From NCBI GenBank assembly GCA_944323135.1, contig CALURI010000002.1, forward strand, positions 62,001 through 126,000: 64,000 bases of DNA, read 5' to 3'. Below the pieces are notes generated by a model. The model ran no database searches. It was not told the origin of the DNA and worked only from the letters and a program-made list of their open reading frames with translations. Shown here piece by piece: positions 1 through 64,000 of this stretch. The position numbers and the translations under genes are program-made. Every line of letters starts with the position of its first letter. Within the stretch, counting starts at the first letter, position 1. The DNA is from Candidatus Gastranaerophilales bacterium (GTDB lineage Bacteria; Cyanobacteriota; Vampirovibrionia; Gastranaerophilales; Gastranaerophilaceae).

Positions 1-986
1 TGCATAGCCCATTCAACTTTTTCCAAAGGCAAAGTATCTGTTATAAGTTTTTCAACCTCAACATCTCCTGATGCAATATAATCCAGAGCCATTCGGAAAT
101 ATTTTGGAGTATGGTGAAAAACACTCATTAATTTTATATCGCCATAGTGCATTTTAGTAGTATCAAAAGTAACAGTAGATCCTGACTTACACCCACCAAA
201 GAAATGCACGGTACCACCAGGACGGACACAAGAAAAAATTCTTTCCCAAATCTCAGGCAATCCGACACATTCAACAGCTACATCGAGGCCTTTGTGTTCT
301 TCAGTATACTCTCTAAATATTTTTTCGGGATTTTGGTATTTTGTTAAATCAACTATTTCATCAGCATGAGCAAATTCATCAGCAGCTTTTAATTTTATCG
401 GATTACGCCCTGCAACAATTACTCTTGCGCCTTTAAGCTTTGCAAGACGTGCAAACATCAAACCAATAGGTCCAATCCCTATAATCCCGACAGTTTGTCC
501 GGGTTTTATATCAGTTCTTTCAACTCCGTGAACTACATTTGCTAAAGGCTCACAAAAAGCAGCCTTATCAAAACTTAGATTTTCAGGCAATATGAGCATA
601 TTTTTCTTAACTATACGTGCCGGAACAGTAATATATTGAGCATAAGCGCCATTTAAAAGATCAAGATTTTCGCATAAATTATATTCTTCTCTTTTACAAT
701 AAAAACAATGTCCGCAAGGTGCAGAATTTGCAGCAACTACTCTATCTCCGACTTTGACATTTTCAACACCTTTTCCGACTTTATCTACAATCCCTGCAAA
801 TTCATGTCCAAATCCAGAAGGAATTGATTTTATAAGCACAGGATGACCACGCCTGTATGTTTTTACATCTGTCCCGCAAGTAAGTGCTGAAATAACTTTT
901 ACAACAACTTCACCTTCTTCAGGCGGTTTTACCATAACTTCTTCTAATTTTATATTTTGAGGTCCGTAATATTGAATTGCTCTCAT
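1..986 (-). CDS. Zinc-dependent alcohol/polyol dehydrogenase, C-terminus off the window
   Basis: A medium-chain dehydrogenase/reductase that should oxidise an alcohol or polyol with NAD(P). About 328 codons are visible and the C-terminus lies beyond base 1. The start is the ATG at 986, giving MRAIQYYGPQN. Visible family marks are catalytic zinc ligands Cys37 and the GHE around residue 61, the structural-zinc cysteines CGHCFYC at 91-97 plus Cys105, and a Rossmann glycine motif IGIGPIG near residue 165. It lies 50 bases behind another dehydrogenase of the same family and strand, so the two are probably co-transcribed. It resembles sorbitol/threonine dehydrogenases in size, but the substrate cannot be told from sequence alone. 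Confidence 0.85.
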   Translation of the reverse strand, partial: MRAIQYYGPQNIKLEEVMVKPPEEGEVVVKVISALTCGTDVKTYRRGHPVLIKSIPSGFGHEFAGIVDKVGKGVENVKVGDRVVAANSAPCGHCFYCKREEYNLCENLDLLNGAYAQYITVPARIVKKNMLILPENLSFDKAAFCEPLANVVHGVERTDIKPGQTVGIIGIGPIGLMFARLAKLKGARVIVAGRNPIKLKAADEFAHADEIVDLTKYQNPEKIFREYTEEHKGLDVAVECVGLPEIWERIFSCVRPGGTVHFFGGCKSGSTVTFDTTKMHYGDIKLMSVFHHTPKYFRMALDYIASGDVEVEKLITDTLPLEKVEWAM

Positions 987-1036
987 ATTTAAATCCAGCT
1001 TACGCCTTTTTAATAAAGACGCCTTTCAAACTTATT

Positions 1037-2032
1037 TTATGTATCACTATTATTTATTTTAATACAAGCCTTCATTATTCTGTTAGACATTGTATCATCA
1101 AAAGCTTTTTGAATATCATCAAATTTATATTCTGTGGAAATGTTTTGAACTCTGACTTTGCCTGTTTTCAACAATTCAAGAGAATCTTTCAAATCATCAG
1201 GAGATGGCGAATAACTTCCGAGAACAGTTAATTCTCTATAATAAATCTCATTATTAGGATAAGAAGATTCATCATGCGGTGTACTTGAAAATACAAGAAT
1301 TTTACCGCCATTTCTAACATATTTTAAAGCTGTTTCGATTGCTTTATCAGCCCCTGACGTCATAAAAATACAATCAGCCTTATATTCATCAGGCAATTTT
1401 CTTACATCATAAGCATTTATACCGAAAGATTTTAATAATTCTATTCTTTCTTCCAACAAATCACAACCTTCAGCATCATAACCAAATGCCTTTAAAGCTT
1501 GTGCAGATAAAATACCGATAGAACCAAGCCCGACAACTAAAGCTTTATCACCTTTTAATAAATTAGCTCTTTTTACAGCTCTTACAATACAGCCTAAAGG
1601 TTCATAAAAAGAAGCTTCAACCTCAGATAAATTATCAGGTTTTAAACGGGCAACATTTTCTAAATGTTCTTCACTCAAATAAACATATTCGGAAAATCCG
1701 CCGGGACGTATATTTGTTGATTTAAAATGTTCGCACATAGAAACATTCCCGTGCTTGCAATAAACACAATTTCCACAAGGTATATGATGAGATGTAACAA
1801 TTACATCTCCACATTTAAACTTAGTATCTGAATTTATTTCAACAATTTGAGCAACAATTTCATGACCGAGAACAGTTCCGTCATGTGCAATTTTGTGTAT
1901 GAACTTCACAATATCAGAACCGCAAAGACCACATACCAAAACCTTTACAATTGCACCTTTTCTTCCGTCTAATTTTAAATTTTCGGCATTTTTTAAAACA
2001 ATTTTGTTTTTATCAATAACTGCTATTTTCAT
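1037..2032 (-). CDS. Zinc-dependent medium-chain alcohol dehydrogenase
   Basis: A complete 331-residue zinc alcohol dehydrogenase. Cys37 and the GHE at 56-58 form the catalytic zinc site. CGNCVYC (86-92) and Cys100 bind structural zinc, and VVGLGSIGIL near 166 is the nucleotide-binding turn. The ATG at 2032 is preceded by GAGGCGA. It is a divergent paralogue of the next dehydrogenase downstream. The pair may oxidise sugar alcohols or sugar acids, but no neighbour identifies the substrate. The gene upstream is divergent and starts 67 bases away. Confidence 0.85.
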   Translation of the reverse strand: MKIAVIDKNKIVLKNAENLKLDGRKGAIVKVLVCGLCGSDIVKFIHKIAHDGTVLGHEIVAQIVEINSDTKFKCGDVIVTSHHIPCGNCVYCKHGNVSMCEHFKSTNIRPGGFSEYVYLSEEHLENVARLKPDNLSEVEASFYEPLGCIVRAVKRANLLKGDKALVVGLGSIGILSAQALKAFGYDAEGCDLLEERIELLKSFGINAYDVRKLPDEYKADCIFMTSGADKAIETALKYVRNGGKILVFSSTPHDESSYPNNEIYYRELTVLGSYSPSPDDLKDSLELLKTGKVRVQNISTEYKFDDIQKAFDDTMSNRIMKACIKINNSDT

Positions 2033-2064
2033 ATTCGCCTCGCATAAGAAATTTTATCACAAAC

Positions 2065-2100
2065 TTGAAAAGATAAAAAATAAATTATATAATAAATATA
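2065..2100 (+). promoter_or_regulatory. Promoter with -10 abutting the ATG (leaderless)
   Basis: TTGAAA (2065-2070), a 17-base spacer, TATAAT (2088-2093), six bases, then the ATG at 2100. The predicted transcription start coincides with the A of the start codon and there is no ribosome-binding site. Confidence 0.65.
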
Positions 2101-3085
2101 TGACAGTAATAAGAAGATTGAATTGTTTTGATGCTCCTAAAATAAAAAAAATGATTTCCTATTTATCTTGCGAAGATGGGGAAAAATTTTCACGTGCATT
2201 GACAAACGACGCATTAATAATTTTACACGGGCTATTGCCGCTAAAATATAAATTTCTACCTGTATCATATATTTTGCTTGAAAGGAAAGAAATCTTAGGT
2301 CTTATTACAGCAATTCCTACAACAGGTAACCCTTATAAAATAAACATATCAAGACTTATTTTCAGGCAAAACATGTATGATGTAGGGAAAAGACTTGTAG
2401 AATTTGTAATTGCACGGCTCGGAGCCAAAGGCGCTTCATCATTTATTGTTACGGTAGATCAATGCCATGATGAACTGCTTAATCTTTTTATGCAAGGCTG
2501 CGGATTTAGACAATGCAGTTATGAAAATTTATGGAAACTTGATAATTTTATACCTGCAACAGATACTAAAGCAAATTTCAGATACTGCCAAAATTCTGAC
2601 GCAAAACAGGTTGCTCATCTTTATAATAATGAATTAAACAACCTATACAAACCCTCACTGGAAAGAATACCTGATGAATACAAAGACCCGATATTTGCAG
2701 GTATGACTAACTTCTATAAAAACAGATATGTTCTTGAAGAGCCATCTGACCACAAAATTATAGCATATTTATCCATTACAACAAGCGACAACCTTAATTT
2801 TATAATTGATATGTCTTTAAATGACGGTTACGAAATTTCTTATGATGAAATTTTAAATTTTGCACTTTCTGAAATTTCAAGAAGAAAAACGACATTTTAT
2901 GCTTTTCTAAAACACCGACAATACACAAAAAATGCAGACATTTTAGAAAAATATCTCCATGAAAGAAATTTAAACTGTATTCAAACACAATGTGTTCTTG
3001 TCAAAGATTTTTATAAACAAATCAGACAACCTGATAATGTTTTACAAATATTCCAATTTGGAGAAGGAAGTATTTTTACATCAAA

Positions 3086-3089
<4 letters not shown>
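2100..3089 (+). CDS. GNAT-like acyltransferase family protein
   Basis: A 329-residue cytosolic protein. I start it at the ATG at 2100 (MTVIRRLNCFDAP), because longer versions run into the divergent dehydrogenase gene and the promoter ends exactly here. The N-terminal half, with a DAPKIKKMISYLS-type helix followed by strands, and the C-terminal region look like tandem GNAT N-acetyltransferase folds. I see no clear acetyl-CoA R/QxxGxG/A loop, so activity is unproven. It ends four bases inside the convergent gene's stop region. No signal peptide or membrane segment is visible. It could be a non-catalytic GNAT-fold protein. Confidence 0.6.
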
Positions 3090-4848
<1,759 letters not shown>

Positions 4849-4890
4849 ATTTACAAAAAATAAAAAAAGTTAACTTTAACGGAGTAAAAA

Positions 4891-5733
4891 ATGTTTAGTA
4901 CCGATGTTGATTATGAAATAATAGTATTTTCGGTGGGTGATACAAAAGCCGGAACTAAAATGGGCAAACTTCAATTAAAAAACCTTGAAGATGATTCCAT
5001 TTTAAATTGTATTTTATGGGAAGAAGCCCTTAACCGCTATGACAGCAAAGTTTTCAGAACAGGCAATATTATAAAACTTATATCTGCCTCATTTAATGAA
5101 AAATACAATAACTGTCTTGTATCTTCTTTTGCCGTTGTGAAAGAATCAAAAACAGGACTTGATGAAAATGAAAGAGAAAAAGTATACGCTGAACTTGTAT
5201 CATATTTGGATAAAATTCAAAATGAAAAATTAAATCAGTTTTTAGTAAAATTCTTCACAGAAAACAAAGATAAAATCAAAATTATGCCTGCTGCAAAACT
5301 TATGCACCACAATTATATAGGCGGTCTTATGATACATATTTTAGAATGTTTAAAATATGCAGAAGAAAATATGAATTTGTCAGAATATAAATTTAACCGT
5401 GATAATATTCTTGCAGCCTGCATTTTACATGATATAGGTAAAATTTTTGAATATACAATTGATTTAGAAACAGGCTTGATAGATTATAATGAAAACTTTA
5501 GAAAAGAATGGCTCACTCATTCCCAATATGGTTTTTCTATCTGTATGAATAACGGCTTTAAAGAAATTGCACGTATGATTGCAGCACACCATGGAAGAAG
5601 CGATTGGGGTGCAATAATTGATCTTGACCAAAAGGATTTGGAACCTGAATTGTATTTTATTCACCTTGTAGATAATCTTTCAGCAAAGTTTGGGAAAATT
5701 AATGTTCACATTCTTGAAGAAAAAGGAGTATAA
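4891..5733 (+). CDS. YhaM-type 3'-5' exoribonuclease (OB fold plus HD domain)
   Basis: A 280-residue protein. Residues 1-85 form a nucleic-acid-binding OB-like domain (VGDTKAGTKMGKLQLKN). Residues about 135-260 form an HD metal-dependent phosphohydrolase domain, with HHNYIGGLMIHI (139-150), ILHDIGK (178-184) and AAHHGRSDWG. This order is that of the YhaM/Cbf1 family of 3'-5' exonucleases acting on RNA and single-stranded DNA. It is preceded by a good ribosome-binding site and is followed after three bases by the first thymidylate-kinase-like gene, so the three genes look like one operon. Confidence 0.85.
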   Translation: MFSTDVDYEIIVFSVGDTKAGTKMGKLQLKNLEDDSILNCILWEEALNRYDSKVFRTGNIIKLISASFNEKYNNCLVSSFAVVKESKTGLDENEREKVYAELVSYLDKIQNEKLNQFLVKFFTENKDKIKIMPAAKLMHHNYIGGLMIHILECLKYAEENMNLSEYKFNRDNILAACILHDIGKIFEYTIDLETGLIDYNENFRKEWLTHSQYGFSICMNNGFKEIARMIAAHHGRSDWGAIIDLDQKDLEPELYFIHLVDNLSAKFGKINVHILEEKGV

Positions 5734-5736
5734 ACA

Positions 5737-6411
5737 TTGTCAAAACTGAAGAAAAAACATAATTATAAAGGAACACTTGTTTGCGTAGAAGGGATTGACG
5801 GTTCAGGCAAATCCACACAACTTGCACTCCTTCGCGATTGGCTTAAATCAAGCGGACATGATGTCATTTTTACTGAATGGAATTCTTCAGAATTAATAAG
5901 CCAGACAACAAAACTTGCAAAGAAAAAGAATATGCTTTCTCCAAGGACATTTTCACTTTTACATGCAGTTGACTTTGCAGACAGATTTAAACAGGTTATA
6001 GATCCGGCTTTAAAAGCAGGGTTCATAGTTCTTGCAGACAGGTATACTTACACTGCATTTGCAAGAGATGTTGCAAGAGGGGTTGATCCTAAATGGGTAA
6101 GAAATGTATATAGTTTCGCGATAAAACCTGATCTTGCAATATATTTTGATATAGATCCAAAACACTCTATGGAAAGAATTTGTGCAAACCGAGCCCCAAA
6201 ATTTTATGAAGCTGGTATGGATTTAAAATTAAGCAATGACCCTTACGAAAGTTATATGATTTTTCAGGGACGCGTTATTAAAGAATATCAAAAAATGGTT
6301 AATGAATTCGGGCTTGTACGTTTAGATGCAATGGATTCAATACATTCAAAACAAGTTGCGATAAGAAAAATGCTGGCAGAAGTTCTAAAAGAAAAAGGAG
6401 TAAATTTATAA
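5737..6411 (+). CDS. Thymidylate kinase family protein, copy 1
   Basis: A P-loop nucleoside monophosphate kinase of 224 residues. GIDGSGKST at 19-27 is the phosphate-binding loop, and DRYTYTAFARDVARG from 101 corresponds to the DRY...QG substrate segment of dTMP kinase. The expected reaction is dTMP + ATP to dTDP. It starts with TTG at 5737, supported by AAAAGGAG eight bases upstream. Its stop overlaps the ATG of the next gene by one base (TAATG), which implies translational coupling. A second paralogue follows directly. Whether each is active, or they form a heterodimer, cannot be told. Confidence 0.85.
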   Translation: MSKLKKKHNYKGTLVCVEGIDGSGKSTQLALLRDWLKSSGHDVIFTEWNSSELISQTTKLAKKKNMLSPRTFSLLHAVDFADRFKQVIDPALKAGFIVLADRYTYTAFARDVARGVDPKWVRNVYSFAIKPDLAIYFDIDPKHSMERICANRAPKFYEAGMDLKLSNDPYESYMIFQGRVIKEYQKMVNEFGLVRLDAMDSIHSKQVAIRKMLAEVLKEKGVNL

Positions 6412-7082
6412 TGGCACAATTCAAAACAAAACACGGATACGAAGGATTGCTTGTTGTTATAGAAGGGACAGACGGGTCAGGTAAATCCACACAACTTGAG
6501 CTTTTGAAAAAATCAATTCAAGCCAAATCGTATGGAGTTATGGTATCTGAATGGAAAACATCAAGACTTATCGCAGGCGTAATTGATGATGCAAAAGAAA
6601 GAAACTTACTCAACGCAACAACTTATAGCCTTTTATACGCAGCTGATTTTGCGGACAGATTAGAAAACCAGATTATTCCCGCTTTGGAATCAGGTTTTAT
6701 TGTACTTTTGGACAGATATTATTATACAGCTCTGGCTCGTGACGTTGTCAGAGGTCAAAATATTGAATGGGTAAAAAATCTTTATGATTATGCACCTGAA
6801 CCTGATTTAATCTTTTATCTTGATATGCCGGTTGATGTTCTTTTAAAAAGAATTATCGGTACAACAGGATTAAATTACTACGAAAGCGGACGAGATGTAG
6901 GTTTTTCAACAGATTTTTACAAAAGCTTTGAAATTTACCAAAACAAATGCCTTCAACAATATGAAAAAATGAAAGCTGAATATAATTTCATCAGTATTGA
7001 CGGTACAAAATCTATCGAAGAAATACATTCTATTATGAATAAAGAAGTTCAACGAATATTAGATTCCGGAGTTTTATATTAA
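6411..7082 (+). CDS. Thymidylate kinase family protein, copy 2
   Basis: A 223-residue paralogue of the preceding kinase with identical motif positions: GTDGSGKST at 19-27 and DRYYYTALARDVVRG from 101. Both copies replace the usual DRYxxSxxAYQG with DRYxYTAxARDVxRG, so they diverged together from standard Tmk. The coupled TAATG junction and AAAAAGGAG before the start suggest equal expression. The lid region differs between the copies (RAPKFYEAG versus TGLNYYESG). One copy may have shifted substrate, for example to another deoxynucleotide monophosphate. Confidence 0.85.
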   Translation: MAQFKTKHGYEGLLVVIEGTDGSGKSTQLELLKKSIQAKSYGVMVSEWKTSRLIAGVIDDAKERNLLNATTYSLLYAADFADRLENQIIPALESGFIVLLDRYYYTALARDVVRGQNIEWVKNLYDYAPEPDLIFYLDMPVDVLLKRIIGTTGLNYYESGRDVGFSTDFYKSFEIYQNKCLQQYEKMKAEYNFISIDGTKSIEEIHSIMNKEVQRILDSGVLY

Positions 7083-7108
7083 ACATATCCCATTTATATA
7101 CATAATTG

Positions 7109-7137
7109 TTACGTAAATAAATAAAAATTTACGTTAT
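7109..7137. promoter_or_regulatory. Inverted repeat, candidate operator
   Basis: TTACGTAAAT (7109-7118) and ATTTACGTTA (7127-7136) form a near-perfect inverted repeat upstream of the basic protein at 7224. The same ACGTAAAT core occurs as an inverted pair at 31736-31783, which suggests a shared DNA-binding protein. Confidence 0.35.
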
Positions 7138-7223
7138 GAAACATTTTGCTCCACAAGTCATGGTTTATGCTACATTAGAAAATGTAAAGAGACAAATATT
7201 TATAGTTTATAGGAGATTAATGA

Positions 7224-7844
7224 ATGTCTGAATATCTGAGCAAGGAAGAGATTAAACAATGGAGAAGCTCCTTAGAAAAGATTACATTAGAAGAATATGC
7301 TGCCAGATTAGGGAAAAAAATTGAAGAGGCTAAGCCTACAAATGATTTAATAGATATTGTTTTAAAAGGCAAACCTGTTGTTTCCAGTGAAAGTGATTGG
7401 AAGCAAACTCACGCAGAAAAATTAAGTTCTATTGCGGAAAGAGGATACGATATCGAAAGAGATATTTCACCAAGTCCGTTTTCTATTCACAAATTTCATG
7501 AAGAAGAAACACCTGTAAAACCTGCTAAAACTAAAGTTGAAAAGAAAACTACAACATCAGCTAAAAAACCTGCTGCGAAACCGGCTAAAAAAACTGCACC
7601 GGTAAAAGCACAAAATCTTAGAGATGAAGTTAGAATTGTTTTCAAAAAAGCTTTAACAGACAGAGAACAAAAAGTATTTGATCATTTTGCCGCAAACAGA
7701 GGTAAAATTGTATATGCAAAAGATTTAGCAGCATTGCTTGATTTGCCTAGAGATTATGTTTATAAATACATAAAAAATCTTAGAGCAAAAATTGACGGTG
7801 AAAACCTTCAAAATGCTGATAAAGGCGGTTTTATATTAAATTAA
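7224..7844 (+). CDS. Basic DNA-binding-like protein with Lys/Ala/Pro linker and C-terminal winged-helix-like domain
   Basis: A 206-residue protein with no family name that I recognise. Residues 1-90 are acidic and helical. Residues about 95-132 are a low-complexity Lys/Ala/Pro/Thr stretch like histone H1 or HU tails (KKPAAKPAKKTAPVK). Residues about 140-206 (LTDREQKVFDHFAANRGKIV then LDLPRDYVYKYIKNLRAKI) read as a winged helix-turn-helix. I infer a nucleoid-associated or regulatory role. It has its own upstream inverted repeat and is followed by a strong terminator, so it is monocistronic. Confidence 0.65.
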   Translation: MSEYLSKEEIKQWRSSLEKITLEEYAARLGKKIEEAKPTNDLIDIVLKGKPVVSSESDWKQTHAEKLSSIAERGYDIERDISPSPFSIHKFHEEETPVKPAKTKVEKKTTTSAKKPAAKPAKKTAPVKAQNLRDEVRIVFKKALTDREQKVFDHFAANRGKIVYAKDLAALLDLPRDYVYKYIKNLRAKIDGENLQNADKGGFILN

Positions 7845-7860
7845 AAATTACTTCAATAAA

Positions 7861-7895
7861 AAATTCCCTGATTAATTTTATCAGGGAATTTTTTA
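7861..7895 (+). terminator. Rho-independent terminator
   Basis: A 12-bp perfect stem, AAATTCCCTGAT (7861-7872) with ATCAGGGAATTT (7880-7891), followed by a T-rich run. It sits between the basic protein and the convergent radical SAM gene and may work in both directions. Confidence 0.85.
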
Positions 7896-7915
7896 TTTAC
7901 ACAAAGACTGTATTA

Positions 7916-9316
7916 TTATTTTCTCAATAACACATTCATTCCTGCAATAAAGTAATTTTTTACCTCTTCAAAAGTTCTAATTCTCGAAAGCATTTTTAAA
8001 ATATATAAAGGTCTTAAATAAAATCTTTTTATTGCTGCCTTATGAAGTTCAAAAACTCTTTCACGACTCAAATGGTGAGTATTTACCGCAGGATAATAAT
8101 ATGCATTTTCAAAAGAAGTCTCTTTATCAAACAAATCATGTTCTTCCGCATAATCATAAAATCTTGATCCCGGAAGCGGTGTTGCCGTATAAAAGCTAAT
8201 AAAATCACTGTCTAATTCAATAGCAAATTTAATAGTTTCCTCAGCAGTTTCTTCAGTTTCCCAAGGCAGACCTATCACAAAATAATTATAAATTCTGATT
8301 TTCGCCTTTTTAAAGACTTTTACAGTTCTCCGTACATCATCAAGCGTAATATGCTTGCCCATTTTATTCAACATATCTTGAGAACCGCTTTCCACACCAA
8401 TACTTACAAGACGGCAGCCTGATTTGTACATCATTTCAGCCATCTCTAAATCTGCAGTATCAGCTCTTGTATTTGCAGACCAGGTAATTTTTAATCCGCT
8501 GTCAATAATTGCACGACATAATTTCATTGTCCAATCTTTATCCAAATTAAATATATCAGACCAAAACAAGAAATTTTTAATATTATATTTTTCAACACAT
8601 TCTCTAATTTCAGCAACGATATTTTCAGGGGTTCTTCGTCTTACCTTTGAGCCTGATACAGGAGTTGCAAGGCAGAAAAAGCAATGGAAAGGACATCCCC
8701 TTGAAACCTTAATTGTAGCTTGTACTTTATTATTATCAGGACGTCTGTAAATATTATTATCTACAAGATGACGAGCCGGGAAAGGAATAGAATCCAAATT
8801 CTCAATAAACGGTCTTTTCCCGGTAAATTTAACTTCACCGTTTTCTTTATAATAAATACCAAGAATATGATCTTTGGGGATATCACTTAAAATTTCTTTT
8901 AATGTTATTTCAGCTTCACCAAGAATCCCAAAATCCAATTCATCATGTTCTGACATTATACGATTTGCCAGTGCCAAAAAAGCAGCTCCTTTGGCAATAG
9001 TAATAATGTTTGGGCAAATTTCTTTAGCTTTTTTTACAGCTTCCAAATCATGTAAAAGTGTAGGAGTCGCAATATTTACAACAAGATAATCAGGATTGAA
9101 TTCTCTTAAATCTTTTTCAAAATCCCCGCCCTGACTGTAATCTTCAATTTTTGCTTCAAGTCCCTGTCTTTCAGCAATAGAAGCTAAATACATCAAATCT
9201 GTAGGTGGTAACGGCGGTATAACTATCAAATCGCGTGTAGGTTGCTGACAGCGATCCTCACGATTTAATACGGGAGATGGCGGGTAGATTAATAAAATCT
9301 TTTTATTCATTAACAT
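7916..9316 (-). CDS. B12-binding-domain radical SAM protein
   Basis: A 466-residue BchE/hopanoid-type enzyme. The N-terminal third is a cobalamin-binding-like Rossmann domain that begins KKILLIYPPSP. The radical SAM domain carries the 4Fe-4S ligands Cys208, Cys212 and Cys215 in RGCPFHCFFC, and a C-terminal helical region follows. Members methylate or rearrange unactivated carbons in lipids, cofactors or natural products. The substrate is unknown here. The start region overlaps the end of the upstream transporter gene, so the two form an operon. Either of two ATGs (9316 or 9310) could be used, and AAAGGA precedes both. Confidence 0.85.
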   Translation of the reverse strand: MLMNKKILLIYPPSPVLNREDRCQQPTRDLIVIPPLPPTDLMYLASIAERQGLEAKIEDYSQGGDFEKDLREFNPDYLVVNIATPTLLHDLEAVKKAKEICPNIITIAKGAAFLALANRIMSEHDELDFGILGEAEITLKEILSDIPKDHILGIYYKENGEVKFTGKRPFIENLDSIPFPARHLVDNNIYRRPDNNKVQATIKVSRGCPFHCFFCLATPVSGSKVRRRTPENIVAEIRECVEKYNIKNFLFWSDIFNLDKDWTMKLCRAIIDSGLKITWSANTRADTADLEMAEMMYKSGCRLVSIGVESGSQDMLNKMGKHITLDDVRRTVKVFKKAKIRIYNYFVIGLPWETEETAEETIKFAIELDSDFISFYTATPLPGSRFYDYAEEHDLFDKETSFENAYYYPAVNTHHLSRERVFELHKAAIKRFYLRPLYILKMLSRIRTFEEVKNYFIAGMNVLLRK

Positions 9317-10695
9317 TTTTCCTTTACAGTATTAGTAATAAAAGCAGCAATTATTAAGCAAACTGCTCCAATTATAAATGCATATTCCCAATGATAATTA
9401 ATATAATCAGAACCCATTGTAAATGAACATTTTGAAATAAACCAAGCAACCAATGTACATACAAAAACCTGAGGTCCGGCAATAAATATATTAAAAATAC
9501 CCATAACTGAACCTTCAGTTCCTTTTTTAATAAACTGAGAAAGCATTGCAAAAGGAAGCGCACAAATACTAGCCCAGCCAATACCTGCTAATCCCATTAA
9601 AGCAGCAACAGCTTTAGGATTCTTAGTAAATGCCATTCCAAGATAAGCCAAAACCATTGAAACTAATGAAACAATATGAACCTTTTTATTAGTATATTTT
9701 GCAGAAAGAATACCAATAGGTATCGCAACTAAAAAACAAACAAGATTAAATATTGCAAAACATACAGAAGAAAAATTAGTACCGTTTAAAGTTGCCTGAG
9801 AAAATTGTTCAACAGTAAAATCAGATACTGTAGTTAAATCAGGTACGCAATAAATAGTATGGACAGCATACTGAGTAAAAAATATCATCATGCACATAGT
9901 ACCTATCCAAGTAAAAAATTGCATTATACATATTTTAGAAACTTCAGGCGAAAGCGCAAAGAAATTTTTAATAGCTTCCAACAAACCCGGTTCTCTTATT
10001 TCAGCAGTTGCTACATCTTTAATAATTTCTTTTTTTTCAGTTCTTTCTTTTATCGTAACACAAGTCCAAATCATACCAAGAGTAAAAGCAAGAGCAGCCA
10101 TTACAAATTGAGCAGGTATAGACATTTGATAACCGAACGCCCATTTTAAAAACGGAGCAGTACCCGCAGCAACAACAGATCCTAAACCGATTGCTAAGCT
10201 GATATATGAATTTGCAATAGAATATTGTTCTTCGGGCACAACATCAGGCACCAATGCTCTATAAGGGCCTTGAGCTACATTTACACAAGCATCTATAACC
10301 CATATCATAATTGCAGCAACTAAAAGAGGTAATAAAGGATGAAAAGTTATACCCGTAACATTATGCAAAAATTCAACAACCGTATCCGAATTTGGGAAAA
10401 TCCATAATGCTAAAGATGCTAACAATGCACCGCCTAATAAATAAGGACGTCTGCGGCCAAAAGGAGATACCGTTTTGTCACTCAATGCTCCTACAATAGG
10501 CTGCACAACCATGCCTGTAAATGGGCCTGCAAGCCAAATTAAGCCATATAAAAACGGCGAAGCACCTAACCCTTCTGTTACAGGACCTGACAAAATTATT
10601 CTCATCTGCCAAGCAAATTGCAAGCCAAAAAAGCCTAATGCAAAATTTAAAAATTGAGCGGTGGTAAATTTCTTTAAAACATTATTCTCTTCCAT
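9310..10695 (-). CDS. MFS transporter, SLC45/GPH-like
   Basis: A 461-residue inner-membrane protein with about 12 predicted transmembrane segments. The N-terminal pattern FGLQFAWQM, then GPFTGMVVQPIVGALSDKT and GRRRPYL, is that of SLC45/sucrose-proton symporter-like members of the major facilitator superfamily. I choose the ATG at 10695 because GGGGAG lies eight bases upstream; a TTG 15 bases earlier would overlap that site. It is coupled to the radical SAM gene. Sugar or glycoside uptake is the family expectation, with the actual ligand unknown. Confidence 0.8.
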   Translation of the reverse strand: MEENNVLKKFTTAQFLNFALGFFGLQFAWQMRIILSGPVTEGLGASPFLYGLIWLAGPFTGMVVQPIVGALSDKTVSPFGRRRPYLLGGALLASLALWIFPNSDTVVEFLHNVTGITFHPLLPLLVAAIMIWVIDACVNVAQGPYRALVPDVVPEEQYSIANSYISLAIGLGSVVAAGTAPFLKWAFGYQMSIPAQFVMAALAFTLGMIWTCVTIKERTEKKEIIKDVATAEIREPGLLEAIKNFFALSPEVSKICIMQFFTWIGTMCMMIFFTQYAVHTIYCVPDLTTVSDFTVEQFSQATLNGTNFSSVCFAIFNLVCFLVAIPIGILSAKYTNKKVHIVSLVSMVLAYLGMAFTKNPKAVAALMGLAGIGWASICALPFAMLSQFIKKGTEGSVMGIFNIFIAGPQVFVCTLVAWFISKCSFTMGSDYINYHWEYAFIIGAVCLIIAAFITNTVKEKC

Positions 10696-10733
10696 CAAAT
10701 ATCTCCCCAAAATAAAAAGTTTCCGTATTTATT

Positions 10734-10762
10734 AAAATACAAAGAAAATAATACATAGTCAA
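10734..10762 (-). promoter_or_regulatory. Candidate promoter for the transporter operon
   Basis: Reading on the minus strand: TTGACT (10762-10757), a 17-base spacer and a weak -10 TATTTT (10739-10734), about 40 bases before the ATG at 10695. Confidence 0.4.
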
Positions 10763-10798
10763 GTAATCCGACAAATCAAATTATCTTAAAATAATGTT

Positions 10799-11671
10799 TT
10801 ACACAAATAATAAAATACAAATCAACAAAGAATAATAAACCATTAAATTTCTTGGTTTTAATAATCTATAATAAAATTCTTTAGTATCACCACCACATAC
10901 AAAAGACTGAAGAGAGCGATAAATATCAAATACAAAAGGGAAAAGTAAAAAAGTTACTAAAATAAAATAATTTTTCAACATAAAAGCCAAAATAGCAGTA
11001 AAGAAATACCCCAGTCCGTAAACAACAAAAATACCTTTCAAAGCTTTTGACTTATTTCCGATACGACAAACCAAAGTTTTTTTATGTGCACACATATCAC
11101 CCTCAAAATCCAAAATAGTATGCACATAAAGTAAGCCCACAGTAAACATAACAACAGCAAGTGACAAAATCAAAACAACAAAAGAAAACCCTCCACACAT
11201 AACAAAATAAACCCCTTCAAAAAGTAAAGGACCAAAAGCTATTCCTACAGCTAACTCACTTAATCCGTTTTGAGAAAGCTTTGCATAAATGAGAGTAATA
11301 ATCCCGCCGATAAATGCAAGAACAATAACAGGGAGTCCGCACCTTATAAAAAGAAAAAATCCTGCCAGACAAGCAAAAGTACAATAAATCAAAACCACAT
11401 TCAAAACATCTTTTAAAGTAGCTTTACCCTCTTTTATATAAGCACACTTACATTTTTGAGAATTTTCAGTTAATTTTTTATAATCAATATAATCATCAAA
11501 CAAATTTGTTGCAAGATGCGCAAAAGTAATTCCAATTAAAGCAACAATACCATTTAGGATATTTCCGCCCTCTTTAAATGAATAAACAAAAATCACAAGC
11601 CAAGATAACAATGTCATAGGTAATGAAAAAATTCTTGAATTTTCAAGCCAAAATAATATTTTTTTTATCAT
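10799..11671 (-). CDS. UbiA-family prenyltransferase (MenA-like)
   Basis: A 290-residue inner-membrane prenyltransferase with about eight hydrophobic segments. The first Asp-rich motif is ATNLFDDYIDYKK and the second is LDFEGDMCAHKKTLVCRIG, which matches the D-x-x-x-D...K-R/K-T-L-x-x-R-x-G pattern of MenA more than UbiA or protohaem farnesyltransferase. A role in attaching an isoprenoid tail to a quinone precursor is likely but not certain. Its ATG overlaps the stop of the 72-residue protein upstream (ATGA), so it is the last gene of the nanE operon. Confidence 0.8.
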   Translation of the reverse strand: MIKKILFWLENSRIFSLPMTLLSWLVIFVYSFKEGGNILNGIVALIGITFAHLATNLFDDYIDYKKLTENSQKCKCAYIKEGKATLKDVLNVVLIYCTFACLAGFFLFIRCGLPVIVLAFIGGIITLIYAKLSQNGLSELAVGIAFGPLLFEGVYFVMCGGFSFVVLILSLAVVMFTVGLLYVHTILDFEGDMCAHKKTLVCRIGNKSKALKGIFVVYGLGYFFTAILAFMLKNYFILVTFLLFPFVFDIYRSLQSFVCGGDTKEFYYRLLKPRNLMVYYSLLICILLFV

Positions 11672-11886
11672 CCTAAAAGATTTTCCATTCCCTTTACATC
11701 TTCATAACTTGCACCAGCCTCAAGGATTTCCTCAGCCGTAAGGCCAAAAAGAGTTATCAGCGAATAAGCTTCTTTTTTATTTGATTGTAAAAATTCTGCA
11801 GCCTCTTTAACAGCTTCTTCACGGGTTAAATTAGTTAATTGAAAATTTTTACCTTTATAAATAATTCTTTTTTTCGATTTTCCCAA
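11668..11886 (-). CDS. Small orphan protein, 72 residues
   Basis: Unrecognised small cytosolic protein: a basic N-terminus (KSKKRIIYKGKNFQ) followed by an acidic helical region (LTREEAVKEAAEFL and LTAEEILEAG). It starts with TTG at 11886, one base after the ROK kinase stop, with GGGGG as the likely ribosome-binding site. Its end overlaps the prenyltransferase start by four bases. Tight coupling on both sides supports a real gene. Confidence 0.6.
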   Translation of the reverse strand: MGKSKKRIIYKGKNFQLTNLTREEAVKEAAEFLQSNKKEAYSLITLFGLTAEEILEAGASYEDVKGMENLLG

Positions 11887-11887
11887 T

Positions 11888-12754
11888 CTACTTTACCCCC
11901 AAAGCTAATAATGCAGCTCCAATCATTCCGGAATAATTGCCTGCAGAAGCTTTTACAACCCTAAAAGGTGTCGTCACAATTTCTTTATTTGCCTGCTTTT
12001 CTAAATAATCAATATCAACAAATTCTGCCATTGAACCAGATAAAACAATACAATCCGGATCAAATATATTTGCAAGACCAATAATTCCTTCTAAAATATC
12101 ATTTTGCCATTTTTCAAGGATTTTTTTCATCATAGGTCTGTCATTATTTTCAATAACATCATAAGTTGTAATATCAGGATCTCCGGAAATTTCCTCTGCA
12201 GTCTTTTTTAACCCTGTACCGGAAGCATAAGCTTCAAAGCAATCATAACTTCCGCAAGTACATTTTCTGTGCTTATCAGTACGCATTTTAAAATGCATTT
12301 CACCTGCTGCGCCATTTTTACCTTTGTATAATTTGTTATCCAAAATAATTCCGCCGCCAACACCTGTTCCAAGTGTCAACATAACTGAATAAGGCATTCC
12401 TTTAGATGAACCGATAACATGTTCTGCCCAAGCCGCAGCATTTGCATCATTTTCAACAAACACAGGCTTTTTACTCAAACTATTGAAATCCATTTCAGGA
12501 TAACCAGCAGCAATATTTCCGGTTGAACCGAGAATTTTATTGTTTTCATTATTAACAGCTCCGCAAGTTGCAAAGGCTATAACATCAACTTCATTTTCAT
12601 ATTTTGAAATTATTTCTTCAAATAGAGCTCTTATTTCATTAAAAGTTTTAGGAGTATGATGTTTTTCAACTTCAGTCAGAATTTCCCCTTTTTCATTAAT
12701 AATAGTATTATAAATTTTAGTTCCGCCAACATCTATTGCTAACGCTTTTTTCAT
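11888..12754 (-). CDS. ROK-family sugar kinase, probably N-acetylmannosamine kinase
   Basis: A 288-residue cytosolic kinase with IDVGGTK at 7-13 (phosphate-1 loop), ENDANAAAWAEH (substrate/catalytic Asp), LGTGVGGGII and the ROK zinc motif CTCGSYDCFE. It should phosphorylate a hexose or N-acylhexosamine with ATP. Because nanE ends only two bases upstream, ManNAc is the most plausible substrate, which would make it a NanK equivalent. The ATG at 12754 has GAGGGGG five bases upstream; longer in-frame versions overlap nanE without a ribosome-binding site. Confidence 0.85.
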   Translation of the reverse strand: MKKALAIDVGGTKIYNTIINEKGEILTEVEKHHTPKTFNEIRALFEEIISKYENEVDVIAFATCGAVNNENNKILGSTGNIAAGYPEMDFNSLSKKPVFVENDANAAAWAEHVIGSSKGMPYSVMLTLGTGVGGGIILDNKLYKGKNGAAGEMHFKMRTDKHRKCTCGSYDCFEAYASGTGLKKTAEEISGDPDITTYDVIENNDRPMMKKILEKWQNDILEGIIGLANIFDPDCIVLSGSMAEFVDIDYLEKQANKEIVTTPFRVVKASAGNYSGMIGAALLALGVK

Positions 12755-12756
12755 TC

Positions 12757-13440
12757 TTACCCCCTCTGCACAAACCTTTTTGTAATTAATTGCGGTCTTG
12801 TAATTGCAGAACCTATTACAACACAATGAGCGCCAAGTTCAAATGCTCTATCAACTTCTTCAGGCTCCCAAATACGACCTTCTAAAACTACGGGCAAATT
12901 AGTATTATCAACCAATTGTTTTAATAATTCAAAATCAGGACCGGAACCTCTGTTTTGAGAAAATTGAGTATACCCGGAAAGAGTTGTAGATAAAATATTT
13001 GCACCTAATTTTTCAGCATTTATACCTTCTTCCAATGTTGAAATATCAGCCATTGAAACTCTATTATTAATTTTTACATATTTAATTAACTCTTCTAACC
13101 TTGCGCCATTCGGTCTTTCTCTCATAGTACCGTCAAAAGCAATAATATCAGCACCTGCTTCAACCAGCTCTATTACCTCTTTTAAAGTCGGAGTAATATA
13201 AACAATTTCCTGCCAATTTGAAGGAATAATATCAGGTTTTGTAAGTCCGATAACAGGCACATCAAAAAGATGTTTTGCATTTTTAACATCTCTTGCACCT
13301 GCGACACGCAAACCACCTGCTCCGCCTTTTACAACCGATTTCATCATTGCAACCATACATTTTTCAAGATACAAAGGCTCTGATGGCATTGCCTGACAGG
13401 ATACAACAACTTTTCCCTTTAAACGATTTATTATATTCAT
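12757..13440 (-). CDS. nanE: N-acylmannosamine-6-phosphate 2-epimerase
   Basis: A TIM-barrel epimerase of 227 residues that interconverts ManNAc-6-P and GlcNAc-6-P in sialic acid and ManNAc use. Family marks are VVSCQAMPSEPLY near the N-terminus, GAGGLRVAGARDV, DIIAFDGTMRERPNG and VLEGRIWEPEEV. The chosen ATG at 13440 lies six bases after TATAAT with no ribosome-binding site, so the transcript is probably leaderless; an ATG 15 bases earlier overlaps that -10 box. No nanA lyase is in the window. Confidence 0.92.
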   Translation of the reverse strand: MNIINRLKGKVVVSCQAMPSEPLYLEKCMVAMMKSVVKGGAGGLRVAGARDVKNAKHLFDVPVIGLTKPDIIPSNWQEIVYITPTLKEVIELVEAGADIIAFDGTMRERPNGARLEELIKYVKINNRVSMADISTLEEGINAEKLGANILSTTLSGYTQFSQNRGSGPDFELLKQLVDNTNLPVVLEGRIWEPEEVDRAFELGAHCVVIGSAITRPQLITKRFVQRG

Positions 13441-13451
13441 ACAAGTATTAT
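13440..13451 (-). promoter_or_regulatory. -10 box abutting the nanE ATG
   Basis: Minus-strand TATAAT (13451-13446), six bases, then ATG at 13440. A matching -35 is weak. There is no ribosome-binding site before the ATG. Confidence 0.5.
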
Positions 13452-13514
13452 ACATTAAAAATTTTTATTTGAGGTATAATAATTAAAAAGAATTATAATC
13501 AAGGGAAATTGAAG

Positions 13515-14843
13515 ATGAAAAAAAGTTTAGTAAAATATCCGTACCTTACAGAAGATGTAGAAATTTACGAAAGAGAAAACGGTCACAAAATTGTTCTTGC
13601 ACATAAAGAAGGAGAACTTGTAAACGTAAGCACCTGGGTAAAAACAGGTTCAATAAATGAAGACGACAAAAATAACGGAATTTCACATTTTCTTGAACAT
13701 TTAATGTTTAAAGGAACTCACAAACACAAAGCCGGATATTTTGACAAAACTTTAGAAGCAAAAGGCGCTATTGTAAATGCCGCAACCTGGAAGGATTACA
13801 CATTTTATTATGTAACACTTCCAAAAGGTAAAAACAATGCTGATTTAAATCTTGCAATAGAACTTCATGCTGATATGATGCTGGATCCAATTCTTCCAAA
13901 AGAAGAAATAGGAGCTCCGTTCAACTTAAACGATCCTAAAGTTACGGATAAACGCGAACGACACGTTGTTATTGAAGAAATAAGAATGCGCAAAGATCAA
14001 AACTGGACAAAAGTTTATAACGCTTGTAACTTTAACATGTATAAAAAACACCCATACAAACGAGATGTAATTGGTACTCCAGAAATAATTTCTCAAGTAA
14101 CAAGAGATGAAATTATGAACTATTATCAAACCTTCTATTCCCCTGAAAATATGACAACAATTATTGTAGGAGATTTTGATAAAGAAAATATTTTAAAGAA
14201 AGTTGAAACAGAATTTGACTTTAAATGTCGTCCAAACGCTCCTAAAAAAATTAACGAAATAGATTCTCCTACTGACCATACAATAGTAGTTGAAAACAAA
14301 GCCAAAACAAACACATCATATTTAATGATTGGATTTCTAGGTCCAAAAGCAAATCAATTAAAAGAAAATATAGAACTGGATATTATCAGCATAATTTTGG
14401 GTGAAAGTACAAGTTCAAGATTATATCAAAATTTAATAGAAAAACAACCTGAACCGGTTTTCAATATGGCTAATGCTGAACACTATCAATTCAAAGACGG
14501 CAACAACTTCTTTATACAAGCAAACTTTAAACCAGAAAAACGAGAAAAAGCAATTGAACTTGTAAAAAAAGAATTATCAAACCTTTTAACAAACAAAATT
14601 ACAAAAGAAGAACTGGAAAAAGCAAAGAAAAAAATTAAATCACGTTTTGCATATTCCGCAGAAACCGTATCTGAAATCGGAGAAACAATCGGTTATTATA
14701 TGACTGTTTGTGAGGACTTGAAACTAATCGAAAACTATTTAAAAGATTTAGAAGAAATAACTGTGGAAGATTTAGAAAATACAATAAAACAGTATTTGAA
14801 TATCAATAATGCAGTATTATCAATTCTTGAACCTGAAAAATAA
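13515..14843 (+). CDS. M16-family zinc peptidase
   Basis: A 442-residue insulinase-type metalloprotease. The inverted zinc motif HFLEH lies at 58-62 (ISHFLEHLMFKGT), with the distal Glu in the EEIRM region downstream. The C-terminal half is the usual inactive M16 repeat (LGESTSSRLYQNL). It has no signal peptide, so it is probably cytosolic and degrades peptides. The ATG at 13515 has AAGGGA eight bases upstream; a TTG six bases earlier is too close to it. Family-4 uracil glycosylase follows 22 bases downstream. Confidence 0.92.
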   Translation: MKKSLVKYPYLTEDVEIYERENGHKIVLAHKEGELVNVSTWVKTGSINEDDKNNGISHFLEHLMFKGTHKHKAGYFDKTLEAKGAIVNAATWKDYTFYYVTLPKGKNNADLNLAIELHADMMLDPILPKEEIGAPFNLNDPKVTDKRERHVVIEEIRMRKDQNWTKVYNACNFNMYKKHPYKRDVIGTPEIISQVTRDEIMNYYQTFYSPENMTTIIVGDFDKENILKKVETEFDFKCRPNAPKKINEIDSPTDHTIVVENKAKTNTSYLMIGFLGPKANQLKENIELDIISIILGESTSSRLYQNLIEKQPEPVFNMANAEHYQFKDGNNFFIQANFKPEKREKAIELVKKELSNLLTNKITKEELEKAKKKIKSRFAYSAETVSEIGETIGYYMTVCEDLKLIENYLKDLEEITVEDLENTIKQYLNINNAVLSILEPEK

Positions 14844-14865
14844 TAAATTAAATAAGGAATAAATT

Positions 14866-15465
14866 ATGCAAGAAGCAACTTCAAATGAGATTGAACTACT
14901 CGAAAAAATAAGAGAAAAATGTTCTTCATGCCAAAAATGTTCCTTAGGGAAAACAAGAACAAATATTGTATTTTCCGGAGGAATACCAAACCACAAGCTT
15001 ATGTTAATAGGAGAAGCTCCTGGATACTATGAAGATCAAAAAGGAGAGCCTTTTGTTGGAAAAGCCGGACAATTATTAGATAAGATTTTTGCATCAGTCG
15101 GCTTATCAAGGCAAAATGATGTATATATCTGCAACACTTTAAAATGCCGTCCGCCTGAAAATCGAGACCCTCTACCTGATGAAAAAGCAGCTTGCAAAGA
15201 ATATTTAGACGCTCAAATAGAAATTTTAAAACCGAGAATAATACTTCTTTGCGGACGGGTAGCGGTTAATTCTATGCTTAATACCAATCAAGGCATTACA
15301 AAACTCAGAGGCAAATGGTTTGAAGGTCCTTATATGTCAAAAATGATGCCTATTTTTCACCCGTCATATCTTTTAAGGAATGATTCACGAGAAAAAGGAA
15401 GTCCTAAATGGCTTATGTGGCAAGATATTCAAGAGATTAAAAGAGTTTATTCTCAAATGGATTAG
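14866..15465 (+). CDS. Type-4 uracil-DNA glycosylase
   Basis: A 199-residue base-excision-repair enzyme that removes uracil from DNA. Residues 19-25 (CSSCQKC) begin the 4Fe-4S cluster site. GEAPG at 49-53 plus EDQKGEPFVGKAG is the family-4 active-site region, and FHPSYLLRN near the C-terminus is the second motif. The closest named relatives are bacterial family-4 UDGs first annotated as SPO1 DNA polymerase-related proteins. A ribosome-binding site AAGGAA precedes the ATG. The gene ends 12 bases before the convergent pseudopilin-like gene. Confidence 0.93.
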   Translation: MQEATSNEIELLEKIREKCSSCQKCSLGKTRTNIVFSGGIPNHKLMLIGEAPGYYEDQKGEPFVGKAGQLLDKIFASVGLSRQNDVYICNTLKCRPPENRDPLPDEKAACKEYLDAQIEILKPRIILLCGRVAVNSMLNTNQGITKLRGKWFEGPYMSKMMPIFHPSYLLRNDSREKGSPKWLMWQDIQEIKRVYSQMD

Positions 15466-15477
15466 AGAATAATCCAA

Positions 15478-16104
15478 TTATTTATAAATATCTTGAATAT
15501 TCTTAATTTTTCCATCTTCAACGGGCAAGCAATATGTAACATTCGGGTGAAAATAATAGTTTCCGTTCGGACTTTTCATAATTACCAAACTAAAAAGGTC
15601 ATAACCTGTTTTATTAGGTCTTAAAAGCCCGTTACTGTCAACTGCAAAAATAGGTTTTGGAACATTTGCAGGCATATTAAATACAACAAGACTAGTTTTA
15701 TCGTTCATAACAAAAGCTTGATTATACCTATTCATCATATTTTCTGAAAATCCGGCACACTTAGCTGTATTTGAATATTTATTATATAAAGGAATACAAC
15801 CTTGTGATAAAGCATTATTTTTGCAATATTTGATAACTCTCAAATTAGTCGCAAAATTTTTATAAAATCTGTCACAACCGGAAAAATCACCTGGTACACC
15901 TCTTTTAGAACTGTAATAACAGCCGGTATCCCCGCCCATTTCATAAACAGTAGTAAGCAAAGCCTGAGAATACATTGAATACAATTTTTTGAAAGAAATA
16001 ACAGCAGATTTATCAATCAGCTTACATGTATACCAAACAGAGAAAAATAATATTACGATTAAATATATTCCCGTCATAATTAAAAGACGTTTTTTATCAG
16101 CCAT
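15478..16104 (-). CDS. Pseudopilin-like protein without a class III leader
   Basis: A 208-residue protein with one N-terminal membrane segment (IMTGIYLIVILFFSVWYTC) and an extracytoplasmic domain containing six or more cysteines. Near its C-terminus it carries VDSNGLLRPNKTGYDLFS, the DxNGxxxPNxxGxDxF motif also present in the three prepilin-like proteins of this window, but it lacks their FTLAE prepilin peptidase site. I infer a minor pilus or pseudopilus component that keeps its anchor. The start is the ATG at 16104, eight bases after the end of acetolactate synthase, so it is read through from ilvB. Confidence 0.6.
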   Translation of the reverse strand: MADKKRLLIMTGIYLIVILFFSVWYTCKLIDKSAVISFKKLYSMYSQALLTTVYEMGGDTGCYYSSKRGVPGDFSGCDRFYKNFATNLRVIKYCKNNALSQGCIPLYNKYSNTAKCAGFSENMMNRYNQAFVMNDKTSLVVFNMPANVPKPIFAVDSNGLLRPNKTGYDLFSLVIMKSPNGNYYFHPNVTYCLPVEDGKIKNIQDIYK

Positions 16105-16111
16105 AATTAAA

Positions 16112-17746
16112 TTACAACAACTCCATAGGTTCAATAACAAAATCTATAATAAAAGGTCCGTTAAAAGCAAAAGCCTTATCTATAGCGTCTTTAATATCTT
16201 CAATTCGCTCTACTCTAATTCCATTTGCGCCATAGCTTTGGGCTAATTTAACAAAATCAGGATTTGATATCTGCGTTGCAAAATATCTCTTATCACAGGA
16301 TTTTTCCTGAAATTGTCTAACCATACCAAGATAACCATTATTTAAAATAAATATCTTAACAGGCAGCTTATAATCCATACAAACAGCAAGTTCCTGCAAA
16401 TTCATCTGAAAAGAACCGTCACCGGATATACAAACAACCGCATGATTTTTATCCGCTACAGCAGCACCTATTGATGCAGGAAAACCAAATCCCATTGTTC
16501 CTAAACCGCCTGAAGTTATAAATTTTCTCGGGCAATTAAATTTTAAATATCTTGCCGCCCAAACTTGATGCTGCCCAACTTCTGTCGTAATAACCAAATT
16601 TTTATCTTTAATACATTCATGAATTTTTTGTAAAACTTCAAATGAATGCATTTTAGAAGAACGTTTCAAAGGTTTTAGAGAATTTGTTTTTAAACATATT
16701 GCCTCATTCAACCAATTATAATCATTTTTTAGACCTTCATTTTTTATAATTTCTAGCATCAAAGCTAAAACTTCTTTTGCGTCACCTTTAATACCATGTA
16801 TTGCAGGTATTATCCTTGAAATTTCCTTTTCGTTGATATCAAGCTGAATAAGTTTTTTACCAAACTCATTATTTTGAAAGCAACACCTTATTCTGTCATT
16901 AAATCTTGTCCCGACTGCAAAAATCAAATCTGCTTCCCTAACAATTTTATTAGCTGCAGGATGTCCGAAAATCCCTATCATACCAATAAAATTTTCATCA
17001 TCTTCCGGAAAAGTTCCAAGTCCCATCATTGTAGAAACAACAGGGATATTTAAATATTTTGCAAATTCAAAAATCTCTCTTGATGCATCAGATTGAACGA
17101 CTCCACCTCCTGATATTATTAAAGGTTTTTGTGAATGTAATATCATATTCAATGCTGACTTAACATCATTCAAAACAATTTCAGGTTTATTAATATTTAT
17201 AATAACATTTTCATCAAAATCAGTGCATTCCGTAAAAACATTTTTAGTAATATCAACAAGAACAGGACCTTGTTTATCTGACATTGCACAGTTATAGGCA
17301 TCTATAAGAGTCTTTTCCAAGTCACAAACATTTTTTACCTGAAAATTTTTTTTAGTACAAGACTTTGTTATATCAATAATATCAACTTCCTGAAAAGCAT
17401 CTTGATGTAAAAGTTCAGACAAAACCTGACCGGTAATTACAACAAGCGGATATCCGTCAAGATAAGCATTTGCAAGACCTGTTACAACATTTGTAGCTCC
17501 GGGGCCGGATGTCACAAGTGCTACCCCGCATTTACCGCTCACTCTTGAATAACCTTCTGCCGCATGTACTGCTGCCTGTTCATGTCTGACAAGATAATGT
17601 TTTATAATATTCTGCCTGCTTAACGCATCATAAACATTCAATATAATACCGCCTGGATAACCGAATATAGTATCAATACCAAGTTTATTGAATGTTTCTA
17701 AAATTATTTGCGCCCCTGTAAGAGTTTTTGTTGTTATTGCAGGCAT
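16112..17746 (-). CDS. ilvB: Acetolactate synthase, large subunit
   Basis: A 544-residue ThDP- and FAD-dependent enzyme that condenses pyruvate (with pyruvate or 2-oxobutyrate) as the first step of branched-chain amino-acid synthesis. GYPGGIILNVYDA, the catalytic Glu in LVRHEQAAVHAAEGYSR, and the ThDP motif GDGSFQMNLQEL...NNGYLGMVRQ are all present. No ilvN regulatory subunit gene is adjacent; instead a pseudopilin-like gene follows. GGAG lies ten bases before the ATG. Confidence 0.95.
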   Translation of the reverse strand: MPAITTKTLTGAQIILETFNKLGIDTIFGYPGGIILNVYDALSRQNIIKHYLVRHEQAAVHAAEGYSRVSGKCGVALVTSGPGATNVVTGLANAYLDGYPLVVITGQVLSELLHQDAFQEVDIIDITKSCTKKNFQVKNVCDLEKTLIDAYNCAMSDKQGPVLVDITKNVFTECTDFDENVIININKPEIVLNDVKSALNMILHSQKPLIISGGGVVQSDASREIFEFAKYLNIPVVSTMMGLGTFPEDDENFIGMIGIFGHPAANKIVREADLIFAVGTRFNDRIRCCFQNNEFGKKLIQLDINEKEISRIIPAIHGIKGDAKEVLALMLEIIKNEGLKNDYNWLNEAICLKTNSLKPLKRSSKMHSFEVLQKIHECIKDKNLVITTEVGQHQVWAARYLKFNCPRKFITSGGLGTMGFGFPASIGAAVADKNHAVVCISGDGSFQMNLQELAVCMDYKLPVKIFILNNGYLGMVRQFQEKSCDKRYFATQISNPDFVKLAQSYGANGIRVERIEDIKDAIDKAFAFNGPFIIDFVIEPMELL

Positions 17747-17800
17747 AATAAAATAACTCCATTAATTATTTATTTAGTTTAACACAGTTGAACTTTAAAT

Positions 17801-17834
17801 GCAAAGAGCCGTCTTTAAAAAGACGGCTCTTTGC
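17801..17834 (-). terminator. Hairpin between the small secreted-protein genes and ilvB
   Basis: A perfect 16-bp stem, GCAAAGAGCCGTCTTT (17801-17816) and its complement (17819-17834). It lies downstream of the minus-strand gene ending at 17849 and before the ilvB start. The trailing T-run is weak, so attenuation or RNA-end protection is also possible. Confidence 0.65.
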
Positions 17835-17848
17835 CTAAAATTTTGAAC

Positions 17849-18175
17849 TTAGTCATCAGTAGAGAACAATTCTTTAATTAAATTTCTTTTCTTTTGTACT
17901 TTGTTCTTTTGTTCTTGAGCTTTCTTCTGTCTTTCTAATTGTTTTTGTTTTGCTTTAGCTTTTTTCTTTGCAAGTTTTTCTTCTCTTGCTTTTTTCTTTG
18001 CAGCTAATTTTTGTTGACGTTTAACTGATTTTTGATGAGCTTTTTGTTCTTTTTGAGCGACTGAACCAGTAACGTTATCTAACCATCTTGAAATCGGGCC
18101 TTGAGCTTCCGCTGCATAAACTGAAGACATCGACATAACAGCAATTGCAAGTAATACAGTTAATTTTTTCTTCAT
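17849..18175 (-). CDS. Secreted Lys/Gln-rich coiled-coil protein A
   Basis: A 108-residue protein with a signal peptide (KKKLTVLLAIAVMSMSSVYA, cleavage after AYAA-like VYAAEA). The mature part is extremely rich in Lys, Gln, Ala and Glu and should form one long charged helix. No known family is recognised. The ATG at 18175 has AAGGAG eight bases upstream, and the GTG two codons earlier is less likely. It is 12 bases behind a gene of the same design, and both are probably periplasmic. Confidence 0.65.
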   Translation of the reverse strand: MKKKLTVLLAIAVMSMSSVYAAEAQGPISRWLDNVTGSVAQKEQKAHQKSVKRQQKLAAKKKAREEKLAKKKAKAKQKQLERQKKAQEQKNKVQKKRNLIKELFSTDD

Positions 18176-18187
18176 AAACACTTCTCC

Positions 18188-18496
18188 TTATTCAGAAATC
18201 AATTGATTCCACAATTCTTTTTTCTGTTCATATTTTTGTTTTCTTGCCTTAGCAGCATCTTCTTTTGCTTTTTGATTTGCTTCTATTTTCTTTTGAAGTT
18301 CTTCTTTTTGTTTAGCACGAGCTTCTTCTCTTGCCTGTTGATCTTTTTGTAATTGTTTTTCAGTATCTACAATTTTTTGAGTATGTTTTTGAATAAATTT
18401 TTCTGTGTAAGTAGTAGAACCTGAATCTGCAGCATAAGCAATTGCGCCTGCGCTAATAACCAAAGATAATGATGCAACCAATAATTTCTTAATCAT
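18188..18496 (-). CDS. Secreted Lys/Gln-rich coiled-coil protein B
   Basis: A 102-residue protein of the same design as its downstream neighbour: a signal peptide (MIKKLLVASLSLVISAGAIA, then YAADSG) followed by a highly charged helix of Lys, Gln, Glu and Ala. GGAGAG precedes the ATG. No family is recognised. The two may be diverged duplicates, although sequence identity is confined to composition and layout. A periplasmic location is inferred, and binding to an anionic envelope polymer or a chaperone role is possible. Confidence 0.65.
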   Translation of the reverse strand: MIKKLLVASLSLVISAGAIAYAADSGSTTYTEKFIQKHTQKIVDTEKQLQKDQQAREEARAKQKEELQKKIEANQKAKEDAAKARKQKYEQKKELWNQLISE

Positions 18497-18530
18497 AATA
18501 AACTCTCCTTTTTAATACCTGAATATTATA

Positions 18531-19235
18531 CTAAATTAAATCATACATCGCAACTATTTTGTTAATACCATCTTTTGCAATGTTAAAAATCTTAATCATT
18601 TCTGACTGTTCGTAAGGTTCTCCTTCAGCAGTTGTTTGAAATTCTATTATTTTACCGCTTTTTGTCAATACGACATTACTGTCAACCTGCGCATGAGAAT
18701 CTTCTGCATAATCCAAGTCAAGTCTGACTTCACCGTCAACAATACCCGCTGATATCGCTCCTATCGGCTCAATTATCGGATTTTCATTTAAGATACCGTT
18801 TGCCAATAATTTTTCGACTGCTATTTTCAAAGCCAAAAAGCCTCCGCAAATACTTGCTGTTCGTGTTCCGCCATCTGCCTGAATAACATCTGCGTCAACA
18901 GTTATTGTTAAATCGGACATTTTTTCTAAATCAACACAAGCTCTCAAACTCCTGCCGATTAATCTTTGAATTTCCTGAGTTCTGCCGGATATTTTTGTTC
19001 TTTCTCTCTGGCATCTCGTGTTAGGAGCTGACGGTAAAAGAGAATATTCTGCAGTTACCCAGCCTCTTTTATCATCTTTATCCATCCATTTTGGTTTACC
19101 TTCTTCTACGGAAGCAGTTGTAATAACTTTTGTATCACCAAATTCAACAAGAACAGAACCAAGCGCATGTTTTGTATAATCTTTTATAAATTTGATTTCT
19201 CTTGTTTCATTATTTGCTCTGCCTTCTCTTTTCAT
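18531..19235 (-). CDS. rph: Ribonuclease PH
   Basis: A 234-residue phosphate-dependent 3'-5' exoribonuclease that trims tRNA 3' ends. Family marks are the N-terminal KREGRANNETREI, LVEFGDTKVITTASVEE, the RxxR-type ISGRTQEIQRLIGRSLR, and DADVIQADGGTRTASICG. AAAGGA is well placed before the ATG. Its two upstream neighbours, a zinc-ribbon protein and a membrane protein, are on the same strand with short gaps, suggesting one transcript. At least one tRNA in the window lacks an encoded CCA, which fits a need for 3' processing. Confidence 0.95.
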   Translation of the reverse strand: MKREGRANNETREIKFIKDYTKHALGSVLVEFGDTKVITTASVEEGKPKWMDKDDKRGWVTAEYSLLPSAPNTRCQRERTKISGRTQEIQRLIGRSLRACVDLEKMSDLTITVDADVIQADGGTRTASICGGFLALKIAVEKLLANGILNENPIIEPIGAISAGIVDGEVRLDLDYAEDSHAQVDSNVVLTKSGKIIEFQTTAEGEPYEQSEMIKIFNIAKDGINKIVAMYDLI

Positions 19236-19252
19236 AAGATTTATCCTTTCAA

Positions 19253-19480
19253 TTAATTACGTTTAACTTCATAATCCCACATATAAATTTGACCGCAATA
19301 TTTACAAACAGCATGATCATTCATAAACTGCAAATCAGGGATAAAAGTATAACCATCAACAGTTATAACAATATCTCCGTCTTTATTATATTCCTGCAAA
19401 AACTTTTTTTCACCTCTGTAATCTGGAGAAAACATTAATTCAAACTTATCAATTGATTTACAATTTTTGCATACAAACAT
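19253..19480 (-). CDS. Small zinc-ribbon-like protein
   Basis: A 75-residue protein with CKNC at residues 4-7 and CKYCG near residue 60, a two-knuckle zinc ribbon around a central beta-rich insert. No more specific family is recognised. It lies five bases after the membrane-protein gene and 17 before rph on the same strand. The ribosome-binding site is weak (GACGAG). A nucleic-acid or protein-binding role is inferred only. Confidence 0.65.
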   Translation of the reverse strand: MFVCKNCKSIDKFELMFSPDYRGEKKFLQEYNKDGDIVITVDGYTFIPDLQFMNDHAVCKYCGQIYMWDYEVKRN

Positions 19481-19485
19481 ATTTA

Positions 19486-20487
19486 TTAATACTCGTCATC
19501 TTCCAATCTTGCACGTCTGATTATTTCAGGATCAATACCACGTTTTTCTATTTTGAAAGTTTTGGCAACTGTTTTTTTAGATACAGATTTCTTTTTACGA
19601 CTTGTTCCTGAATTTTCAACTGAAATATCATCTGATGCAAGATTGTTATACCACAATGTCCAACAAATACTTCTTATCGGAAGAGTAAAACCTACAACAA
19701 TAAAAAATACTATTTGTTTTACAACTTCTCGACCGATTATTAAAGGCGTAATTCCAAATTTTTCAAAATATTCAACCGGCAGAGTATAAGCCCAGTTTTC
19801 GAAAATTTTTGAAAATTTTTCGGTTAAATTCAACGCATCAAATATTACCCCTAAACCTGAAGTCAAAAGGCAATATGTAAAAACGGCAAGAAGCGCCATT
19901 AATAAAAAAGTTCTTGCAAATTTTCCCTTGATTAACTGTAAACTTCTTCTGAAATAACCAACAGGGGACAATCCGTTTTCAAACGTAAAGACCTGAAAAA
20001 TCAGAATAAAATATATAAAAAATATAAAACCGATTATCCAAAATATCGGAATTACAGAAATTAACGTAAAAATACTGAATAAAAACCACAAAATAATAAA
20101 TGAAAAAGTTTTCTTTGTAACAACAGAATTATGAGCCCTAAAATCATAAACTCTACCGGTATTCAAATACCCATCAGTCATAGAATTTAAAGCACCATAT
20201 GCTACAAGATAATCCCAAAACGCTTTTGTCCAAATCAACAAACCGGGAATAACACAAAGAATTATACAGATAAGCATTGCAGAAAAATCATTTAACGCAG
20301 GGAATTTAACTGCTAAATCCTGAAAATTTCCGGTATACCAATATGTAACACCAAAAATCATAAATAATCCTACTAATTGTCCCAAAACAGGAAATGCCAT
20401 ATATAAGAAAAATTTATGAATATTTAAAGCAAAAATTTTAATTCCTTCAAAAAATACAGCCCAAACACTTCTATCCTCTTTTGCCAT
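19486..20487 (-). CDS. Polytopic membrane protein, unknown function
   Basis: A 333-residue protein with about six hydrophobic segments and a basic cytosolic tail of about 50 residues (TSRKKKSVSKKTVAKTFKIE, then RRARLEDDEY). The layout resembles DUF4013 or glycerophosphoryl-diester-like membrane domains, but I cannot assign a family. AGGAGA precedes the ATG. It is the first gene of the run leading to the zinc-ribbon gene and rph. Confidence 0.65.
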   Translation of the reverse strand: MAKEDRSVWAVFFEGIKIFALNIHKFFLYMAFPVLGQLVGLFMIFGVTYWYTGNFQDLAVKFPALNDFSAMLICIILCVIPGLLIWTKAFWDYLVAYGALNSMTDGYLNTGRVYDFRAHNSVVTKKTFSFIILWFLFSIFTLISVIPIFWIIGFIFFIYFILIFQVFTFENGLSPVGYFRRSLQLIKGKFARTFLLMALLAVFTYCLLTSGLGVIFDALNLTEKFSKIFENWAYTLPVEYFEKFGITPLIIGREVVKQIVFFIVVGFTLPIRSICWTLWYNNLASDDISVENSGTSRKKKSVSKKTVAKTFKIEKRGIDPEIIRRARLEDDEY

Positions 20488-20541
20488 AACTCTCCTGTTT
20501 TTATATTTAAATATTTATTGTATAATTATTTTATTACAAAT

Positions 20542-21159
20542 ATGGAAAAATACACAAAAGAAGATTATATAAATAATAAAGTTAATTTACATTTACACTC
20601 AACCTTTTCAGACGGACAAGGAAATGTAATCGAAATTTTACATCAGGCAAAGAAACTTGGGTATAAAAAAATTTCGTTTTGCGATCACAATACACTTGAA
20701 GCATACAAGCAAACGGAAATTTTAAAAGATGATATAATTATTTCGGGGATTGAATTTGATGTATGGTGCGGTTATGTTTTTATGCACCTGCTTGCATACG
20801 GAATTGATGTAAATAATGAAGAACTTTTATCATTTTGCGCAAAAGACAAAAAAGAAACAGAACTTGATATTGTAAGAATCTTCGCGAAACGGGATATAAA
20901 AAGACTTATAAAAGCTATACACAACGCAGGCGGAATTGCAGTTTTAGCTCACCCTGCCTGCTGCTGGGCAATAAATCTTGAAAGTTTTGTAAAAAAACTA
21001 ATCTCCTACGGACTTGACGGAATAGAAGTTTACTACCCATACAAACGCCACAGAGGAATAATAAAATTCCACAAAGCATCAACTGTTGAAAAGATTGCAA
21101 ACAAATACAACCTTATAAAAACAGGCGGTACAGATTTACACGGAATAAAATTTGATTAA
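20542..21159 (+). CDS. PHP-domain metal-dependent phosphoesterase
   Basis: A 205-residue PHP-domain hydrolase. NLHLHSTFSDGQGN near residue 12 gives the HxH...SDG metal ligands; CDHN, AHPACC and GGTDLHG supply the remaining His/Asp/Cys ligands. Relatives act on nucleoside or histidinol phosphates or 3',5'-bisphosphates. The ATG at 20542 fits the domain, but there is no ribosome-binding site and TATAAT lies 15 bases upstream, so the mRNA leader would be very short. At 205 residues it is shorter than many relatives. Confidence 0.8.
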   Translation: MEKYTKEDYINNKVNLHLHSTFSDGQGNVIEILHQAKKLGYKKISFCDHNTLEAYKQTEILKDDIIISGIEFDVWCGYVFMHLLAYGIDVNNEELLSFCAKDKKETELDIVRIFAKRDIKRLIKAIHNAGGIAVLAHPACCWAINLESFVKKLISYGLDGIEVYYPYKRHRGIIKFHKASTVEKIANKYNLIKTGGTDLHGIKFD

Positions 21160-21164
21160 AGAAT

Positions 21165-21866
21165 TTACCAAGGATAATCTTTAGGAATTTCCCAATTATT
21201 ATGCATTACCCAAGCGGCACAATAATCTCCCGTACCTTCCTTTGAACAATTTGATTTTATTGTTTCTATTGTCTGAGATTGTCCACTTGCATTTAATTTG
21301 CCTGTAGGTCTGTACATATCTTGGGTTGTATCCAAAACCACCGCAAAACAAAAATAATCTCTTCCAAATTTATTTGGTCTTTTTAAGCCGTTTATATCTA
21401 TATTAATATATATTATTTTTGGGAAAACAGAATCAGCCGCATTTACAGCTGCTCTAACAAAAACCCAAGTTCCATCATTCAAAACAAATCGTGTATATTG
21501 TGCTAATGCAGAAGAAGAATAACTGCCCCCATTTAACTGTGTAAATTCAACTTCACAACCGCCTGAAGTATCAGTTGCACATGTTTTTATAACATTCAAA
21601 TAAGGAATTAAGTACTCATCCGAAAAATCAGAAGAAGCTTGAATATCATTGCTGTCACTATAATCCCATAATTCAAAATCACCATGTTCTGCTTTTGCCA
21701 TTTGTAATGCATTACTAACAGACGTATAAGCTTTTTTCAATTGAGCAACAACTTGCTTTTTTTGATAATTAGCAATTAACGAAGGCATAGTCATTGCTGC
21801 AACAACACCGATTATTCCCAAAGTTATAAGTACTTCTGCTAAAGTAAAACCAAATAATTTTTTCAT
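21165..21866 (-). CDS. Type IV prepilin-like protein with upstream homopolymer-tract leader
   Basis: A 233-residue prepilin-like protein: MKKLFG leader, then FTLAEVLITLGIIGVVAAMT with the peptidase site after Gly6 and Glu5 of the mature helix. The exposed domain carries paired cysteines and IDINGLKRPNKFGRDYFC. The local ATG has no ribosome-binding site. A much stronger start, the ATG at 22000 with AAAGGAG, lies 134 bases upstream, and the intervening sequence is stop-free in the pilin frame but interrupted by a run of ten G on the coding strand. With ten G the upstream start reads 15 codons and stops. With eleven or eight G it fuses in frame and adds 45 residues before MKKLFG. A separate promoter (TTGCAA, 16 bases, TATAAT at 21908-21903) may serve the short form. 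Confidence 0.85.
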   Translation of the reverse strand: MKKLFGFTLAEVLITLGIIGVVAAMTMPSLIANYQKKQVVAQLKKAYTSVSNALQMAKAEHGDFELWDYSDSNDIQASSDFSDEYLIPYLNVIKTCATDTSGGCEVEFTQLNGGSYSSSALAQYTRFVLNDGTWVFVRAAVNAADSVFPKIIYINIDINGLKRPNKFGRDYFCFAVVLDTTQDMYRPTGKLNASGQSQTIETIKSNCSKEGTGDYCAAWVMHNNWEIPKDYPW

Positions 21867-21902
21867 TGTAAAACATTTATATCTGTGATGCAGTACATCA
21901 AC

Positions 21903-21930
21903 ATTATAACAGGTTTTTATTTTTTTGCAA
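21903..21930 (-). promoter_or_regulatory. Internal promoter before the short prepilin start
   Basis: Minus-strand TTGCAA (21930-21925), a 16-base spacer, TATAAT (21908-21903), then about 36 bases to the ATG at 21866. It lies between the homopolymer tract and the pilin body. Confidence 0.5.
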
Positions 21931-21961
21931 CCGCAAATACTATTGTAGGAAGCTAAAAGCG

Positions 21962-21971
21962 CCCCCCCCCC
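21962..21971. repeat. C10/G10 homopolymer tract, candidate contingency locus 1
   Basis: Ten consecutive C on the plus strand (G on the coding strand) in an AT-rich background, inside a potential leader of the prepilin gene. CTAAAA and TTTTAG flank it as short inverted arms. A one-base gain or a two-base loss joins the upstream start to the pilin frame. Confidence 0.8.
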
Positions 21972-21999
21972 GACGTTTTAGATAAAATAAATCTTTTCA

Positions 22000-22038
22000 T
22001 TTCAGCTCCTTTACTCTTATACAAATAAACAAATTATA
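22000..22038 (-). promoter_or_regulatory. Upstream start, ribosome-binding site and -10 for the long prepilin leader
   Basis: TATAAT (22038-22033) with a weak TTTAAA -35, then AAAGGAG five bases before the ATG at 22000. This is the best translation start in the region, although in the present tract length it is out of frame with the pilin. Confidence 0.6.
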
Positions 22039-22068
22039 TCTGTATGATAACATATTTTAAATTTTATA

Positions 22069-23155
22069 TCAACCGTTATTTCTTAAATAAGTTTCAATAA
22101 ACCCGTCTAAGTCACCGTCCATAACGGCATCTACATTAGAAGTTTCATAATTTGTCCTGTGATCTTTAACCATTTTATAAGGATGAAAAACATAAGAACG
22201 AATTTGCGACCCGAAATTTATATCAGCATTCTCTCCCTTTAATTCAGCTAATTTTTTCTCATGTTCAGCCTGACGAATTGCGAGAAGCTTTGCTGCAAGA
22301 ATTTGCATAGCATTTTCTTTATTTTGAAGTTGAGAACGTTCCTGTTGGCATTTTACAACAATTCCTGTCGGTTTATGAAGAATTCTGACCGCCGTCTCAA
22401 CTTTATTTACATTCTGACCGCCTGCACCGCCTGAGCGCATTGTATCAATTTCCAAATCTTCAGGCGGAATTGTAATTGTTTTTTCAAAATCTTCCAATAT
22501 AGGACAAACTTCAACTGATGCAAAACTTGTTTGACGCTTACCATTTGCATTAAACGGAGAAATTCTGACCAATCTGTGAACTCCTTTTTCAGCTTTTGCA
22601 TAACCATAAGCATAGCGTCCCGTTATTTTTATTGTTGCGGATTTTATACCTGCTTCATCACCGTCCAATTTATCTAAAAGCTCAACTTTCCAATCCTTAC
22701 TTTCTGCCCACCTAATATACATTCTCAAAAGCATACTTGCCCAATCCTGAGCATCTGTTCCGCCTGCTCCGGAATTTATTGATAATATTGCATCTGCCTC
22801 GTCATATTCTCCACTTAACATCTGCTTTACTTCAAATTTATCTAACGCAACAGACATTTCATCCAATTGAACTGCCATCTCAGCAATTATACTTTCATCG
22901 CCAATTTCAAATGCAGTTTCAACATCTTCTATTACAGTTTGCCATTTATCTATAAATCCAATATTATCTTTTATTTCTCTAATCTTAACCCCTAATTCTG
23001 AGGCTTTTTTTTGATTAGCCCAAACTTCAGGGCTTTGCATCTCAGCTTCTAATTTGCTTAAATCATTTACTAACGAAGCCTTGTCAAAGACACTCCTTTA
23101 TTTTTTCAAATCTCGCTTTTAACCCGCCAAAACGTTGTTTTATATCTATATCCAT
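22069..23155 (-). CDS. prfB: Peptide chain release factor 2 with programmed +1 frameshift
   Basis: Release factor 2, which recognises UGA and UAA. The gene starts at the ATG at 23155 ([20 protein letters not shown]). After 23 codons it meets an in-frame TGA at 23086-23084 inside CTTTGAC, preceded three bases earlier by AGGAG, the classic autoregulatory +1 shift site. Reading resumes in the +1 frame as [20 protein letters not shown] and continues to 22069. The peptide-release motif GGQ lies in [12 protein letters not shown], with the SPF codon-recognition motif in [11 protein letters not shown]. The shift is a conserved control, not a mutation: low RF2 lets ribosomes pause and slip. Confidence 0.96.
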
Positions 23156-23234
23156 AAAACAATTTTACTATAAAAAAATATTGTTGCAATCAATTGTATA
23201 ACTGCTATAATAAGAAAAATACTAGGAGACAAAA

Positions 23235-24017
23235 ATGAGCGGATTAATTGATAGTTATAAAAAAGTTTATGAAAATAAAAATAATCATATATGGCTTTTC
23301 ATTATATCTGTTATATGGACAATTATGTCAAGCTATATTGACATAAAGCGAGGAAATGCTTTCACTCTAAAACAAAATCCTATTGATATTATTTTCAATA
23401 TTATTATAGGTGCATATAGCTTACAATTTCTTTATAATGCCATGAACAATATCAACAACGGCGTATTACCTAAATTCAAAGAAATTCAACCTAAAGCTTT
23501 TTGGGGGGTAATAAAATTAAATGTTATATGGGGAATTTATGCTTTAATAGCGCTTTTTATCCCTATAATAATTTATATTGCAACTCATATACTATCTTTG
23601 GCATTTTTAGCGACTCTCCCTATAATATTTTTTGCCATTTTTGTATACTATATATTTCTTGCTTATGCTGAAAATTTCAATTCAAAAGGTCTTTTAAATA
23701 TTTTATGGTTATTTAAGTTTGTAAAACCTGCTTTCAAAAGTCTATACAAAAAATTAATCATTTTTATTTTAATAACAGTAGCAGTCGCTGTAATATATAT
23801 ACTTATTTACACAATTGCAGGGCTTATCGGAATTGATACAATAGGATATATTGCTGATGATTTTTATTATATGGATATTATAATGAATGCAATTGCAGGG
23901 TATTTTATAATTGTTACTTGGTACTTTGCATTTCCATATTCATTAATAAACTCTTATTACAGAGATATCAAACCAATTTTAAGAAAGGACGATACTAATA
24001 ATGGCGAAAATGCGTGA
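23235..24017 (+). CDS. Polytopic membrane protein, first of a pair
   Basis: A 260-residue protein with about six strongly hydrophobic segments and no catalytic motif that I can name. It ends in a charged tail (RKDDTNNGENA). AGGAGA precedes the ATG. Its 3' end overlaps the start of the next membrane protein by 17 bases in another frame, indicating coupled expression and probably a complex. The size and layout recall DUF4013-type proteins, though this is weak. Confidence 0.6.
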   Translation: MSGLIDSYKKVYENKNNHIWLFIISVIWTIMSSYIDIKRGNAFTLKQNPIDIIFNIIIGAYSLQFLYNAMNNINNGVLPKFKEIQPKAFWGVIKLNVIWGIYALIALFIPIIIYIATHILSLAFLATLPIIFFAIFVYYIFLAYAENFNSKGLLNILWLFKFVKPAFKSLYKKLIIFILITVAVAVIYILIYTIAGLIGIDTIGYIADDFYYMDIIMNAIAGYFIIVTWYFAFPYSLINSYYRDIKPILRKDDTNNGENA

Positions 24018-24747
24018 AGCATTGGCTTGTTTATATAAAGGTGAAAATGCTCTGCCAAGGCAAATATGCCTATTTTCTATATGCGGAGTTGCAGGATTAA
24101 TTAACGGATATATGTCGTTAGTTGAACAGTATTATAATGATGCAAATATTTATTTGAAAATCGGACTTGCAGTATTAATCATTTTGTTTAGCTTCTTCAT
24201 AGTCGGATTTGAAACAGAATTCTTACACACAAGAAAAATCCCTGACTCCGATATGAATATATTTAAAATTGCTGCAAAAAAAATACCTTTTATTATATTT
24301 TTAATATGTATACCATTGTATATGATAAGTATATTTTCAAAATATCAATATTTAGCATTTTGCATTGAAACATTATTAGCTATCCCTTTAACTATGATGC
24401 AGGCAGGTTTTTCATATAATTTTGAAAATGCTGATGCTTTTAAACTATTTCATAAATTCAACGTAAAAGATTATTTTATGTTGCTAATTAAGAGATTATG
24501 GGTTGTAATAGCAGCTTATGCAATTACTCTATTTGCAGTTTTTGTTATATTTTTTATAACTGGATTAACTATTGCGCTATTCTTCAAAGGAGATATAAAT
24601 TCAATAACACTTGCACTCTCTGCTCAACAAACTCAATTGGCAAAATTGTCAAATTATATTACCGCAATATTACTTATCTATACTTTGGCAATAGGCATAT
24701 TAGTGTGGGATTATGAACTAATCAAAACTTATGAAGAAAAAGTATAA
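24001..24747 (+). CDS. Polytopic membrane protein, second of a pair
   Basis: A 248-residue protein with about five or six transmembrane segments, with a short cytosolic N-terminus (MAKMREALACLYKGENALPR). AAAGGA lies inside the end of the preceding gene. The pair share general layout: long hydrophobic helices, central amphipathic loops and no large soluble domain. They are plausible subunits of one inner-membrane complex. I do not recognise either. It is followed by the convergent phosphatase gene after 10 bases. Confidence 0.6.
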   Translation: MAKMREALACLYKGENALPRQICLFSICGVAGLINGYMSLVEQYYNDANIYLKIGLAVLIILFSFFIVGFETEFLHTRKIPDSDMNIFKIAAKKIPFIIFLICIPLYMISIFSKYQYLAFCIETLLAIPLTMMQAGFSYNFENADAFKLFHKFNVKDYFMLLIKRLWVVIAAYAITLFAVFVIFFITGLTIALFFKGDINSITLALSAQQTQLAKLSNYITAILLIYTLAIGILVWDYELIKTYEEKV

Positions 24748-24757
24748 TTAAATTTAT

Positions 24758-26302
24758 CTATCCGACAATTTGAATTCGTCCGTCATCTTTTATATCAACA
24801 GGTTTCGAAGTTTTGTGCATATAATCCTCTATACATTTGCAAACATCAAAATCGTATATTTTTATATCATTACCGGTCTTTTTGAGCATTGTAAAACCGT
24901 CATGACCTGCTGCATAATAATCGGTTAAAGCTGTTTTATAAATTTTATCAGTTCGTGGATTATTTATATCAATAGGAGATTCTTTTCCATCTTTTTCAAC
25001 AAAAGAAACACTTTTTAATTCGCCGTCTTTACCGACTTTATATTTTAAACCAGAAACATATACAAGTCCGGGTTTGTTATTTGTATTAACTAAAGATTTC
25101 GATGCAATTTTTAAAGCATCAACAATATCTTTTTCAGTATAATTTACTACAGCCATTTTATTTTTAAATGGAGATATATCTTCTAACCACCTTGTATCAA
25201 GTTTTCCCGGTTCAAAGAATCCTCTCATAGTTGCAGATCCAAATAAAGCAATATCAGTACCCAATTCCTCTTTCATACAATCACATAAGAAATAACCATG
25301 CCCGCTTGGTTCTATTGAAACATTTTGCGGAACCGGTGATACTGAATTTATAACCCCGACAACTTTAGGTTTCCCTAAAATATTTTCAAAAATATGTTTA
25401 ACAACAGGATTACGTTTAAAACCTCTTGTACTTGTTACATTATTTTGTGCCTTTGTTATAACTCCATTTTTATTCCATTCAACATTTAATACACCAAAAT
25501 AATTCCCGTCCCGTCCTGCTTGAGTAATTACAACAGGCTCGCCTGATTTTGAATTATATAAATTAATATTAGGTTTAATATCTTTTACAAGATTATGGGA
25601 ATGTCCACCTAAAATAATATCAATACCTTCAGTTTCCCGTGCGATTTTTTGATCATAACCAAAACCTACATGGGATAGTAATATAATTCTGTCAACTCCC
25701 TGTTTTTTCAAATTATTAACTTCTGTCTGAACATCCTGGATTGTCTTTTCAATCCCGTCAATCTTAAGCTCTTCAAATATTTTCCCATACTTTAATCTTG
25801 AAAATAAATCAACAGGAGAAGCACCGATAATCCCGTATTTGTTGCCGTTAATTTCCTGAATATAAGACTTTTGAACTTTTTGATAAAGCGGATTATCAGG
25901 CTTAATATTTATATTACAAGCAAGCATTTTATAGCCCATAAGAGGAATAAGCTCTGCAATATGTTCAGGAGTATCGTACTCATGATTTCCCATAGCTGAA
26001 GCCATTATACCCATAATATTTTGAGCTTCCACCATAACTTGGTTTGCTGGTATAGGTTCTCCAAGTTGAATATCTCCGGATGAAAGCTTCAATTTATCAG
26101 TCGGAGCAGATGGAACAAAATGATCAAAAGCATTCGATGCAGTAACCGTTCTTTCCATGTTTATCGATTTGCCGTGAAAATCATTAATATAAAAGATGCT
26201 TGTCCTATCAGGCTTTTTAGGTTCTGTTTTACCGTCCGGCGTTCTTTTTAAAAGCGCCTGATTTAGTAAATTAGAAGTTGAAACAGTTATGGGCGTTATC
26301 AT
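24758..26302 (-). CDS. UshA/5'-nucleotidase-like metallophosphatase, no signal peptide
   Basis: A 514-residue two-domain enzyme. The N-terminal calcineurin-like domain has INDFHGKS (metal 1), LSSGDIQLGEP, MGNHEYD, ILLSHVGFGYD and LGGHSHN. The C-terminal 5'-nucleotidase domain has SVSPVPQNV..., SATMRGFFEPG and YYAAGHDGFTML. Relatives hydrolyse 5'-nucleotides, UDP-sugars or cyclic nucleotides. Most are exported, whereas here the first 35 residues are polar (MITPITVSTSNLLNQALLKR) with no hydrophobic core, so the protein is cytosolic or uses another route. AAGGGA lies about 12 bases before the ATG. Confidence 0.85.
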   Translation of the reverse strand: MITPITVSTSNLLNQALLKRTPDGKTEPKKPDRTSIFYINDFHGKSINMERTVTASNAFDHFVPSAPTDKLKLSSGDIQLGEPIPANQVMVEAQNIMGIMASAMGNHEYDTPEHIAELIPLMGYKMLACNINIKPDNPLYQKVQKSYIQEINGNKYGIIGASPVDLFSRLKYGKIFEELKIDGIEKTIQDVQTEVNNLKKQGVDRIILLSHVGFGYDQKIARETEGIDIILGGHSHNLVKDIKPNINLYNSKSGEPVVITQAGRDGNYFGVLNVEWNKNGVITKAQNNVTSTRGFKRNPVVKHIFENILGKPKVVGVINSVSPVPQNVSIEPSGHGYFLCDCMKEELGTDIALFGSATMRGFFEPGKLDTRWLEDISPFKNKMAVVNYTEKDIVDALKIASKSLVNTNNKPGLVYVSGLKYKVGKDGELKSVSFVEKDGKESPIDINNPRTDKIYKTALTDYYAAGHDGFTMLKKTGNDIKIYDFDVCKCIEDYMHKTSKPVDIKDDGRIQIVG

Positions 26303-26377
26303 CTGGTCTAATTCCCTTTAGTATGAAACACCCTAAATAATTTTTTTTGCTACAAAAAAAGAAAAGGTTTACAAAAG

Positions 26378-26617
26378 TTATAATTCAAACTCCATTTTTT
26401 GAACTTCCCACTCCATTGAAAGCTCTTTTACTAAAAGCTCTACATCTCCGCTTGCCTCCAATAAAATAACCCCACGATTGAGACAAACAATATCTTTTGA
26501 CGGGTGCAAACCTAATCTTGTTCTTATTTGACAACCGAATTTTGATATAATTTTTTGAAATTCAACAGAAGCTTCAAGCCTGTTATCAAGACATATACCA
26601 ATAATAGTTACATTCAT
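26378..26617 (-). CDS. Small ACT-like ligand-binding protein (TM1266/NikR-like)
   Basis: A 79-residue protein whose whole length fits one beta-alpha-beta ACT-like domain: VTIIGICLDNRLEASVEFQK, IRTRLGLHPSKDIVC, RGVILLEASGDVEL. It resembles the small regulators annotated with iron-only hydrogenase systems (TM1266-like), but no hydrogenase gene is nearby. A near-perfect AGGAGGGAG precedes the ATG. Confidence 0.65.
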   Translation of the reverse strand: MNVTIIGICLDNRLEASVEFQKIISKFGCQIRTRLGLHPSKDIVCLNRGVILLEASGDVELLVKELSMEWEVQKMEFEL

Positions 26618-26663
26618 TTCTCCCTCCTTTTATGTACCAAACTTAAAAAAAATAACAAAAAAA

Positions 26664-26683
26664 TAACACCCGCAATTGGGTGC
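26664..26683 (-). terminator. Short intrinsic terminator
   Basis: CACCC (26667-26671) and GGGTG (26678-26682) form a short stem that, read on the minus strand, is followed by a long T-rich run. It lies after the 103-residue orphan gene. Confidence 0.5.
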
Positions 26684-26715
26684 TACCTTTTATTAATTGT
26701 GATGAGTATTAATTT

Positions 26716-27027
26716 TTATTTTTCCAGCTCATCCATAGCTTGAAGCTGTTTTTTCTTGTAATTATGGATTACCGCATCTACAAGAAGCTCATAAGATTTC
26801 ATATTCTCAATATTTGGGAATTCCTCTTTGAGCTGTTCTCTGACCATTGCTTCCAGCTTACGTTCGTCAGAACTTGATTTTAATTCGTCAACTCCGCTTA
26901 TCATACTGATATAATCCGGCGATTTTTTATTGGCATTAAGGTTCATAAAATTCAACCAACGTAATTTCGGGCTGATTTGCTTCCCTAATGTTTTTACTAT
27001 CTTGAGATTCTTTAATCTGTCTAACAT
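26716..27027 (-). CDS. Small orphan protein, 103 residues
   Basis: An unrecognised cytosolic, mostly helical protein: a basic N-terminal helix (MLDRLKNLKIVKTLGKQI) and an acidic/basic helical C-terminus (ERKLEAMVREQLKEEFPNIE). TAGGAG precedes the ATG and a short terminator follows, so it is probably its own transcript. There is no signal peptide or obvious motif. Confidence 0.6.
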   Translation of the reverse strand: MLDRLKNLKIVKTLGKQISPKLRWLNFMNLNANKKSPDYISMISGVDELKSSSDERKLEAMVREQLKEEFPNIENMKSYELLVDAVIHNYKKKQLQAMDELEK

Positions 27028-27138
27028 AAGTTGACTCCTACCATTTATTGCTAAATTTTTAATTTAACCTTCTTTGTACTATTTTAAAGTATCCTGAAAA
27101 AAATAATTTACTTTTTTACAATGATTGTTTACAAATCT

Positions 27139-29184
27139 TTATAAATTACTGAAATCTGCAATATAATCATACTTTTTCTTTAACATAGTCAAAAGAGCAA
27201 GCCTATTATCCTTAACTTTTTCATCTTTATCCATTACAAGAACATCATTGAAGAATTTTTCAACAGAAGGATTTATTTCTTCTAATTGTTTTAAATATGC
27301 TTCATAATCCATATTAAATGATACAGTTTCTATTTGATTAAGCAACATAGCTTCTGCCGGCTCTTTAAACAGATTTTTATCAACCTGCTTTTTAGAATCC
27401 TCTTTTAATATTCTCAAAACTCTGTTTGCACTTTCAAGAACAGCTTCGGAATTAAATCCAGAAACAGCCTCTACACGCTTGATATAATCTGTTAAATCAA
27501 CAAGAGGATTTTTATTTGAAGCACAAGCTTCCAACACATTTTTTGAATATTTATCTGACAAATAAATTATTAACCTTTGAATAATAAATTCATAAATTTC
27601 ATCGGTAACTTTGCCTGATACTCTGTCTATACAAGAACCTGCAGCCCTTTTAACTTTATCTGCAAATCCTTCGCCTTCAGTTGAAACAGGCAATAACAAC
27701 AATGTTTCATTAACCAATCTAGTTAAATCAATTTTTAAATTATTTGCAATAATTGTTCTAATAATACCTAAAGCCGCACGACGAACACCTAACGGGTCAG
27801 ATGAACCTGTAGGCTTTTTACCTTCAGCAAACACCGCACAAATATTATCCATTTTATCTGCAATTCCTACAATTTGTCCTTCAAGAGTTTTTGCAACTTC
27901 TCCATCTGCATTCAATGGGAAATAATGTTCCTTAATACCTTCACAAACGCATTCAGGTTCATTTGAAACTCTTGCATAATCTGCACCTATAAAGCCTTGA
28001 AGTTCAGTAAATTCAAAAACCAGATTTGTTGACAAATCAGCTTTTGCAAGCATTGCAGTACGTTCAACAGTCTTGTTTTCACCTATCATTAATCTTGAAA
28101 GAGTAATAAGTCTTTGAGCCTTGTCATACATAGTACCCATGCCTTTTTGGAAAGTAATCCCTTTTAAATCTTCAACATAATCAACTAAAGGCTTTCTTGT
28201 ATCTTCATTAAAGAAAAATACAGCATCGTCAAGGCGTGCTTTGATTACTCTGACATTTCCTGCTTTAATATTTTCAAATTCATCTCCAAGATAATTTGTC
28301 ATTGTTATAAATTTGTTAATAAGTTTGCCTTCTTTATACAAAGCAAAATATCTTTGATGAACAGCCATAACCGTTACTACAAGTTCTTCCGGAAGTTTTA
28401 AATATTCTTCAGAGAATTCACAAACTGCAGGAACAGGATATTCCGTTATAAATGTAACTTCTTCTAACAAATCTTCTGTATAATAAGGAGTTGCACCAAG
28501 TTTTTCAGCTTCTTCTTTAGCTTTATCGATAATTCTTTGTTTTCTCTCGTCTTGATCAACAATTACGCAACAATTACGCATAATCTCAACATAATCATCA
28601 GGATTATTTATATAAACATTTTGTTGAGCAAATCTGTGACCGCGAGAAACATTTGAACTTTCTTTATCAATTATTTTAATTTTAACTTCATCTTTATCAA
28701 GAATAGAAACAACCCATCTTATAGGACGAGCAAATTTTTCTTCATTATTACTCCATCTCATAAAATGAGAACCTTGAAGCTTCAACACTATAGTCGGAAC
28801 ATTATCTTTTAAAAGTTCAACAATAGACTTACCTTTTACGACGATTTTTGCATGAAGATAATCATTTTCTATATACAAATCTTCAGGAGATATTCCTTTC
28901 TTTTTACAAAAACCTTCGCCGGCTTTAGTCAAATTCCCTTGTTCATCGTAAGCAACTTTTTTTATCGGGCCTTTTACAATTTTAATTTCATCTTTACTTT
29001 CTTTTTCAAGTCCTGAAACTATAACTGCAAGACGTCTTGGAGTAGCATAAACTTTTACATCTTCAAATTCAACTTTATTTGAATTTAAGAAATTTTCAAA
29101 CCCGTTTTTCAACTGTTGTATTGCTGACGGTATAAACTTATAAGGTAATTCTTCACATCCGACTTCCAATAAATATTTACTCAT
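27139..29184 (-). CDS. glyS: Glycyl-tRNA synthetase beta subunit
   Basis: The 681-residue beta subunit of the bacterial alpha2-beta2 glycyl-tRNA synthetase, carrying tRNA-binding and editing-like functions. LLEVGCEELPYKFIPSAI at the N-terminus, GPIKKVAYD and the anticodon-binding C-terminal domain are typical. SDPLGVRRAALGIIR marks the HD-like middle region. The alpha subunit gene glyQ is not adjacent and must lie elsewhere. AAAGGA precedes the ATG. Confidence 0.96.
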   Translation of the reverse strand: MSKYLLEVGCEELPYKFIPSAIQQLKNGFENFLNSNKVEFEDVKVYATPRRLAVIVSGLEKESKDEIKIVKGPIKKVAYDEQGNLTKAGEGFCKKKGISPEDLYIENDYLHAKIVVKGKSIVELLKDNVPTIVLKLQGSHFMRWSNNEEKFARPIRWVVSILDKDEVKIKIIDKESSNVSRGHRFAQQNVYINNPDDYVEIMRNCCVIVDQDERKQRIIDKAKEEAEKLGATPYYTEDLLEEVTFITEYPVPAVCEFSEEYLKLPEELVVTVMAVHQRYFALYKEGKLINKFITMTNYLGDEFENIKAGNVRVIKARLDDAVFFFNEDTRKPLVDYVEDLKGITFQKGMGTMYDKAQRLITLSRLMIGENKTVERTAMLAKADLSTNLVFEFTELQGFIGADYARVSNEPECVCEGIKEHYFPLNADGEVAKTLEGQIVGIADKMDNICAVFAEGKKPTGSSDPLGVRRAALGIIRTIIANNLKIDLTRLVNETLLLLPVSTEGEGFADKVKRAAGSCIDRVSGKVTDEIYEFIIQRLIIYLSDKYSKNVLEACASNKNPLVDLTDYIKRVEAVSGFNSEAVLESANRVLRILKEDSKKQVDKNLFKEPAEAMLLNQIETVSFNMDYEAYLKQLEEINPSVEKFFNDVLVMDKDEKVKDNRLALLTMLKKKYDYIADFSNL

Positions 29185-29251
29185 TCTATAATCCTTTTAA
29201 ATATAATATCCTTAATATCATTATATTTTATAAAGTCAGAATGTAAAGAAT

Positions 29252-30814
29252 TTATTTAAGGTTTTTCAAATCTTCCAATGATTTTTCAAAATCTTCATTT
29301 TCATATTGTAAATTATCCAAATCAGACTTCTTATAAGTACCATTATCCATTTTTTCGTAAATTCCGTATCTTTCGTACATTCTATCCATAGCATTTTCAA
29401 CTATTACATTAATATCAGCACCAGTACAAGATAAATCATGGAGTTTTTTAGCAAATTCTTCTCTGTCAAAATTATTATTTACTGATTTATTTTTCAAATA
29501 ATGATTTAAAATATCAAGACAACCTTTTTCATCAGGCTTTTTAACTTCAATTAAATTACCAAGTCTTCCGCTTCTTTTAATAGCTCTATCAATCATATCA
29601 GGTCTGTTTGTTGTTGCAATAATTGAGACACGGGCATTTTGTTTTTCTAATCCGTCAATCAAAGTCAAAAGTTGAGCAACAACGCCATTTTTCCCTACAT
29701 AATTAGAGCCATCACGACGTTGCGGGGCAATAGCGTCTAATTCATCAATAAATAAAACAGCCGGCTGATTCTCAACAAGTTTTTTAAAAGTTTCGCGCCA
29801 CAATTTTTCAGATTCTCCAAAGCTAGAACGTTCAAATTCTTGAGAATCAATTTTTACAAAATAAATATTTTTATTTTGACGTTTCTTTACTTCTCCGATT
29901 ATTGCAAGAGCTAAAAGCGTTTTACCAGTTCCCGGTTCTCCGTAAAAAATTGTTCCCTTATTTGCTGCTTTTGGAAAAGCTTCAGGAAATAATAGCGGGA
30001 ATAAAATTTTCTTTTTAACAAGATCTACAGTAGCATCCATACCGGCAACATCATCAAATGTTCTTAAAGGAATTGAAGACATATCCCTATCAATATTGAG
30101 ATTTATTTTTTCATTTTCCTCAGATCTGACAGATTTACTATTGATAAACTGTCCTTCTTCAAAAATACATCTTGTTGGAATATTTTCATCATAAAATATA
30201 CTATTTGATTCTTTACCGGTTCTTATAAATTTAATTTTTAATTTATCTTCGGTTTCGATAAAATCCCCAAAATCAACAATATTTTCATATGTAGTAAACT
30301 TTCTATCTGTTTTAGTCAAATTTTTAGCAAGTCCATAAACTTTAAAAGAATTTTTCTTCTCATTGTTCTTTGAAATAATCAAAGGATTAGAAGTTTTTTC
30401 ATAAATTATATATACATCTTTTATATTTTTAGGATTATCAATATATGAATCTTCATCTGTTAATGCTCGTTTAACAAAATTTTTAAAAAACAAACTTTTA
30501 GGATCCCCAACAACAATTATTGACCCAGAATTAACTCTATGAAGAACATCCGCAATTTTACACGATAAAATTAAATCATGGGAATTCATTACAGATAAAT
30601 CTTTTTTTGAAAACAAATCTGTGAAAGAATTCTCACTGATAACTTCAGAATTTACACTTTCAGCCCCATTTGCTTTAATAAATTCATCATTTTCTAAAGA
30701 CTTTTTCTTCCCGAATAACCCTTCAAAAGATACATAAGAGTTATAAGGGCTAATTAAAGAATTTAGCCTGCTCGTATTTGAATAATTAATATTACGAATA
30801 AGTTGAATTTTCAT
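29252..30814 (-). CDS. AAA+ ATPase with orphan N-terminal domain and VSFEG motif
   Basis: A 520-residue protein. Its C-terminal half is a classical AAA domain close to FtsH, Cdc48 and proteasomal ATPases: Walker A GEPGTGKT near residue 290, Walker B VLFIDELDAIAP near 350, the second region ATTNRPDMIDRAIKRSGRL with the arginine finger, and sensor/lid helices. The first 230 residues are unlike any protease or N-domain I know. They start with an Asn/Ser-rich segment and the motif VSFEGLFG at 28-35, shared in form with other orphans here. No protease domain or membrane helix is present, so a chaperone or remodelling role is more likely. The start has no ribosome-binding site. Confidence 0.75.
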   Translation of the reverse strand: MKIQLIRNINYSNTSRLNSLISPYNSYVSFEGLFGKKKSLENDEFIKANGAESVNSEVISENSFTDLFSKKDLSVMNSHDLILSCKIADVLHRVNSGSIIVVGDPKSLFFKNFVKRALTDEDSYIDNPKNIKDVYIIYEKTSNPLIISKNNEKKNSFKVYGLAKNLTKTDRKFTTYENIVDFGDFIETEDKLKIKFIRTGKESNSIFYDENIPTRCIFEEGQFINSKSVRSEENEKINLNIDRDMSSIPLRTFDDVAGMDATVDLVKKKILFPLLFPEAFPKAANKGTIFYGEPGTGKTLLALAIIGEVKKRQNKNIYFVKIDSQEFERSSFGESEKLWRETFKKLVENQPAVLFIDELDAIAPQRRDGSNYVGKNGVVAQLLTLIDGLEKQNARVSIIATTNRPDMIDRAIKRSGRLGNLIEVKKPDEKGCLDILNHYLKNKSVNNNFDREEFAKKLHDLSCTGADINVIVENAMDRMYERYGIYEKMDNGTYKKSDLDNLQYENEDFEKSLEDLKNLK

Positions 30815-30895
30815 ATTTAATATTTAAATATAAAAAAAAAAATTTTTTTGCTGTTTTTTTTAATTCTAATAAAAATTTAATTTTACAAATTCGAC

Positions 30896-30929
30896 AAAAT
30901 AAAAGAGGACATAAGCCCTCTTTTATTTT
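30896..30929 (-). terminator. Terminator after tRNA-Lys
   Basis: Thirteen-base perfect arms, AAAATAAAAGAGG (30896-30908) and its complement (30917-30929), around an eight-base loop immediately after the tRNA 3' end on the minus strand. Confidence 0.75.
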
Positions 30930-31001
30930 GCGCTTGGCGCGATTCGAACGCGCGACCTATCCCTTAAAAGGGGAGTGCTCTACCTGCTGAGCTACAAGCG
31001 C
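30929..31001 (-). tRNA. tRNA-Lys (anticodon TTT)
   Basis: A full cloverleaf on the minus strand: acceptor GCGCTTG/CAAGCGC, D-arm AGCTCAGCAGGTAGAGC, anticodon loop CTTTTAA, and T-arm GCGCG-TTCGAAT-CGCGC. The discriminator base is A and CCA is not encoded. The anticodon TTT reads both Lys codons. Confidence 0.95.
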
Positions 31002-31038
31002 ATATTAAATTAACGCTATTCATTTCGTCAGTGAGTTT

Positions 31039-31067
31039 ATCTTAGCAAGAACAAATTTGAATGTCAA
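31039..31067 (-). promoter_or_regulatory. Promoter of tRNA-Lys
   Basis: Minus-strand TTGACA (31067-31062), a 17-base spacer, TAAGAT (31044-31039), about 38 bases before the tRNA. Confidence 0.75.
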
Positions 31068-31081
31068 CAGGTTTATTAAAA

Positions 31082-31112
31082 AAAAATTACAACCTTTTGG
31101 GTTGTAATTTTT
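31082..31112 (-). terminator. Terminator of the XRE-family regulator gene
   Basis: AAAAATTACAACC (31082-31094) and its complement (31100-31112) around a five-base loop, just past the regulator stop at 31119. On the minus strand the stem ends in a T-run. Confidence 0.75.
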
Positions 31113-31118
31113 CGCCAC

Positions 31119-31682
31119 TTATTTTAAATGTATATACTTCTTTGCGCAATCAAACATTGAATTCACAAGCGCGGCATTTGAATAAATATTCATTCCGTTT
31201 GACTCTAAAATCTGTTTCATCCGCTTTTCCCACATTGTATAGATATCATCTTTACTTAAATCTAAAACCTGTGCAATCATGGTTAGCTCTTTAAAATCTA
31301 TCGGAATAGGAAGAGTTCCTCTTAGCATATCAACAATATCAAGTCTTTTCTTACGCGGAAATGCTTTTAAAAAATTAATTACAGACATTCCTTTTTCTTT
31401 CATCACATCTTTAAAAAATTCAACGGAATCGTCTATCAAAACAGGTTCTTGAGGAATTTTATATTCTTCAAATTCTTCAGGTTCAATTTCCATGACTGTT
31501 GCGATTCGTTCCAATGTTGTTGTACGTGTTGAAAAAGGTATTGTATCATCTATAAGATTGTAAACGTATGAAAGCGTTACACCAATCATTTCTGCAAAAT
31601 CTTTTTTATGTAAAGAATTTTTTTCTAAAAATTTTGCAACTTTTTCTGAACTTTTTTCTTGAACTATAGGTTTATTTTTCAT
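31119..31682 (-). CDS. XRE-like helix-turn-helix regulator with two HTH-like repeats
   Basis: A 187-residue DNA-binding protein. Residues about 12-70 form an XRE HTH (KKDFAEMIGVTLSYVYNLID...LERIATVMEIEPEEF). Residues about 95-155 repeat the pattern more loosely (MSVINFLKAFPRKKRLDIVD...LTMIAQVLDLSKDDIY), suggesting a tandem HTH. It is divergent from pth, and an inverted ACGTAAAT pair in the gap is a candidate operator for autoregulation. The C-terminal 30 residues are unassigned. Confidence 0.8.
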   Translation of the reverse strand: MKNKPIVQEKSSEKVAKFLEKNSLHKKDFAEMIGVTLSYVYNLIDDTIPFSTRTTTLERIATVMEIEPEEFEEYKIPQEPVLIDDSVEFFKDVMKEKGMSVINFLKAFPRKKRLDIVDMLRGTLPIPIDFKELTMIAQVLDLSKDDIYTMWEKRMKQILESNGMNIYSNAALVNSMFDCAKKYIHLK

Positions 31683-31735
31683 AAGTCATATCCTCATCTT
31701 TTGCATTATCAAAATAAATGTTTTTTATCATTTTG

Positions 31736-31783
31736 TTAAGCGTAAATATGGTAAACGAGTGTGGTAATATTTATTTACGTTAA
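31736..31783. promoter_or_regulatory. Inverted-repeat pair, candidate operator
   Basis: TTAAGCGTAAATA (31736-31748) and TATTTACGTTAA (31772-31783) face each other in the divergent regulator/pth gap. The core matches the inverted repeat at 7109-7137. Confidence 0.4.
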
Positions 31784-31810
31784 AATAAGAAATATAAAGG
31801 ATTATAAAAA

Positions 31811-32356
31811 ATGAAATTAATCGCAGGGCTAGGAAACATAGGAGAAAAATATTGTTTTACACGCCACAATGCAGGATTTATGGTCCTCGATAAATGGGCG
31901 TTAGATAACAATATTACTTTTAAAGAAGAAAAAAAATTAAAATGTTTTATTGCAAAAATAGGTGAAAATATTCTGATAAAGCCGACAACATTTATGAATT
32001 TATCAGGAGAAGCCGTAAGAGCTGTCATGGATTACTATAAAATTGATGTAAAAGATATTTTAATCGTATATGATGATATTGCACTTGATTTAGGGCGCAT
32101 AAGGTTTCGTGCAAATGGTTCTGACGGAGGACATAACGGGATTAAATCTATAATCAAGCATGTCGGAACAAAAGACTTTGACAGACTTAAAATCGGAATA
32201 GGACCACAACCTAATATCCCGTCAGAAAACTATGTTCTACAAAACTTCCCAAAAGATAAATTACCTGAACTCAAAGAAATTTTAAAAAAAGCTGATGAAG
32301 CAATAGAATTCTACCTAGATAACGGAATTCAAAAAGCGCAAAACCAATATAATTAG
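31811..32356 (+). CDS. pth: Peptidyl-tRNA hydrolase
   Basis: A 181-residue enzyme that recycles peptidyl-tRNA dropped by ribosomes. The N-terminal GLGNIGEKYCFTRHNAGFMVLD contains the catalytic His20-region and Asn10. PTTFMNLSGEAV, the Asp93-type DDIALDLGRIR and GSDGGHNGIKSI are all conserved. AAAGGA precedes the ATG. A TPR protein gene follows 72 bases later. Confidence 0.96.
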   Translation: MKLIAGLGNIGEKYCFTRHNAGFMVLDKWALDNNITFKEEKKLKCFIAKIGENILIKPTTFMNLSGEAVRAVMDYYKIDVKDILIVYDDIALDLGRIRFRANGSDGGHNGIKSIIKHVGTKDFDRLKIGIGPQPNIPSENYVLQNFPKDKLPELKEILKKADEAIEFYLDNGIQKAQNQYN

Positions 32357-32428
32357 CCTAAAAGATTAGTAATTAATTTGTTTTTTATATATAATTAAAC
32401 TAAACAAAAAACAACAAAGGAGTAATAA

Positions 32429-33829
32429 ATGAGTTTACAAACAGCGGAACAATACGAAGAAAATGAGCAATATTCTCTTGCTTTTGAAGAATATAAAAAA
32501 CTATATGAAAGAAACCCTAAAGATTTAAGTCTTTTAGAACGTTTGGGACATCTTTCAATGGTGCTTGATAAAAAGGATGAAGCCGCTGAATTTTACTCTA
32601 AAATCCTTGAATTTGATGCAACAAATATTCTTGCTTATGAACAATTAATGGATATTTACGTTACTACTGACAAATATAAATATTATGTATACAGGGGAAA
32701 TATGCATAATGTAGAACATAAACTTGAACATGCCATAAATGATTATAAAAAAGCTGTTAATTGCGCTCAAGAAGATAAAGACATGCTTTCAGCAAGATTT
32801 GTTCTCGGAACTCTTTATGAACAAGAAGAAAATAATCTAAAAGCCATAGATGAATATTTAAAAGTCATAGACCATGAAGATACTCATGAAGAAGTTTACA
32901 GAAGACTTGCAAATTTATATATAAAAGAAAATGCAACTCCAAGTGCTATAGAAGTCTTAGAACGGGCAAGAAAATCAGGTTTTGATACCTCAAATATTAA
33001 AGAACAGCTTGCTGATTTATATCTAAAAAACGGAAATCCCGAAAACGCAATAGAAATTACATCTGATGAATTAACAAAAGTGAAATGCCTTTTAGATACA
33101 GACAAAAAATCCGAAGCATTTGAAAAATTACAAAAAATGGAAGACCAGTATAATCATATACCACAATTCCATTCCCTAAAAGCTCAATATTACTACATGA
33201 TAAAAGAATTTGATAAAGCTCTTGAATGTGTTAATGAATTTGATAATTTAGAAAAAAATTCCCCGCTAACATATCAAATGAGAGCACTTATCTTTGAAGA
33301 AAAAAATGATGATTATAACGCACACCTCAACTGGGGGAAATATAACCTTGTACGAGGGAATAAAGACATCGCAATTAATGAATATTTAAACGCTTATCAA
33401 CTGAAAAATGATGACGTTAATCTTTTAAACACTCTTGCAATGCTTTTGGAAGAATCAGGAGATAAAAATCATGCAATGGAATTTTATGAAAAGATTTCAA
33501 AACTTGATGAATCAGACAAAAAATCTTTACAAAAACTTGCAGAATTCAGAGAAAGTATAGGTGATTATAAAGCAGAAGCAGATTATCTTTTAAAACTTTA
33601 CCATCTTGATAAAAGGAATTCTACAACAGTCAGAAAACTCGGTGAAACTTATGAGAAACTAAGAAACAAACCTGCAGCAATTGAATGTTATGAAAAATAT
33701 CTGGAAATTGGTAAAGGAAATCCTGATTATTCAAAAATTCAACATAAATTGGAAAAAATATCCAACACAGACATGCAAGAAGAAGAAGGATTTATTGATA
33801 AAATAATGAAATGGTTTAGCAAAAACTAG
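32429..33829 (+). CDS. Tetratricopeptide-repeat protein
   Basis: A 466-residue all-helical scaffold with about eleven TPR-like repeats (for example EQYSLAFEEYKKLYERNPKD and KAIDEYLKVIDHEDT), and a basic amphipathic C-terminus (FIDKIMKWFSKN) that could touch a membrane. There is no signal peptide. TPR arrays mediate protein assembly. Its stop overlaps the convergent pilus-assembly gene by four bases, but co-function cannot be inferred from that. Confidence 0.8.
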   Translation: MSLQTAEQYEENEQYSLAFEEYKKLYERNPKDLSLLERLGHLSMVLDKKDEAAEFYSKILEFDATNILAYEQLMDIYVTTDKYKYYVYRGNMHNVEHKLEHAINDYKKAVNCAQEDKDMLSARFVLGTLYEQEENNLKAIDEYLKVIDHEDTHEEVYRRLANLYIKENATPSAIEVLERARKSGFDTSNIKEQLADLYLKNGNPENAIEITSDELTKVKCLLDTDKKSEAFEKLQKMEDQYNHIPQFHSLKAQYYYMIKEFDKALECVNEFDNLEKNSPLTYQMRALIFEEKNDDYNAHLNWGKYNLVRGNKDIAINEYLNAYQLKNDDVNLLNTLAMLLEESGDKNHAMEFYEKISKLDESDKKSLQKLAEFRESIGDYKAEADYLLKLYHLDKRNSTTVRKLGETYEKLRNKPAAIECYEKYLEIGKGNPDYSKIQHKLEKISNTDMQEEEGFIDKIMKWFSKN

Positions 33830-35070
33830 AAAAATGAACCTAACATTCCGGAATACATTTGGAAAAATGCGACTGCTATAAATAAAACAACACCGCCAAG
33901 TATTATTATTACTGTTGGACCAAAAAGATTTGTTAAAGCTTCCAATGCCATATCAACTCTTTTATCTAAAACTTCAGCAGCATCATGAAGCATCTTTCCT
34001 AAATTCCCAGATTTTTCACCTGTTGCAATCATAGTCATTAAAGCATTAGGAATTGCTCCGGTTTGATAAAAAGCCTCCGTTAGAGATTTTCCTGCTTTAA
34101 CTATACTGATGGCATTAGATATTCGATGTTTAATAGTATAATTCCCGACAGTTTTATTTGCGAATTCTAATCCTAACATTATAGGCAGTCCCGCATCATA
34201 TGAAATTTGTAAAACTGTCATGAAATTTGAAATATTTATATATGTAACAAAATCAGAAATTACAGGCACCTTTAAAATAAATTCATCCCACTTACTTTTA
34301 AATACAGAATTTTTAAATAAAGAGACAAAAGCTCCGCAAAAAGCTCCAAGAAATATTATTAACAACCACCAGAAATGTTCAACAAATGAACAAATTCCAA
34401 CAAGCAATGCCGCCAAAGGTGGCAAGCTTACACCGTTGAATGTAAATACTGACATAAATATCGGAAAAACAAACTTAGAAAATATCAACAATAATACAAA
34501 CATCATAATCAGCAAAATTGCCGGATATATTGATGCACTAACAATATTATCTTTTATTCTTTGTTGTTTTCTCAATAAAATTAACATTCTCAACAAAGTT
34601 TTATCAAGCTCACCTGAATTTTCTCCGCTCTTAACCAAAGCCGTATAAACTGAACCGAATACATTTTCATATAAAGAACTCAATGCTTGAGCAAACGTTA
34701 AACCTGACATTATGGCAAGTTTTAAATTTGTACAAATTGTTTTTATTTTAAGTTTTGGTGAGTTTATTTCGATACTTTCAAGCGCTTCCAAAACCGAAAT
34801 ACCGGAAGACAAAAGTACTTCAAGCTCAGAAGTAAATAATATTTTGTCATCAAGACTCAAAAATGTAACATTTTCAGCTCCTGACAAATAATTATACTGA
34901 GAAGAACTTGCATCAAATGAGGTCTGTTCCGTTACCTCTGTATATACTTTAGTCGGAACAAAGCCCAATTCACGAATTTTTTCTCTTGCCTCTCGATAAT
35001 TGGCAGCTTCAATCTCTCCTTTAATAATTTGATTATTATTTTTTAATGCATTGTAAAAAAACTTTGCCAT
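33826..35070 (-). CDS. Type II secretion/type IV pilus inner-membrane protein, PilC/GspF family
   Basis: A 414-residue platform protein of type IV pili or type II secretion with two T2SSF domains. The N-terminal cytosolic part (YNALKNNNQIIKGEIEAAN...REKIRELGFVP) is the usual lead-in. LSSGISVLEALESI and DAGLPIMLGLEFANKTVGN mark the two repeats, each followed by membrane helices. It is the assembly partner expected for the prepilin-like proteins at 21, 37 and 51 kb. I use the ATG at 35070; a TTG nine bases earlier lacks a better ribosome-binding site. Confidence 0.9.
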   Translation of the reverse strand: MAKFFYNALKNNNQIIKGEIEAANYREAREKIRELGFVPTKVYTEVTEQTSFDASSSQYNYLSGAENVTFLSLDDKILFTSELEVLLSSGISVLEALESIEINSPKLKIKTICTNLKLAIMSGLTFAQALSSLYENVFGSVYTALVKSGENSGELDKTLLRMLILLRKQQRIKDNIVSASIYPAILLIMMFVLLLIFSKFVFPIFMSVFTFNGVSLPPLAALLVGICSFVEHFWWLLIIFLGAFCGAFVSLFKNSVFKSKWDEFILKVPVISDFVTYINISNFMTVLQISYDAGLPIMLGLEFANKTVGNYTIKHRISNAISIVKAGKSLTEAFYQTGAIPNALMTMIATGEKSGNLGKMLHDAAEVLDKRVDMALEALTNLFGPTVIIILGGVVLFIAVAFFQMYSGMLGSFF

Positions 35071-35120
35071 AATCTTCAATATATAATTTAAACTAATTTT
35101 TTCAAAATATCAAGCATCAA

Positions 35121-35149
35121 AAAAGTCCCGTTACAATAACGGGACTTTT
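35121..35149 (-). terminator. Terminator of clpC
   Basis: A thirteen-bp perfect stem, AAAAGTCCCGTTA (35121-35133) with its complement (35137-35149), and a TTTTTT run on the minus strand directly after the clpC stop. Confidence 0.88.
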
Positions 35150-35154
35150 AAAAT

Positions 35155-37653
35155 TTACTGTGCAACTTCAGATGTTTCACTTTGTTCTTTTTTAGACCTC
35201 TTGCCTTTTCTTTCAAAAGCGATTTTATCATCTACAAGTTTTATGACAATCGTATCACCTGGAGCATATTTGCCTGAAAGAATTTCTTCTGCAAGCATAT
35301 CCTCGATCTTACGCTGGATTAATCTTCTCAACGGTCGTGCACCGTAAGCTTCAGAATAACCGTTCTTAGCCAAATGATCCTTAACTTCATCAGTAACTTC
35401 GACAGATAATTCTCTTTCTGCAAGACGTTTGAACAAATCTTTCAACATTAAATCAACAATTTGTCTGATTTCTTCTTGAGATAAATGAGCAAATACAATT
35501 GTCTCATCAATACGGTTAAGAAATTCCGGTCTGAATGCCTTTTTCATTTCTTCAGAAACAGTTTCTTTAAGTTTTTCGTATTTATCTTTTGCTTCATCGT
35601 CACCTGTTGAGAAACCTAACTTAGATGTAGTTGTAATCATGCTTGCACCGACATTTGAAGTCATAATAATAATTGTGTTTTTAAAGTTAACATGACGACC
35701 CTTAGCATCTGTCAATCGTCCGTCATCCAATATTTGCAACATGATATTGAACACATCAGGGTGAGCCTTTTCAATTTCATCAAAAAGAATAACGCTGTAA
35801 GGTTTTTTGCGAACAAGTTCAGTCAAATGACCGCCGTCGTCATAACCAACGTATCCAGGAGGAGACCCGATAAGTTTTGCAGTTGAATGTTTTTCCATAA
35901 ATTCTGACATATCAACTCTTATCATATTGTCTTCAGAGCCAAATACAGCTTCAGCAAGAGCTTTTGCCAGTTCTGTTTTACCAACACCGGTCGGTCCGCA
36001 GAAAATAAAACTACCGATAGGTCTATTCGGGCTTTTTAAACCAACACGAGCACGTCTAATAGCTTTTGAAATAGCAACAACGGCTTCATGCTGACCGATA
36101 ACTCTTTGATGAAGTGTATCTTCAAGTTTTAAAAGACGTTCGCTTTCGCCTTCTGTTAATTTTGTCACCGGAACACCTGTCATTGTAGAAATTACTTCTG
36201 CGACATTCTCAGCAGTTACAGTCGGCTTATTTGCTTCATGTTCTTCTTTATATTTCTGAGCCATTTCACGAATTCTGTCTTTTAACTCAGCTTCATCATC
36301 ACGTAATTGAGATGCCTTTTCAAACTCTTGGTTTCTTATAGCATCTTCTTTTTGTTTAATTAAATCACGCAATTCTTTTTCCAGTTCTTTACCTTCAGGA
36401 GAAAGATTTGAAACTTTCAAACGAACTTTTGAAGAAGCTTCATCTATTACGTCTATTGCTTTATCAGGCAGAAATCTGTCTGTAATATATTTATTAGACA
36501 ATTTTACAGCTGCAACAATAGCATCATCTGAAATTATTAACTTATGGTGTTCTTCATATTTAGGCTTTAATCCTTTAATAATTTCAATAGATTCATCTTC
36601 AGTAGGTTCATCAATAATTACCGGTTGGAAACGGCGTTCAAGAGCAGAATCTTTTTCAACATACTTTCTGTATTCATCAAGAGTTGTTGCACCGATTACC
36701 TGAATTTCGCCTCTGGACAATGCCGGTTTCAAAATATTTGCGGCATCAATAGCACCTTCGGCAGCTCCTGCTCCAATAAGTGTATGCATTTCATCAATTA
36801 CAAGAATAATATTTCCTGCCTGACGAATTTCATCCATAATTTTTTTCAATCGTTCTTCAAATTCACCACGATATTTAGTGCCTGCAACCAAAAGTCCCAT
36901 ATCTAATTGAATAACTTTTTTACCGTCTAAAATATCAGGAACTTCCGCATTAACAATCCTTGTTGCCAAACCTTCCGCAACTGCAGTTTTACCAACACCA
37001 GGTTCACCTATCAGAACAGGATTGTTCTTAGTACGGCGAGCTAGAATTTGAATAACACGTTCAATTTCTTTTTCTCTGCCGACAACAGGGTCTAAACGCA
37101 ATTCTTGAGCTGCAAGAGTTAAATCCCTGCCAAATTCATCAAGACTTGGAGTTTTTGTTTTCCCACCTGATGAAGAAGATGAAGAACTTGAACTTCCGGA
37201 AGATACAGTCTGAGGTTTTGATTCCCCAAGCATTTTAATAACATTACTTCTGATTTTATTCAAATCAACACCTAAATTTTCAAGAACACGAGCAGCAACA
37301 CCTTCACCTTCTCTTATAAGTCCCAGAAGAAGATGTTCTGTACCGATATAATTATGTCCCAATTGTCTTGCTTCATCCCAAGACAATTCCAAAACTCTTT
37401 TAGCTCTTGGGGTAAAAGGTATCTCAACAGCAACAAAACCAGAGCCTCTGCCTATTATTTTTTCAACTTCTGCTCTTGCTTCTTTAAGAGTAACTCCCAT
37501 AGATTTTAAAGTCTTAGCGGCAACTCCTGTACCTTCACCAATAAGCCCGAGCAGCACTTGTTCAGTACCTACAAAGTTATGTCCAAGTCTTCGAGCCTCT
37601 TCTTGAGCCAACATTATAACTTTTATAGCTTTTTCCGTAAAACGTTCAAACAT
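35155..37653 (-). CDS. clpC: ATP-dependent Clp protease ATPase subunit ClpC
   Basis: An 832-residue Hsp100 unfoldase that feeds ClpP. Two N-terminal Clp repeats ([20 protein letters not shown] and [20 protein letters not shown]) are followed by a Ser/Gly linker. The first AAA module has GEPGVGKT near residue 214. A UVR-type middle domain ([16 protein letters not shown]) follows, then a second AAA module with GPTGVGKT near 551 and a C-terminal D2 small domain. The ATG at 37653 has TAGGAG seven bases upstream and begins with the conserved MFERFTEKA; a 21-residue longer version has no support. No mcsAB or ctsR genes are adjacent. Confidence 0.96.
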
Positions 37654-37732
37654 TAAATGACTCCTATCTCTCTCTAATAATATATATATTTTACATAAAA
37701 AGCAAAAAACTTTCAAGGGGGAAGAGTACTAC

Positions 37733-37786
37733 TTGAAAAAATAATATAAATAATATATAATAAAAAAAAAAGGAGGATGAAAAATG
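37733..37786 (+). promoter_or_regulatory. Promoter, ribosome-binding site and ATG upstream of prepilin tract 2
   Basis: TTGAAA (37733-37738), a 17-base spacer, TATAAT (37756-37761), AGGAGG (37771-37776), and ATG at 37784. These are near-consensus signals, yet in the present sequence this ATG reads only about 17 codons through a C10 tract to a stop. Confidence 0.75.
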
Positions 37787-38555
37787 TTTGTTAGAGAAGC
37801 TTTTAAAATCGCCCCCCCCCCGAAAACAATATATAGTCAGATTTTCTGGCAAACAAAATCACTTATTTAATAATAAATATAATTATAACGGAATTTTTAA
37901 AGAATCTGGTTTTACTTTAGCAGAAATTTTAATCACTCTCGGAATTATAGGAGTAGTTGCAGCATTAACTATGCCTTCATTAATTTCACATTATCGAAAG
38001 AAGGCTTTACAAACTACGCTTTTAAAAACATACGCAGAACTTCAACAAGCTAATTTAAAACTTCTTGCTGACGGGGTAAGTCTTTATGAAACATCAAATA
38101 CTGTAGACAGAGCAAAATTAATCATGGGACAATTCCAAGGGAAAACCGCAGTTGATGGAGATAATAATTGGGATGCCTCTAATCAAAGATTAAAAGAATT
38201 ATATGGTGGCAGAGGTTTATACGGTCATGCCGACAACCATGCAGGAGCACACCAAATTTGCGATAACGGCGGGATATGGACAGATAATATAGGCAGACTC
38301 TGGTTATTTAATGATTCTGACAAACAAATATGCGTAGACATAAACGGAACAAAAGGTCCAAATCGTTATGGATATGATTATTTTATTTTTTATCCGGGCG
38401 AAAACAACAAAATAATTCCCCATTATCAATATCCAGATAAAGAATGGTACATAACCGATGGAACAGATGGTAGAGATTACACATATTATGCGATAAGCAA
38501 TCAACATCCTGACGAAGCCGGCAAAACATATTGGGAAGATTACATACATTTTTAA
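37784..38555 (+). CDS. Type IV prepilin-like gene, out of phase at a C10 tract
   Basis: The pilin body is clear: SGFTLAEILITLGIIGVVAA, an exposed domain of about 200 residues with VDINGTKGPNRYGYDYFIF near the C-terminus. There is no ATG in the pilin frame near the FTLAE site. The only good start, the ATG at 37784 with AGGAGG, lies in another frame, and between them is a run of ten C at 37812-37821. Losing one C or gaining two fuses that ATG to the pilin with a leader of about 43 residues (MFVREAFKIAPPPRKQ...). As written only a weak TTG at 37788 opens the frame. I read this as a phase-variable gene captured in the off state, or a sequence with an uncertain tract length. Confidence 0.75.
37812..37821. 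repeat. C10 homopolymer tract, candidate contingency locus 2
   Basis: Ten consecutive C between the prepilin start signals and pilin body. Its reverse-complement flank (G10, CGATTTTAAAAGCTTC) matches the coding-strand flank of the tract at 21962-21971 (G10, CGCTTTTAGCTTC). Confidence 0.8.
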
Positions 38556-38572
38556 AAAAGTAAAAAAAATGG

Positions 38573-38601
38573 TTGACATTTAATTTTGCTTCATGTAGAA
38601 T
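38573..38601 (+). promoter_or_regulatory. Promoter of tRNA-Glu
   Basis: Consensus TTGACA (38573-38578), a 17-base spacer and TAGAAT (38596-38601), about 21 bases before the tRNA. Confidence 0.8.
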
Positions 38602-38622
38602 TGAAATTGTCGAAAGAAATAA

Positions 38623-38698
38623 GCCCCCATCGTCTAGAGGCCTAGGACAACACCCTTTCACGGTGTAGACAGCGATTCGAATTCGCTTGGGGGTACCA
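38623..38698 (+). tRNA. tRNA-Glu (anticodon TTC), CCA encoded
   Basis: A cloverleaf with acceptor GCCCCCA/TGGGGGT (a G-T pair closes the end), D-arm, anticodon loop CTTTCAC, and T-arm AGCGA-TTCGAAT-TCGCT. The discriminator is A and CCA is encoded, unlike the Lys and Leu tRNAs in this window. Confidence 0.93.
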
Positions 38699-38704
38699 TA
38701 ATAA

Positions 38705-38732
38705 AAAAAGACGCCAATGAGGCGTCTTTTTT
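38705..38732 (+). terminator. Terminator after tRNA-Glu
   Basis: AAAAAGACGCC (38705-38715), a five-base loop, GGCGTCTTTTTT. An eleven-bp stem with a T-run. Confidence 0.88.
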
Positions 38733-38773
38733 ATTAATAGACTTGAGATTTCAGCGGTTCGAAATTTTTTTTA

Positions 38774-41023
38774 TTATTTTATAATAGGATTCGACAAATT
38801 TTCAAAGAACCTATAATTCCAGATTAATTTCGTTTTATCTTTTTCTAAATTCATATTATTACCAAAATTCAAATTAACTGTATAAGTGGTTAAATACTTA
38901 TAATTAAATCTGTCTGCCAAATAATCATCGGTATAATAACAAATACCTAAAAACGGAACTTTATCAGCATTAATATTTTCTGCGACAATCTCATCTTTAT
39001 ATCTTGAATATACGCAATAATTACCAGATCTTGTTCTATCCACCAATTCATCTTGAGAAACGACAAAAACATCAGATTTTCTTTTATCAAATTGTTTTAT
39101 ATTTGTAGTAGTGTTGCTTCTATCCTCAAATATTGCAATATTATATTTACGCATATCAATATTTTCAATATTTTCAACCGTTCCAAAATCTATATTATAT
39201 CCTTCAAAATCAAGCATTTTAACCAGCAATAATCTTTCAGGAGTATTTGCAAAAAATATAATTTTGTTATTCTTATCAATATTTTTTCTTATGTAATTTC
39301 TCAACATACAGGATTCACTTGTACACAATTTTTCATAAAATTGTTTATCTTTAGAACTTAGATTATCTAAAAATAAATATATAGAACATTGTCCAATTTC
39401 TCTTATTTGCTGTATTGTGTAACCAGCTTTAAAATAGCCGATAATTTTTGCAAAAGGTCTTGAATACAAATGAGTTGAAACAAGACACATATAATACATA
39501 GCAAATAAAACAACAATAAATTTATAAAAATTATTACGTCTTGAATAAGAATAAACAAGAATTGGCGCCGACATCACACAAAAACCCATTAAAAACCTTA
39601 TACTGTATGACATATAAGCAAGTTTATAAGACATGAATATTAAATTTATAAAAAGAAGCATTCCAAAGCCAAATAAAAACAATGTTCTTTTATTTTTATT
39701 ACAAATTGGTTTAAACAATGAAAAAATCCAAAATGGCAAATAAACTATTAATCCGATAACACCTAATCCCATAACAGGTTCTACAAGAGTCAACCTATTC
39801 CCTTCCATAGAATAAAATCCATCTCTTATACCGGAAAGGTGCAGTAAAGTTAAAAAAGCATCCCTTAAATTTTCTATATGAACAGCTAAATATTGATTCC
39901 ACTTAAATCCTGCGAAATCAACAAACATAAAAATATATTTTATAAAATTTGCAGGCAATCCGCGTAATCCATAAAAATTTTCATGAGATGCTAAAACATA
40001 CTTAGAACCAAAAATATTACCAAAATCGATATAGTTTAAAATATAATTATATGATGAGAAAATTATAAAGTTTAAAATTCCAAATCCTATAAATTTTAAT
40101 ATAAGTTTATAATATTCTTTTTTATCATAATAATAAGCCAAAACAAAAAATCCAACAGCACAACCAGGCACTGTAATAAGTGCAGTAGTCTTTGTTCCTG
40201 CAGCAAGAGCATAAGCTAAAGAAGACATAAAAACAGGTACTAAACGTTTTGTTTTTAATCCATACCAAAATAAATATATTGAAGAAAGAACTAATCCTGC
40301 AATAATCATATCAGTTTCGGAACTAGTAATCTGCGCAATAACAGATGATAAAGAAGTAGTAATAAAAATTACCCACAATTTCTTTCTCATACTAAACTTT
40401 AATATAGACAAAATATTATAAATACTGCACATCGCAATTATAAATCCGGCAAAAGCAGTATACATAATCCATGCAGAACGTTTAATAAACAGAAAAACCC
40501 AGGTATAAATAAGTTCTGAATTAATCGGAAAAACTATATTTCTTATATCTGAAATATAAAAATGATTTAAATTATGATTATGCAACCAAAATAAACTCCT
40601 TAAAGCATGATAAGATTCCGCATCAAAGCTCATGATCGGCATAAAACTTGACATAAATAAAGCTGTTAAAACAGCAACTAAAAAACCGATTGACAATACA
40701 GCCAAATATCTATCTTGCCTAATACAAACCAAATATTTACAAAAAAATGCTTTTATACTGCTAAACGGAATTTTCCAAACAGGTTTTCCGTTTTTTACCC
40801 AAATAATAACAGATATCACCAAAAATAATATATTTAAAACTAAAACCCAAGGCACTGAAATCGCAGAAAATAAAGATAAAATTTCCATCGTTAAAACGAC
40901 ATTTGCAAATGCACTTAACAATAAATAAAAAATACCATTAATAAATTTATCATCAACCAGCAGACAAGTAACAAAATAAGATGTTAAAAATACCAACAAA
41001 AAAGATAAAATAAATAAAATCAT
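38774..41023 (-). CDS. GT-C-type membrane glycosyltransferase-like protein
   Basis: A 749-residue inner-membrane protein with about 12-14 transmembrane segments in the first 530 residues and a soluble C-terminal domain of about 200 residues. FMPIMSFDAESYHALRSLFW followed by LNHFYISDIRNIVFPINSELI matches the acidic DA(L/E)SYH loop and downstream pattern of GT-C lipid-linked sugar transferases such as ArnT/PMT relatives. It probably moves a sugar from a polyprenyl donor to an envelope acceptor, but the acceptor is unknown. It is flanked by a terminator on one side and the structured leader region on the other, so is likely single. Confidence 0.7.
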   Translation of the reverse strand: MILFILSFLLVFLTSYFVTCLLVDDKFINGIFYLLLSAFANVVLTMEILSLFSAISVPWVLVLNILFLVISVIIWVKNGKPVWKIPFSSIKAFFCKYLVCIRQDRYLAVLSIGFLVAVLTALFMSSFMPIMSFDAESYHALRSLFWLHNHNLNHFYISDIRNIVFPINSELIYTWVFLFIKRSAWIMYTAFAGFIIAMCSIYNILSILKFSMRKKLWVIFITTSLSSVIAQITSSETDMIIAGLVLSSIYLFWYGLKTKRLVPVFMSSLAYALAAGTKTTALITVPGCAVGFFVLAYYYDKKEYYKLILKFIGFGILNFIIFSSYNYILNYIDFGNIFGSKYVLASHENFYGLRGLPANFIKYIFMFVDFAGFKWNQYLAVHIENLRDAFLTLLHLSGIRDGFYSMEGNRLTLVEPVMGLGVIGLIVYLPFWIFSLFKPICNKNKRTLFLFGFGMLLFINLIFMSYKLAYMSYSIRFLMGFCVMSAPILVYSYSRRNNFYKFIVVLFAMYYMCLVSTHLYSRPFAKIIGYFKAGYTIQQIREIGQCSIYLFLDNLSSKDKQFYEKLCTSESCMLRNYIRKNIDKNNKIIFFANTPERLLLVKMLDFEGYNIDFGTVENIENIDMRKYNIAIFEDRSNTTTNIKQFDKRKSDVFVVSQDELVDRTRSGNYCVYSRYKDEIVAENINADKVPFLGICYYTDDYLADRFNYKYLTTYTVNLNFGNNMNLEKDKTKLIWNYRFFENLSNPIIK

Positions 41024-41095
41024 TTTTCTCCCACTGCTACATATAAATATTACAAGTAAATACTATCAAAATAGAAAACTTTTTGCAATTAAAGC

Positions 41096-41123
41096 TTTAC
41101 ATCAAAAAATTTTAGAATATAAT
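41096..41123 (+). promoter_or_regulatory. Promoter of the leader/ncRNA
   Basis: TTTACA (41096-41101), a 16-base spacer, TATAAT (41118-41123). The predicted start of transcription is at about 41130. Confidence 0.65.
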
Positions 41124-41129
41124 ATTTAT

Positions 41130-41189
41130 ATGAATATTCAATTTATCCAAATCCGACGAATAATAAATGTATTGAAAGGCTTGTTGTAA
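41130..41189 (+). CDS. Micro-ORF 1, 19 residues (candidate leader peptide)
   Basis: ATG at the predicted transcription start, reading MNIQFIQIRRIINVLKGLL and a stop. It is followed by an inverted repeat and terminator. Translation is not supported by a ribosome-binding site; it would have to be leaderless. Confidence 0.3.
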   Translation: MNIQFIQIRRIINVLKGLL

Positions 41190-41236
41190 AAAATAAGACG
41201 CATTTATTATTGTCGTAAAAAAATTTTTTATTACTT

Positions 41237-41265
41237 GACCTTTCCCCCCGAAAGGTCTTTTTTTT
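41237..41265 (+). terminator. Intrinsic terminator inside the leader
   Basis: GACCTTTC (41237-41244), loop CCCCC, GAAAGGTC (41250-41257), then eight or more T. A competing GAAAGG at 41174-41179 inside micro-ORF 1 could pair with CCTTTC. Confidence 0.85.
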
Positions 41266-41347
41266 GTAAAAAATCGTTAATATTCAAAGAATTTAACGCA
41301 AGAAAAAATATTTAGTACATTTAAAGGAAAAGTAAAAGGTGAAATTT

Positions 41348-41431
41348 ATGCAAAAAAACATCCGACGATATTCAATAATCCAAACTAATAACCCAATTAT
41401 TAAACTGACGAATTTAATCTGGGGTTTATAA
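41348..41431 (+). CDS. Micro-ORF 2, 27 residues
   Basis: MQKNIRRYSIIQTNNPIIKL, then TNLIWGL and a stop. AAAGGTG lies seven bases before the ATG. It ends 34 bases before the membrane-protein gene. It could be a leader peptide or a small protein; length alone proves nothing. Confidence 0.35.
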   Translation: MQKNIRRYSIIQTNNPIIKLTNLIWGL

Positions 41432-41465
41432 TCCCGGAGATTATTGAAAACGGAAAGGAAATTTA

Positions 41466-42785
41466 ATGATACCAGCAATTACAGCAACTGAATATATATA
41501 CTCAAAATTAGGGAGCAATGCTTCACTTTTACCATTAGCAGTAAAAGATATTGCAAACAGCACAGGTTTAACAGTAGGTTCATATATAACAGGGAAAAAT
41601 GTAGAGGGAAAAGACAGATTTATTGATGAATTCGGAACAGAAGCAATATGGCTTGGCGGAATTCCGTTTTTCAAAAAGTTTACGGATTTAACATTATACA
41701 AAATACTAGGTATTGACCCAAAATTTGATGTCAGAAATCTTAAAAATAAAGAGATTTTAGAAAAAGCTATTGAAAAAGCCCCAACAGAAAAAATTAAACA
41801 AAGTATTATTAAAGCTTCAAAAAATCCAAAATATACTACTAACCTTGCAATTGCAAAATTCGGATTTTCAACATTTGCAGCAATATTTACTTATGCAGCA
41901 TTAACAAAATTCAGACAAAAATACAGACTTGAAGAAGCCAAAGAAGAATTAAGAGAAAAAAATAAAAATAAAATAGAAAAATTTCAAAGTATTTACACAC
42001 AAAAAGTTCCAAAAGCATTTTCTTTAGTGCACAAAAATAATAAACAAAACAATAAAGATATATCTTTCAACGGATCTATCCAAGATTTCATGTTCAATCC
42101 AGTAAAAAATCTTATGATTTTAGACGGTTCAATTACTGCTGAAAGACTTGCAAGTTCTCAAAGCAATCAAGAATTAATAAATTATATTATCAAAGAAGGC
42201 GGAACTTGGTTCTTTATGTATTTTGCCGGAGCAATGATTCAAAACCACTTACAAAATAAAGCAAAAGTTCCTATAAAACTTGATTCAATGATTATTGAAA
42301 GCAAAGAATTAAAACAAGCTTTTAAAGATAATTCTATAAAAACAAGTCTTGATGAGTATACCGCAAAAATTAATAAAGACGCAAAAGACATAGATATATA
42401 CAATTTTATCCACGAAAACCCTGATAATTTTATTGTAAAAATGGCAAAAAAATCTAAATTAATCAAAACAATAAAAAATACAGATAAAATTGATACCAGA
42501 GCTTATATTGATATTAATGATATTAAAGATTTAAAATTAAATCTTGAAGAGTTATATAATAAAGCTCCAAAAGATGATATTGAAAAATACTTAAAGGATG
42601 TTGTAAAAGCAAAAAGAGGAGCAGTTCTGAAAAATATCGGAATATGTATTGGTGCTTTAGGAGTTGCAGTTCCGGCATTAATGATTGCTATGAGATATAT
42701 TTTACCTAACAACAGAGAATATAAAGTTATGGAAATAGCAAAACAGGAAAATCACAAAGAAAACTCTTTATCCAAAACTGCCTGA
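41466..42785 (+). CDS. Orphan membrane-associated protein with internal ISFNG motif
   Basis: A 439-residue protein with hydrophobic segments near residues 130-155, 245-265 and 385-405 and long charged helices between. I recognise no family. DISFNGSIQDFMFNP near residue 197 carries the (I/V)SFxG motif seen at the N-termini of other orphans. Its layout (N-terminal region ending in GIPFFKKF, central hydrophobic pair, C-terminal hydrophobic hairpin, basic tail) resembles the orphan at 53989-55197. AAAGGA precedes the ATG. Its last 34 bases overlap the convergent flavoprotein gene. Confidence 0.6.
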   Translation: MIPAITATEYIYSKLGSNASLLPLAVKDIANSTGLTVGSYITGKNVEGKDRFIDEFGTEAIWLGGIPFFKKFTDLTLYKILGIDPKFDVRNLKNKEILEKAIEKAPTEKIKQSIIKASKNPKYTTNLAIAKFGFSTFAAIFTYAALTKFRQKYRLEEAKEELREKNKNKIEKFQSIYTQKVPKAFSLVHKNNKQNNKDISFNGSIQDFMFNPVKNLMILDGSITAERLASSQSNQELINYIIKEGGTWFFMYFAGAMIQNHLQNKAKVPIKLDSMIIESKELKQAFKDNSIKTSLDEYTAKINKDAKDIDIYNFIHENPDNFIVKMAKKSKLIKTIKNTDKIDTRAYIDINDIKDLKLNLEELYNKAPKDDIEKYLKDVVKAKRGAVLKNIGICIGALGVAVPALMIAMRYILPNNREYKVMEIAKQENHKENSLSKTA

Positions 42786-43882
42786 CTTGCGCAATATGCA
42801 GTAGACCAACAGTTTTGCAAATTAAAGCCGCCGCAAAAACCGTCAATATCTAAAACTTCACCGCAAAAACAAACATTCTTAACTATTTTTGATTCCATAG
42901 TTTTAGGATTAACCTCTTTTAAATCAACTCCCCCTGACATAACAACTTCTCCATCAGGGAATGTCCCAACAATTGTCACTTCAAAATCTTGAAGTTTATT
43001 TAAAATCTTGTCACGGGTTTTCCCGTCAATTTCATGACACTTTTTATCAGGATCTATGTTCAAACTTTCCAGACAAAATTGTGCAAATGATTTTGGAACA
43101 AACTCGCCAAGTAAATTTTTTATACTTTTATGAGAGTTATCATTCAATAAAATCTGAAAATCAATATCACCAACAAAATTAAAATTTAACTTATAAGGGA
43201 ATTTATCTCTTGCCCTGATTGATGATATTTTATAAATTTCAGGGCCTGACAAACCTTTATGAGTAAATAAAATTCCGTTTATTGAAACACCTGATATTTT
43301 AGAGAAATCTTCTTTTGTTTTTAAGCCGACAAGTGCAGGTTTAGGTTCAATAATACTATGTCCCAACATCTTTATCAAATCATAACCGGAACGGGAACCT
43401 GTTGAAATTATAACATAATCAACAGTATAAGCTCCCATATCAGTCACAACCGAAAATTTATCTCCTTTTAAATTTATTCTTAAAACATTTTCTTTTACAA
43501 ATTTTGTATGGTTTAATGCTTTCAAAAATTTATCCCTGACGTCTTTGGCGCTGTTAGATACCGGAAAAATTCTCATATCATCTTGAATATAAGTATGAAC
43601 ACCAATTTTTTCAAAAAGTTCAATCGTGTCATTTGTAGAAAATTTTGAAAAAACAGAATATAAAAACTTTTCACCCCTTGGATAATTTGACGCAAGCTCT
43701 TTAAAATTATATTCAGCATGAGCCAAATTACATCTACCGCCACCAGTAGGCAACAAAGTTCCTAAAGGTAACTTCTTCTCAAACACCATAACATCACAAT
43801 TATCCTGCAAAAAATAAGCACACATTGCTCCCGCAGGACCGCCGCCGACAATTGCAACCTTAGATTTCAACCCTTGTCCCAT
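42752..43882 (-). CDS. HI0933/YhiN-family flavoprotein
   Basis: A 376-residue FAD-dependent oxidoreductase. The N-terminal VAIVGGGPAGAMCAY is the dinucleotide-binding motif. TGGGRCNLAH is the signature of the HI0933 family, and CFCGEVLDIDGFCGGFNLQNCW is the C-terminal FAD-contacting signature. Relatives include BaiN-type and YhiN proteins of unclear substrate. Its start overlaps the end of folK by 23 bases, so it is translated from the folK transcript. Confidence 0.88.
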   Translation of the reverse strand: MGQGLKSKVAIVGGGPAGAMCAYFLQDNCDVMVFEKKLPLGTLLPTGGGRCNLAHAEYNFKELASNYPRGEKFLYSVFSKFSTNDTIELFEKIGVHTYIQDDMRIFPVSNSAKDVRDKFLKALNHTKFVKENVLRINLKGDKFSVVTDMGAYTVDYVIISTGSRSGYDLIKMLGHSIIEPKPALVGLKTKEDFSKISGVSINGILFTHKGLSGPEIYKISSIRARDKFPYKLNFNFVGDIDFQILLNDNSHKSIKNLLGEFVPKSFAQFCLESLNIDPDKKCHEIDGKTRDKILNKLQDFEVTIVGTFPDGEVVMSGGVDLKEVNPKTMESKIVKNVCFCGEVLDIDGFCGGFNLQNCWSTAYCASQAVLDKEFSL

Positions 43883-44369
43883 ATAAAAATACCATTTCAG
43901 GATTTTCTAAATCACCATGAAGTTCTGATATACTTTTGTGCAAAACAGGGTGTTCAAAATTAGGGATTAATTCCAACAACGGAACAAGAGTAAACGCCCT
44001 TAAATGTAAATATTTATGAGGGATTACCAAATCTTCCTCATTTATAATATCTTTGTTATAAAACAAAATATCAATATCAATAGTTCTGTCAGCATAACCC
44101 TTATTTAAACAATCATGCTTTCTTCCAAGCTGTAGTTCTATTCTCTGACATTCTTTCAAAAGATCTCTTGGTGATAAAGTAGTTTTTATTTCAACAACTG
44201 CATTTACAAACCAATTTTCTGATTCCATCCCCCAAGGTTCTGTCTCATAAAAAGCAGAAGTTCTGATAAGCGTAATTCCTTCAGCAGCACCAAGAAGACT
44301 TGTTGCCTGTTGAACAAATCCTATACGATCTCCGCTATTTGAACCTAAACTTAGATAAACTATTGCCAT
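43860..44369 (-). CDS. folK: 2-amino-4-hydroxy-6-hydroxymethyldihydropteridine pyrophosphokinase
   Basis: A 169-residue folate-pathway enzyme that transfers pyrophosphate from ATP to the pterin. VYLSLGSNSGDRIGFV at the N-terminus, FYETEPWGMESENWFVNAVV, LGRKHDCLNKGYADRTIDIDILFY (the DxD Mg site) and IPHKYLHLRAFTLVPL are all diagnostic. It overlaps the flavoprotein gene. No folP or folB is adjacent. Confidence 0.95.
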   Translation of the reverse strand: MAIVYLSLGSNSGDRIGFVQQATSLLGAAEGITLIRTSAFYETEPWGMESENWFVNAVVEIKTTLSPRDLLKECQRIELQLGRKHDCLNKGYADRTIDIDILFYNKDIINEEDLVIPHKYLHLRAFTLVPLLELIPNFEHPVLHKSISELHGDLENPEMVFLYGTRVEI

Positions 44370-44432
44370 ACAAACAATATTTTATGATTTTTCAAATAGC
44401 TTGTCAATATAGATTTTCAGATATTTTTGTTA

Positions 44433-44445
44433 TACAATACAGATA
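44433..44445 (+). promoter_or_regulatory. -10 box abutting the waaA ATG
   Basis: TACAAT (44433-44438), six bases, then ATG at 44445. TG one base before TATACA could act as an extended -10. There is no ribosome-binding site. Confidence 0.45.
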
Positions 44446-45686
44446 TGTTTATATATAGAATTTTATCAACAATATTATTTCTTTTAATACTTCCGATATA
44501 TGCGGTTGTGAGAGCCGTAAAAGGCAAATTCCTTCCGGGTTGGAAAGAAAAATTAGGGAAATTTGAAGCCCCGAATTTAGGGGATAAAGTTATAATGTTC
44601 CATGGCGTATCTGTTGGGGAAGTTATTGCATTAGAGAATTTAATAAAAAAAACAAAAGAAACTTTTCCTGATTATAAAATTGTAGTAACCACAGGGACTA
44701 AAACAGGACAAGAAATTGCACACAAAAAATATGAAGGGATTGCTGATTTTATAACATATTTCCCTTTCGATATAACAATATGTGTAGAATTATTTTTAAA
44801 AAAAGTAAACCCGTCGGTTGTATTAATTGCAGAAACAGAACTTTGGCCAACATTTGCAGCATACTGCAAAATGAGAAACATACCTTTATTTGTTATCAAT
44901 GGCAGAATTTCTGATGCAACATTTAAATCTTATAAATTATTAAAAGGATTTTTTACAGAATTATTTAAAAATTACACAGGTATCCTGACTCAAAGCGAGG
45001 AAGATTGTAATAAATTTATTCAAATCGGTGCTCCGCAAGAAAAAACACTTGTAATGAAAAACCTTAAATTTGATATAAAAAGAATTGACTCAAATATAGA
45101 AATTGGGAAAGGTTCAAATAGAATTATTATTGCAGGAAGTACTCACAAAGGAGAAGACGAAATAATTCTTGATGCTTTTGTTAAGTTAAAAAAACAATTT
45201 TCAGATATAAAACTTTTGCTTGCACCAAGACATCTTACAAGGGTTAACAACGTATCTGATTTAATATCTAAAACAGGATTAAACTACGGATTTCGTTCAA
45301 AAAATGATACATTTACAGACAAAGATATTATAATCCTAGACACACTCGGAGAACTTAGCAGAATGTATCAAATCTGTGATTTTGCCTTTATTGGGGGAAG
45401 TTTCAATAAAACCGGAGGTCACAACCCTCTTGAAGCAGTTGTTTATAATAAACCGGCAATTTCCGGTCCTTCAATTCATAATTTTAGAGATATTTACTGG
45501 ATATTATCACGTACTAAAGCCGGTAAAGTAGTTAAAACTCCAAAAGAATTAACCGATTACATGTACGAACTGCTTTCAAATAAAGGCTTTTACAACCAAA
45601 GCTGTGAAGATTGCAAAACAGTATTTAATTCTCAACAAGGCGCATTAGAATTTGTAATTAAAGAATTAAAAAGCATATTAAACTAA
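44445..45686 (+). CDS. waaA: 3-deoxy-D-manno-octulosonic acid transferase
   Basis: A 413-residue inner-membrane-anchored GT-B glycosyltransferase that adds Kdo to lipid IVA. It has an N-terminal hydrophobic anchor (ILSTILFLLILPIYAVVRA), then FHGVSVGEV with the catalytic Glu, TELWPTFAAYC, and the GGSFNKTGGHNPLEA donor-binding motif near the C-terminus. The ATG at 44445 is favoured over the TTG at 44427. With lpxI, lpxB and the LptD-like gene this indicates an LPS-bearing outer membrane. Confidence 0.93.
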   Translation: MFIYRILSTILFLLILPIYAVVRAVKGKFLPGWKEKLGKFEAPNLGDKVIMFHGVSVGEVIALENLIKKTKETFPDYKIVVTTGTKTGQEIAHKKYEGIADFITYFPFDITICVELFLKKVNPSVVLIAETELWPTFAAYCKMRNIPLFVINGRISDATFKSYKLLKGFFTELFKNYTGILTQSEEDCNKFIQIGAPQEKTLVMKNLKFDIKRIDSNIEIGKGSNRIIIAGSTHKGEDEIILDAFVKLKKQFSDIKLLLAPRHLTRVNNVSDLISKTGLNYGFRSKNDTFTDKDIIILDTLGELSRMYQICDFAFIGGSFNKTGGHNPLEAVVYNKPAISGPSIHNFRDIYWILSRTKAGKVVKTPKELTDYMYELLSNKGFYNQSCEDCKTVFNSQQGALEFVIKELKSILN

Positions 45687-45784
45687 TTCAAAACAATGAT
45701 TTTTAAATATATACATACTCCATGTAAATGATTTTTATTACAAATTATTAAGTTTTTTGTTACAATAATTAAAGAATTCATTTT

Positions 45785-45798
45785 GTTATGCCGATAAC
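45785..45798. promoter_or_regulatory. Short palindrome before the orphan gene at 45834
   Basis: GTTAT (45785-45789) and ATAAC (45794-45798) with a four-base centre, 35 bases before the ATG and downstream of a possible TTACAA-17-TACAAT promoter. It could be an operator or a small hairpin. Confidence 0.3.
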
Positions 45799-45833
45799 AT
45801 AAATAAGGAAACAAAAGTGAAAGGAAACATGTC

Positions 45834-47015
45834 ATGGGTATGGCTGCTTCGCAGGCAAGATTTCTAGGTCTTACTGCAAGAAAAACAAATACCGAATATG
45901 AAGGTCAACAGATTAATCAGCAAAGAACAACTTTGTCTAATCAATCTGCTAACTACTATAACCAACTGTTAGGCATGACAGTTCCTGTTCCACCATCAAC
46001 AGCTGATTATACAAAAACTGTATATACATTTCAGGATGGTTCTTTAAACAATTCTATTTCATCAATGATTGCACAAGTCGACGGTACATATTTGATAAGC
46101 TATACCTCAACTTGGACAAACGATTTCGCAGTTGTATCAACAGCACCAACTATTTACACGAGAGCAGGTGAAGAAGGTAATTATACATATTATGTGGGAG
46201 CTAAACAATTAAGGCCATTAACTCAAATAGCAGACTCTGATTATAGTTACAAAGTAACTTATGATGATAACGATGGTAAAACTAAAACAGTTAATGCAAA
46301 ATACGATGAAACAAACGACCAATATTATACAGAAGATGAACAAGGGCAAAGAACATATTATACACCTAAAGCAGGTACAACCCCTGAAAAATTTTATGAT
46401 GGAAAAGATGAATATTTAAAAACATTATCAATTGACCAAATAAATAATTTACAAGATGAAGAACAAAAGTATTTGGAAGAATTAAACGAAAAATACGGCG
46501 AAGGGAATTGGCTTGTAAGATACGTTCAAAATACGACTACAAATACTTGGTCACCTTACTTTGTAAAACAAGAAGTTTTAGATAATGCGACTTATAACGA
46601 AACAGGCTCATCTCAAAGTACTATACCAACATACACAGTAGGTTCAGCTCAGGAAACCGAAGAAATTAAAGGTGTTACCGCAAGACTTGAGCAGGATTCC
46701 ACAGGCAGAATTATAAACATTACATTAAATCCTGGACAAGCTGATGAAGTTACTTATGCTGTAAAAACCAATACAGTTACTGATCAAGCTGCATACGATG
46801 ACGCAATGAATCAGTATGAATATGACAAATATGAATACGATCAATCTATTCAAAACATCAACGCCAAGATTGAAATTATTCAAGCTGAAGATAAAAACCT
46901 TGAATTACGCCTGAAACAATTAGATACTGAACAAGATGCTATCCAAACCGAAATGGAAGCTGTACAAAAAGTTATTGAAAAGAACACTGAATCAACATTC
47001 AAAACATTCGGTTAA
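45834..47015 (+). CDS. Orphan protein with ASQARFLGLTARK N-terminus and coiled-coil ends
   Basis: A 393-residue protein without signal peptide. The N-terminal 50 residues are polar and helical (MGMAASQARFLGLTARKTN) and the C-terminal 60 residues form a coiled coil (IQAEDKNLELRLKQLDTEQD). The middle is Thr/Tyr/Asp-rich and beta-like. I recognise the N-terminus only as a recurring clade-type sequence and cannot assign a function. Helical ends with a variable middle resemble axial or filament proteins such as flagellin, though this is only an analogy. AAAGGA is upstream, and a strong terminator follows. Confidence 0.6.
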   Translation: MGMAASQARFLGLTARKTNTEYEGQQINQQRTTLSNQSANYYNQLLGMTVPVPPSTADYTKTVYTFQDGSLNNSISSMIAQVDGTYLISYTSTWTNDFAVVSTAPTIYTRAGEEGNYTYYVGAKQLRPLTQIADSDYSYKVTYDDNDGKTKTVNAKYDETNDQYYTEDEQGQRTYYTPKAGTTPEKFYDGKDEYLKTLSIDQINNLQDEEQKYLEELNEKYGEGNWLVRYVQNTTTNTWSPYFVKQEVLDNATYNETGSSQSTIPTYTVGSAQETEEIKGVTARLEQDSTGRIINITLNPGQADEVTYAVKTNTVTDQAAYDDAMNQYEYDKYEYDQSIQNINAKIEIIQAEDKNLELRLKQLDTEQDAIQTEMEAVQKVIEKNTESTFKTFG

Positions 47016-47101
47016 TGATTTGTTGTTTTCAGACAAAATTAAAATAAAATTTTATATAAGTGAGAAATATATTTCACACAAACATTTTGTTTCCTTAATT
47101 T

Positions 47102-47131
47102 ACGACTTTTATACCCAAAAGTCGTTTTTTA
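47102..47131 (+). terminator. Rho-independent terminator
   Basis: ACGACTTTT (47102-47110), a six-base loop, AAAAGTCGT (47117-47125), then a T-run. It ends at the stop of the convergent gene. Confidence 0.85.
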
Positions 47132-47917
47132 TTATTCCGATTGAATAGACAGATTCATAAATTCAATATCATCATAATCAATATAAGCAGTTTGTTTTAA
47201 ATTTCTGCCTGTTTTTATTGTAACTTCATTAATTTGTCCCGGACGTAAAAGGTGGTTTGGGATTTTAATTCTTTGTCCATCACCGTTTAATTGAATTTCA
47301 GCAATTTTTGAACCATTAAAATACACTTCAGGCGGGCTGGAAAAAGAATTCACAATAGAATTTTGCCGCAAACTTTTTGCCATAAGAGTATCAATACCTA
47401 TTATAGAACCGATTACAAGATAATTAGTTTTACTTAAAGCATTCGCCGCAATCTTAAAAGACTTATTAAAAAAAGGTCCAATCGATTTCCCCCTAAATTC
47501 GCCGGAATTAGCTGAATTCTCAGAAAAATTGTCATCTCCTAGATGAAACATATCAGAAGAAATAATTACATCTTGCACATTACTTTTTTCAATACCAACG
47601 ATTATTGGCTTTGATGCTGTATTTTCATCTATAGTTAAGGAAAAAGGACGATAACCCTCTTTTTCAACAGACATAATAGTTTTACCCTTTATATTATTCG
47701 ATAATTGAAAAGCTCCATTACTATCTGAAACAGTAGAATAATTTTGTTTGGGTAAACTTACCCTAGCACCCGCAATAGGTAAATTTGTTGCATTATCGAC
47801 AACTCTGCTTGAATTTCCCATGCCTGTTTTGGAAACACCACCCTCCATAACTGCCGAATATACATTTTGAAAACCTAGTAAAAAAACAAATATAAAAATT
47901 ATTATTTTTATTTTCAT
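47132..47917 (-). CDS. Secreted protein with carboxypeptidase-regulatory-like domain
   Basis: A 261-residue exported protein. Signal peptide KIKIIIFIFVFLLGFQNVYS, then a beta-sandwich of the CarboxypepD_reg type (VVDNATNLPIAGARVSLPKQ, SDSNGAFQLSN, VEKEGYRPFSLTI). A polar linker and a second beta-rich domain follow (PEVYFNGSKIAEIQLNGDGQ). Such domains serve as adhesive or structural modules at the cell surface. There is no catalytic motif. Confidence 0.65.
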   Translation of the reverse strand: MKIKIIIFIFVFLLGFQNVYSAVMEGGVSKTGMGNSSRVVDNATNLPIAGARVSLPKQNYSTVSDSNGAFQLSNNIKGKTIMSVEKEGYRPFSLTIDENTASKPIIVGIEKSNVQDVIISSDMFHLGDDNFSENSANSGEFRGKSIGPFFNKSFKIAANALSKTNYLVIGSIIGIDTLMAKSLRQNSIVNSFSSPPEVYFNGSKIAEIQLNGDGQRIKIPNHLLRPGQINEVTIKTGRNLKQTAYIDYDDIEFMNLSIQSE

Positions 47918-48015
47918 AAAACCTCACCCTAAAACAGTTTAAACAAGTTATGATTTAATTAAATTAAACAATCCGGCGAAGCAATATGCATTAATAAATA
48001 TTTTTAAAATTTTAT

Positions 48016-48043
48016 TTGAAATTTGAAATGTTTCTGTTAAAAT
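48016..48043 (+). promoter_or_regulatory. Promoter of tRNA-Leu
   Basis: TTGAAA (48016-48021), a 16-base spacer, TAAAAT (48038-48043), 23 bases before the tRNA. Confidence 0.6.
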
Positions 48044-48066
48044 ATTTATATGACAATTTAATTTAT

Positions 48067-48150
48067 GCCGAAGTGATGAAATTGGTAGACGTGCTAGACT
48101 CAAAATCTTGTGTGGGCAACCACGTGCCGGTTCGAGTCCGGCCTTCGGCA
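48067..48150 (+). tRNA. tRNA-Leu (anticodon CAA)
   Basis: A class II tRNA of 84 bases with acceptor GCCGAAG/CTTCGGC, anticodon loop CTCAAAA, a long variable arm, T-arm GCCGG-TTCGAGT-CCGGC and discriminator A. CCA is not encoded. It reads the Leu codon TTG. Confidence 0.94.
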
Positions 48151-48200
48151 TTTTTTATTGAGATTTTATTGTGAATTTAATATTATGAGTATCTTTTTTA

Positions 48201-49637
48201 ATGACTAAAAATACAACTGTAAGAAAATTTTATCCGATATTAAATTCATTTTTAAGTTATCTTCCTTCAAGATTTCTTATAATTTTGAACTCAATTTTTA
48301 TGATTCCTTTTTTTGCGAATATTTTATCTGCAAAAGAGATGGGAATATACCAGCTTATTATAGGAATGCTAAACCTCTTATGTACTTGTTCTACAGACTG
48401 GATTACAAAATCTGCTCTCAGATTTTATGAAAAATACAAAATTAAAAACAAACTTCCGGAATTTTACTCAAATATTATATTTATTTCAGTTACAACATAT
48501 ATTATTATAATTGTTTTATATTTTCTTTTATCAAATTCTATTTCAGAAAAATACTTTATTGAAAAAGATATATTGGCACTATTACTCGTGTTACTTATCC
48601 CTTGCGGGATAAGACAATTCTTATACCAAATGCTAAGAGTATTTAATAAACCGTTTCTATATACATTTAGTATAATAATGTATCAATGTGCACATTTATT
48701 ATTGTTTTTAGCATTATTTAAATTTTTAGGAAATGTGAAAGCTATATTAGCCGCAATGACAATAGGAATGGTAATTATTGATACTTACATAATAAAAATA
48801 ATTAATTTTAATACGGAATTAAAATTCAAAATTGAATGGAGCTTATTTAAAGAAGCATTACAATATAGTCTTCCGACAATAATTACAAATTCTGGCATCT
48901 GGCTTTTACTGCACATGAATAAATTTACATTTCAAAGATTGGAAATGTTTAATTATACAGCGACATCTGCAATATCTTGGATTTATATAAGCTATATACT
49001 AACACCTGTTTTATCAACATTCTTATTTGCCGTATTCCCTCAAATTATAAAAAAATATGAACAACACAAAAAAATAAAAAATATAACCACAAATACAATA
49101 AAATTATATTGCAACCTTTTTATCCCAATAGTTTGTACATTTGTGTTTTACTCAAAAGAAATTGCAAATACTGTATTCGGCGCAAAATATCAACAAGCAT
49201 ATTTAATAATCCCATTTTTTGCTGTTACGCTTTTTCTACATGAATTAATGAAAATATTAAACATTAAATATCACCTTACAAACAAAACGTATATAGAAAT
49301 GATTGTAACTACTTTTTCTATAATATTATGTGTTATATTAAACCTTAAATTAATACCGATTTATAATTTAACAGGAGCAGGATTTGCTATGTTAATATCA
49401 ATAATTATACTTATCAGCCTCCATTCATTAGTTCATTTTAAATCTCTTGATTATATAATTCCGGGAAAAATATTTAAAACTTCAATATTAACTATAATTT
49501 TAGGCATTTTGCTCCATATTATTGTAATGGTAATCTCTAAAAATATAAATGCAGAATGGCAAATAATCAGACCTTTAATCTTCCTTCCAATATATTATTT
49601 ATGTTTGTGGGAAGCTAAAAACAAAATCCTTAATTAA
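48201..49637 (+). CDS. Polysaccharide flippase-like membrane protein (MOP superfamily)
   Basis: A 478-residue inner-membrane protein with about 12-14 transmembrane segments. The first segment region (RFLIILNSIFMIPFFANIL then MGIYQLIIGM) is typical of Wzx/RfbX-like flippases that move lipid-linked oligosaccharides across the inner membrane. No glycosyltransferase cluster is adjacent. The start has no clear ribosome-binding site. It overlaps the convergent orphan gene by eight bases. Confidence 0.75.
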   Translation: MTKNTTVRKFYPILNSFLSYLPSRFLIILNSIFMIPFFANILSAKEMGIYQLIIGMLNLLCTCSTDWITKSALRFYEKYKIKNKLPEFYSNIIFISVTTYIIIIVLYFLLSNSISEKYFIEKDILALLLVLLIPCGIRQFLYQMLRVFNKPFLYTFSIIMYQCAHLLLFLALFKFLGNVKAILAAMTIGMVIIDTYIIKIINFNTELKFKIEWSLFKEALQYSLPTIITNSGIWLLLHMNKFTFQRLEMFNYTATSAISWIYISYILTPVLSTFLFAVFPQIIKKYEQHKKIKNITTNTIKLYCNLFIPIVCTFVFYSKEIANTVFGAKYQQAYLIIPFFAVTLFLHELMKILNIKYHLTNKTYIEMIVTTFSIILCVILNLKLIPIYNLTGAGFAMLISIIILISLHSLVHFKSLDYIIPGKIFKTSILTIILGILLHIIVMVISKNINAEWQIIRPLIFLPIYYLCLWEAKNKILN

Positions 49638-51381
49638 TAAAAACCCTTTTTATATTAAAATTCTTCTTATCATCTAATAAAATTTTTCTTAATTTTTGGT
49701 AATTTTCATTTTCTTTATCTGTAGAATTATATCTAACCCAAACAGAATATCGTACACGGTAAAGATTTATTTTACTTGGATCCACAAATTTATATTCAAC
49801 ATCTATTAATCTGTTTTCTAATGCCATACGATGTAACTCATTTTCAGGAATTTTAGATGTAAAACTATCTTTCTTCACCCCAAGTGTATTTTTATCTAAC
49901 CAATACAAATCAATTTTATGAAATCCAGCATTTTCATATATATCATTAAATGTTTTTAGATAAAATAATAAATCTTTTTGATCTTCAAAAATTTTTTTAT
50001 AAGCAATACCCTCTATTAATTCAATATCATCCATCATCTTAGATATTACATCAATATTATTCTTTAAATCTTGAGGGGTATTGACGTTATATACGAAAGA
50101 GACAAATTTTTTATTAATTGAATGAAGTTTTTTGTAATCATCATCAGATAGAATTTTTCTTTCATACATTTCTTTTGCAGAATTGTCAATTACAGAAAGC
50201 AACTGCAGTAATTTATGTTCATTCTTTGCCTTAAAAAATATATCAGGCATATTCATTATCTGAAACAAATTGGAAACTGCAGTAGAATAATTGTTTAATA
50301 AATATACTTCCCGACTATTTAATAATGTTGTTACAGAACTATAAATATTATCTTTTACAGTAGGTTGGAGCACTGGATAAATCAAATCCAAACATTGTAA
50401 AATTCTCTTCAATAATTTTACAGGCCTATAATGCAAAGATTTCAAATTTTGAATTTCCTGCAAATGACGACCATAATTATATAATCTATAATATACATAT
50501 TCATCATCATTATATAAATAATCCAAATTACGTAAATATTTTACCGATTCTTCTCCATTAAAAACTATAGGCACAAAAAACCGTCTTGATAATTGCATTC
50601 TCTGACCGTTAAAAGATTCTGCAACAAGCTCAATGTCTTTAACTTTTTTGTTATTTACATTTTCAAGAGTAAAATAATAATCGAAAACTATTGTTAATTC
50701 TCTTAAAAATAAATCATCAGCTTTCGATTCCGAATATTTAATCTTATCAGAATACAATATTACAGGAGGGAAATCCTCAATCAACATTTCATTCGATTTT
50801 AATACGAACGGAAACATAAAAGTTGAATCCTCCGCATAAAATTTCTTAAAATATTTTACATATTCCTTATCTTCAACGACATAATCAATAGAGGAAATTA
50901 TATCACGCACAAAATTTTTACGTCTGGTTCCAAAGTTAATAATAGTGTCAGCAGCAGAAAATTCACTATAAAAATCAGAACCAGCTTGAGAAGAAATTAA
51001 ATTACAGAATTCTGCCTGAAATAAAGATATTTTATTAAACAGATTATTAGCTATTTCATTTGCATTTGTCCCGTCGTATTTATACCTGCCAAGGTTAACC
51101 CCAACAGAATAATCAAGATCATTAGGAATCGAATTTCCTATGATAAATCCTGATCCATAAGCATTTTTATAAATATATTTCATTCCGCCATATTCTTTGT
51201 TAGTAATTTTTAACGCAGAATTTAACGCTCTGTCTAAAGGTTTTATAACATCAACTAAATATGGAAAAACTGAAGTATTAACTCTGGGGCTAACATATAC
51301 AAATTCAGTAGTTCCTTTTATAAAAGTTATAAATATGAGTAAAAATAAAATAGAAATCAGAACAATTAAACGTTTATTCAT
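49630..51381 (-). CDS. Orphan envelope protein with N-terminal anchor
   Basis: A 583-residue protein with an uncleaved or cleavable N-terminal hydrophobic segment (KRLIVLISILFLLIFITFI) and a large extracytoplasmic domain of mixed helix and strand. GSGFIIGNSIPNDLDYSV looks like a GS...D.D nucleotidyltransferase-type turn, but the protein is predicted outside the cytosol, so I do not call it an enzyme. The ATG at 51381 has AAAGG seven bases upstream, directly after a terminator-like hairpin. Its relation to the prepilin gene 63 bases upstream is unknown. Confidence 0.55.
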   Translation of the reverse strand: MNKRLIVLISILFLLIFITFIKGTTEFVYVSPRVNTSVFPYLVDVIKPLDRALNSALKITNKEYGGMKYIYKNAYGSGFIIGNSIPNDLDYSVGVNLGRYKYDGTNANEIANNLFNKISLFQAEFCNLISSQAGSDFYSEFSAADTIINFGTRRKNFVRDIISSIDYVVEDKEYVKYFKKFYAEDSTFMFPFVLKSNEMLIEDFPPVILYSDKIKYSESKADDLFLRELTIVFDYYFTLENVNNKKVKDIELVAESFNGQRMQLSRRFFVPIVFNGEESVKYLRNLDYLYNDDEYVYYRLYNYGRHLQEIQNLKSLHYRPVKLLKRILQCLDLIYPVLQPTVKDNIYSSVTTLLNSREVYLLNNYSTAVSNLFQIMNMPDIFFKAKNEHKLLQLLSVIDNSAKEMYERKILSDDDYKKLHSINKKFVSFVYNVNTPQDLKNNIDVISKMMDDIELIEGIAYKKIFEDQKDLLFYLKTFNDIYENAGFHKIDLYWLDKNTLGVKKDSFTSKIPENELHRMALENRLIDVEYKFVDPSKINLYRVRYSVWVRYNSTDKENENYQKLRKILLDDKKNFNIKRVFIN

Positions 51382-51398
51382 AAAAATACCTTTAAAAA

Positions 51399-51422
51399 AG
51401 GGAAACTTCATAAAGTTTCCCT
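51399..51422 (-). terminator. Terminator between the prepilin gene and the orphan envelope gene
   Basis: AGGGAAACTT (51399-51408) and AAGTTTCCCT (51413-51422) with a T-run on the minus strand. The run leads straight into the ribosome-binding site of the next gene. Confidence 0.8.
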
Positions 51423-51444
51423 AAATCTAATATAAATTTATTAA

Positions 51445-52092
51445 TTAATAATCCATTTTCCAGCTATCATTAACTATTTTTGCGAAACAATAACCATAAG
51501 AATCTTCTGAAGCATTTGTACAACCTGAAGTAAAATTTGCCACCTTATTATCCAAGTCTCCAGTATACAAATCTCCGGAATTATCTATTTGGAATGTAAA
51601 AAGGTCACGACCGAGTATATTCGGGCCAGACTTTCCATTTATATCTGTTAAAACAGTATACAAGCCCATATTACTGATACAAACAACAGAACCACTTGTA
51701 AGAACTGCACAAATACCGTCCGAACTAATTGAATCCCTTAATCTTATAGTGGCTTCATTCATATTTATGTATTCATCAGCTAAGCAATCGGTAAGAGTAT
51801 TAGAATCGCATATTTTAGTAGACTTAAAATATGTTCTCATGAAATTTTCAATACCATTACGCTTTAATTTTGATTCTGCGAGAGAAACAGCATTACTGTC
51901 TGTTAAAACCATTGAAATAGCTTGAGAGACTTCATTATATACTTTATGTAACTGAGTTACATAAGTAACTTTTTGATGATTTTTCATCAAAGTTGGTACT
52001 GTTAATGCAGAAACAACGCCAATAATACCAAGCGTTACTAAAACTTCTGCAAGCGTAAAAGCACTATATTTAAATCCCTTAAATCTTTTCAT
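51445..52092 (-). CDS. Type IV prepilin-like protein, third copy
   Basis: A 215-residue prepilin-like protein. A short basic leader (MKRFKGFKYSA) is followed by FTLAEVLVTLGIIGVVSALT. The exposed domain contains two Cys pairs and TDINGKSGPNILGRDLFTF, the DxNGxxxPNxxGxDxF motif. AGGAGAGT precedes the ATG, so unlike the other two prepilin genes it has ordinary start signals and no homopolymer tract. It should be processed by a prepilin peptidase and assembled with the PilC/GspF-type protein at 33826. Confidence 0.88.
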   Translation of the reverse strand: MKRFKGFKYSAFTLAEVLVTLGIIGVVSALTVPTLMKNHQKVTYVTQLHKVYNEVSQAISMVLTDSNAVSLAESKLKRNGIENFMRTYFKSTKICDSNTLTDCLADEYINMNEATIRLRDSISSDGICAVLTSGSVVCISNMGLYTVLTDINGKSGPNILGRDLFTFQIDNSGDLYTGDLDNKVANFTSGCTNASEDSYGYCFAKIVNDSWKMDY

Positions 52093-52204
52093 GATACTCT
52101 CCTATATATAAACTTACAATATTATTATATCATATTTGCAAAACTTATTCAATATTTATGGATTTAAATAGCAAAAAATTTTTTTTATAGATATTAAATA
52201 ATAT

Positions 52205-52987
52205 ATGAAAATTACAACTTTTTTACAAAACTATTATAATTATAATTCCCCGAAAACTCAACAAAACCATATTTCTTTTGGTACAACTCATAGATATTAC
52301 AAAACCACAGACGGGGACGAACTTGGAACCAATACTTGGCCATTCAGAGACGATATTGAATGGGCAAAACTTGCAAAATACGAAAAAAAACATTTTAAAG
52401 ATAAAAAGAAAGTTAATACAATCCAATTCGCCTCATCTGACGGTTCGGAAGCATATACTAAAATAATATCATTAATTGAGAACAATCCTGCTCCGGACGA
52501 CGGGAAATTTTTCCCGATAAAAGCATTTGATATTGATCCTGAAGTTATAAAAGCGGCTAAAAGCAAACTTTTAAACACTATGACATTTGACAGAGTTTCT
52601 TTACAAATAAATACTGAAAATTATGATAAATATTTCACAGAAACTGATAAAAAACTTGACATCAAAGATGATATAAAATTTGCCAGCATAAAAACCCTCA
52701 AAGTATCAGACATATTGACAGATAAAGTTATATTTGAAAACAATGATATGTATAAAGTTCTTGCAAAAATAAGAGATGAATCGAACACAATATTAATGTG
52801 CAGAAACATCCTTGGCTATTTTGATGAAAATAAAATAGAAGCTTTTGTAAAACTTGTTGCCCAAAAACTTAAAACTAACAGTTTATTTTTAATCGGAGAA
52901 CATGATACAAGAGTTTCATTTATCGAACGCTATTTAGGTGAAAACGGGTTTGCCAAAGTTATGAAACATGTATTCAAAAAAATATAA
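52205..52987 (+). CDS. CheR-like methyltransferase with N-terminal ISFG motif
   Basis: A 260-residue protein. After a 22-residue Asn/Tyr-rich segment comes HISFGTTHRYY. LGTNTWPFRDDIEW aligns by eye with the TNET-FFR helix of CheR, QFASSDGSEAYTKI with its SAGCSTGEE-type SAM loop, IKAFDIDPEVIKAAKS with the AtDI strand, and ILMCRNILGYFDENKIEAFV with FCRNVLIYF. I therefore expect a SAM-dependent methyltransferase of the CheR type, though no chemotaxis genes are nearby. It has no signal peptide and the ATG lacks a ribosome-binding site. Confidence 0.7.
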   Translation: MKITTFLQNYYNYNSPKTQQNHISFGTTHRYYKTTDGDELGTNTWPFRDDIEWAKLAKYEKKHFKDKKKVNTIQFASSDGSEAYTKIISLIENNPAPDDGKFFPIKAFDIDPEVIKAAKSKLLNTMTFDRVSLQINTENYDKYFTETDKKLDIKDDIKFASIKTLKVSDILTDKVIFENNDMYKVLAKIRDESNTILMCRNILGYFDENKIEAFVKLVAQKLKTNSLFLIGEHDTRVSFIERYLGENGFAKVMKHVFKKI

Positions 52988-53104
52988 ATTAACATTTATA
53001 CATACTTTGTATTTTTTATATTTATTTTTGGTAACATATAAAAAAATAAAGGCAAAAAATATTTTGTTCAGATTTTCAATGTATAATAAAAAAAGGATTT
53101 AACA

Positions 53105-53965
53105 TTGCAAAATACATTAACTAAAAATTTTAATGACTTAAATAATAATTCTAAAAATTATCTTCATTCTGACAAAAATCGTTTTCTTTATATTGAAAAG
53201 GAATTAAACCAAATTTTTGCTAATGAACTTAAAAATTCAAATTCTATATTTTGTAAAGTAAAGCCTTCTGTTATTCAGAAAATGGCTTTATTTTTATCAA
53301 ATAATATTACACGTTCTTGTTCAATCGGAATTGCTGGAGAAACTGCAAGCGGAAAATCAACTATTGCATTAGACATTATTAATACTATTCAAAATTTTGC
53401 AGATGAATATTGTATTGAAAATGCAATAACAAGAATAAATACTGACGATTATTACTATGATCGCTCTGATATGGTCAAAAAAGCAGGAAGTTTTGCAGAA
53501 TTTGCCAAACACTATGATTTAGATGTTCCGGAAGCTCTTGAGCTTGAATTAATGAAAAAGCACATAAAATCATTACTTTTCGGGAAAGAAGTTTACCTTC
53601 CTGAATACGATATGTCAGGTACTGCAATAAGACGTGATAACGTAAAACTTGCAATGCCTTCTAAAATAATTATTTCAGAAGGTTTATTTACTCTTACAGA
53701 CAAAGTTGTTGATGCATTTGATTTTAAAATATATGTTGATGTTTCTCACAATGTGCAAAAAGAAAGATTTTACAGACGGGCACAAGAAAGAGATTTAGGA
53801 GATTCTGCTGATGAAGTATATGAAAATGCTTCAAACAAAGCAAAAACTCATATTCATCCAACGGCTTCAAAAGCTGATATCATTCTATCAGGAGAAGCAG
53901 ACCGTTCTGCATACCGCAAATTCATAAATCAAATACTTGTTCTGGTAAAAGAAATTTATTTTTAA
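53105..53965 (+). CDS. Uridine kinase/phosphoribulokinase-like P-loop kinase
   Basis: A 286-residue P-loop kinase. GIAGETASGKSTIALDI near residue 77 is the Walker A, and RINTDDYYYDRSDM is the substrate-binding DDYY motif of uridine kinases. DVPEALELELMKKHI and IISEGLFTL (Walker B-like) follow in order. An N-terminal extension of about 70 helical residues is not part of the usual enzyme. It starts with TTG at 53105, supported by AAAGGA eight bases upstream. The phosphate acceptor could be a nucleoside or another small alcohol. Confidence 0.8.
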   Translation: MQNTLTKNFNDLNNNSKNYLHSDKNRFLYIEKELNQIFANELKNSNSIFCKVKPSVIQKMALFLSNNITRSCSIGIAGETASGKSTIALDIINTIQNFADEYCIENAITRINTDDYYYDRSDMVKKAGSFAEFAKHYDLDVPEALELELMKKHIKSLLFGKEVYLPEYDMSGTAIRRDNVKLAMPSKIIISEGLFTLTDKVVDAFDFKIYVDVSHNVQKERFYRRAQERDLGDSADEVYENASNKAKTHIHPTASKADIILSGEADRSAYRKFINQILVLVKEIYF

Positions 53966-53988
53966 TATAGAAAAATAAAAATAAAATT

Positions 53989-55197
53989 TTAAATTTTTTG
54001 ATTTTTCTTTACTTCTCTGTTATACCTGAATTTAGTAAACAAATTAGATGAACCTGCAATAAAAAATCCCATTACACCTATACCGAATAATAACGGTAAA
54101 CCTGCTATTAAAACTTTTTGTTTAAGCAATTTTTTATACATTTTACCGGCATTTTCACCGTAATTTTCAGATATTTTCTTCAAATCTTTCAATAATGGAA
54201 CTTCTAATTTTTCATTAATAAGTTCCCTACATTTCCCGTTTTTATAAAGGAATTTTTTAAATCCTTTTTCTAATAACTCATTCCCGCAAATTATATAAAA
54301 TCCTACAATCGGATACCTAAATAAAGTTTCAAGGAAATTCTGCTTTCCTCTGTCTTTTGATGCCCCGAAATACCCTGCTCCGCCAACAAGAACACAAGAA
54401 GTAAGTTGACCTCTGCTTAATGCAAGTTTGCCATTATTATCGGCAAAATCAAGACTTAAATACTTATTGAAAAAATCTGCTTTTTTCTTATTGTTTTTAA
54501 AAAATTTTGTACCGGGAGCAAGAATTATTTCCGAGAAATTACGTAAAATTTTTGAATTTTCCCCGCGTTTTAAAAGTAAGACGCTTGCAGCAAGACAGCC
54601 GGCATAAATTCCTGCTGCTAATTTTATATGCTTTTTAGCACTTTTTTCAACTTTTTGTGCGTGTTCTTTATCCTTAGGTTTATCTTTATTTAAGTTTGCA
54701 ATATTTTCAAAATCTGACTGTTTAAAAACCTTTAGAGTCATTAAATTTTTAAAATAATTAAGGGTATATTCCACAAGAGGAATAGCAAAAGCGCTCAATG
54801 CAATTGCCGCCTTTACAGGTAATAATTTTCTATTTTCAACTGATTTATCAATTTTTAGTAAATGAGATGCAGGTGTTGATATCTGTTGTTTTAAATCTTT
54901 TGAAAGCTTTCCTGAATATAACTTTCTAAAAATACCTTCTCCCAACAATGCCGGGAAATAATAAACCAAAACAGATTCTGATAATTCTAAAAAACTATTC
55001 TCAGCTAAATCAGCCTTGGTTCTTGCAAATACAGCTTTAGGAACAAGTCCTGTTGCACTGTCTTGAATAAATCTTATATTCGAAAGACCTGCACCGCCTT
55101 CTTGAACTTTAATTATTTTACTTGCTGCTTTTAAACCCAAACCGATATTGCCTGAATTTGTAAATGATATATTATTTGTAACTTTATTTGTATTCAT
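53989..55197 (-). CDS. Orphan polytopic membrane protein with ISFTNSG motif, behind the Trp-codon leader
   Basis: A 402-residue protein. It opens with MNTNKVTNNISFTNSGNIGLG, another (I/V)SF-type N-terminus. Four or five hydrophobic segments follow, with charged helices between and a basic C-terminus (KFRYNREVKKNQKI). No family is recognised. It resembles the orphan at 41466-42785 in layout. The ATG at 55197 has AAGGA seven bases upstream. Transcription should come from the promoter at 55416-55388 through an attenuator-like leader ending in a terminator 40 bases before the ATG, so expression is probably conditional. Confidence 0.6.
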   Translation of the reverse strand: MNTNKVTNNISFTNSGNIGLGLKAASKIIKVQEGGAGLSNIRFIQDSATGLVPKAVFARTKADLAENSFLELSESVLVYYFPALLGEGIFRKLYSGKLSKDLKQQISTPASHLLKIDKSVENRKLLPVKAAIALSAFAIPLVEYTLNYFKNLMTLKVFKQSDFENIANLNKDKPKDKEHAQKVEKSAKKHIKLAAGIYAGCLAASVLLLKRGENSKILRNFSEIILAPGTKFFKNNKKKADFFNKYLSLDFADNNGKLALSRGQLTSCVLVGGAGYFGASKDRGKQNFLETLFRYPIVGFYIICGNELLEKGFKKFLYKNGKCRELINEKLEVPLLKDLKKISENYGENAGKMYKKLLKQKVLIAGLPLLFGIGVMGFFIAGSSNLFTKFRYNREVKKNQKI

Positions 55198-55237
55198 TAG
55201 TAATTCCTTTTTAAAATAAACTGATATCAACAAAAAA

Positions 55238-55261
55238 TGACCTGTTATAAATAACAGGTCA
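55238..55261 (-). terminator. Terminator (arms 3:4) of the attenuator-like leader
   Basis: TGACCTGTTA (55261-55252), loop TTTA, TAACAGGTCA (55247-55238), then TTTTTT. A perfect ten-bp stem lying between the leader ORF and the membrane-protein gene. Confidence 0.88.
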
Positions 55262-55328
55262 TTTTAAAATAATAAAATATAATTATCAGCTTATTGCCAA
55301 CTTAAAAGACCTGTTATTTGAAACAGGT
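55252..55328 (-). promoter_or_regulatory. Attenuator arms 1, 2 and 3 with alternative pairings
   Basis: On the minus strand: arm 1 ACCTGTT (55328-55322), arm 2 AACAGGT inside ATAACAGGTC (55317-55308), arm 3 GACCTGTTAT (55260-55251). Arms 1:2 pair over seven bases, arms 2:3 over ten perfect bases, and arms 3:4 form the terminator, so 2:3 excludes 3:4. This is the logic of amino-acid attenuators. Confidence 0.7.
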
Positions 55329-55365
55329 GCCACCAAGATTGAGTTTTTACATTTAAGTTTGGCAT
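55291..55365 (-). CDS. Candidate leader peptide with tandem Trp codons
   Basis: A 24-codon ORF starting with ATG at 55365: MPNLNVKTQSWWHLFQITGL then LSWQ and stop. TGG TGG lie directly before arm 1 of the hairpin set and a third TGG before the stop. AAAGGA lies 11 bases upstream. A ribosome stalled at the Trp pair would cover arm 1 and free arm 2 to pair with arm 3, preventing termination. The ORF could instead be a small protein. Confidence 0.6.
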   Translation of the reverse strand: MPNLNVKTQSWWHLFQITGLLSWQ

Positions 55366-55387
55366 AAAATTACTTTTCCTTTAAAAA

Positions 55388-55416
55388 ATACTACCATAGT
55401 AATAATAAAAAGTCAA
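55388..55416 (-). promoter_or_regulatory. Promoter of the Trp-codon leader
   Basis: Minus-strand TTGACT (55416-55411), a 17-base spacer, TAGTAT (55393-55388). It sits just after the stop of the YhcH-family gene, giving the leader its own start. Confidence 0.7.
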
Positions 55417-55421
55417 ATTAC

Positions 55422-55871
55422 CTATTTTACCAAAATTTTTACTACAACTTTTTTAACTTTTGAAGGTTTATCAAGGGCCATTTGCGGTCTATGTGCTTCA
55501 TGCGGATATATCAAAACAAATCTTTGCACAGACAATTTAAATGAAGCATCAGGCAGCTCTTCAGGATTTTCAAAAAACATTATATCTCTTTTTTCATCGT
55601 AATCTTCACTTACTATAAGCTTATTAAAGGATATACAATCCAATTGTTCATTACCGTCTAAAAGCATTTGAATATCAATATATTTTTTATGAGCTTCGAA
55701 TTTACATTTATCAATTGTTCTGGTTTCATAAACATCAACATTGGCATAAACATTTTCATCTATTTCATAATGCCCGACAGGAGTTTGAGCATTTAATGAC
55801 ATCAAAAATTTAGCAGTTTTTTCAGATATTTCACCATATTTTAGTATATTTTCCAAATTATCACAAATCAT
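55422..55871 (-). CDS. YhcH/YjgK/YiaL-family protein
   Basis: A 149-residue cupin-like protein of the YhcH family (relatives include EbgC and anomerase-like sialic-acid-cluster proteins). HYEIDENVYANVDVYETRTI, KFEAHKKYIDIQMLLDGNE with metal-ligand His/Glu, and FVLIYPHEAHRPQMAL are typical. It follows the transketolase half-gene by six bases on the same strand. A sugar-isomer or anomer role is expected; nanE and a ROK kinase are 42 kb away. Confidence 0.85.
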   Translation of the reverse strand: MICDNLENILKYGEISEKTAKFLMSLNAQTPVGHYEIDENVYANVDVYETRTIDKCKFEAHKKYIDIQMLLDGNEQLDCISFNKLIVSEDYDEKRDIMFFENPEELPDASFKLSVQRFVLIYPHEAHRPQMALDKPSKVKKVVVKILVK

Positions 55872-55877
55872 AAAAAC

Positions 55878-56702
55878 TTACCTTAATTCTTCCATAGCAT
55901 TATCAAACTGTTCTTGATTCGGGGCCTTTCCATGCCAGCCTGCGTTGTTTTCCATAAACGAAACCCCTTTGCCTTTAATTGTATTTGCAATAATTGCAGC
56001 AGGTTTTCCGGCATTTTTTGCATTCTCGATTGCCTCATAAACAGCATTAATATCATGACCGTCAACAACCTGAACTGACCAGTTAAATGCTTTTAATTTT
56101 TCATCTAACGGATCCAAAGATTTGATATTTTCTGTACAGCCGTCTATTTGCAATCTGTTTCTATCAATTATGGCAATAATATTATCCAATTTTTGATGCG
56201 TACAATGCATAAACGCTTCCCATACACTGCCTTCCTGCAATTCTCCGTCACCTAAAAGACAGAATACTTTTGCAGGATTTTTATCAAGTTTCAATCCCAT
56301 AGCCATACCGCAACAAATAGACAAACCTTGTCCTAAAGAACCTGTTGCAGCATCAATACCGGGGCATAAAGAGGTAGGATGTCCCTGAAGCCGTGAGCCA
56401 AAAATCCTAAAAGACATAAGTTCATCCTTCGGGAAATATCCAAGTTGTGATAATACTGAATACAATGCAGAAGAAGCATGCCCTTTAGAAAGAACAAACC
56501 TGTCATGATATTCAAAATCTTTTGAATTATGCCATTGCGGGCAAGTTTTCATACACTTATGAAAAAGAACAGTCAAAATTTCAACACTGGATAAAGCCCC
56601 GCCTATATGACCGGACTGAGCATTATAAACCATCTTAACTATATTTTGTCTGCTTTCCTTACACAAGCTTTCTATTTCTTTAACATCAGCATCATTTAAC
56701 AT
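55878..56702 (-). CDS. Transketolase, N-terminal (ThDP-binding) subunit only
   Basis: A 274-residue protein equal to the first half of transketolase. AQSGHIGGALSSVEIL and HDRFVLSKGHASSALYSVL contain the active-site His residues, and GDGELQEGSVWEAF is the ThDP/Mg motif with NRLQIDG. The pyrimidine-binding C-terminal half is not in the window, so a separate partner gene is needed. Split transketolases are known in many bacteria, usually with both halves adjacent. Here the neighbours are YhcH and a TagA-type glycosyltransferase, with gaps of 6 and 2 bases. Confidence 0.9.
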   Translation of the reverse strand: MLNDADVKEIESLCKESRQNIVKMVYNAQSGHIGGALSSVEILTVLFHKCMKTCPQWHNSKDFEYHDRFVLSKGHASSALYSVLSQLGYFPKDELMSFRIFGSRLQGHPTSLCPGIDAATGSLGQGLSICCGMAMGLKLDKNPAKVFCLLGDGELQEGSVWEAFMHCTHQKLDNIIAIIDRNRLQIDGCTENIKSLDPLDEKLKAFNWSVQVVDGHDINAVYEAIENAKNAGKPAAIIANTIKGKGVSFMENNAGWHGKAPNQEQFDNAMEELR

Positions 56703-56704
56703 CT

Positions 56705-57427
56705 TTAAACTCCTTTTGGAATAAATTTTTCACGAAGAACTCTCAAAACAAATAAAGGTAAAGTAGGGAATATCCTTTTAAATCTTTTAGGTTCTTTTAT
56801 TGTACGATATAACCATTCTATACATAATTTTTGATAAATTTCAGGAGCTCTTTCAACTATACCCGACCAAACATCAAAACTTCCGCCGACACCTATAAAA
56901 ATTGAATCAGGGAAATCTTTTTTTATTTTAAAAATAAACTCTTCTTGCTTAGGTGAGCCTAAAGCACATAAAATAAGTCTTGGCTGTCTTATTTTTAATT
57001 TTTTTATAATTTCTTCAGCATCATTAAAATAACCGTCATGTACATATGTAATGTACAAATCAGGAAATTCTTTTTGTAAATTTTCTTTAGCTTTTTCAAC
57101 AATCTCAGGTTTTGCACCTATAAGAGCCACAGACTGTTGATTTTTTGCACATTCTTCAATCATTCTATGAGAAAATTCAATTCCAGCAATTCTTTTTACA
57201 TTTATACCTAATATTTTTAGTCCTAATTCAACTCCAACCCCATCAGGGATAACAAGCTCTGCTGAATTTATAATATTCGCAAAATCTGGATCATTTGAAG
57301 CATTATTTACCATTTCAGGATTTAAAGTAATTACCTGCCCCGAAACATTATTTGCATATTCGACAGCTTCTTCAAACGAAAAAGAATCAATATTTAATCC
57401 TTGTAATTTTACAATATTTCTTTCCAT
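56705..57427 (-). CDS. WecG/TagA/CpsF-family glycosyltransferase
   Basis: A 240-residue GT26-type enzyme that adds N-acetylmannosaminyl or a related sugar to a lipid-linked intermediate. ITLNPEMVNNASNDPDFANI with its Asn/Asp, IPDGVGVELGLKILG, VALIGAKPEIVEKAKENL and LGSPKQEEFIF are diagnostic. The ATG at 57427 is six bases after TATAAT and has no ribosome-binding site, so the mRNA is probably leaderless. It heads a run with the transketolase half and YhcH. Confidence 0.9.
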   Translation of the reverse strand: MERNIVKLQGLNIDSFSFEEAVEYANNVSGQVITLNPEMVNNASNDPDFANIINSAELVIPDGVGVELGLKILGINVKRIAGIEFSHRMIEECAKNQQSVALIGAKPEIVEKAKENLQKEFPDLYITYVHDGYFNDAEEIIKKLKIRQPRLILCALGSPKQEEFIFKIKKDFPDSIFIGVGGSFDVWSGIVERAPEIYQKLCIEWLYRTIKEPKRFKRIFPTLPLFVLRVLREKFIPKGV

Positions 57428-57458
57428 AAACCAATTATAAACTAATAAATAAATTTGG
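57427..57458 (-). promoter_or_regulatory. Promoter abutting the TagA/WecG-type ATG
   Basis: Minus strand: a TTTACC-type -35, a 17-base spacer, TATAAT, six bases (TGGTTT), then the ATG at 57427. The transcript would start at or next to the ATG. Confidence 0.55.
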
Positions 57459-57531
57459 TAAAGAAAAATTTTTACATTTACAAGCAGGAAATCAACGAAA
57501 AAAAATACAAATAAAATTATAAAAATTTTTA

Positions 57532-58560
57532 TTAATAAAGTTTTGCAAGTTTGAATAAGTAATCTTCTTTTGCACCTGATTTAAAGCCTGTAGGAATAAA
57601 ATTTTCTTTATATTTTTCAATAGCATATCTGTCAGTCATGCCTGATATATAATCAGTTACAATTCTTTCAATTTTAGTTTCATCACAAACAGGTTTAAGC
57701 ATTTCGCAATATAGATAAAATAATTCTCTAATAACATTACGTGCTTTTTTCTCTTCTAATTTTGCTGGAGATGCATCTTCATAAACATTTTCAAACATCC
57801 ATTGACGCAGCTTTGTTGTATAATGCCAACCTTCTTCACTCATTGAAACTTCAGGCTTATCTATAGAATTATACACGATTTCATCAATCATTCTGCTTAA
57901 TCTTTTGTTTTGGTTTGACGTAAAATAATCAATACAATCCTTTGGTAAATCACTTTCCGCAATTATACCGGCTCTAATCGAATCTTCAATATCATGATTT
58001 ATATATGCAATTTTGTCTGCTAATTGAACAATTTGTGCTTCCGGAGTCTTTGGCGTATACCCCCAAGTATGTGTCAAGATTCCGTCAATTGTTTCTTTGC
58101 ACAGATTCAAATCTTCCAAAACTTCTACAACTCTGACACTTTGAATATTATGGTGAAACCCGCCTTTTACAAGTTCATTTAATACACCTTCTCCGCAATG
58201 TCCAAAAGGAGTATGACCTAAATCATGCCCCAGAGAAATTGCTTCAACTAAATCCTCATTAAAATTCAATGCTCGTGCAATTGTTCTTCCAATTTGAGAA
58301 ACTTCTAAAGTATGAGTCAAACGTGTTCTAAAATGGTCATCAAACGGGGATAAAAAAACTTGGGTTTTATGTTTCAATCTTCTAAATGCTTTTGAATGCA
58401 AAATTCTATCCCTGTCTCTTTGAAATTCTGTACGTAAAGGACACGGTTCTATTTTCTTTTTTCTGCCTTTTGAAAAACGGCTTTTGGTAGCATATTCACT
58501 TAAATTATCTATTTCTCTTTGTTCCAGTTTATATCTTATTGAATTGTCTGTTTTTACCAT
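57532..58560 (-). CDS. dgt: Deoxyguanosinetriphosphate triphosphohydrolase-like HD protein
   Basis: A 342-residue dNTPase that hydrolyses dNTPs to deoxynucleoside and triphosphate. RDRDRILHSKAFRRLKHKTQ, DHFRTRLTHTLEVSQIGRTI (first His), LGHDLGHTPFGHCGE (HD pair) and DKIAYINHDIEDSIRAG (last Asp) are all present. The ATG at 58560 has AGAGGA nine bases upstream and is preferred over the TTG 21 bases earlier. It resembles the short Dgt-like enzymes rather than the longer E. coli type. Confidence 0.93.
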   Translation of the reverse strand: MVKTDNSIRYKLEQREIDNLSEYATKSRFSKGRKKKIEPCPLRTEFQRDRDRILHSKAFRRLKHKTQVFLSPFDDHFRTRLTHTLEVSQIGRTIARALNFNEDLVEAISLGHDLGHTPFGHCGEGVLNELVKGGFHHNIQSVRVVEVLEDLNLCKETIDGILTHTWGYTPKTPEAQIVQLADKIAYINHDIEDSIRAGIIAESDLPKDCIDYFTSNQNKRLSRMIDEIVYNSIDKPEVSMSEEGWHYTTKLRQWMFENVYEDASPAKLEEKKARNVIRELFYLYCEMLKPVCDETKIERIVTDYISGMTDRYAIEKYKENFIPTGFKSGAKEDYLFKLAKLY

Positions 58561-58606
58561 AGTTAAGAATCCTCTGTTCAAATTTTAACAGAAAACAAAA
58601 CAATTG

Positions 58607-60244
58607 TTATACTTTATCTGATTGAGGTTTAAAGATATCTCTTGTGTGGAAAGAAACATCAAGGGTATATTTTTTTCTTGCATTATCAGCTTCAACACCG
58701 ATTTTGTTCATCAACCAGCCCGATAGAAGACCCAGAGCCATTGCTTTACCTCCGGCAACAAGTCTTGCAGTACAATACAGAGAAGTTGCAATCGCTCCGA
58801 TTGCAGGAATTCCATATTTAAGAGTTACTGAATACCTGTCATCTTTATTGTCTGCTTTATTCAAATAATAACCCACTGCACCGACGGCACCGATAATTGA
58901 CATTACGTCAGTAGGTGCTGAGCCTAATCTTAAATCTCTTGCTTTATCTACATATTCTACTGTTTCTGTTTCTATTGATTTGTCTAAAGATTTAACTGCT
59001 GATTGCACTTTTGACTTTAATTTTAAATATTCATTTCTTGGTAAAATATTTTTATACAAAGTTAAAATTTCTTGTAGTTCACCTTTGGAACTTTTCGATA
59101 TAATATTTTCTACATCTTCTACATATTTAGATATAGAATTTACTGCTTCAGTAGAATAACCATATTGTGATGACACTTTATTGAAATTTGCGGAAAGTTT
59201 TTTCAAGTTTTCTGAAATTTCAGAATTTAATGCATTTCGCTGTATTAATTCATCCTTACCTGATAAATTTTTATATCTGCTCAAATTGTTTCGCAATGCA
59301 TTTAATATTTCATTTGTAGAAGTATCAGTCGGGTTGATAAATTTTTGAATATTATCCAATGCCTTTACTGTTGCCTTATAATTGTCATATATATCATGAG
59401 TTATTGCTTGACGTAAAATTCCTGTTTGATTTGCAAGTTTCATTTTTGCAGGCAGCATATAATCTTCTGCAATAAACGATTGCCACATATTTTTAGATTT
59501 GAAATTCCTTACATCTTTTAAACTTGCATCCCAGAAGAATTCAAACAAACCATCAGTTGCTTTATTTACTTCTTTTAATCTTTCATTTCTGGCATTAATT
59601 CCAAACCCCTTTTCAAGATTTGAATTAACTTTACGCATTCTGGCATTTATATCTTTAATAGCTTCTGATATCCTTGAATTTTTAGGATTGTCTCTTAAAA
59701 TCCTTTCATTTAATGTAGAAAAATATTCAGTTAAATTTGCAAATTTTGAATGTGTCTTTGAATAAGATGAATTTACTGTTTTACGGCTTATTCTTTCAAA
59801 AAAACCTGTAATTGCTTCATGAATTTTTCTGGTAAATTTACGATCCCCGTTTTTACCCCACATTATTCTTTGACAAGCTACATCTTTTAATGTCGTAAAA
59901 TTATTTACACTTTCAGTTTTTGCGACAAAAGAATCCGTTTTTGCGATAGCATATCTGTAGAAATTCTTAAATTTCCCGCCCTTTGCAAGTTTTTGTTCAA
60001 GTTTAACTTTCCACTTATCCAATAACTTTGCAAAACCTTTATTAAAGCCGCCGCTGAATAATGCTAAAGTCCCAAAACCTACAACTAAAGCCGAAATTGC
60101 AATAGTTTTTCCTAATTTATGTTCGTTCTTTACATCTTGAGCTTTATAAAAAGACGTGTTTATATAGTAGCCGTTTTTAGGCTGTGAAAAATCTTTAAAC
60201 GCATTTGACTGCGGAGAATTTATAGACAATACCTGATTTATCAT
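58607..60244 (-). CDS. Large orphan protein with two membrane regions
   Basis: A 545-residue protein that I do not recognise. The first 40 residues are polar (MINQVLSINSPQSNAF and NTSFYKAQD at 29-37). A hydrophobic segment follows (IAISALVVGFGTLALFSGGF), then about 340 residues of charged helices resembling a coiled-coil bundle, and a C-terminal cluster of two or three hydrophobic segments (YGIPAIGAIATSLYCTARL). The (N)TSFYKA may be a variant of the SF motif in other orphans. TAGGTAG precedes the ATG. It follows dgt upstream of lpxB but has no known link to lipid A. Confidence 0.55.
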   Translation of the reverse strand: MINQVLSINSPQSNAFKDFSQPKNGYYINTSFYKAQDVKNEHKLGKTIAISALVVGFGTLALFSGGFNKGFAKLLDKWKVKLEQKLAKGGKFKNFYRYAIAKTDSFVAKTESVNNFTTLKDVACQRIMWGKNGDRKFTRKIHEAITGFFERISRKTVNSSYSKTHSKFANLTEYFSTLNERILRDNPKNSRISEAIKDINARMRKVNSNLEKGFGINARNERLKEVNKATDGLFEFFWDASLKDVRNFKSKNMWQSFIAEDYMLPAKMKLANQTGILRQAITHDIYDNYKATVKALDNIQKFINPTDTSTNEILNALRNNLSRYKNLSGKDELIQRNALNSEISENLKKLSANFNKVSSQYGYSTEAVNSISKYVEDVENIISKSSKGELQEILTLYKNILPRNEYLKLKSKVQSAVKSLDKSIETETVEYVDKARDLRLGSAPTDVMSIIGAVGAVGYYLNKADNKDDRYSVTLKYGIPAIGAIATSLYCTARLVAGGKAMALGLLSGWLMNKIGVEADNARKKYTLDVSFHTRDIFKPQSDKV

Positions 60245-60294
60245 ACGCTACCTATACATTTATAAACACATATAAAAGGCAAAGATTGCTATTT

Positions 60295-61431
60295 TTATAA
60301 AGATTTGTTAATTTGTAAAAATTCTGCAATTACACTTGCAGCTTCTTTAGAAGAATTTTTATCAGATAAAAGTGATTTAACTTCCCCCAACTCTTTTATA
60401 TTTTTAGACCTGTATTCTTGGTTATATAAGAGTTTTTCAATTTCATAAGAAATATTATCAACTCGCACATCCCCCTGTAAAATTTCAGGAACTATATCTT
60501 TATCCGCAATTATATTCGGTAATGAAACATGATTTATACGAATAACCATTAAGTATATCAGATAAAACAACCAAGGTCCGCGATATGCAATAATCATAGG
60601 GGTTTGATATAAACAAGCTTCAAGAGCAACTGTTCCTGATGCAAGAATTAATGCATCAGATACACTCAGCAAAGAATGATTTTCACCTTTTATAACAGGG
60701 AAAGGTGAATTTTTTAAATACTTATCATAAACAGCATCTGATAAATTCGGAGCATGCGAAACGCAAAACTGTAAATCCGGATGTTTTTTTTGTAAATCTA
60801 AACCTGTTTTTATAAATACACTCATCAAATGTTTCAGTTCAAACTCTCTTGAACCTGGAAATATTGAAACAAGTTTTTTATTTTTATCAAGCCCGTGCTC
60901 CTCAAAAAATTTGTCTCTATCAGCTTTCGGTGGAAGCTGACTAACCAAAGGATGACCACAATAATGTGTTTTTATTCCATACTTTTCATACATTTCTTTT
61001 TCAAATGGAAATATACACAATACCTCATCAATATTCTTTTTAATGGTATAAATTCGCCACTTACGACTAGCCCATACCTGAGGAGGAATATAATAAAGAA
61101 CTTTAATACCCGCTTTTTTCAAAAATTTTGAAACATTAAGATTAAATGCTCCGTAATCAATAAGCAGAACCAAATCCGGCTTATATTCTTTTGTCAAATA
61201 ATCGACAATTTTTTTTCCCAAGATAATATGGTCAGATATTATTCCCAGAGAAAGTCCAACTTTTCCCATCTTTTTTTGATCAGAAAAAAGTTTTACACCT
61301 TCTGCTTTTAAATTTTCTCCGCCGACACCCTCTATTTCAATATCAGAATTTATTGTACGCATAGCTCTGACTACATGAGATGCGTGAATATCGCCTGAAT
61401 ATTCGCCGGTAATTATAAAAATCTTTTTCAT
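60295..61431 (-). CDS. lpxB: Lipid-A-disaccharide synthase
   Basis: A 378-residue GT19 enzyme that joins UDP-2,3-diacylglucosamine and lipid X. IITGEYSGDIHASHVVRAMR, YYIPPQVWASRKWR, IFPGSREFELKHLM and ILASGTVALEACLYQTPMII are conserved. The ATG at 61431 is two bases after the lpxI stop, so translation is coupled. It is the lipid A step immediately after LpxI. Confidence 0.96.
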   Translation of the reverse strand: MKKIFIITGEYSGDIHASHVVRAMRTINSDIEIEGVGGENLKAEGVKLFSDQKKMGKVGLSLGIISDHIILGKKIVDYLTKEYKPDLVLLIDYGAFNLNVSKFLKKAGIKVLYYIPPQVWASRKWRIYTIKKNIDEVLCIFPFEKEMYEKYGIKTHYCGHPLVSQLPPKADRDKFFEEHGLDKNKKLVSIFPGSREFELKHLMSVFIKTGLDLQKKHPDLQFCVSHAPNLSDAVYDKYLKNSPFPVIKGENHSLLSVSDALILASGTVALEACLYQTPMIIAYRGPWLFYLIYLMVIRINHVSLPNIIADKDIVPEILQGDVRVDNISYEIEKLLYNQEYRSKNIKELGEVKSLLSDKNSSKEAASVIAEFLQINKSL

Positions 61432-61433
61432 TA

Positions 61434-62270
61434 CTACACTGCCATAACTACAATACCGTTTTTATCAGCAAATTTAACCACACTTTCTTGATCAACAATA
61501 ATTGTCTCATTTGCTTCAACTGCAATCAAATCAGCTTTATATCGTTTCATAGTTTTTAATGTCCTTAAACCGATTGCCGGAATATCAAATCTTTTATCTT
61601 GAAAAGGCTTTGAAACTTTTACGACAACAGCTTTTTTCTTTGCAAGTTTTGCACCGCGCCTTATGCACATATCAGTTCCTTCAATAGCCTCTACTGCCAT
61701 GATCATTTTATCCTTAATTACAACAGATTGACCGACATCAACTTTTCCCATTTCTTTTGCCAGCCAAAATCCATAATTAACATCAGCTAATTGGTTTTCA
61801 GTAGGCTTTATCTTTCCAAGAACTCCTGATGGAATCATTAAATTCTTTATAAAAATAGTTTGATCCAATACAGTAATATTATGTTTTTCAAATTCTTTTA
61901 CAATCAAAAGCATAACTTCATCGTCGTTCAATCGCTTTACAGTTTTCAAAATCTCTATTGCCCGAGAATCAAATTTATGAAGCTGTAAAAGAACGCGTTT
62001 GTGAACTTTTCCAAGAAAAGTTACCTGTTTTATTTCCTCTTCAGTAAATATTTTCTCAATCTTTGTCATTTCGCCGGGATGACAAGAATAAACTTTTGAA
62101 CAATATTTCTTTAATTCCTTTAAATTATCATTTGCCAAAGAAACGCATACAACTTCAAATCCGTTTTCCTTTGCATGGCGGGCCATTTCAACAGGTAATA
62201 TTCCATCACCAGCTAATAGTCCCTGTTTATTTTCTAACATTATTGACACTGTTTTATCCTCTTTTACCAT
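61434..62270 (-). CDS. lpxI: UDP-2,3-diacylglucosamine pyrophosphatase LpxI
   Basis: A 278-residue DUF1009 protein that cleaves UDP-2,3-diacylglucosamine to lipid X, replacing LpxH in some bacteria. IMLENKQGLLAGDGILPVEMARHAKENGF at the N-terminus is represented here by its GDGILPVEMARHA core, followed by FLGKVHKRVLL and the catalytic domain VVIKDKMIMAVEAIEGTD-type segment with AVEANETIIVD. TATAAT lies four bases before the ATG and a clear ribosome-binding site is absent. It sits 16 bases after the aldolase and two before lpxB. Confidence 0.95.
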   Translation of the reverse strand: MVKEDKTVSIMLENKQGLLAGDGILPVEMARHAKENGFEVVCVSLANDNLKELKKYCSKVYSCHPGEMTKIEKIFTEEEIKQVTFLGKVHKRVLLQLHKFDSRAIEILKTVKRLNDDEVMLLIVKEFEKHNITVLDQTIFIKNLMIPSGVLGKIKPTENQLADVNYGFWLAKEMGKVDVGQSVVIKDKMIMAVEAIEGTDMCIRRGAKLAKKKAVVVKVSKPFQDKRFDIPAIGLRTLKTMKRYKADLIAVEANETIIVDQESVVKFADKNGIVVMAV

Positions 62271-62286
62271 ATTTATTATATCACAA

Positions 62287-62916
62287 CTACGATTTTCTCA
62301 AAGAATAAATTTCTGCGACCTGCTTATCCGTAAACGGGACAGCTCCGCCTAAAATCTTTGTATTACAAACAACTTGAGCATAACTTTCAGCAAGTTCAAG
62401 CTTTAAAAAAGCATCCCTCAAAGTTTTATCTCCGACAATAAAACCGTGGTTTGCCATTAATACAGCATCATATTTATCAAAATATATTGATGTCTTGTTT
62501 ACTAAATCTGTAGATCCTGGCAAAGCATATTCAGCAAGAGGAATTTGCCCGAAATAGAAAGTATTTTCTGCCATCAAATGTTCATTTAAAGGAATATGAC
62601 AACAAGCAAACGCACTCAGAAATGGAGGGTGAACATGAATTATATAATTAACATCATCTCTTTGCTTGTAAAATTGAACATGGAGCATTTTTTCAGAAGA
62701 CGGTTTTTTATTCCCGTCAACTAAATTCCCCTCAAAATCCATAATAACAAGATCATCTTCTGATAAATATCCATTGGAAGTACCGGATGCAGTAATTACA
62801 ATTTTATCATCATATCTTGCTGAAATATTACCCGAATAACCAGGTGTAAAATTTTTTATTCCTGCAAGTTTTCCATATTCAATTATTTCTCGTTTTAAAT
62901 CTTGTACATTTTTCAT
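62287..62916 (-). CDS. Class II aldolase/adducin-family protein
   Basis: A 209-residue zinc aldolase. GYSGNISARYDDKIVITASG and IHVHPPFLSAFACC (zinc His pair), with the Glu in DLVIMDFEG and LMANHGFIVGDKTLRDAFLKLE (third His), match L-fuculose-1-phosphate/ribulose-5-phosphate epimerase-type aldolases. AAGGA lies about 11 bases upstream, and the ATG follows the stop of the LptD-like gene directly. The substrate is probably a sugar phosphate, and its position in an LPS operon may be accidental. Confidence 0.85.
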   Translation of the reverse strand: MKNVQDLKREIIEYGKLAGIKNFTPGYSGNISARYDDKIVITASGTSNGYLSEDDLVIMDFEGNLVDGNKKPSSEKMLHVQFYKQRDDVNYIIHVHPPFLSAFACCHIPLNEHLMAENTFYFGQIPLAEYALPGSTDLVNKTSIYFDKYDAVLMANHGFIVGDKTLRDAFLKLELAESYAQVVCNTKILGGAVPFTDKQVAEIYSLRKS

Positions 62917-64000
62917 TTATATCTGTTCCTTATCAGGATCTTCTATATTTATCACTTCCGCATACATCATTTTTTTAGCAGAAGGTTTTGCATCTGCATA
63001 ACCTGTTTCTGTATCAAAAACCTTTAATTCAACATCTTTTTCATTACTCCTTGCAAGCTTGTCAGGATTTTTTATTTCCATTTTATCAAATTCAATTGAT
63101 GAACCTTTTGTATCCATAGCTACAATAAATGAAAAATATGTCTGTCTTCTAACCCAGTCATAACCAAAATTGACTTTAAAGTCATCTGGTCCTAATGCTA
63201 TGATAAATGAATTTTCCTGAAACATTTCACCATTCGGAGCATCACCTGTCATTGTCAAAGAACCTGACCAAGCAAGGGTAAGAAATTTATTAATACGCAA
63301 TGCTTCTCTTATATATACATTTGCATGACCGTACCTATACATATCATACATTTGCATTGGCGTACCATCTTGATAAGCTGAAGCAAAAAATCCAATATCT
63401 TGCATCCAATATTTATACTGAGTATGAACACGAGGACCAATTCTGCCTACAAACTGAGTATCACCGGTACCATATAATGCGGCACTACCTTGCATAACCA
63501 ATGACAAATTAAAATCAAAAAGATTATCAATATCTCTGTATCTATATAAAGACTGGTCAATTTCGGCCATATAACGGGTTCTTAAAGTCCCGATATCAGC
63601 GGCAGGAATACTTTCACCATATCTGTTAACATCATTGTTTTGCATATAACCAATACCAAAACGATGACGGAATCTTAAATCTAAATCCTTCCCAATAGTT
63701 GAAGGGATAACACCTCTATCATGATAAATTAATTCAGCAGTATATTTAGGCATTCTTGAACCGAACCACCATTCATCCATATACGAATTTGCACCATATT
63801 GCATATATAATCTGTCATCGAAATATTGTTTACCTTTTAAAACAAATACATCAGCAGATGAACCGTATGCTAAATCCGTATAATTTGTAGCACTGCGATA
63901 TTTTAACATACCGCCAAAACCTATACCGCTTTTATTATTAATAATAGGAATTACCTTTAGAGTTGATCCGCCTTGCAAAGGTGTATCAAATACAAACCCG
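62917..64000 (-). CDS. LptD/OstA-like outer-membrane beta-barrel, N-terminus off the window
   Basis: At least 361 C-terminal residues of an exported barrel protein. The reading frame continues past base 64000 (GFVFDTPLQGG...), so the apparent TTG start at 63978 is internal. Repeated amphipathic strands rich in Tyr, Trp, Asp and Arg (GKQYFDDRLYMQYGANSYMD, RFRHRFGIGYM, FLTLAWSGSLTM) fit LptD-type LPS translocation. A short polar tail follows the last strand. The immediate downstream genes are an aldolase, lpxI and lpxB, which supports an LPS transport role. Confidence 0.75.
   Translation of the reverse strand, partial: GFVFDTPLQGGSTLKVIPIINNKSGIGFGGMLKYRSATNYTDLAYGSSADVFVLKGKQYFDDRLYMQYGANSYMDEWWFGSRMPKYTAELIYHDRGVIPSTIGKDLDLRFRHRFGIGYMQNNDVNRYGESIPAADIGTLRTRYMAEIDQSLYRYRDIDNLFDFNLSLVMQGSAALYGTGDTQFVGRIGPRVHTQYKYWMQDIGFFASAYQDGTPMQMYDMYRYGHANVYIREALRINKFLTLAWSGSLTMTGDAPNGEMFQENSFIIALGPDDFKVNFGYDWVRRQTYFSFIVAMDTKGSSIEFDKMEIKNPDKLARSNEKDVELKVFDTETGYADAKPSAKKMMYAEVINIEDPDKEQI

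Follow-up and report, generated by a model that had tools for sequence, protein, structure and literature searches.

A putative tryptophan-sensing attenuator in front of an unclassified membrane protein of gut Melainabacteria

Classical attenuators guard biosynthetic operons. Here, a leader of similar design stands in front of a membrane protein in bacteria that have apparently lost the pathway. The window, meaning the whole 64,000-nucleotide stretch of DNA that was analysed, belongs to a Candidatus Gastranaerophilales (gut Melainabacteria) genome of 1.95 Mb that is 99.96% complete. Comparison of sequences leads us to the reading, to which we assign a probability of roughly 0.8, that the leader is a ribosome-mediated transcription attenuator that would sense charged tRNA-Trp and control one gene.

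Layout of the leader

The leader sits between a YhcH-like gene (end at 55422) and a 402-residue ORF (ATG at 55197). An initial annotation had described a promoter, a Shine-Dalgarno sequence, a 24-codon ORF with TGG TGG, four arms and a T-run, and each lies on the minus strand where it was placed; the pairings 1:2 (7 bp), 2:3 (10 bp) and 3:4 are also as described. It had missed a third Trp codon (55299-55297) and two further helices, A:B and C:D. The features are as follows.

55388..55416, minus strand: sigma-70-like promoter, TTGACT (55416-55411), 17-nt spacer, TAGTAT (55393-55388)
55377..55382, minus strand: Shine-Dalgarno sequence of the leader ORF, AAAGGA, conserved in alignments A1 and A3
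55291..55365, minus strand: leader ORF of 24 codons, MPNLNVKTQSWWHLFQITGLLSWQ followed by the stop
55352..55362, minus strand: arm A, partner of arm B
55330..55335, minus strand: tandem Trp codons TGG TGG (W11, W12), invariant columns in alignment A3
55322..55328, minus strand: arm 1, ACCTGTT, partner of arm 2
55308..55317, minus strand: arm 2, ATAACAGGTC, partner of arm 1 or arm 3, covarying
55297..55306, minus strand: arm B, partner of arm A
55297..55299, minus strand: third Trp codon (W23), the penultimate codon, present in all long-form leaders
55284..55293, minus strand: arm C, overlapping the leader stop codon, partner of arm D
55251..55265, minus strand: arm 3, including GACCTGTTAT at 55260-55251, antiterminator with arm 2 and terminator with arm 4, covarying
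55232..55247, minus strand: arm 4 and a T6 run, intrinsic terminator by prediction and covariation
55217..55226, minus strand: arm D, immediately 5' of the regulated gene's Shine-Dalgarno sequence, covarying with arm C
55205..55210, minus strand: Shine-Dalgarno sequence of the regulated gene, AAAGGA, recognized from the sequence
53989..55197, minus strand: regulated gene (ATG at 55197, a conserved start with a Shine-Dalgarno sequence), 402 residues, basic, helical, membrane-type, no Trp

The first twelve codons of the leader ORF are ATG CCA AAC TTA AAT GTA AAA ACT CAA TCT TGG TGG, and the remainder reads CAC CTG TTT CAA ATA ACA GGT CTT TTA AGT TGG CAA TAA. Helix A:B joins the start region of the leader to the region around the third Trp codon, and helix C:D joins the stop region to the bases immediately preceding the Shine-Dalgarno sequence of the gene. 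The leader RNA folds with a z-score of -4.2, none of 200 shuffles being equally stable, and the region holds three terminator-like sites where 0.3 are expected. The promoter match is weak (9 of 12 positions; four such matches were found against 2.8 expected by chance), and in the genus comparison related -35 and -10 hexamers occur at the same place upstream of the ortholog leaders. For the regulated gene, the ORF list offered a TTG start at 55233; this was rejected in favor of the ATG at 55197, which has a Shine-Dalgarno sequence and is conserved.

Exclusive pairings and the proposed mechanism

Covariation was assessed in 34 long-form Trp leaders (alignment A3). In the terminator state 90% of cells form standard pairs, and two-sided changes number 84 against 26.7 in shuffles (none of 500 reaches this value), and slid versions never exceed 17; for pairing 2:3 the corresponding counts are 17 and 5.2, and since the sequences are related these counts are not strict probabilities and the controls are the better guide. 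In a partner-swap test, 2:3, 3:4, A:B and C:D each outperform all 5000 permutations when paired with their own partner, while three control arm combinations show no own-partner advantage. Five of the six pairs scored for C:D have two-sided changes, and A:B is the weakest helix by pair counts, with 81% of its cells paired. The check on arm covariation that had been proposed for this locus is thus borne out for 2:3 and 3:4, and for A:B and C:D as well; the signal for 1:2 is weak (316 of 5000 permutations reach the own-partner value) because its arms are almost invariant. The locus therefore combines an antiterminator (2:3) with a mutually exclusive terminator (3:4 and U-run), both of which covary, and a predicted leader ORF with a conserved Shine-Dalgarno sequence and, directly before arm 1, conserved TGG TGG codons, as would suit sensing codons.

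Modelling of RNA folding agrees with this arrangement. With a ribosome placed on W11/W12 and the RNA ending at arm 3, the probability of 2:3 is 1.00 in 32 of 32 sequences. A ribosome at the stop codon gives a probability of 1.00 for 3:4, and with no ribosome in the model 1:2 and 3:4 dominate. Once arm 4 is present at equilibrium, 3:4 beats 2:3 in most sequences (mean 0.74), and antitermination must therefore be kinetic, with 2:3 forming first.

The mechanism that we propose is as follows. When tRNA-Trp is charged, the ribosome would run on to the leader stop codon, which lies 14 nt beyond the end of arm 2 here and in all 32 modelled sequences; given this distance and usual footprints, we infer that it would cover the 3' part of arm 2, so that 3:4 would form and transcription would end. 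When Trp is scarce, the ribosome would stall on W11/W12 and cover arm 1, 2:3 would form ahead of the synthesis of arm 4, and transcription would continue into the gene. Transcription of arm B would allow helix A:B to shut the initiation region of the leader, leaving the report mainly to the first, coupled ribosome. Helix C:D would form in the read-through mRNA beside the gene's Shine-Dalgarno sequence. The third Trp codon fits this scheme poorly, since stalling at that codon should place the ribosome over arm 2 and favor termination.

Another account would have the terminator merely close the upstream operon, with the small ORF encoding an unrelated small protein. The YhcH-like gene does end just upstream, at 55422. 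However, arm 2 lies inside the small ORF and covaries with arm 3, the leader motif described below is found only upstream of the regulated gene, and the leader stays in place where the upstream genes differ, all of which makes this account extremely improbable.

Leader classes and protein clades

Homologs of the regulated gene occur in 12 of the 33 genomes of the genus. The leader, with its ORF, is present in all nine close genus orthologs that have upstream DNA (81-86% identity); these nine include the window's own copy, and the upstream DNA of a tenth ortholog is lost at a contig end. The leader ORF is likewise kept in 39 long-form leaders. At the level of the family, homologs are present in 204 of 383 genomes and 28 of 41 genera, and the gene's named relatives are nearly all from Candidatus Gastranaerophilales. 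Several records under other names, namely L134 (Fusobacterium sp. CAG:439), L195 (Muribaculaceae), L209 (Clostridiaceae), L203 (Clostridia) and L152 and L154 (Heliobacteriaceae), contain this Gastranaerophilales family, and the tree places them with it; they are probably misnamed metagenome bins of Gastranaerophilales. No phage relatives of the gene were found.

The 79 named loci fall into 45 with Trp-type leaders (TGG TGG), 33 with Met-type leaders (runs of ATG) and one weak Met-type (L194). Twelve of these assignments were missed by our script and made by eye: two Trp-type, L165 and L168, which count as such via a TTG start, and ten Met-type, including L194. Leader type matches protein clade exactly, 45 against 34, separated by one branch with support of 100/100 in a maximum-likelihood tree. 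By sequence and comparison, the link between leader and gene is strictly one-to-one in the Trp protein clade, and the sister clade has an equivalent layout in which Met codons take the place of the Trp codons. The TGG pair, which the initial annotation had singled out for comparison, is present at all 45 Trp-clade loci. The annotation's Trp-codon logic with mutually exclusive arms has held up: among relatives carrying the gene, neither the Trp codons nor the 2:3 complementarity has been lost, and the case that it had named as a refutation did not arise.

A motif combining the tandem Trp codons with the arms, TGGTGGNNNCTGT(4-12)ACAGG, has a single match in each of 82 of the 383 family genomes, and a reversed control has one match. 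Where the genome has a listed homolog the match could be checked, and in 72 of 72 such cases it precedes a homolog by 50-260 nt and shares its strand. The upstream genes vary between loci and the leader is constant; neighbour clustering gives no constant partner gene, the commonest cluster being present at 17 of the 79 loci. The description of the gene as an orphan is therefore apt for its neighbourhood but not for the gene itself, which is a member of a large family divided by its regulation into two classes.

Long Trp leaders stop past arm 2, carry the third Trp codon and share the consensus QSWWxLxxxTGxLSW[QR] before the stop. Other Trp leaders are apparently leaderless and stop inside arm 1, as in L063 (MTNRNSLNLNRNWWRL, then stop). 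The stop codon past arm 2, noted earlier as a difference from E. coli, is thus correct here but only a trait of one clade, as deeper relatives such as L063 and L153 stop inside arm 1. In L063, L068, L073, L083, L086, L088 and similar loci, the ATG lies a few bases past the -10 box without a Shine-Dalgarno sequence, and these ORFs are predicted to encode leader peptides on leaderless mRNAs.

Met-type leaders contain ATG runs, for example MIYTNTMMMQMMMQSLIRGGHCCANRMC before the stop. Pairings 2:3 and 3:4 are both possible in all 33 that can be scored, and none of 5000 permutations reaches the own-partner energies. A search pattern for these leaders, ATGATGATGNNNATGATGATG, proved unspecific, most matches having other middle codons, and gave no measure of exclusivity. 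With few exceptions, the Met leaders L181-L191 and L192-L212 finish in RM, RMC or RMR; the Met codon is last or next to last, comparable to the W[QR] ending of long-form Trp leaders. Both classes seem to share a design with a second sensing codon near the stop.

Two other readings of the locus were weighed. One is an arrest like that of TnaC, in which free Trp would stall the ribosome at the end of the leader and excess Trp would induce the gene. Standard long-form leaders place their last residue 12 positions after the second W, the spacing that separates W12 from P24 in E. coli TnaC, and the third W and the [QR]-stop are conserved. Yet the deeper relatives L063, L153 and L152 end a few codons past the tandem Trp codons and retain the arms, Met-rich leaders have the same layout, the arms are of the intrinsic-terminator type, and a Trp-free product fits starvation rather than excess. 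We regard such an arrest as very improbable. The other reading is that the terminated leader RNA or the peptide acts in trans and control in cis is secondary, as has been reported for rhizobial rnTrpL and peTrpL (PMC7298713). Conservation of peptide residues beyond the Trp codons, and helices A:B and C:D that exceed what attenuation needs, would suit an action in trans; the arms inside the ORF nevertheless explain much of this conservation, the leader always adjoins the same gene, and we consider a main role in trans very improbable.

The window contains a second attenuator-like leader (41132-42785, plus strand; relatives L213-L242). Its ORF, apparently leaderless, contains CGA CGA and in many cases AGA codons (M..[IT]RRIVR..MKGLL, then stop); arm 2 is GAAAGG and the terminator GACCTTTCCCCCCGAAAGGTC-T8. 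This leader looks to be Arg-sensing. It stands upstream of an unrelated conserved membrane-type protein with homologs in all 33 genus genomes; homology of this protein to the Trp/Met family is unsupported (hhalign probability 1%). Between the terminator and the gene lies a strongly conserved second ORF of 27 codons (41349-41432, plus strand; L214-L242), ending in ..IRRNSIIKANAPIVKLMNLIWGL before the stop and containing CGA CGA. Alternative hairpins are possible there (GACGA/TCGTC and CCCCAA/TTGGGG), and the ORF is perhaps a translational layer of control. A further observation concerns an I/V-S-F-x-G/N motif near the N-terminus of, or inside, otherwise unrelated window proteins (52205, 3721 on the minus strand, 53989-55197 and 41466-42785), in the forms HISFG, HISFQG, NISFTN and DISFNG. 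It is possibly a lineage-specific signal.

The regulated protein and comparison with known systems

The 402-residue protein has no Pfam, NCBIfam or PDB-sequence match. It is an unclassified membrane protein and, as the initial annotation held, not an enzyme of Trp biosynthesis; nothing points to the indole-related role that had also been suggested. Hydropathy gives three strong and about three weaker hydrophobic segments, and the protein is strongly basic, with 67 K+R against 33 D+E. AlphaFold with 72 sequences returns a confident all-helical model with long helices (pLDDT 86.9, pTM 0.85), which replaced a run with 13 sequences (pLDDT 64). Foldseek finds nothing at E<=0.001. The best match in a VIA structure comparison, to the transmembrane domains of ABC exporters (Z 5.6, rmsd 8.4, 211 residues aligned), was rejected as within chance for helical models.

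The composition of the two clades mirrors their leaders. All 45 Trp-type proteins contain no Trp, while Met-type proteins contain one to four; the Met-type Trp sites 51, 292 and 387 are occupied in all 39 Trp-type rows by L, by L or A, and by F, respectively. Among neighbouring genes used as a control, none of 41 membrane-like ones and 8 of 70 with a similar length are without Trp. Met is present at 6.7 per 1000 residues in Met-type proteins, 12.3 in Trp-type proteins and about 22 (22.4) in neighbouring genes. A protein that a cell has to produce while the amino acid in question is short would be expected to show such depletion, and the absence of Trp where the Met-type keeps it is an unusually clear evolutionary sign of synthesis during Trp starvation.

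The biosynthesis genes point the same way. In the family, trpA is absent from 337 of 383 genomes, including that of the window; a true trpB is present in only one of 33 genus genomes and is absent from this one; and the MetH activation domain and MetE catalytic domain were found in none of the 32 genus genomes searched, although gene absence in MAGs is not proof of auxotrophy. Given these losses, the genus probably must import both sensed amino acids. The loss of trpA and trpB, the Trp-free products and the parallel Met system together provide indirect but strong backing for a response to charged tRNA-Trp.

We tentatively take a Trp importer, or a component of one, to be the likeliest role of the product; a Trp transporter is plausible, though the protein matches no known transporter family, gives no confident structural match and has no conserved partner genes. 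Made without Trp, the product would most likely help apparent auxotrophs to get Trp from the gut, and the Met-type paralogs would do likewise for Met. TrpP (PF17099) was found in none of 32 genus genomes. The SNF family is absent from the window's genome, and an SNF-type transporter occurs in only three genomes, all without the regulated gene. Presence of the Trp-type gene does not correlate with absence of trpA: nine of the 82 motif-positive genomes, all from one genus (g41), have trpA, close to the base rate of 46 in 383, and in the window's genus trpA and the regulated gene are both missing from most genomes. This patchy pattern indicates that the gene is not a requirement for living without Trp synthesis, nor does it suffice for it.

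It is also possible, at somewhat under even odds, that the attenuator is correctly read but the product is a starvation-response membrane protein acting on the membrane, translation or protein turnover, and not a transporter. The strongly basic composition, the long helices, the roughly three strong hydrophobic segments, the lack of a transporter match and the patchy presence of the gene among apparent auxotrophs speak for such a protein, whereas Trp and Met clades that do not exchange leaders suggest an amino-acid-specific function. Returning to import, we offer more speculatively a general scheme in which gut Melainabacteria would use one attenuator per amino acid (Trp, Met and Arg) to control self-depleted scavenging membrane proteins, the Trp/Met family being a new importer class. 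The division of one protein family into Trp- and Met-controlled branches provides a function prediction for a lineage-specific, uncharacterised family, and the two leader types would offer natural sensors of limiting Trp and of limiting Met in the gut. No earlier account turned up in the literature searched, which covers the field in part.

At gathering threshold Rfam reports only tRNAs in the window, with no trp-leader match and RF00513 not listed. The Rfam family Bacteroid-trp (RF01692), likewise a leader with a Trp-codon peptide outside Proteobacteria but in a different phylum, gives a weak overlapping match (20.9 bits against a gathering score of 49, E 6.3). In E. coli, the TnaC leader lies upstream of the tna operon genes for Trp use and uptake. 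The leader here resembles it in encoding a short Trp-containing peptide of similar length; TnaC, however, responds to excess free Trp, whereas this leader has intrinsic terminator and antiterminator arms and a Met version. If the transporter idea holds, the product would share its role with TrpP and other known bacterial Trp uptake proteins, to which no sequence relation was found. The enterobacterial trp leader likewise has tandem Trp codons immediately ahead of arm 1, arms pairing 1:2, 2:3 and 3:4, and a U-run terminator; short-form leaders that stop inside arm 1 are much like that of E. coli. The differences lie in the target, which instead of the trp genes is an unclassified membrane protein of a genus that lacks trpAB, and in the leader itself, which in this clade has a stop past arm 2, a third Trp codon and helices A:B and C:D. 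Sequence comparison thus gives good support to a putative attenuator of the classical type whose setting is new, accompanied by additional conserved helices and a Met-sensing sister class.
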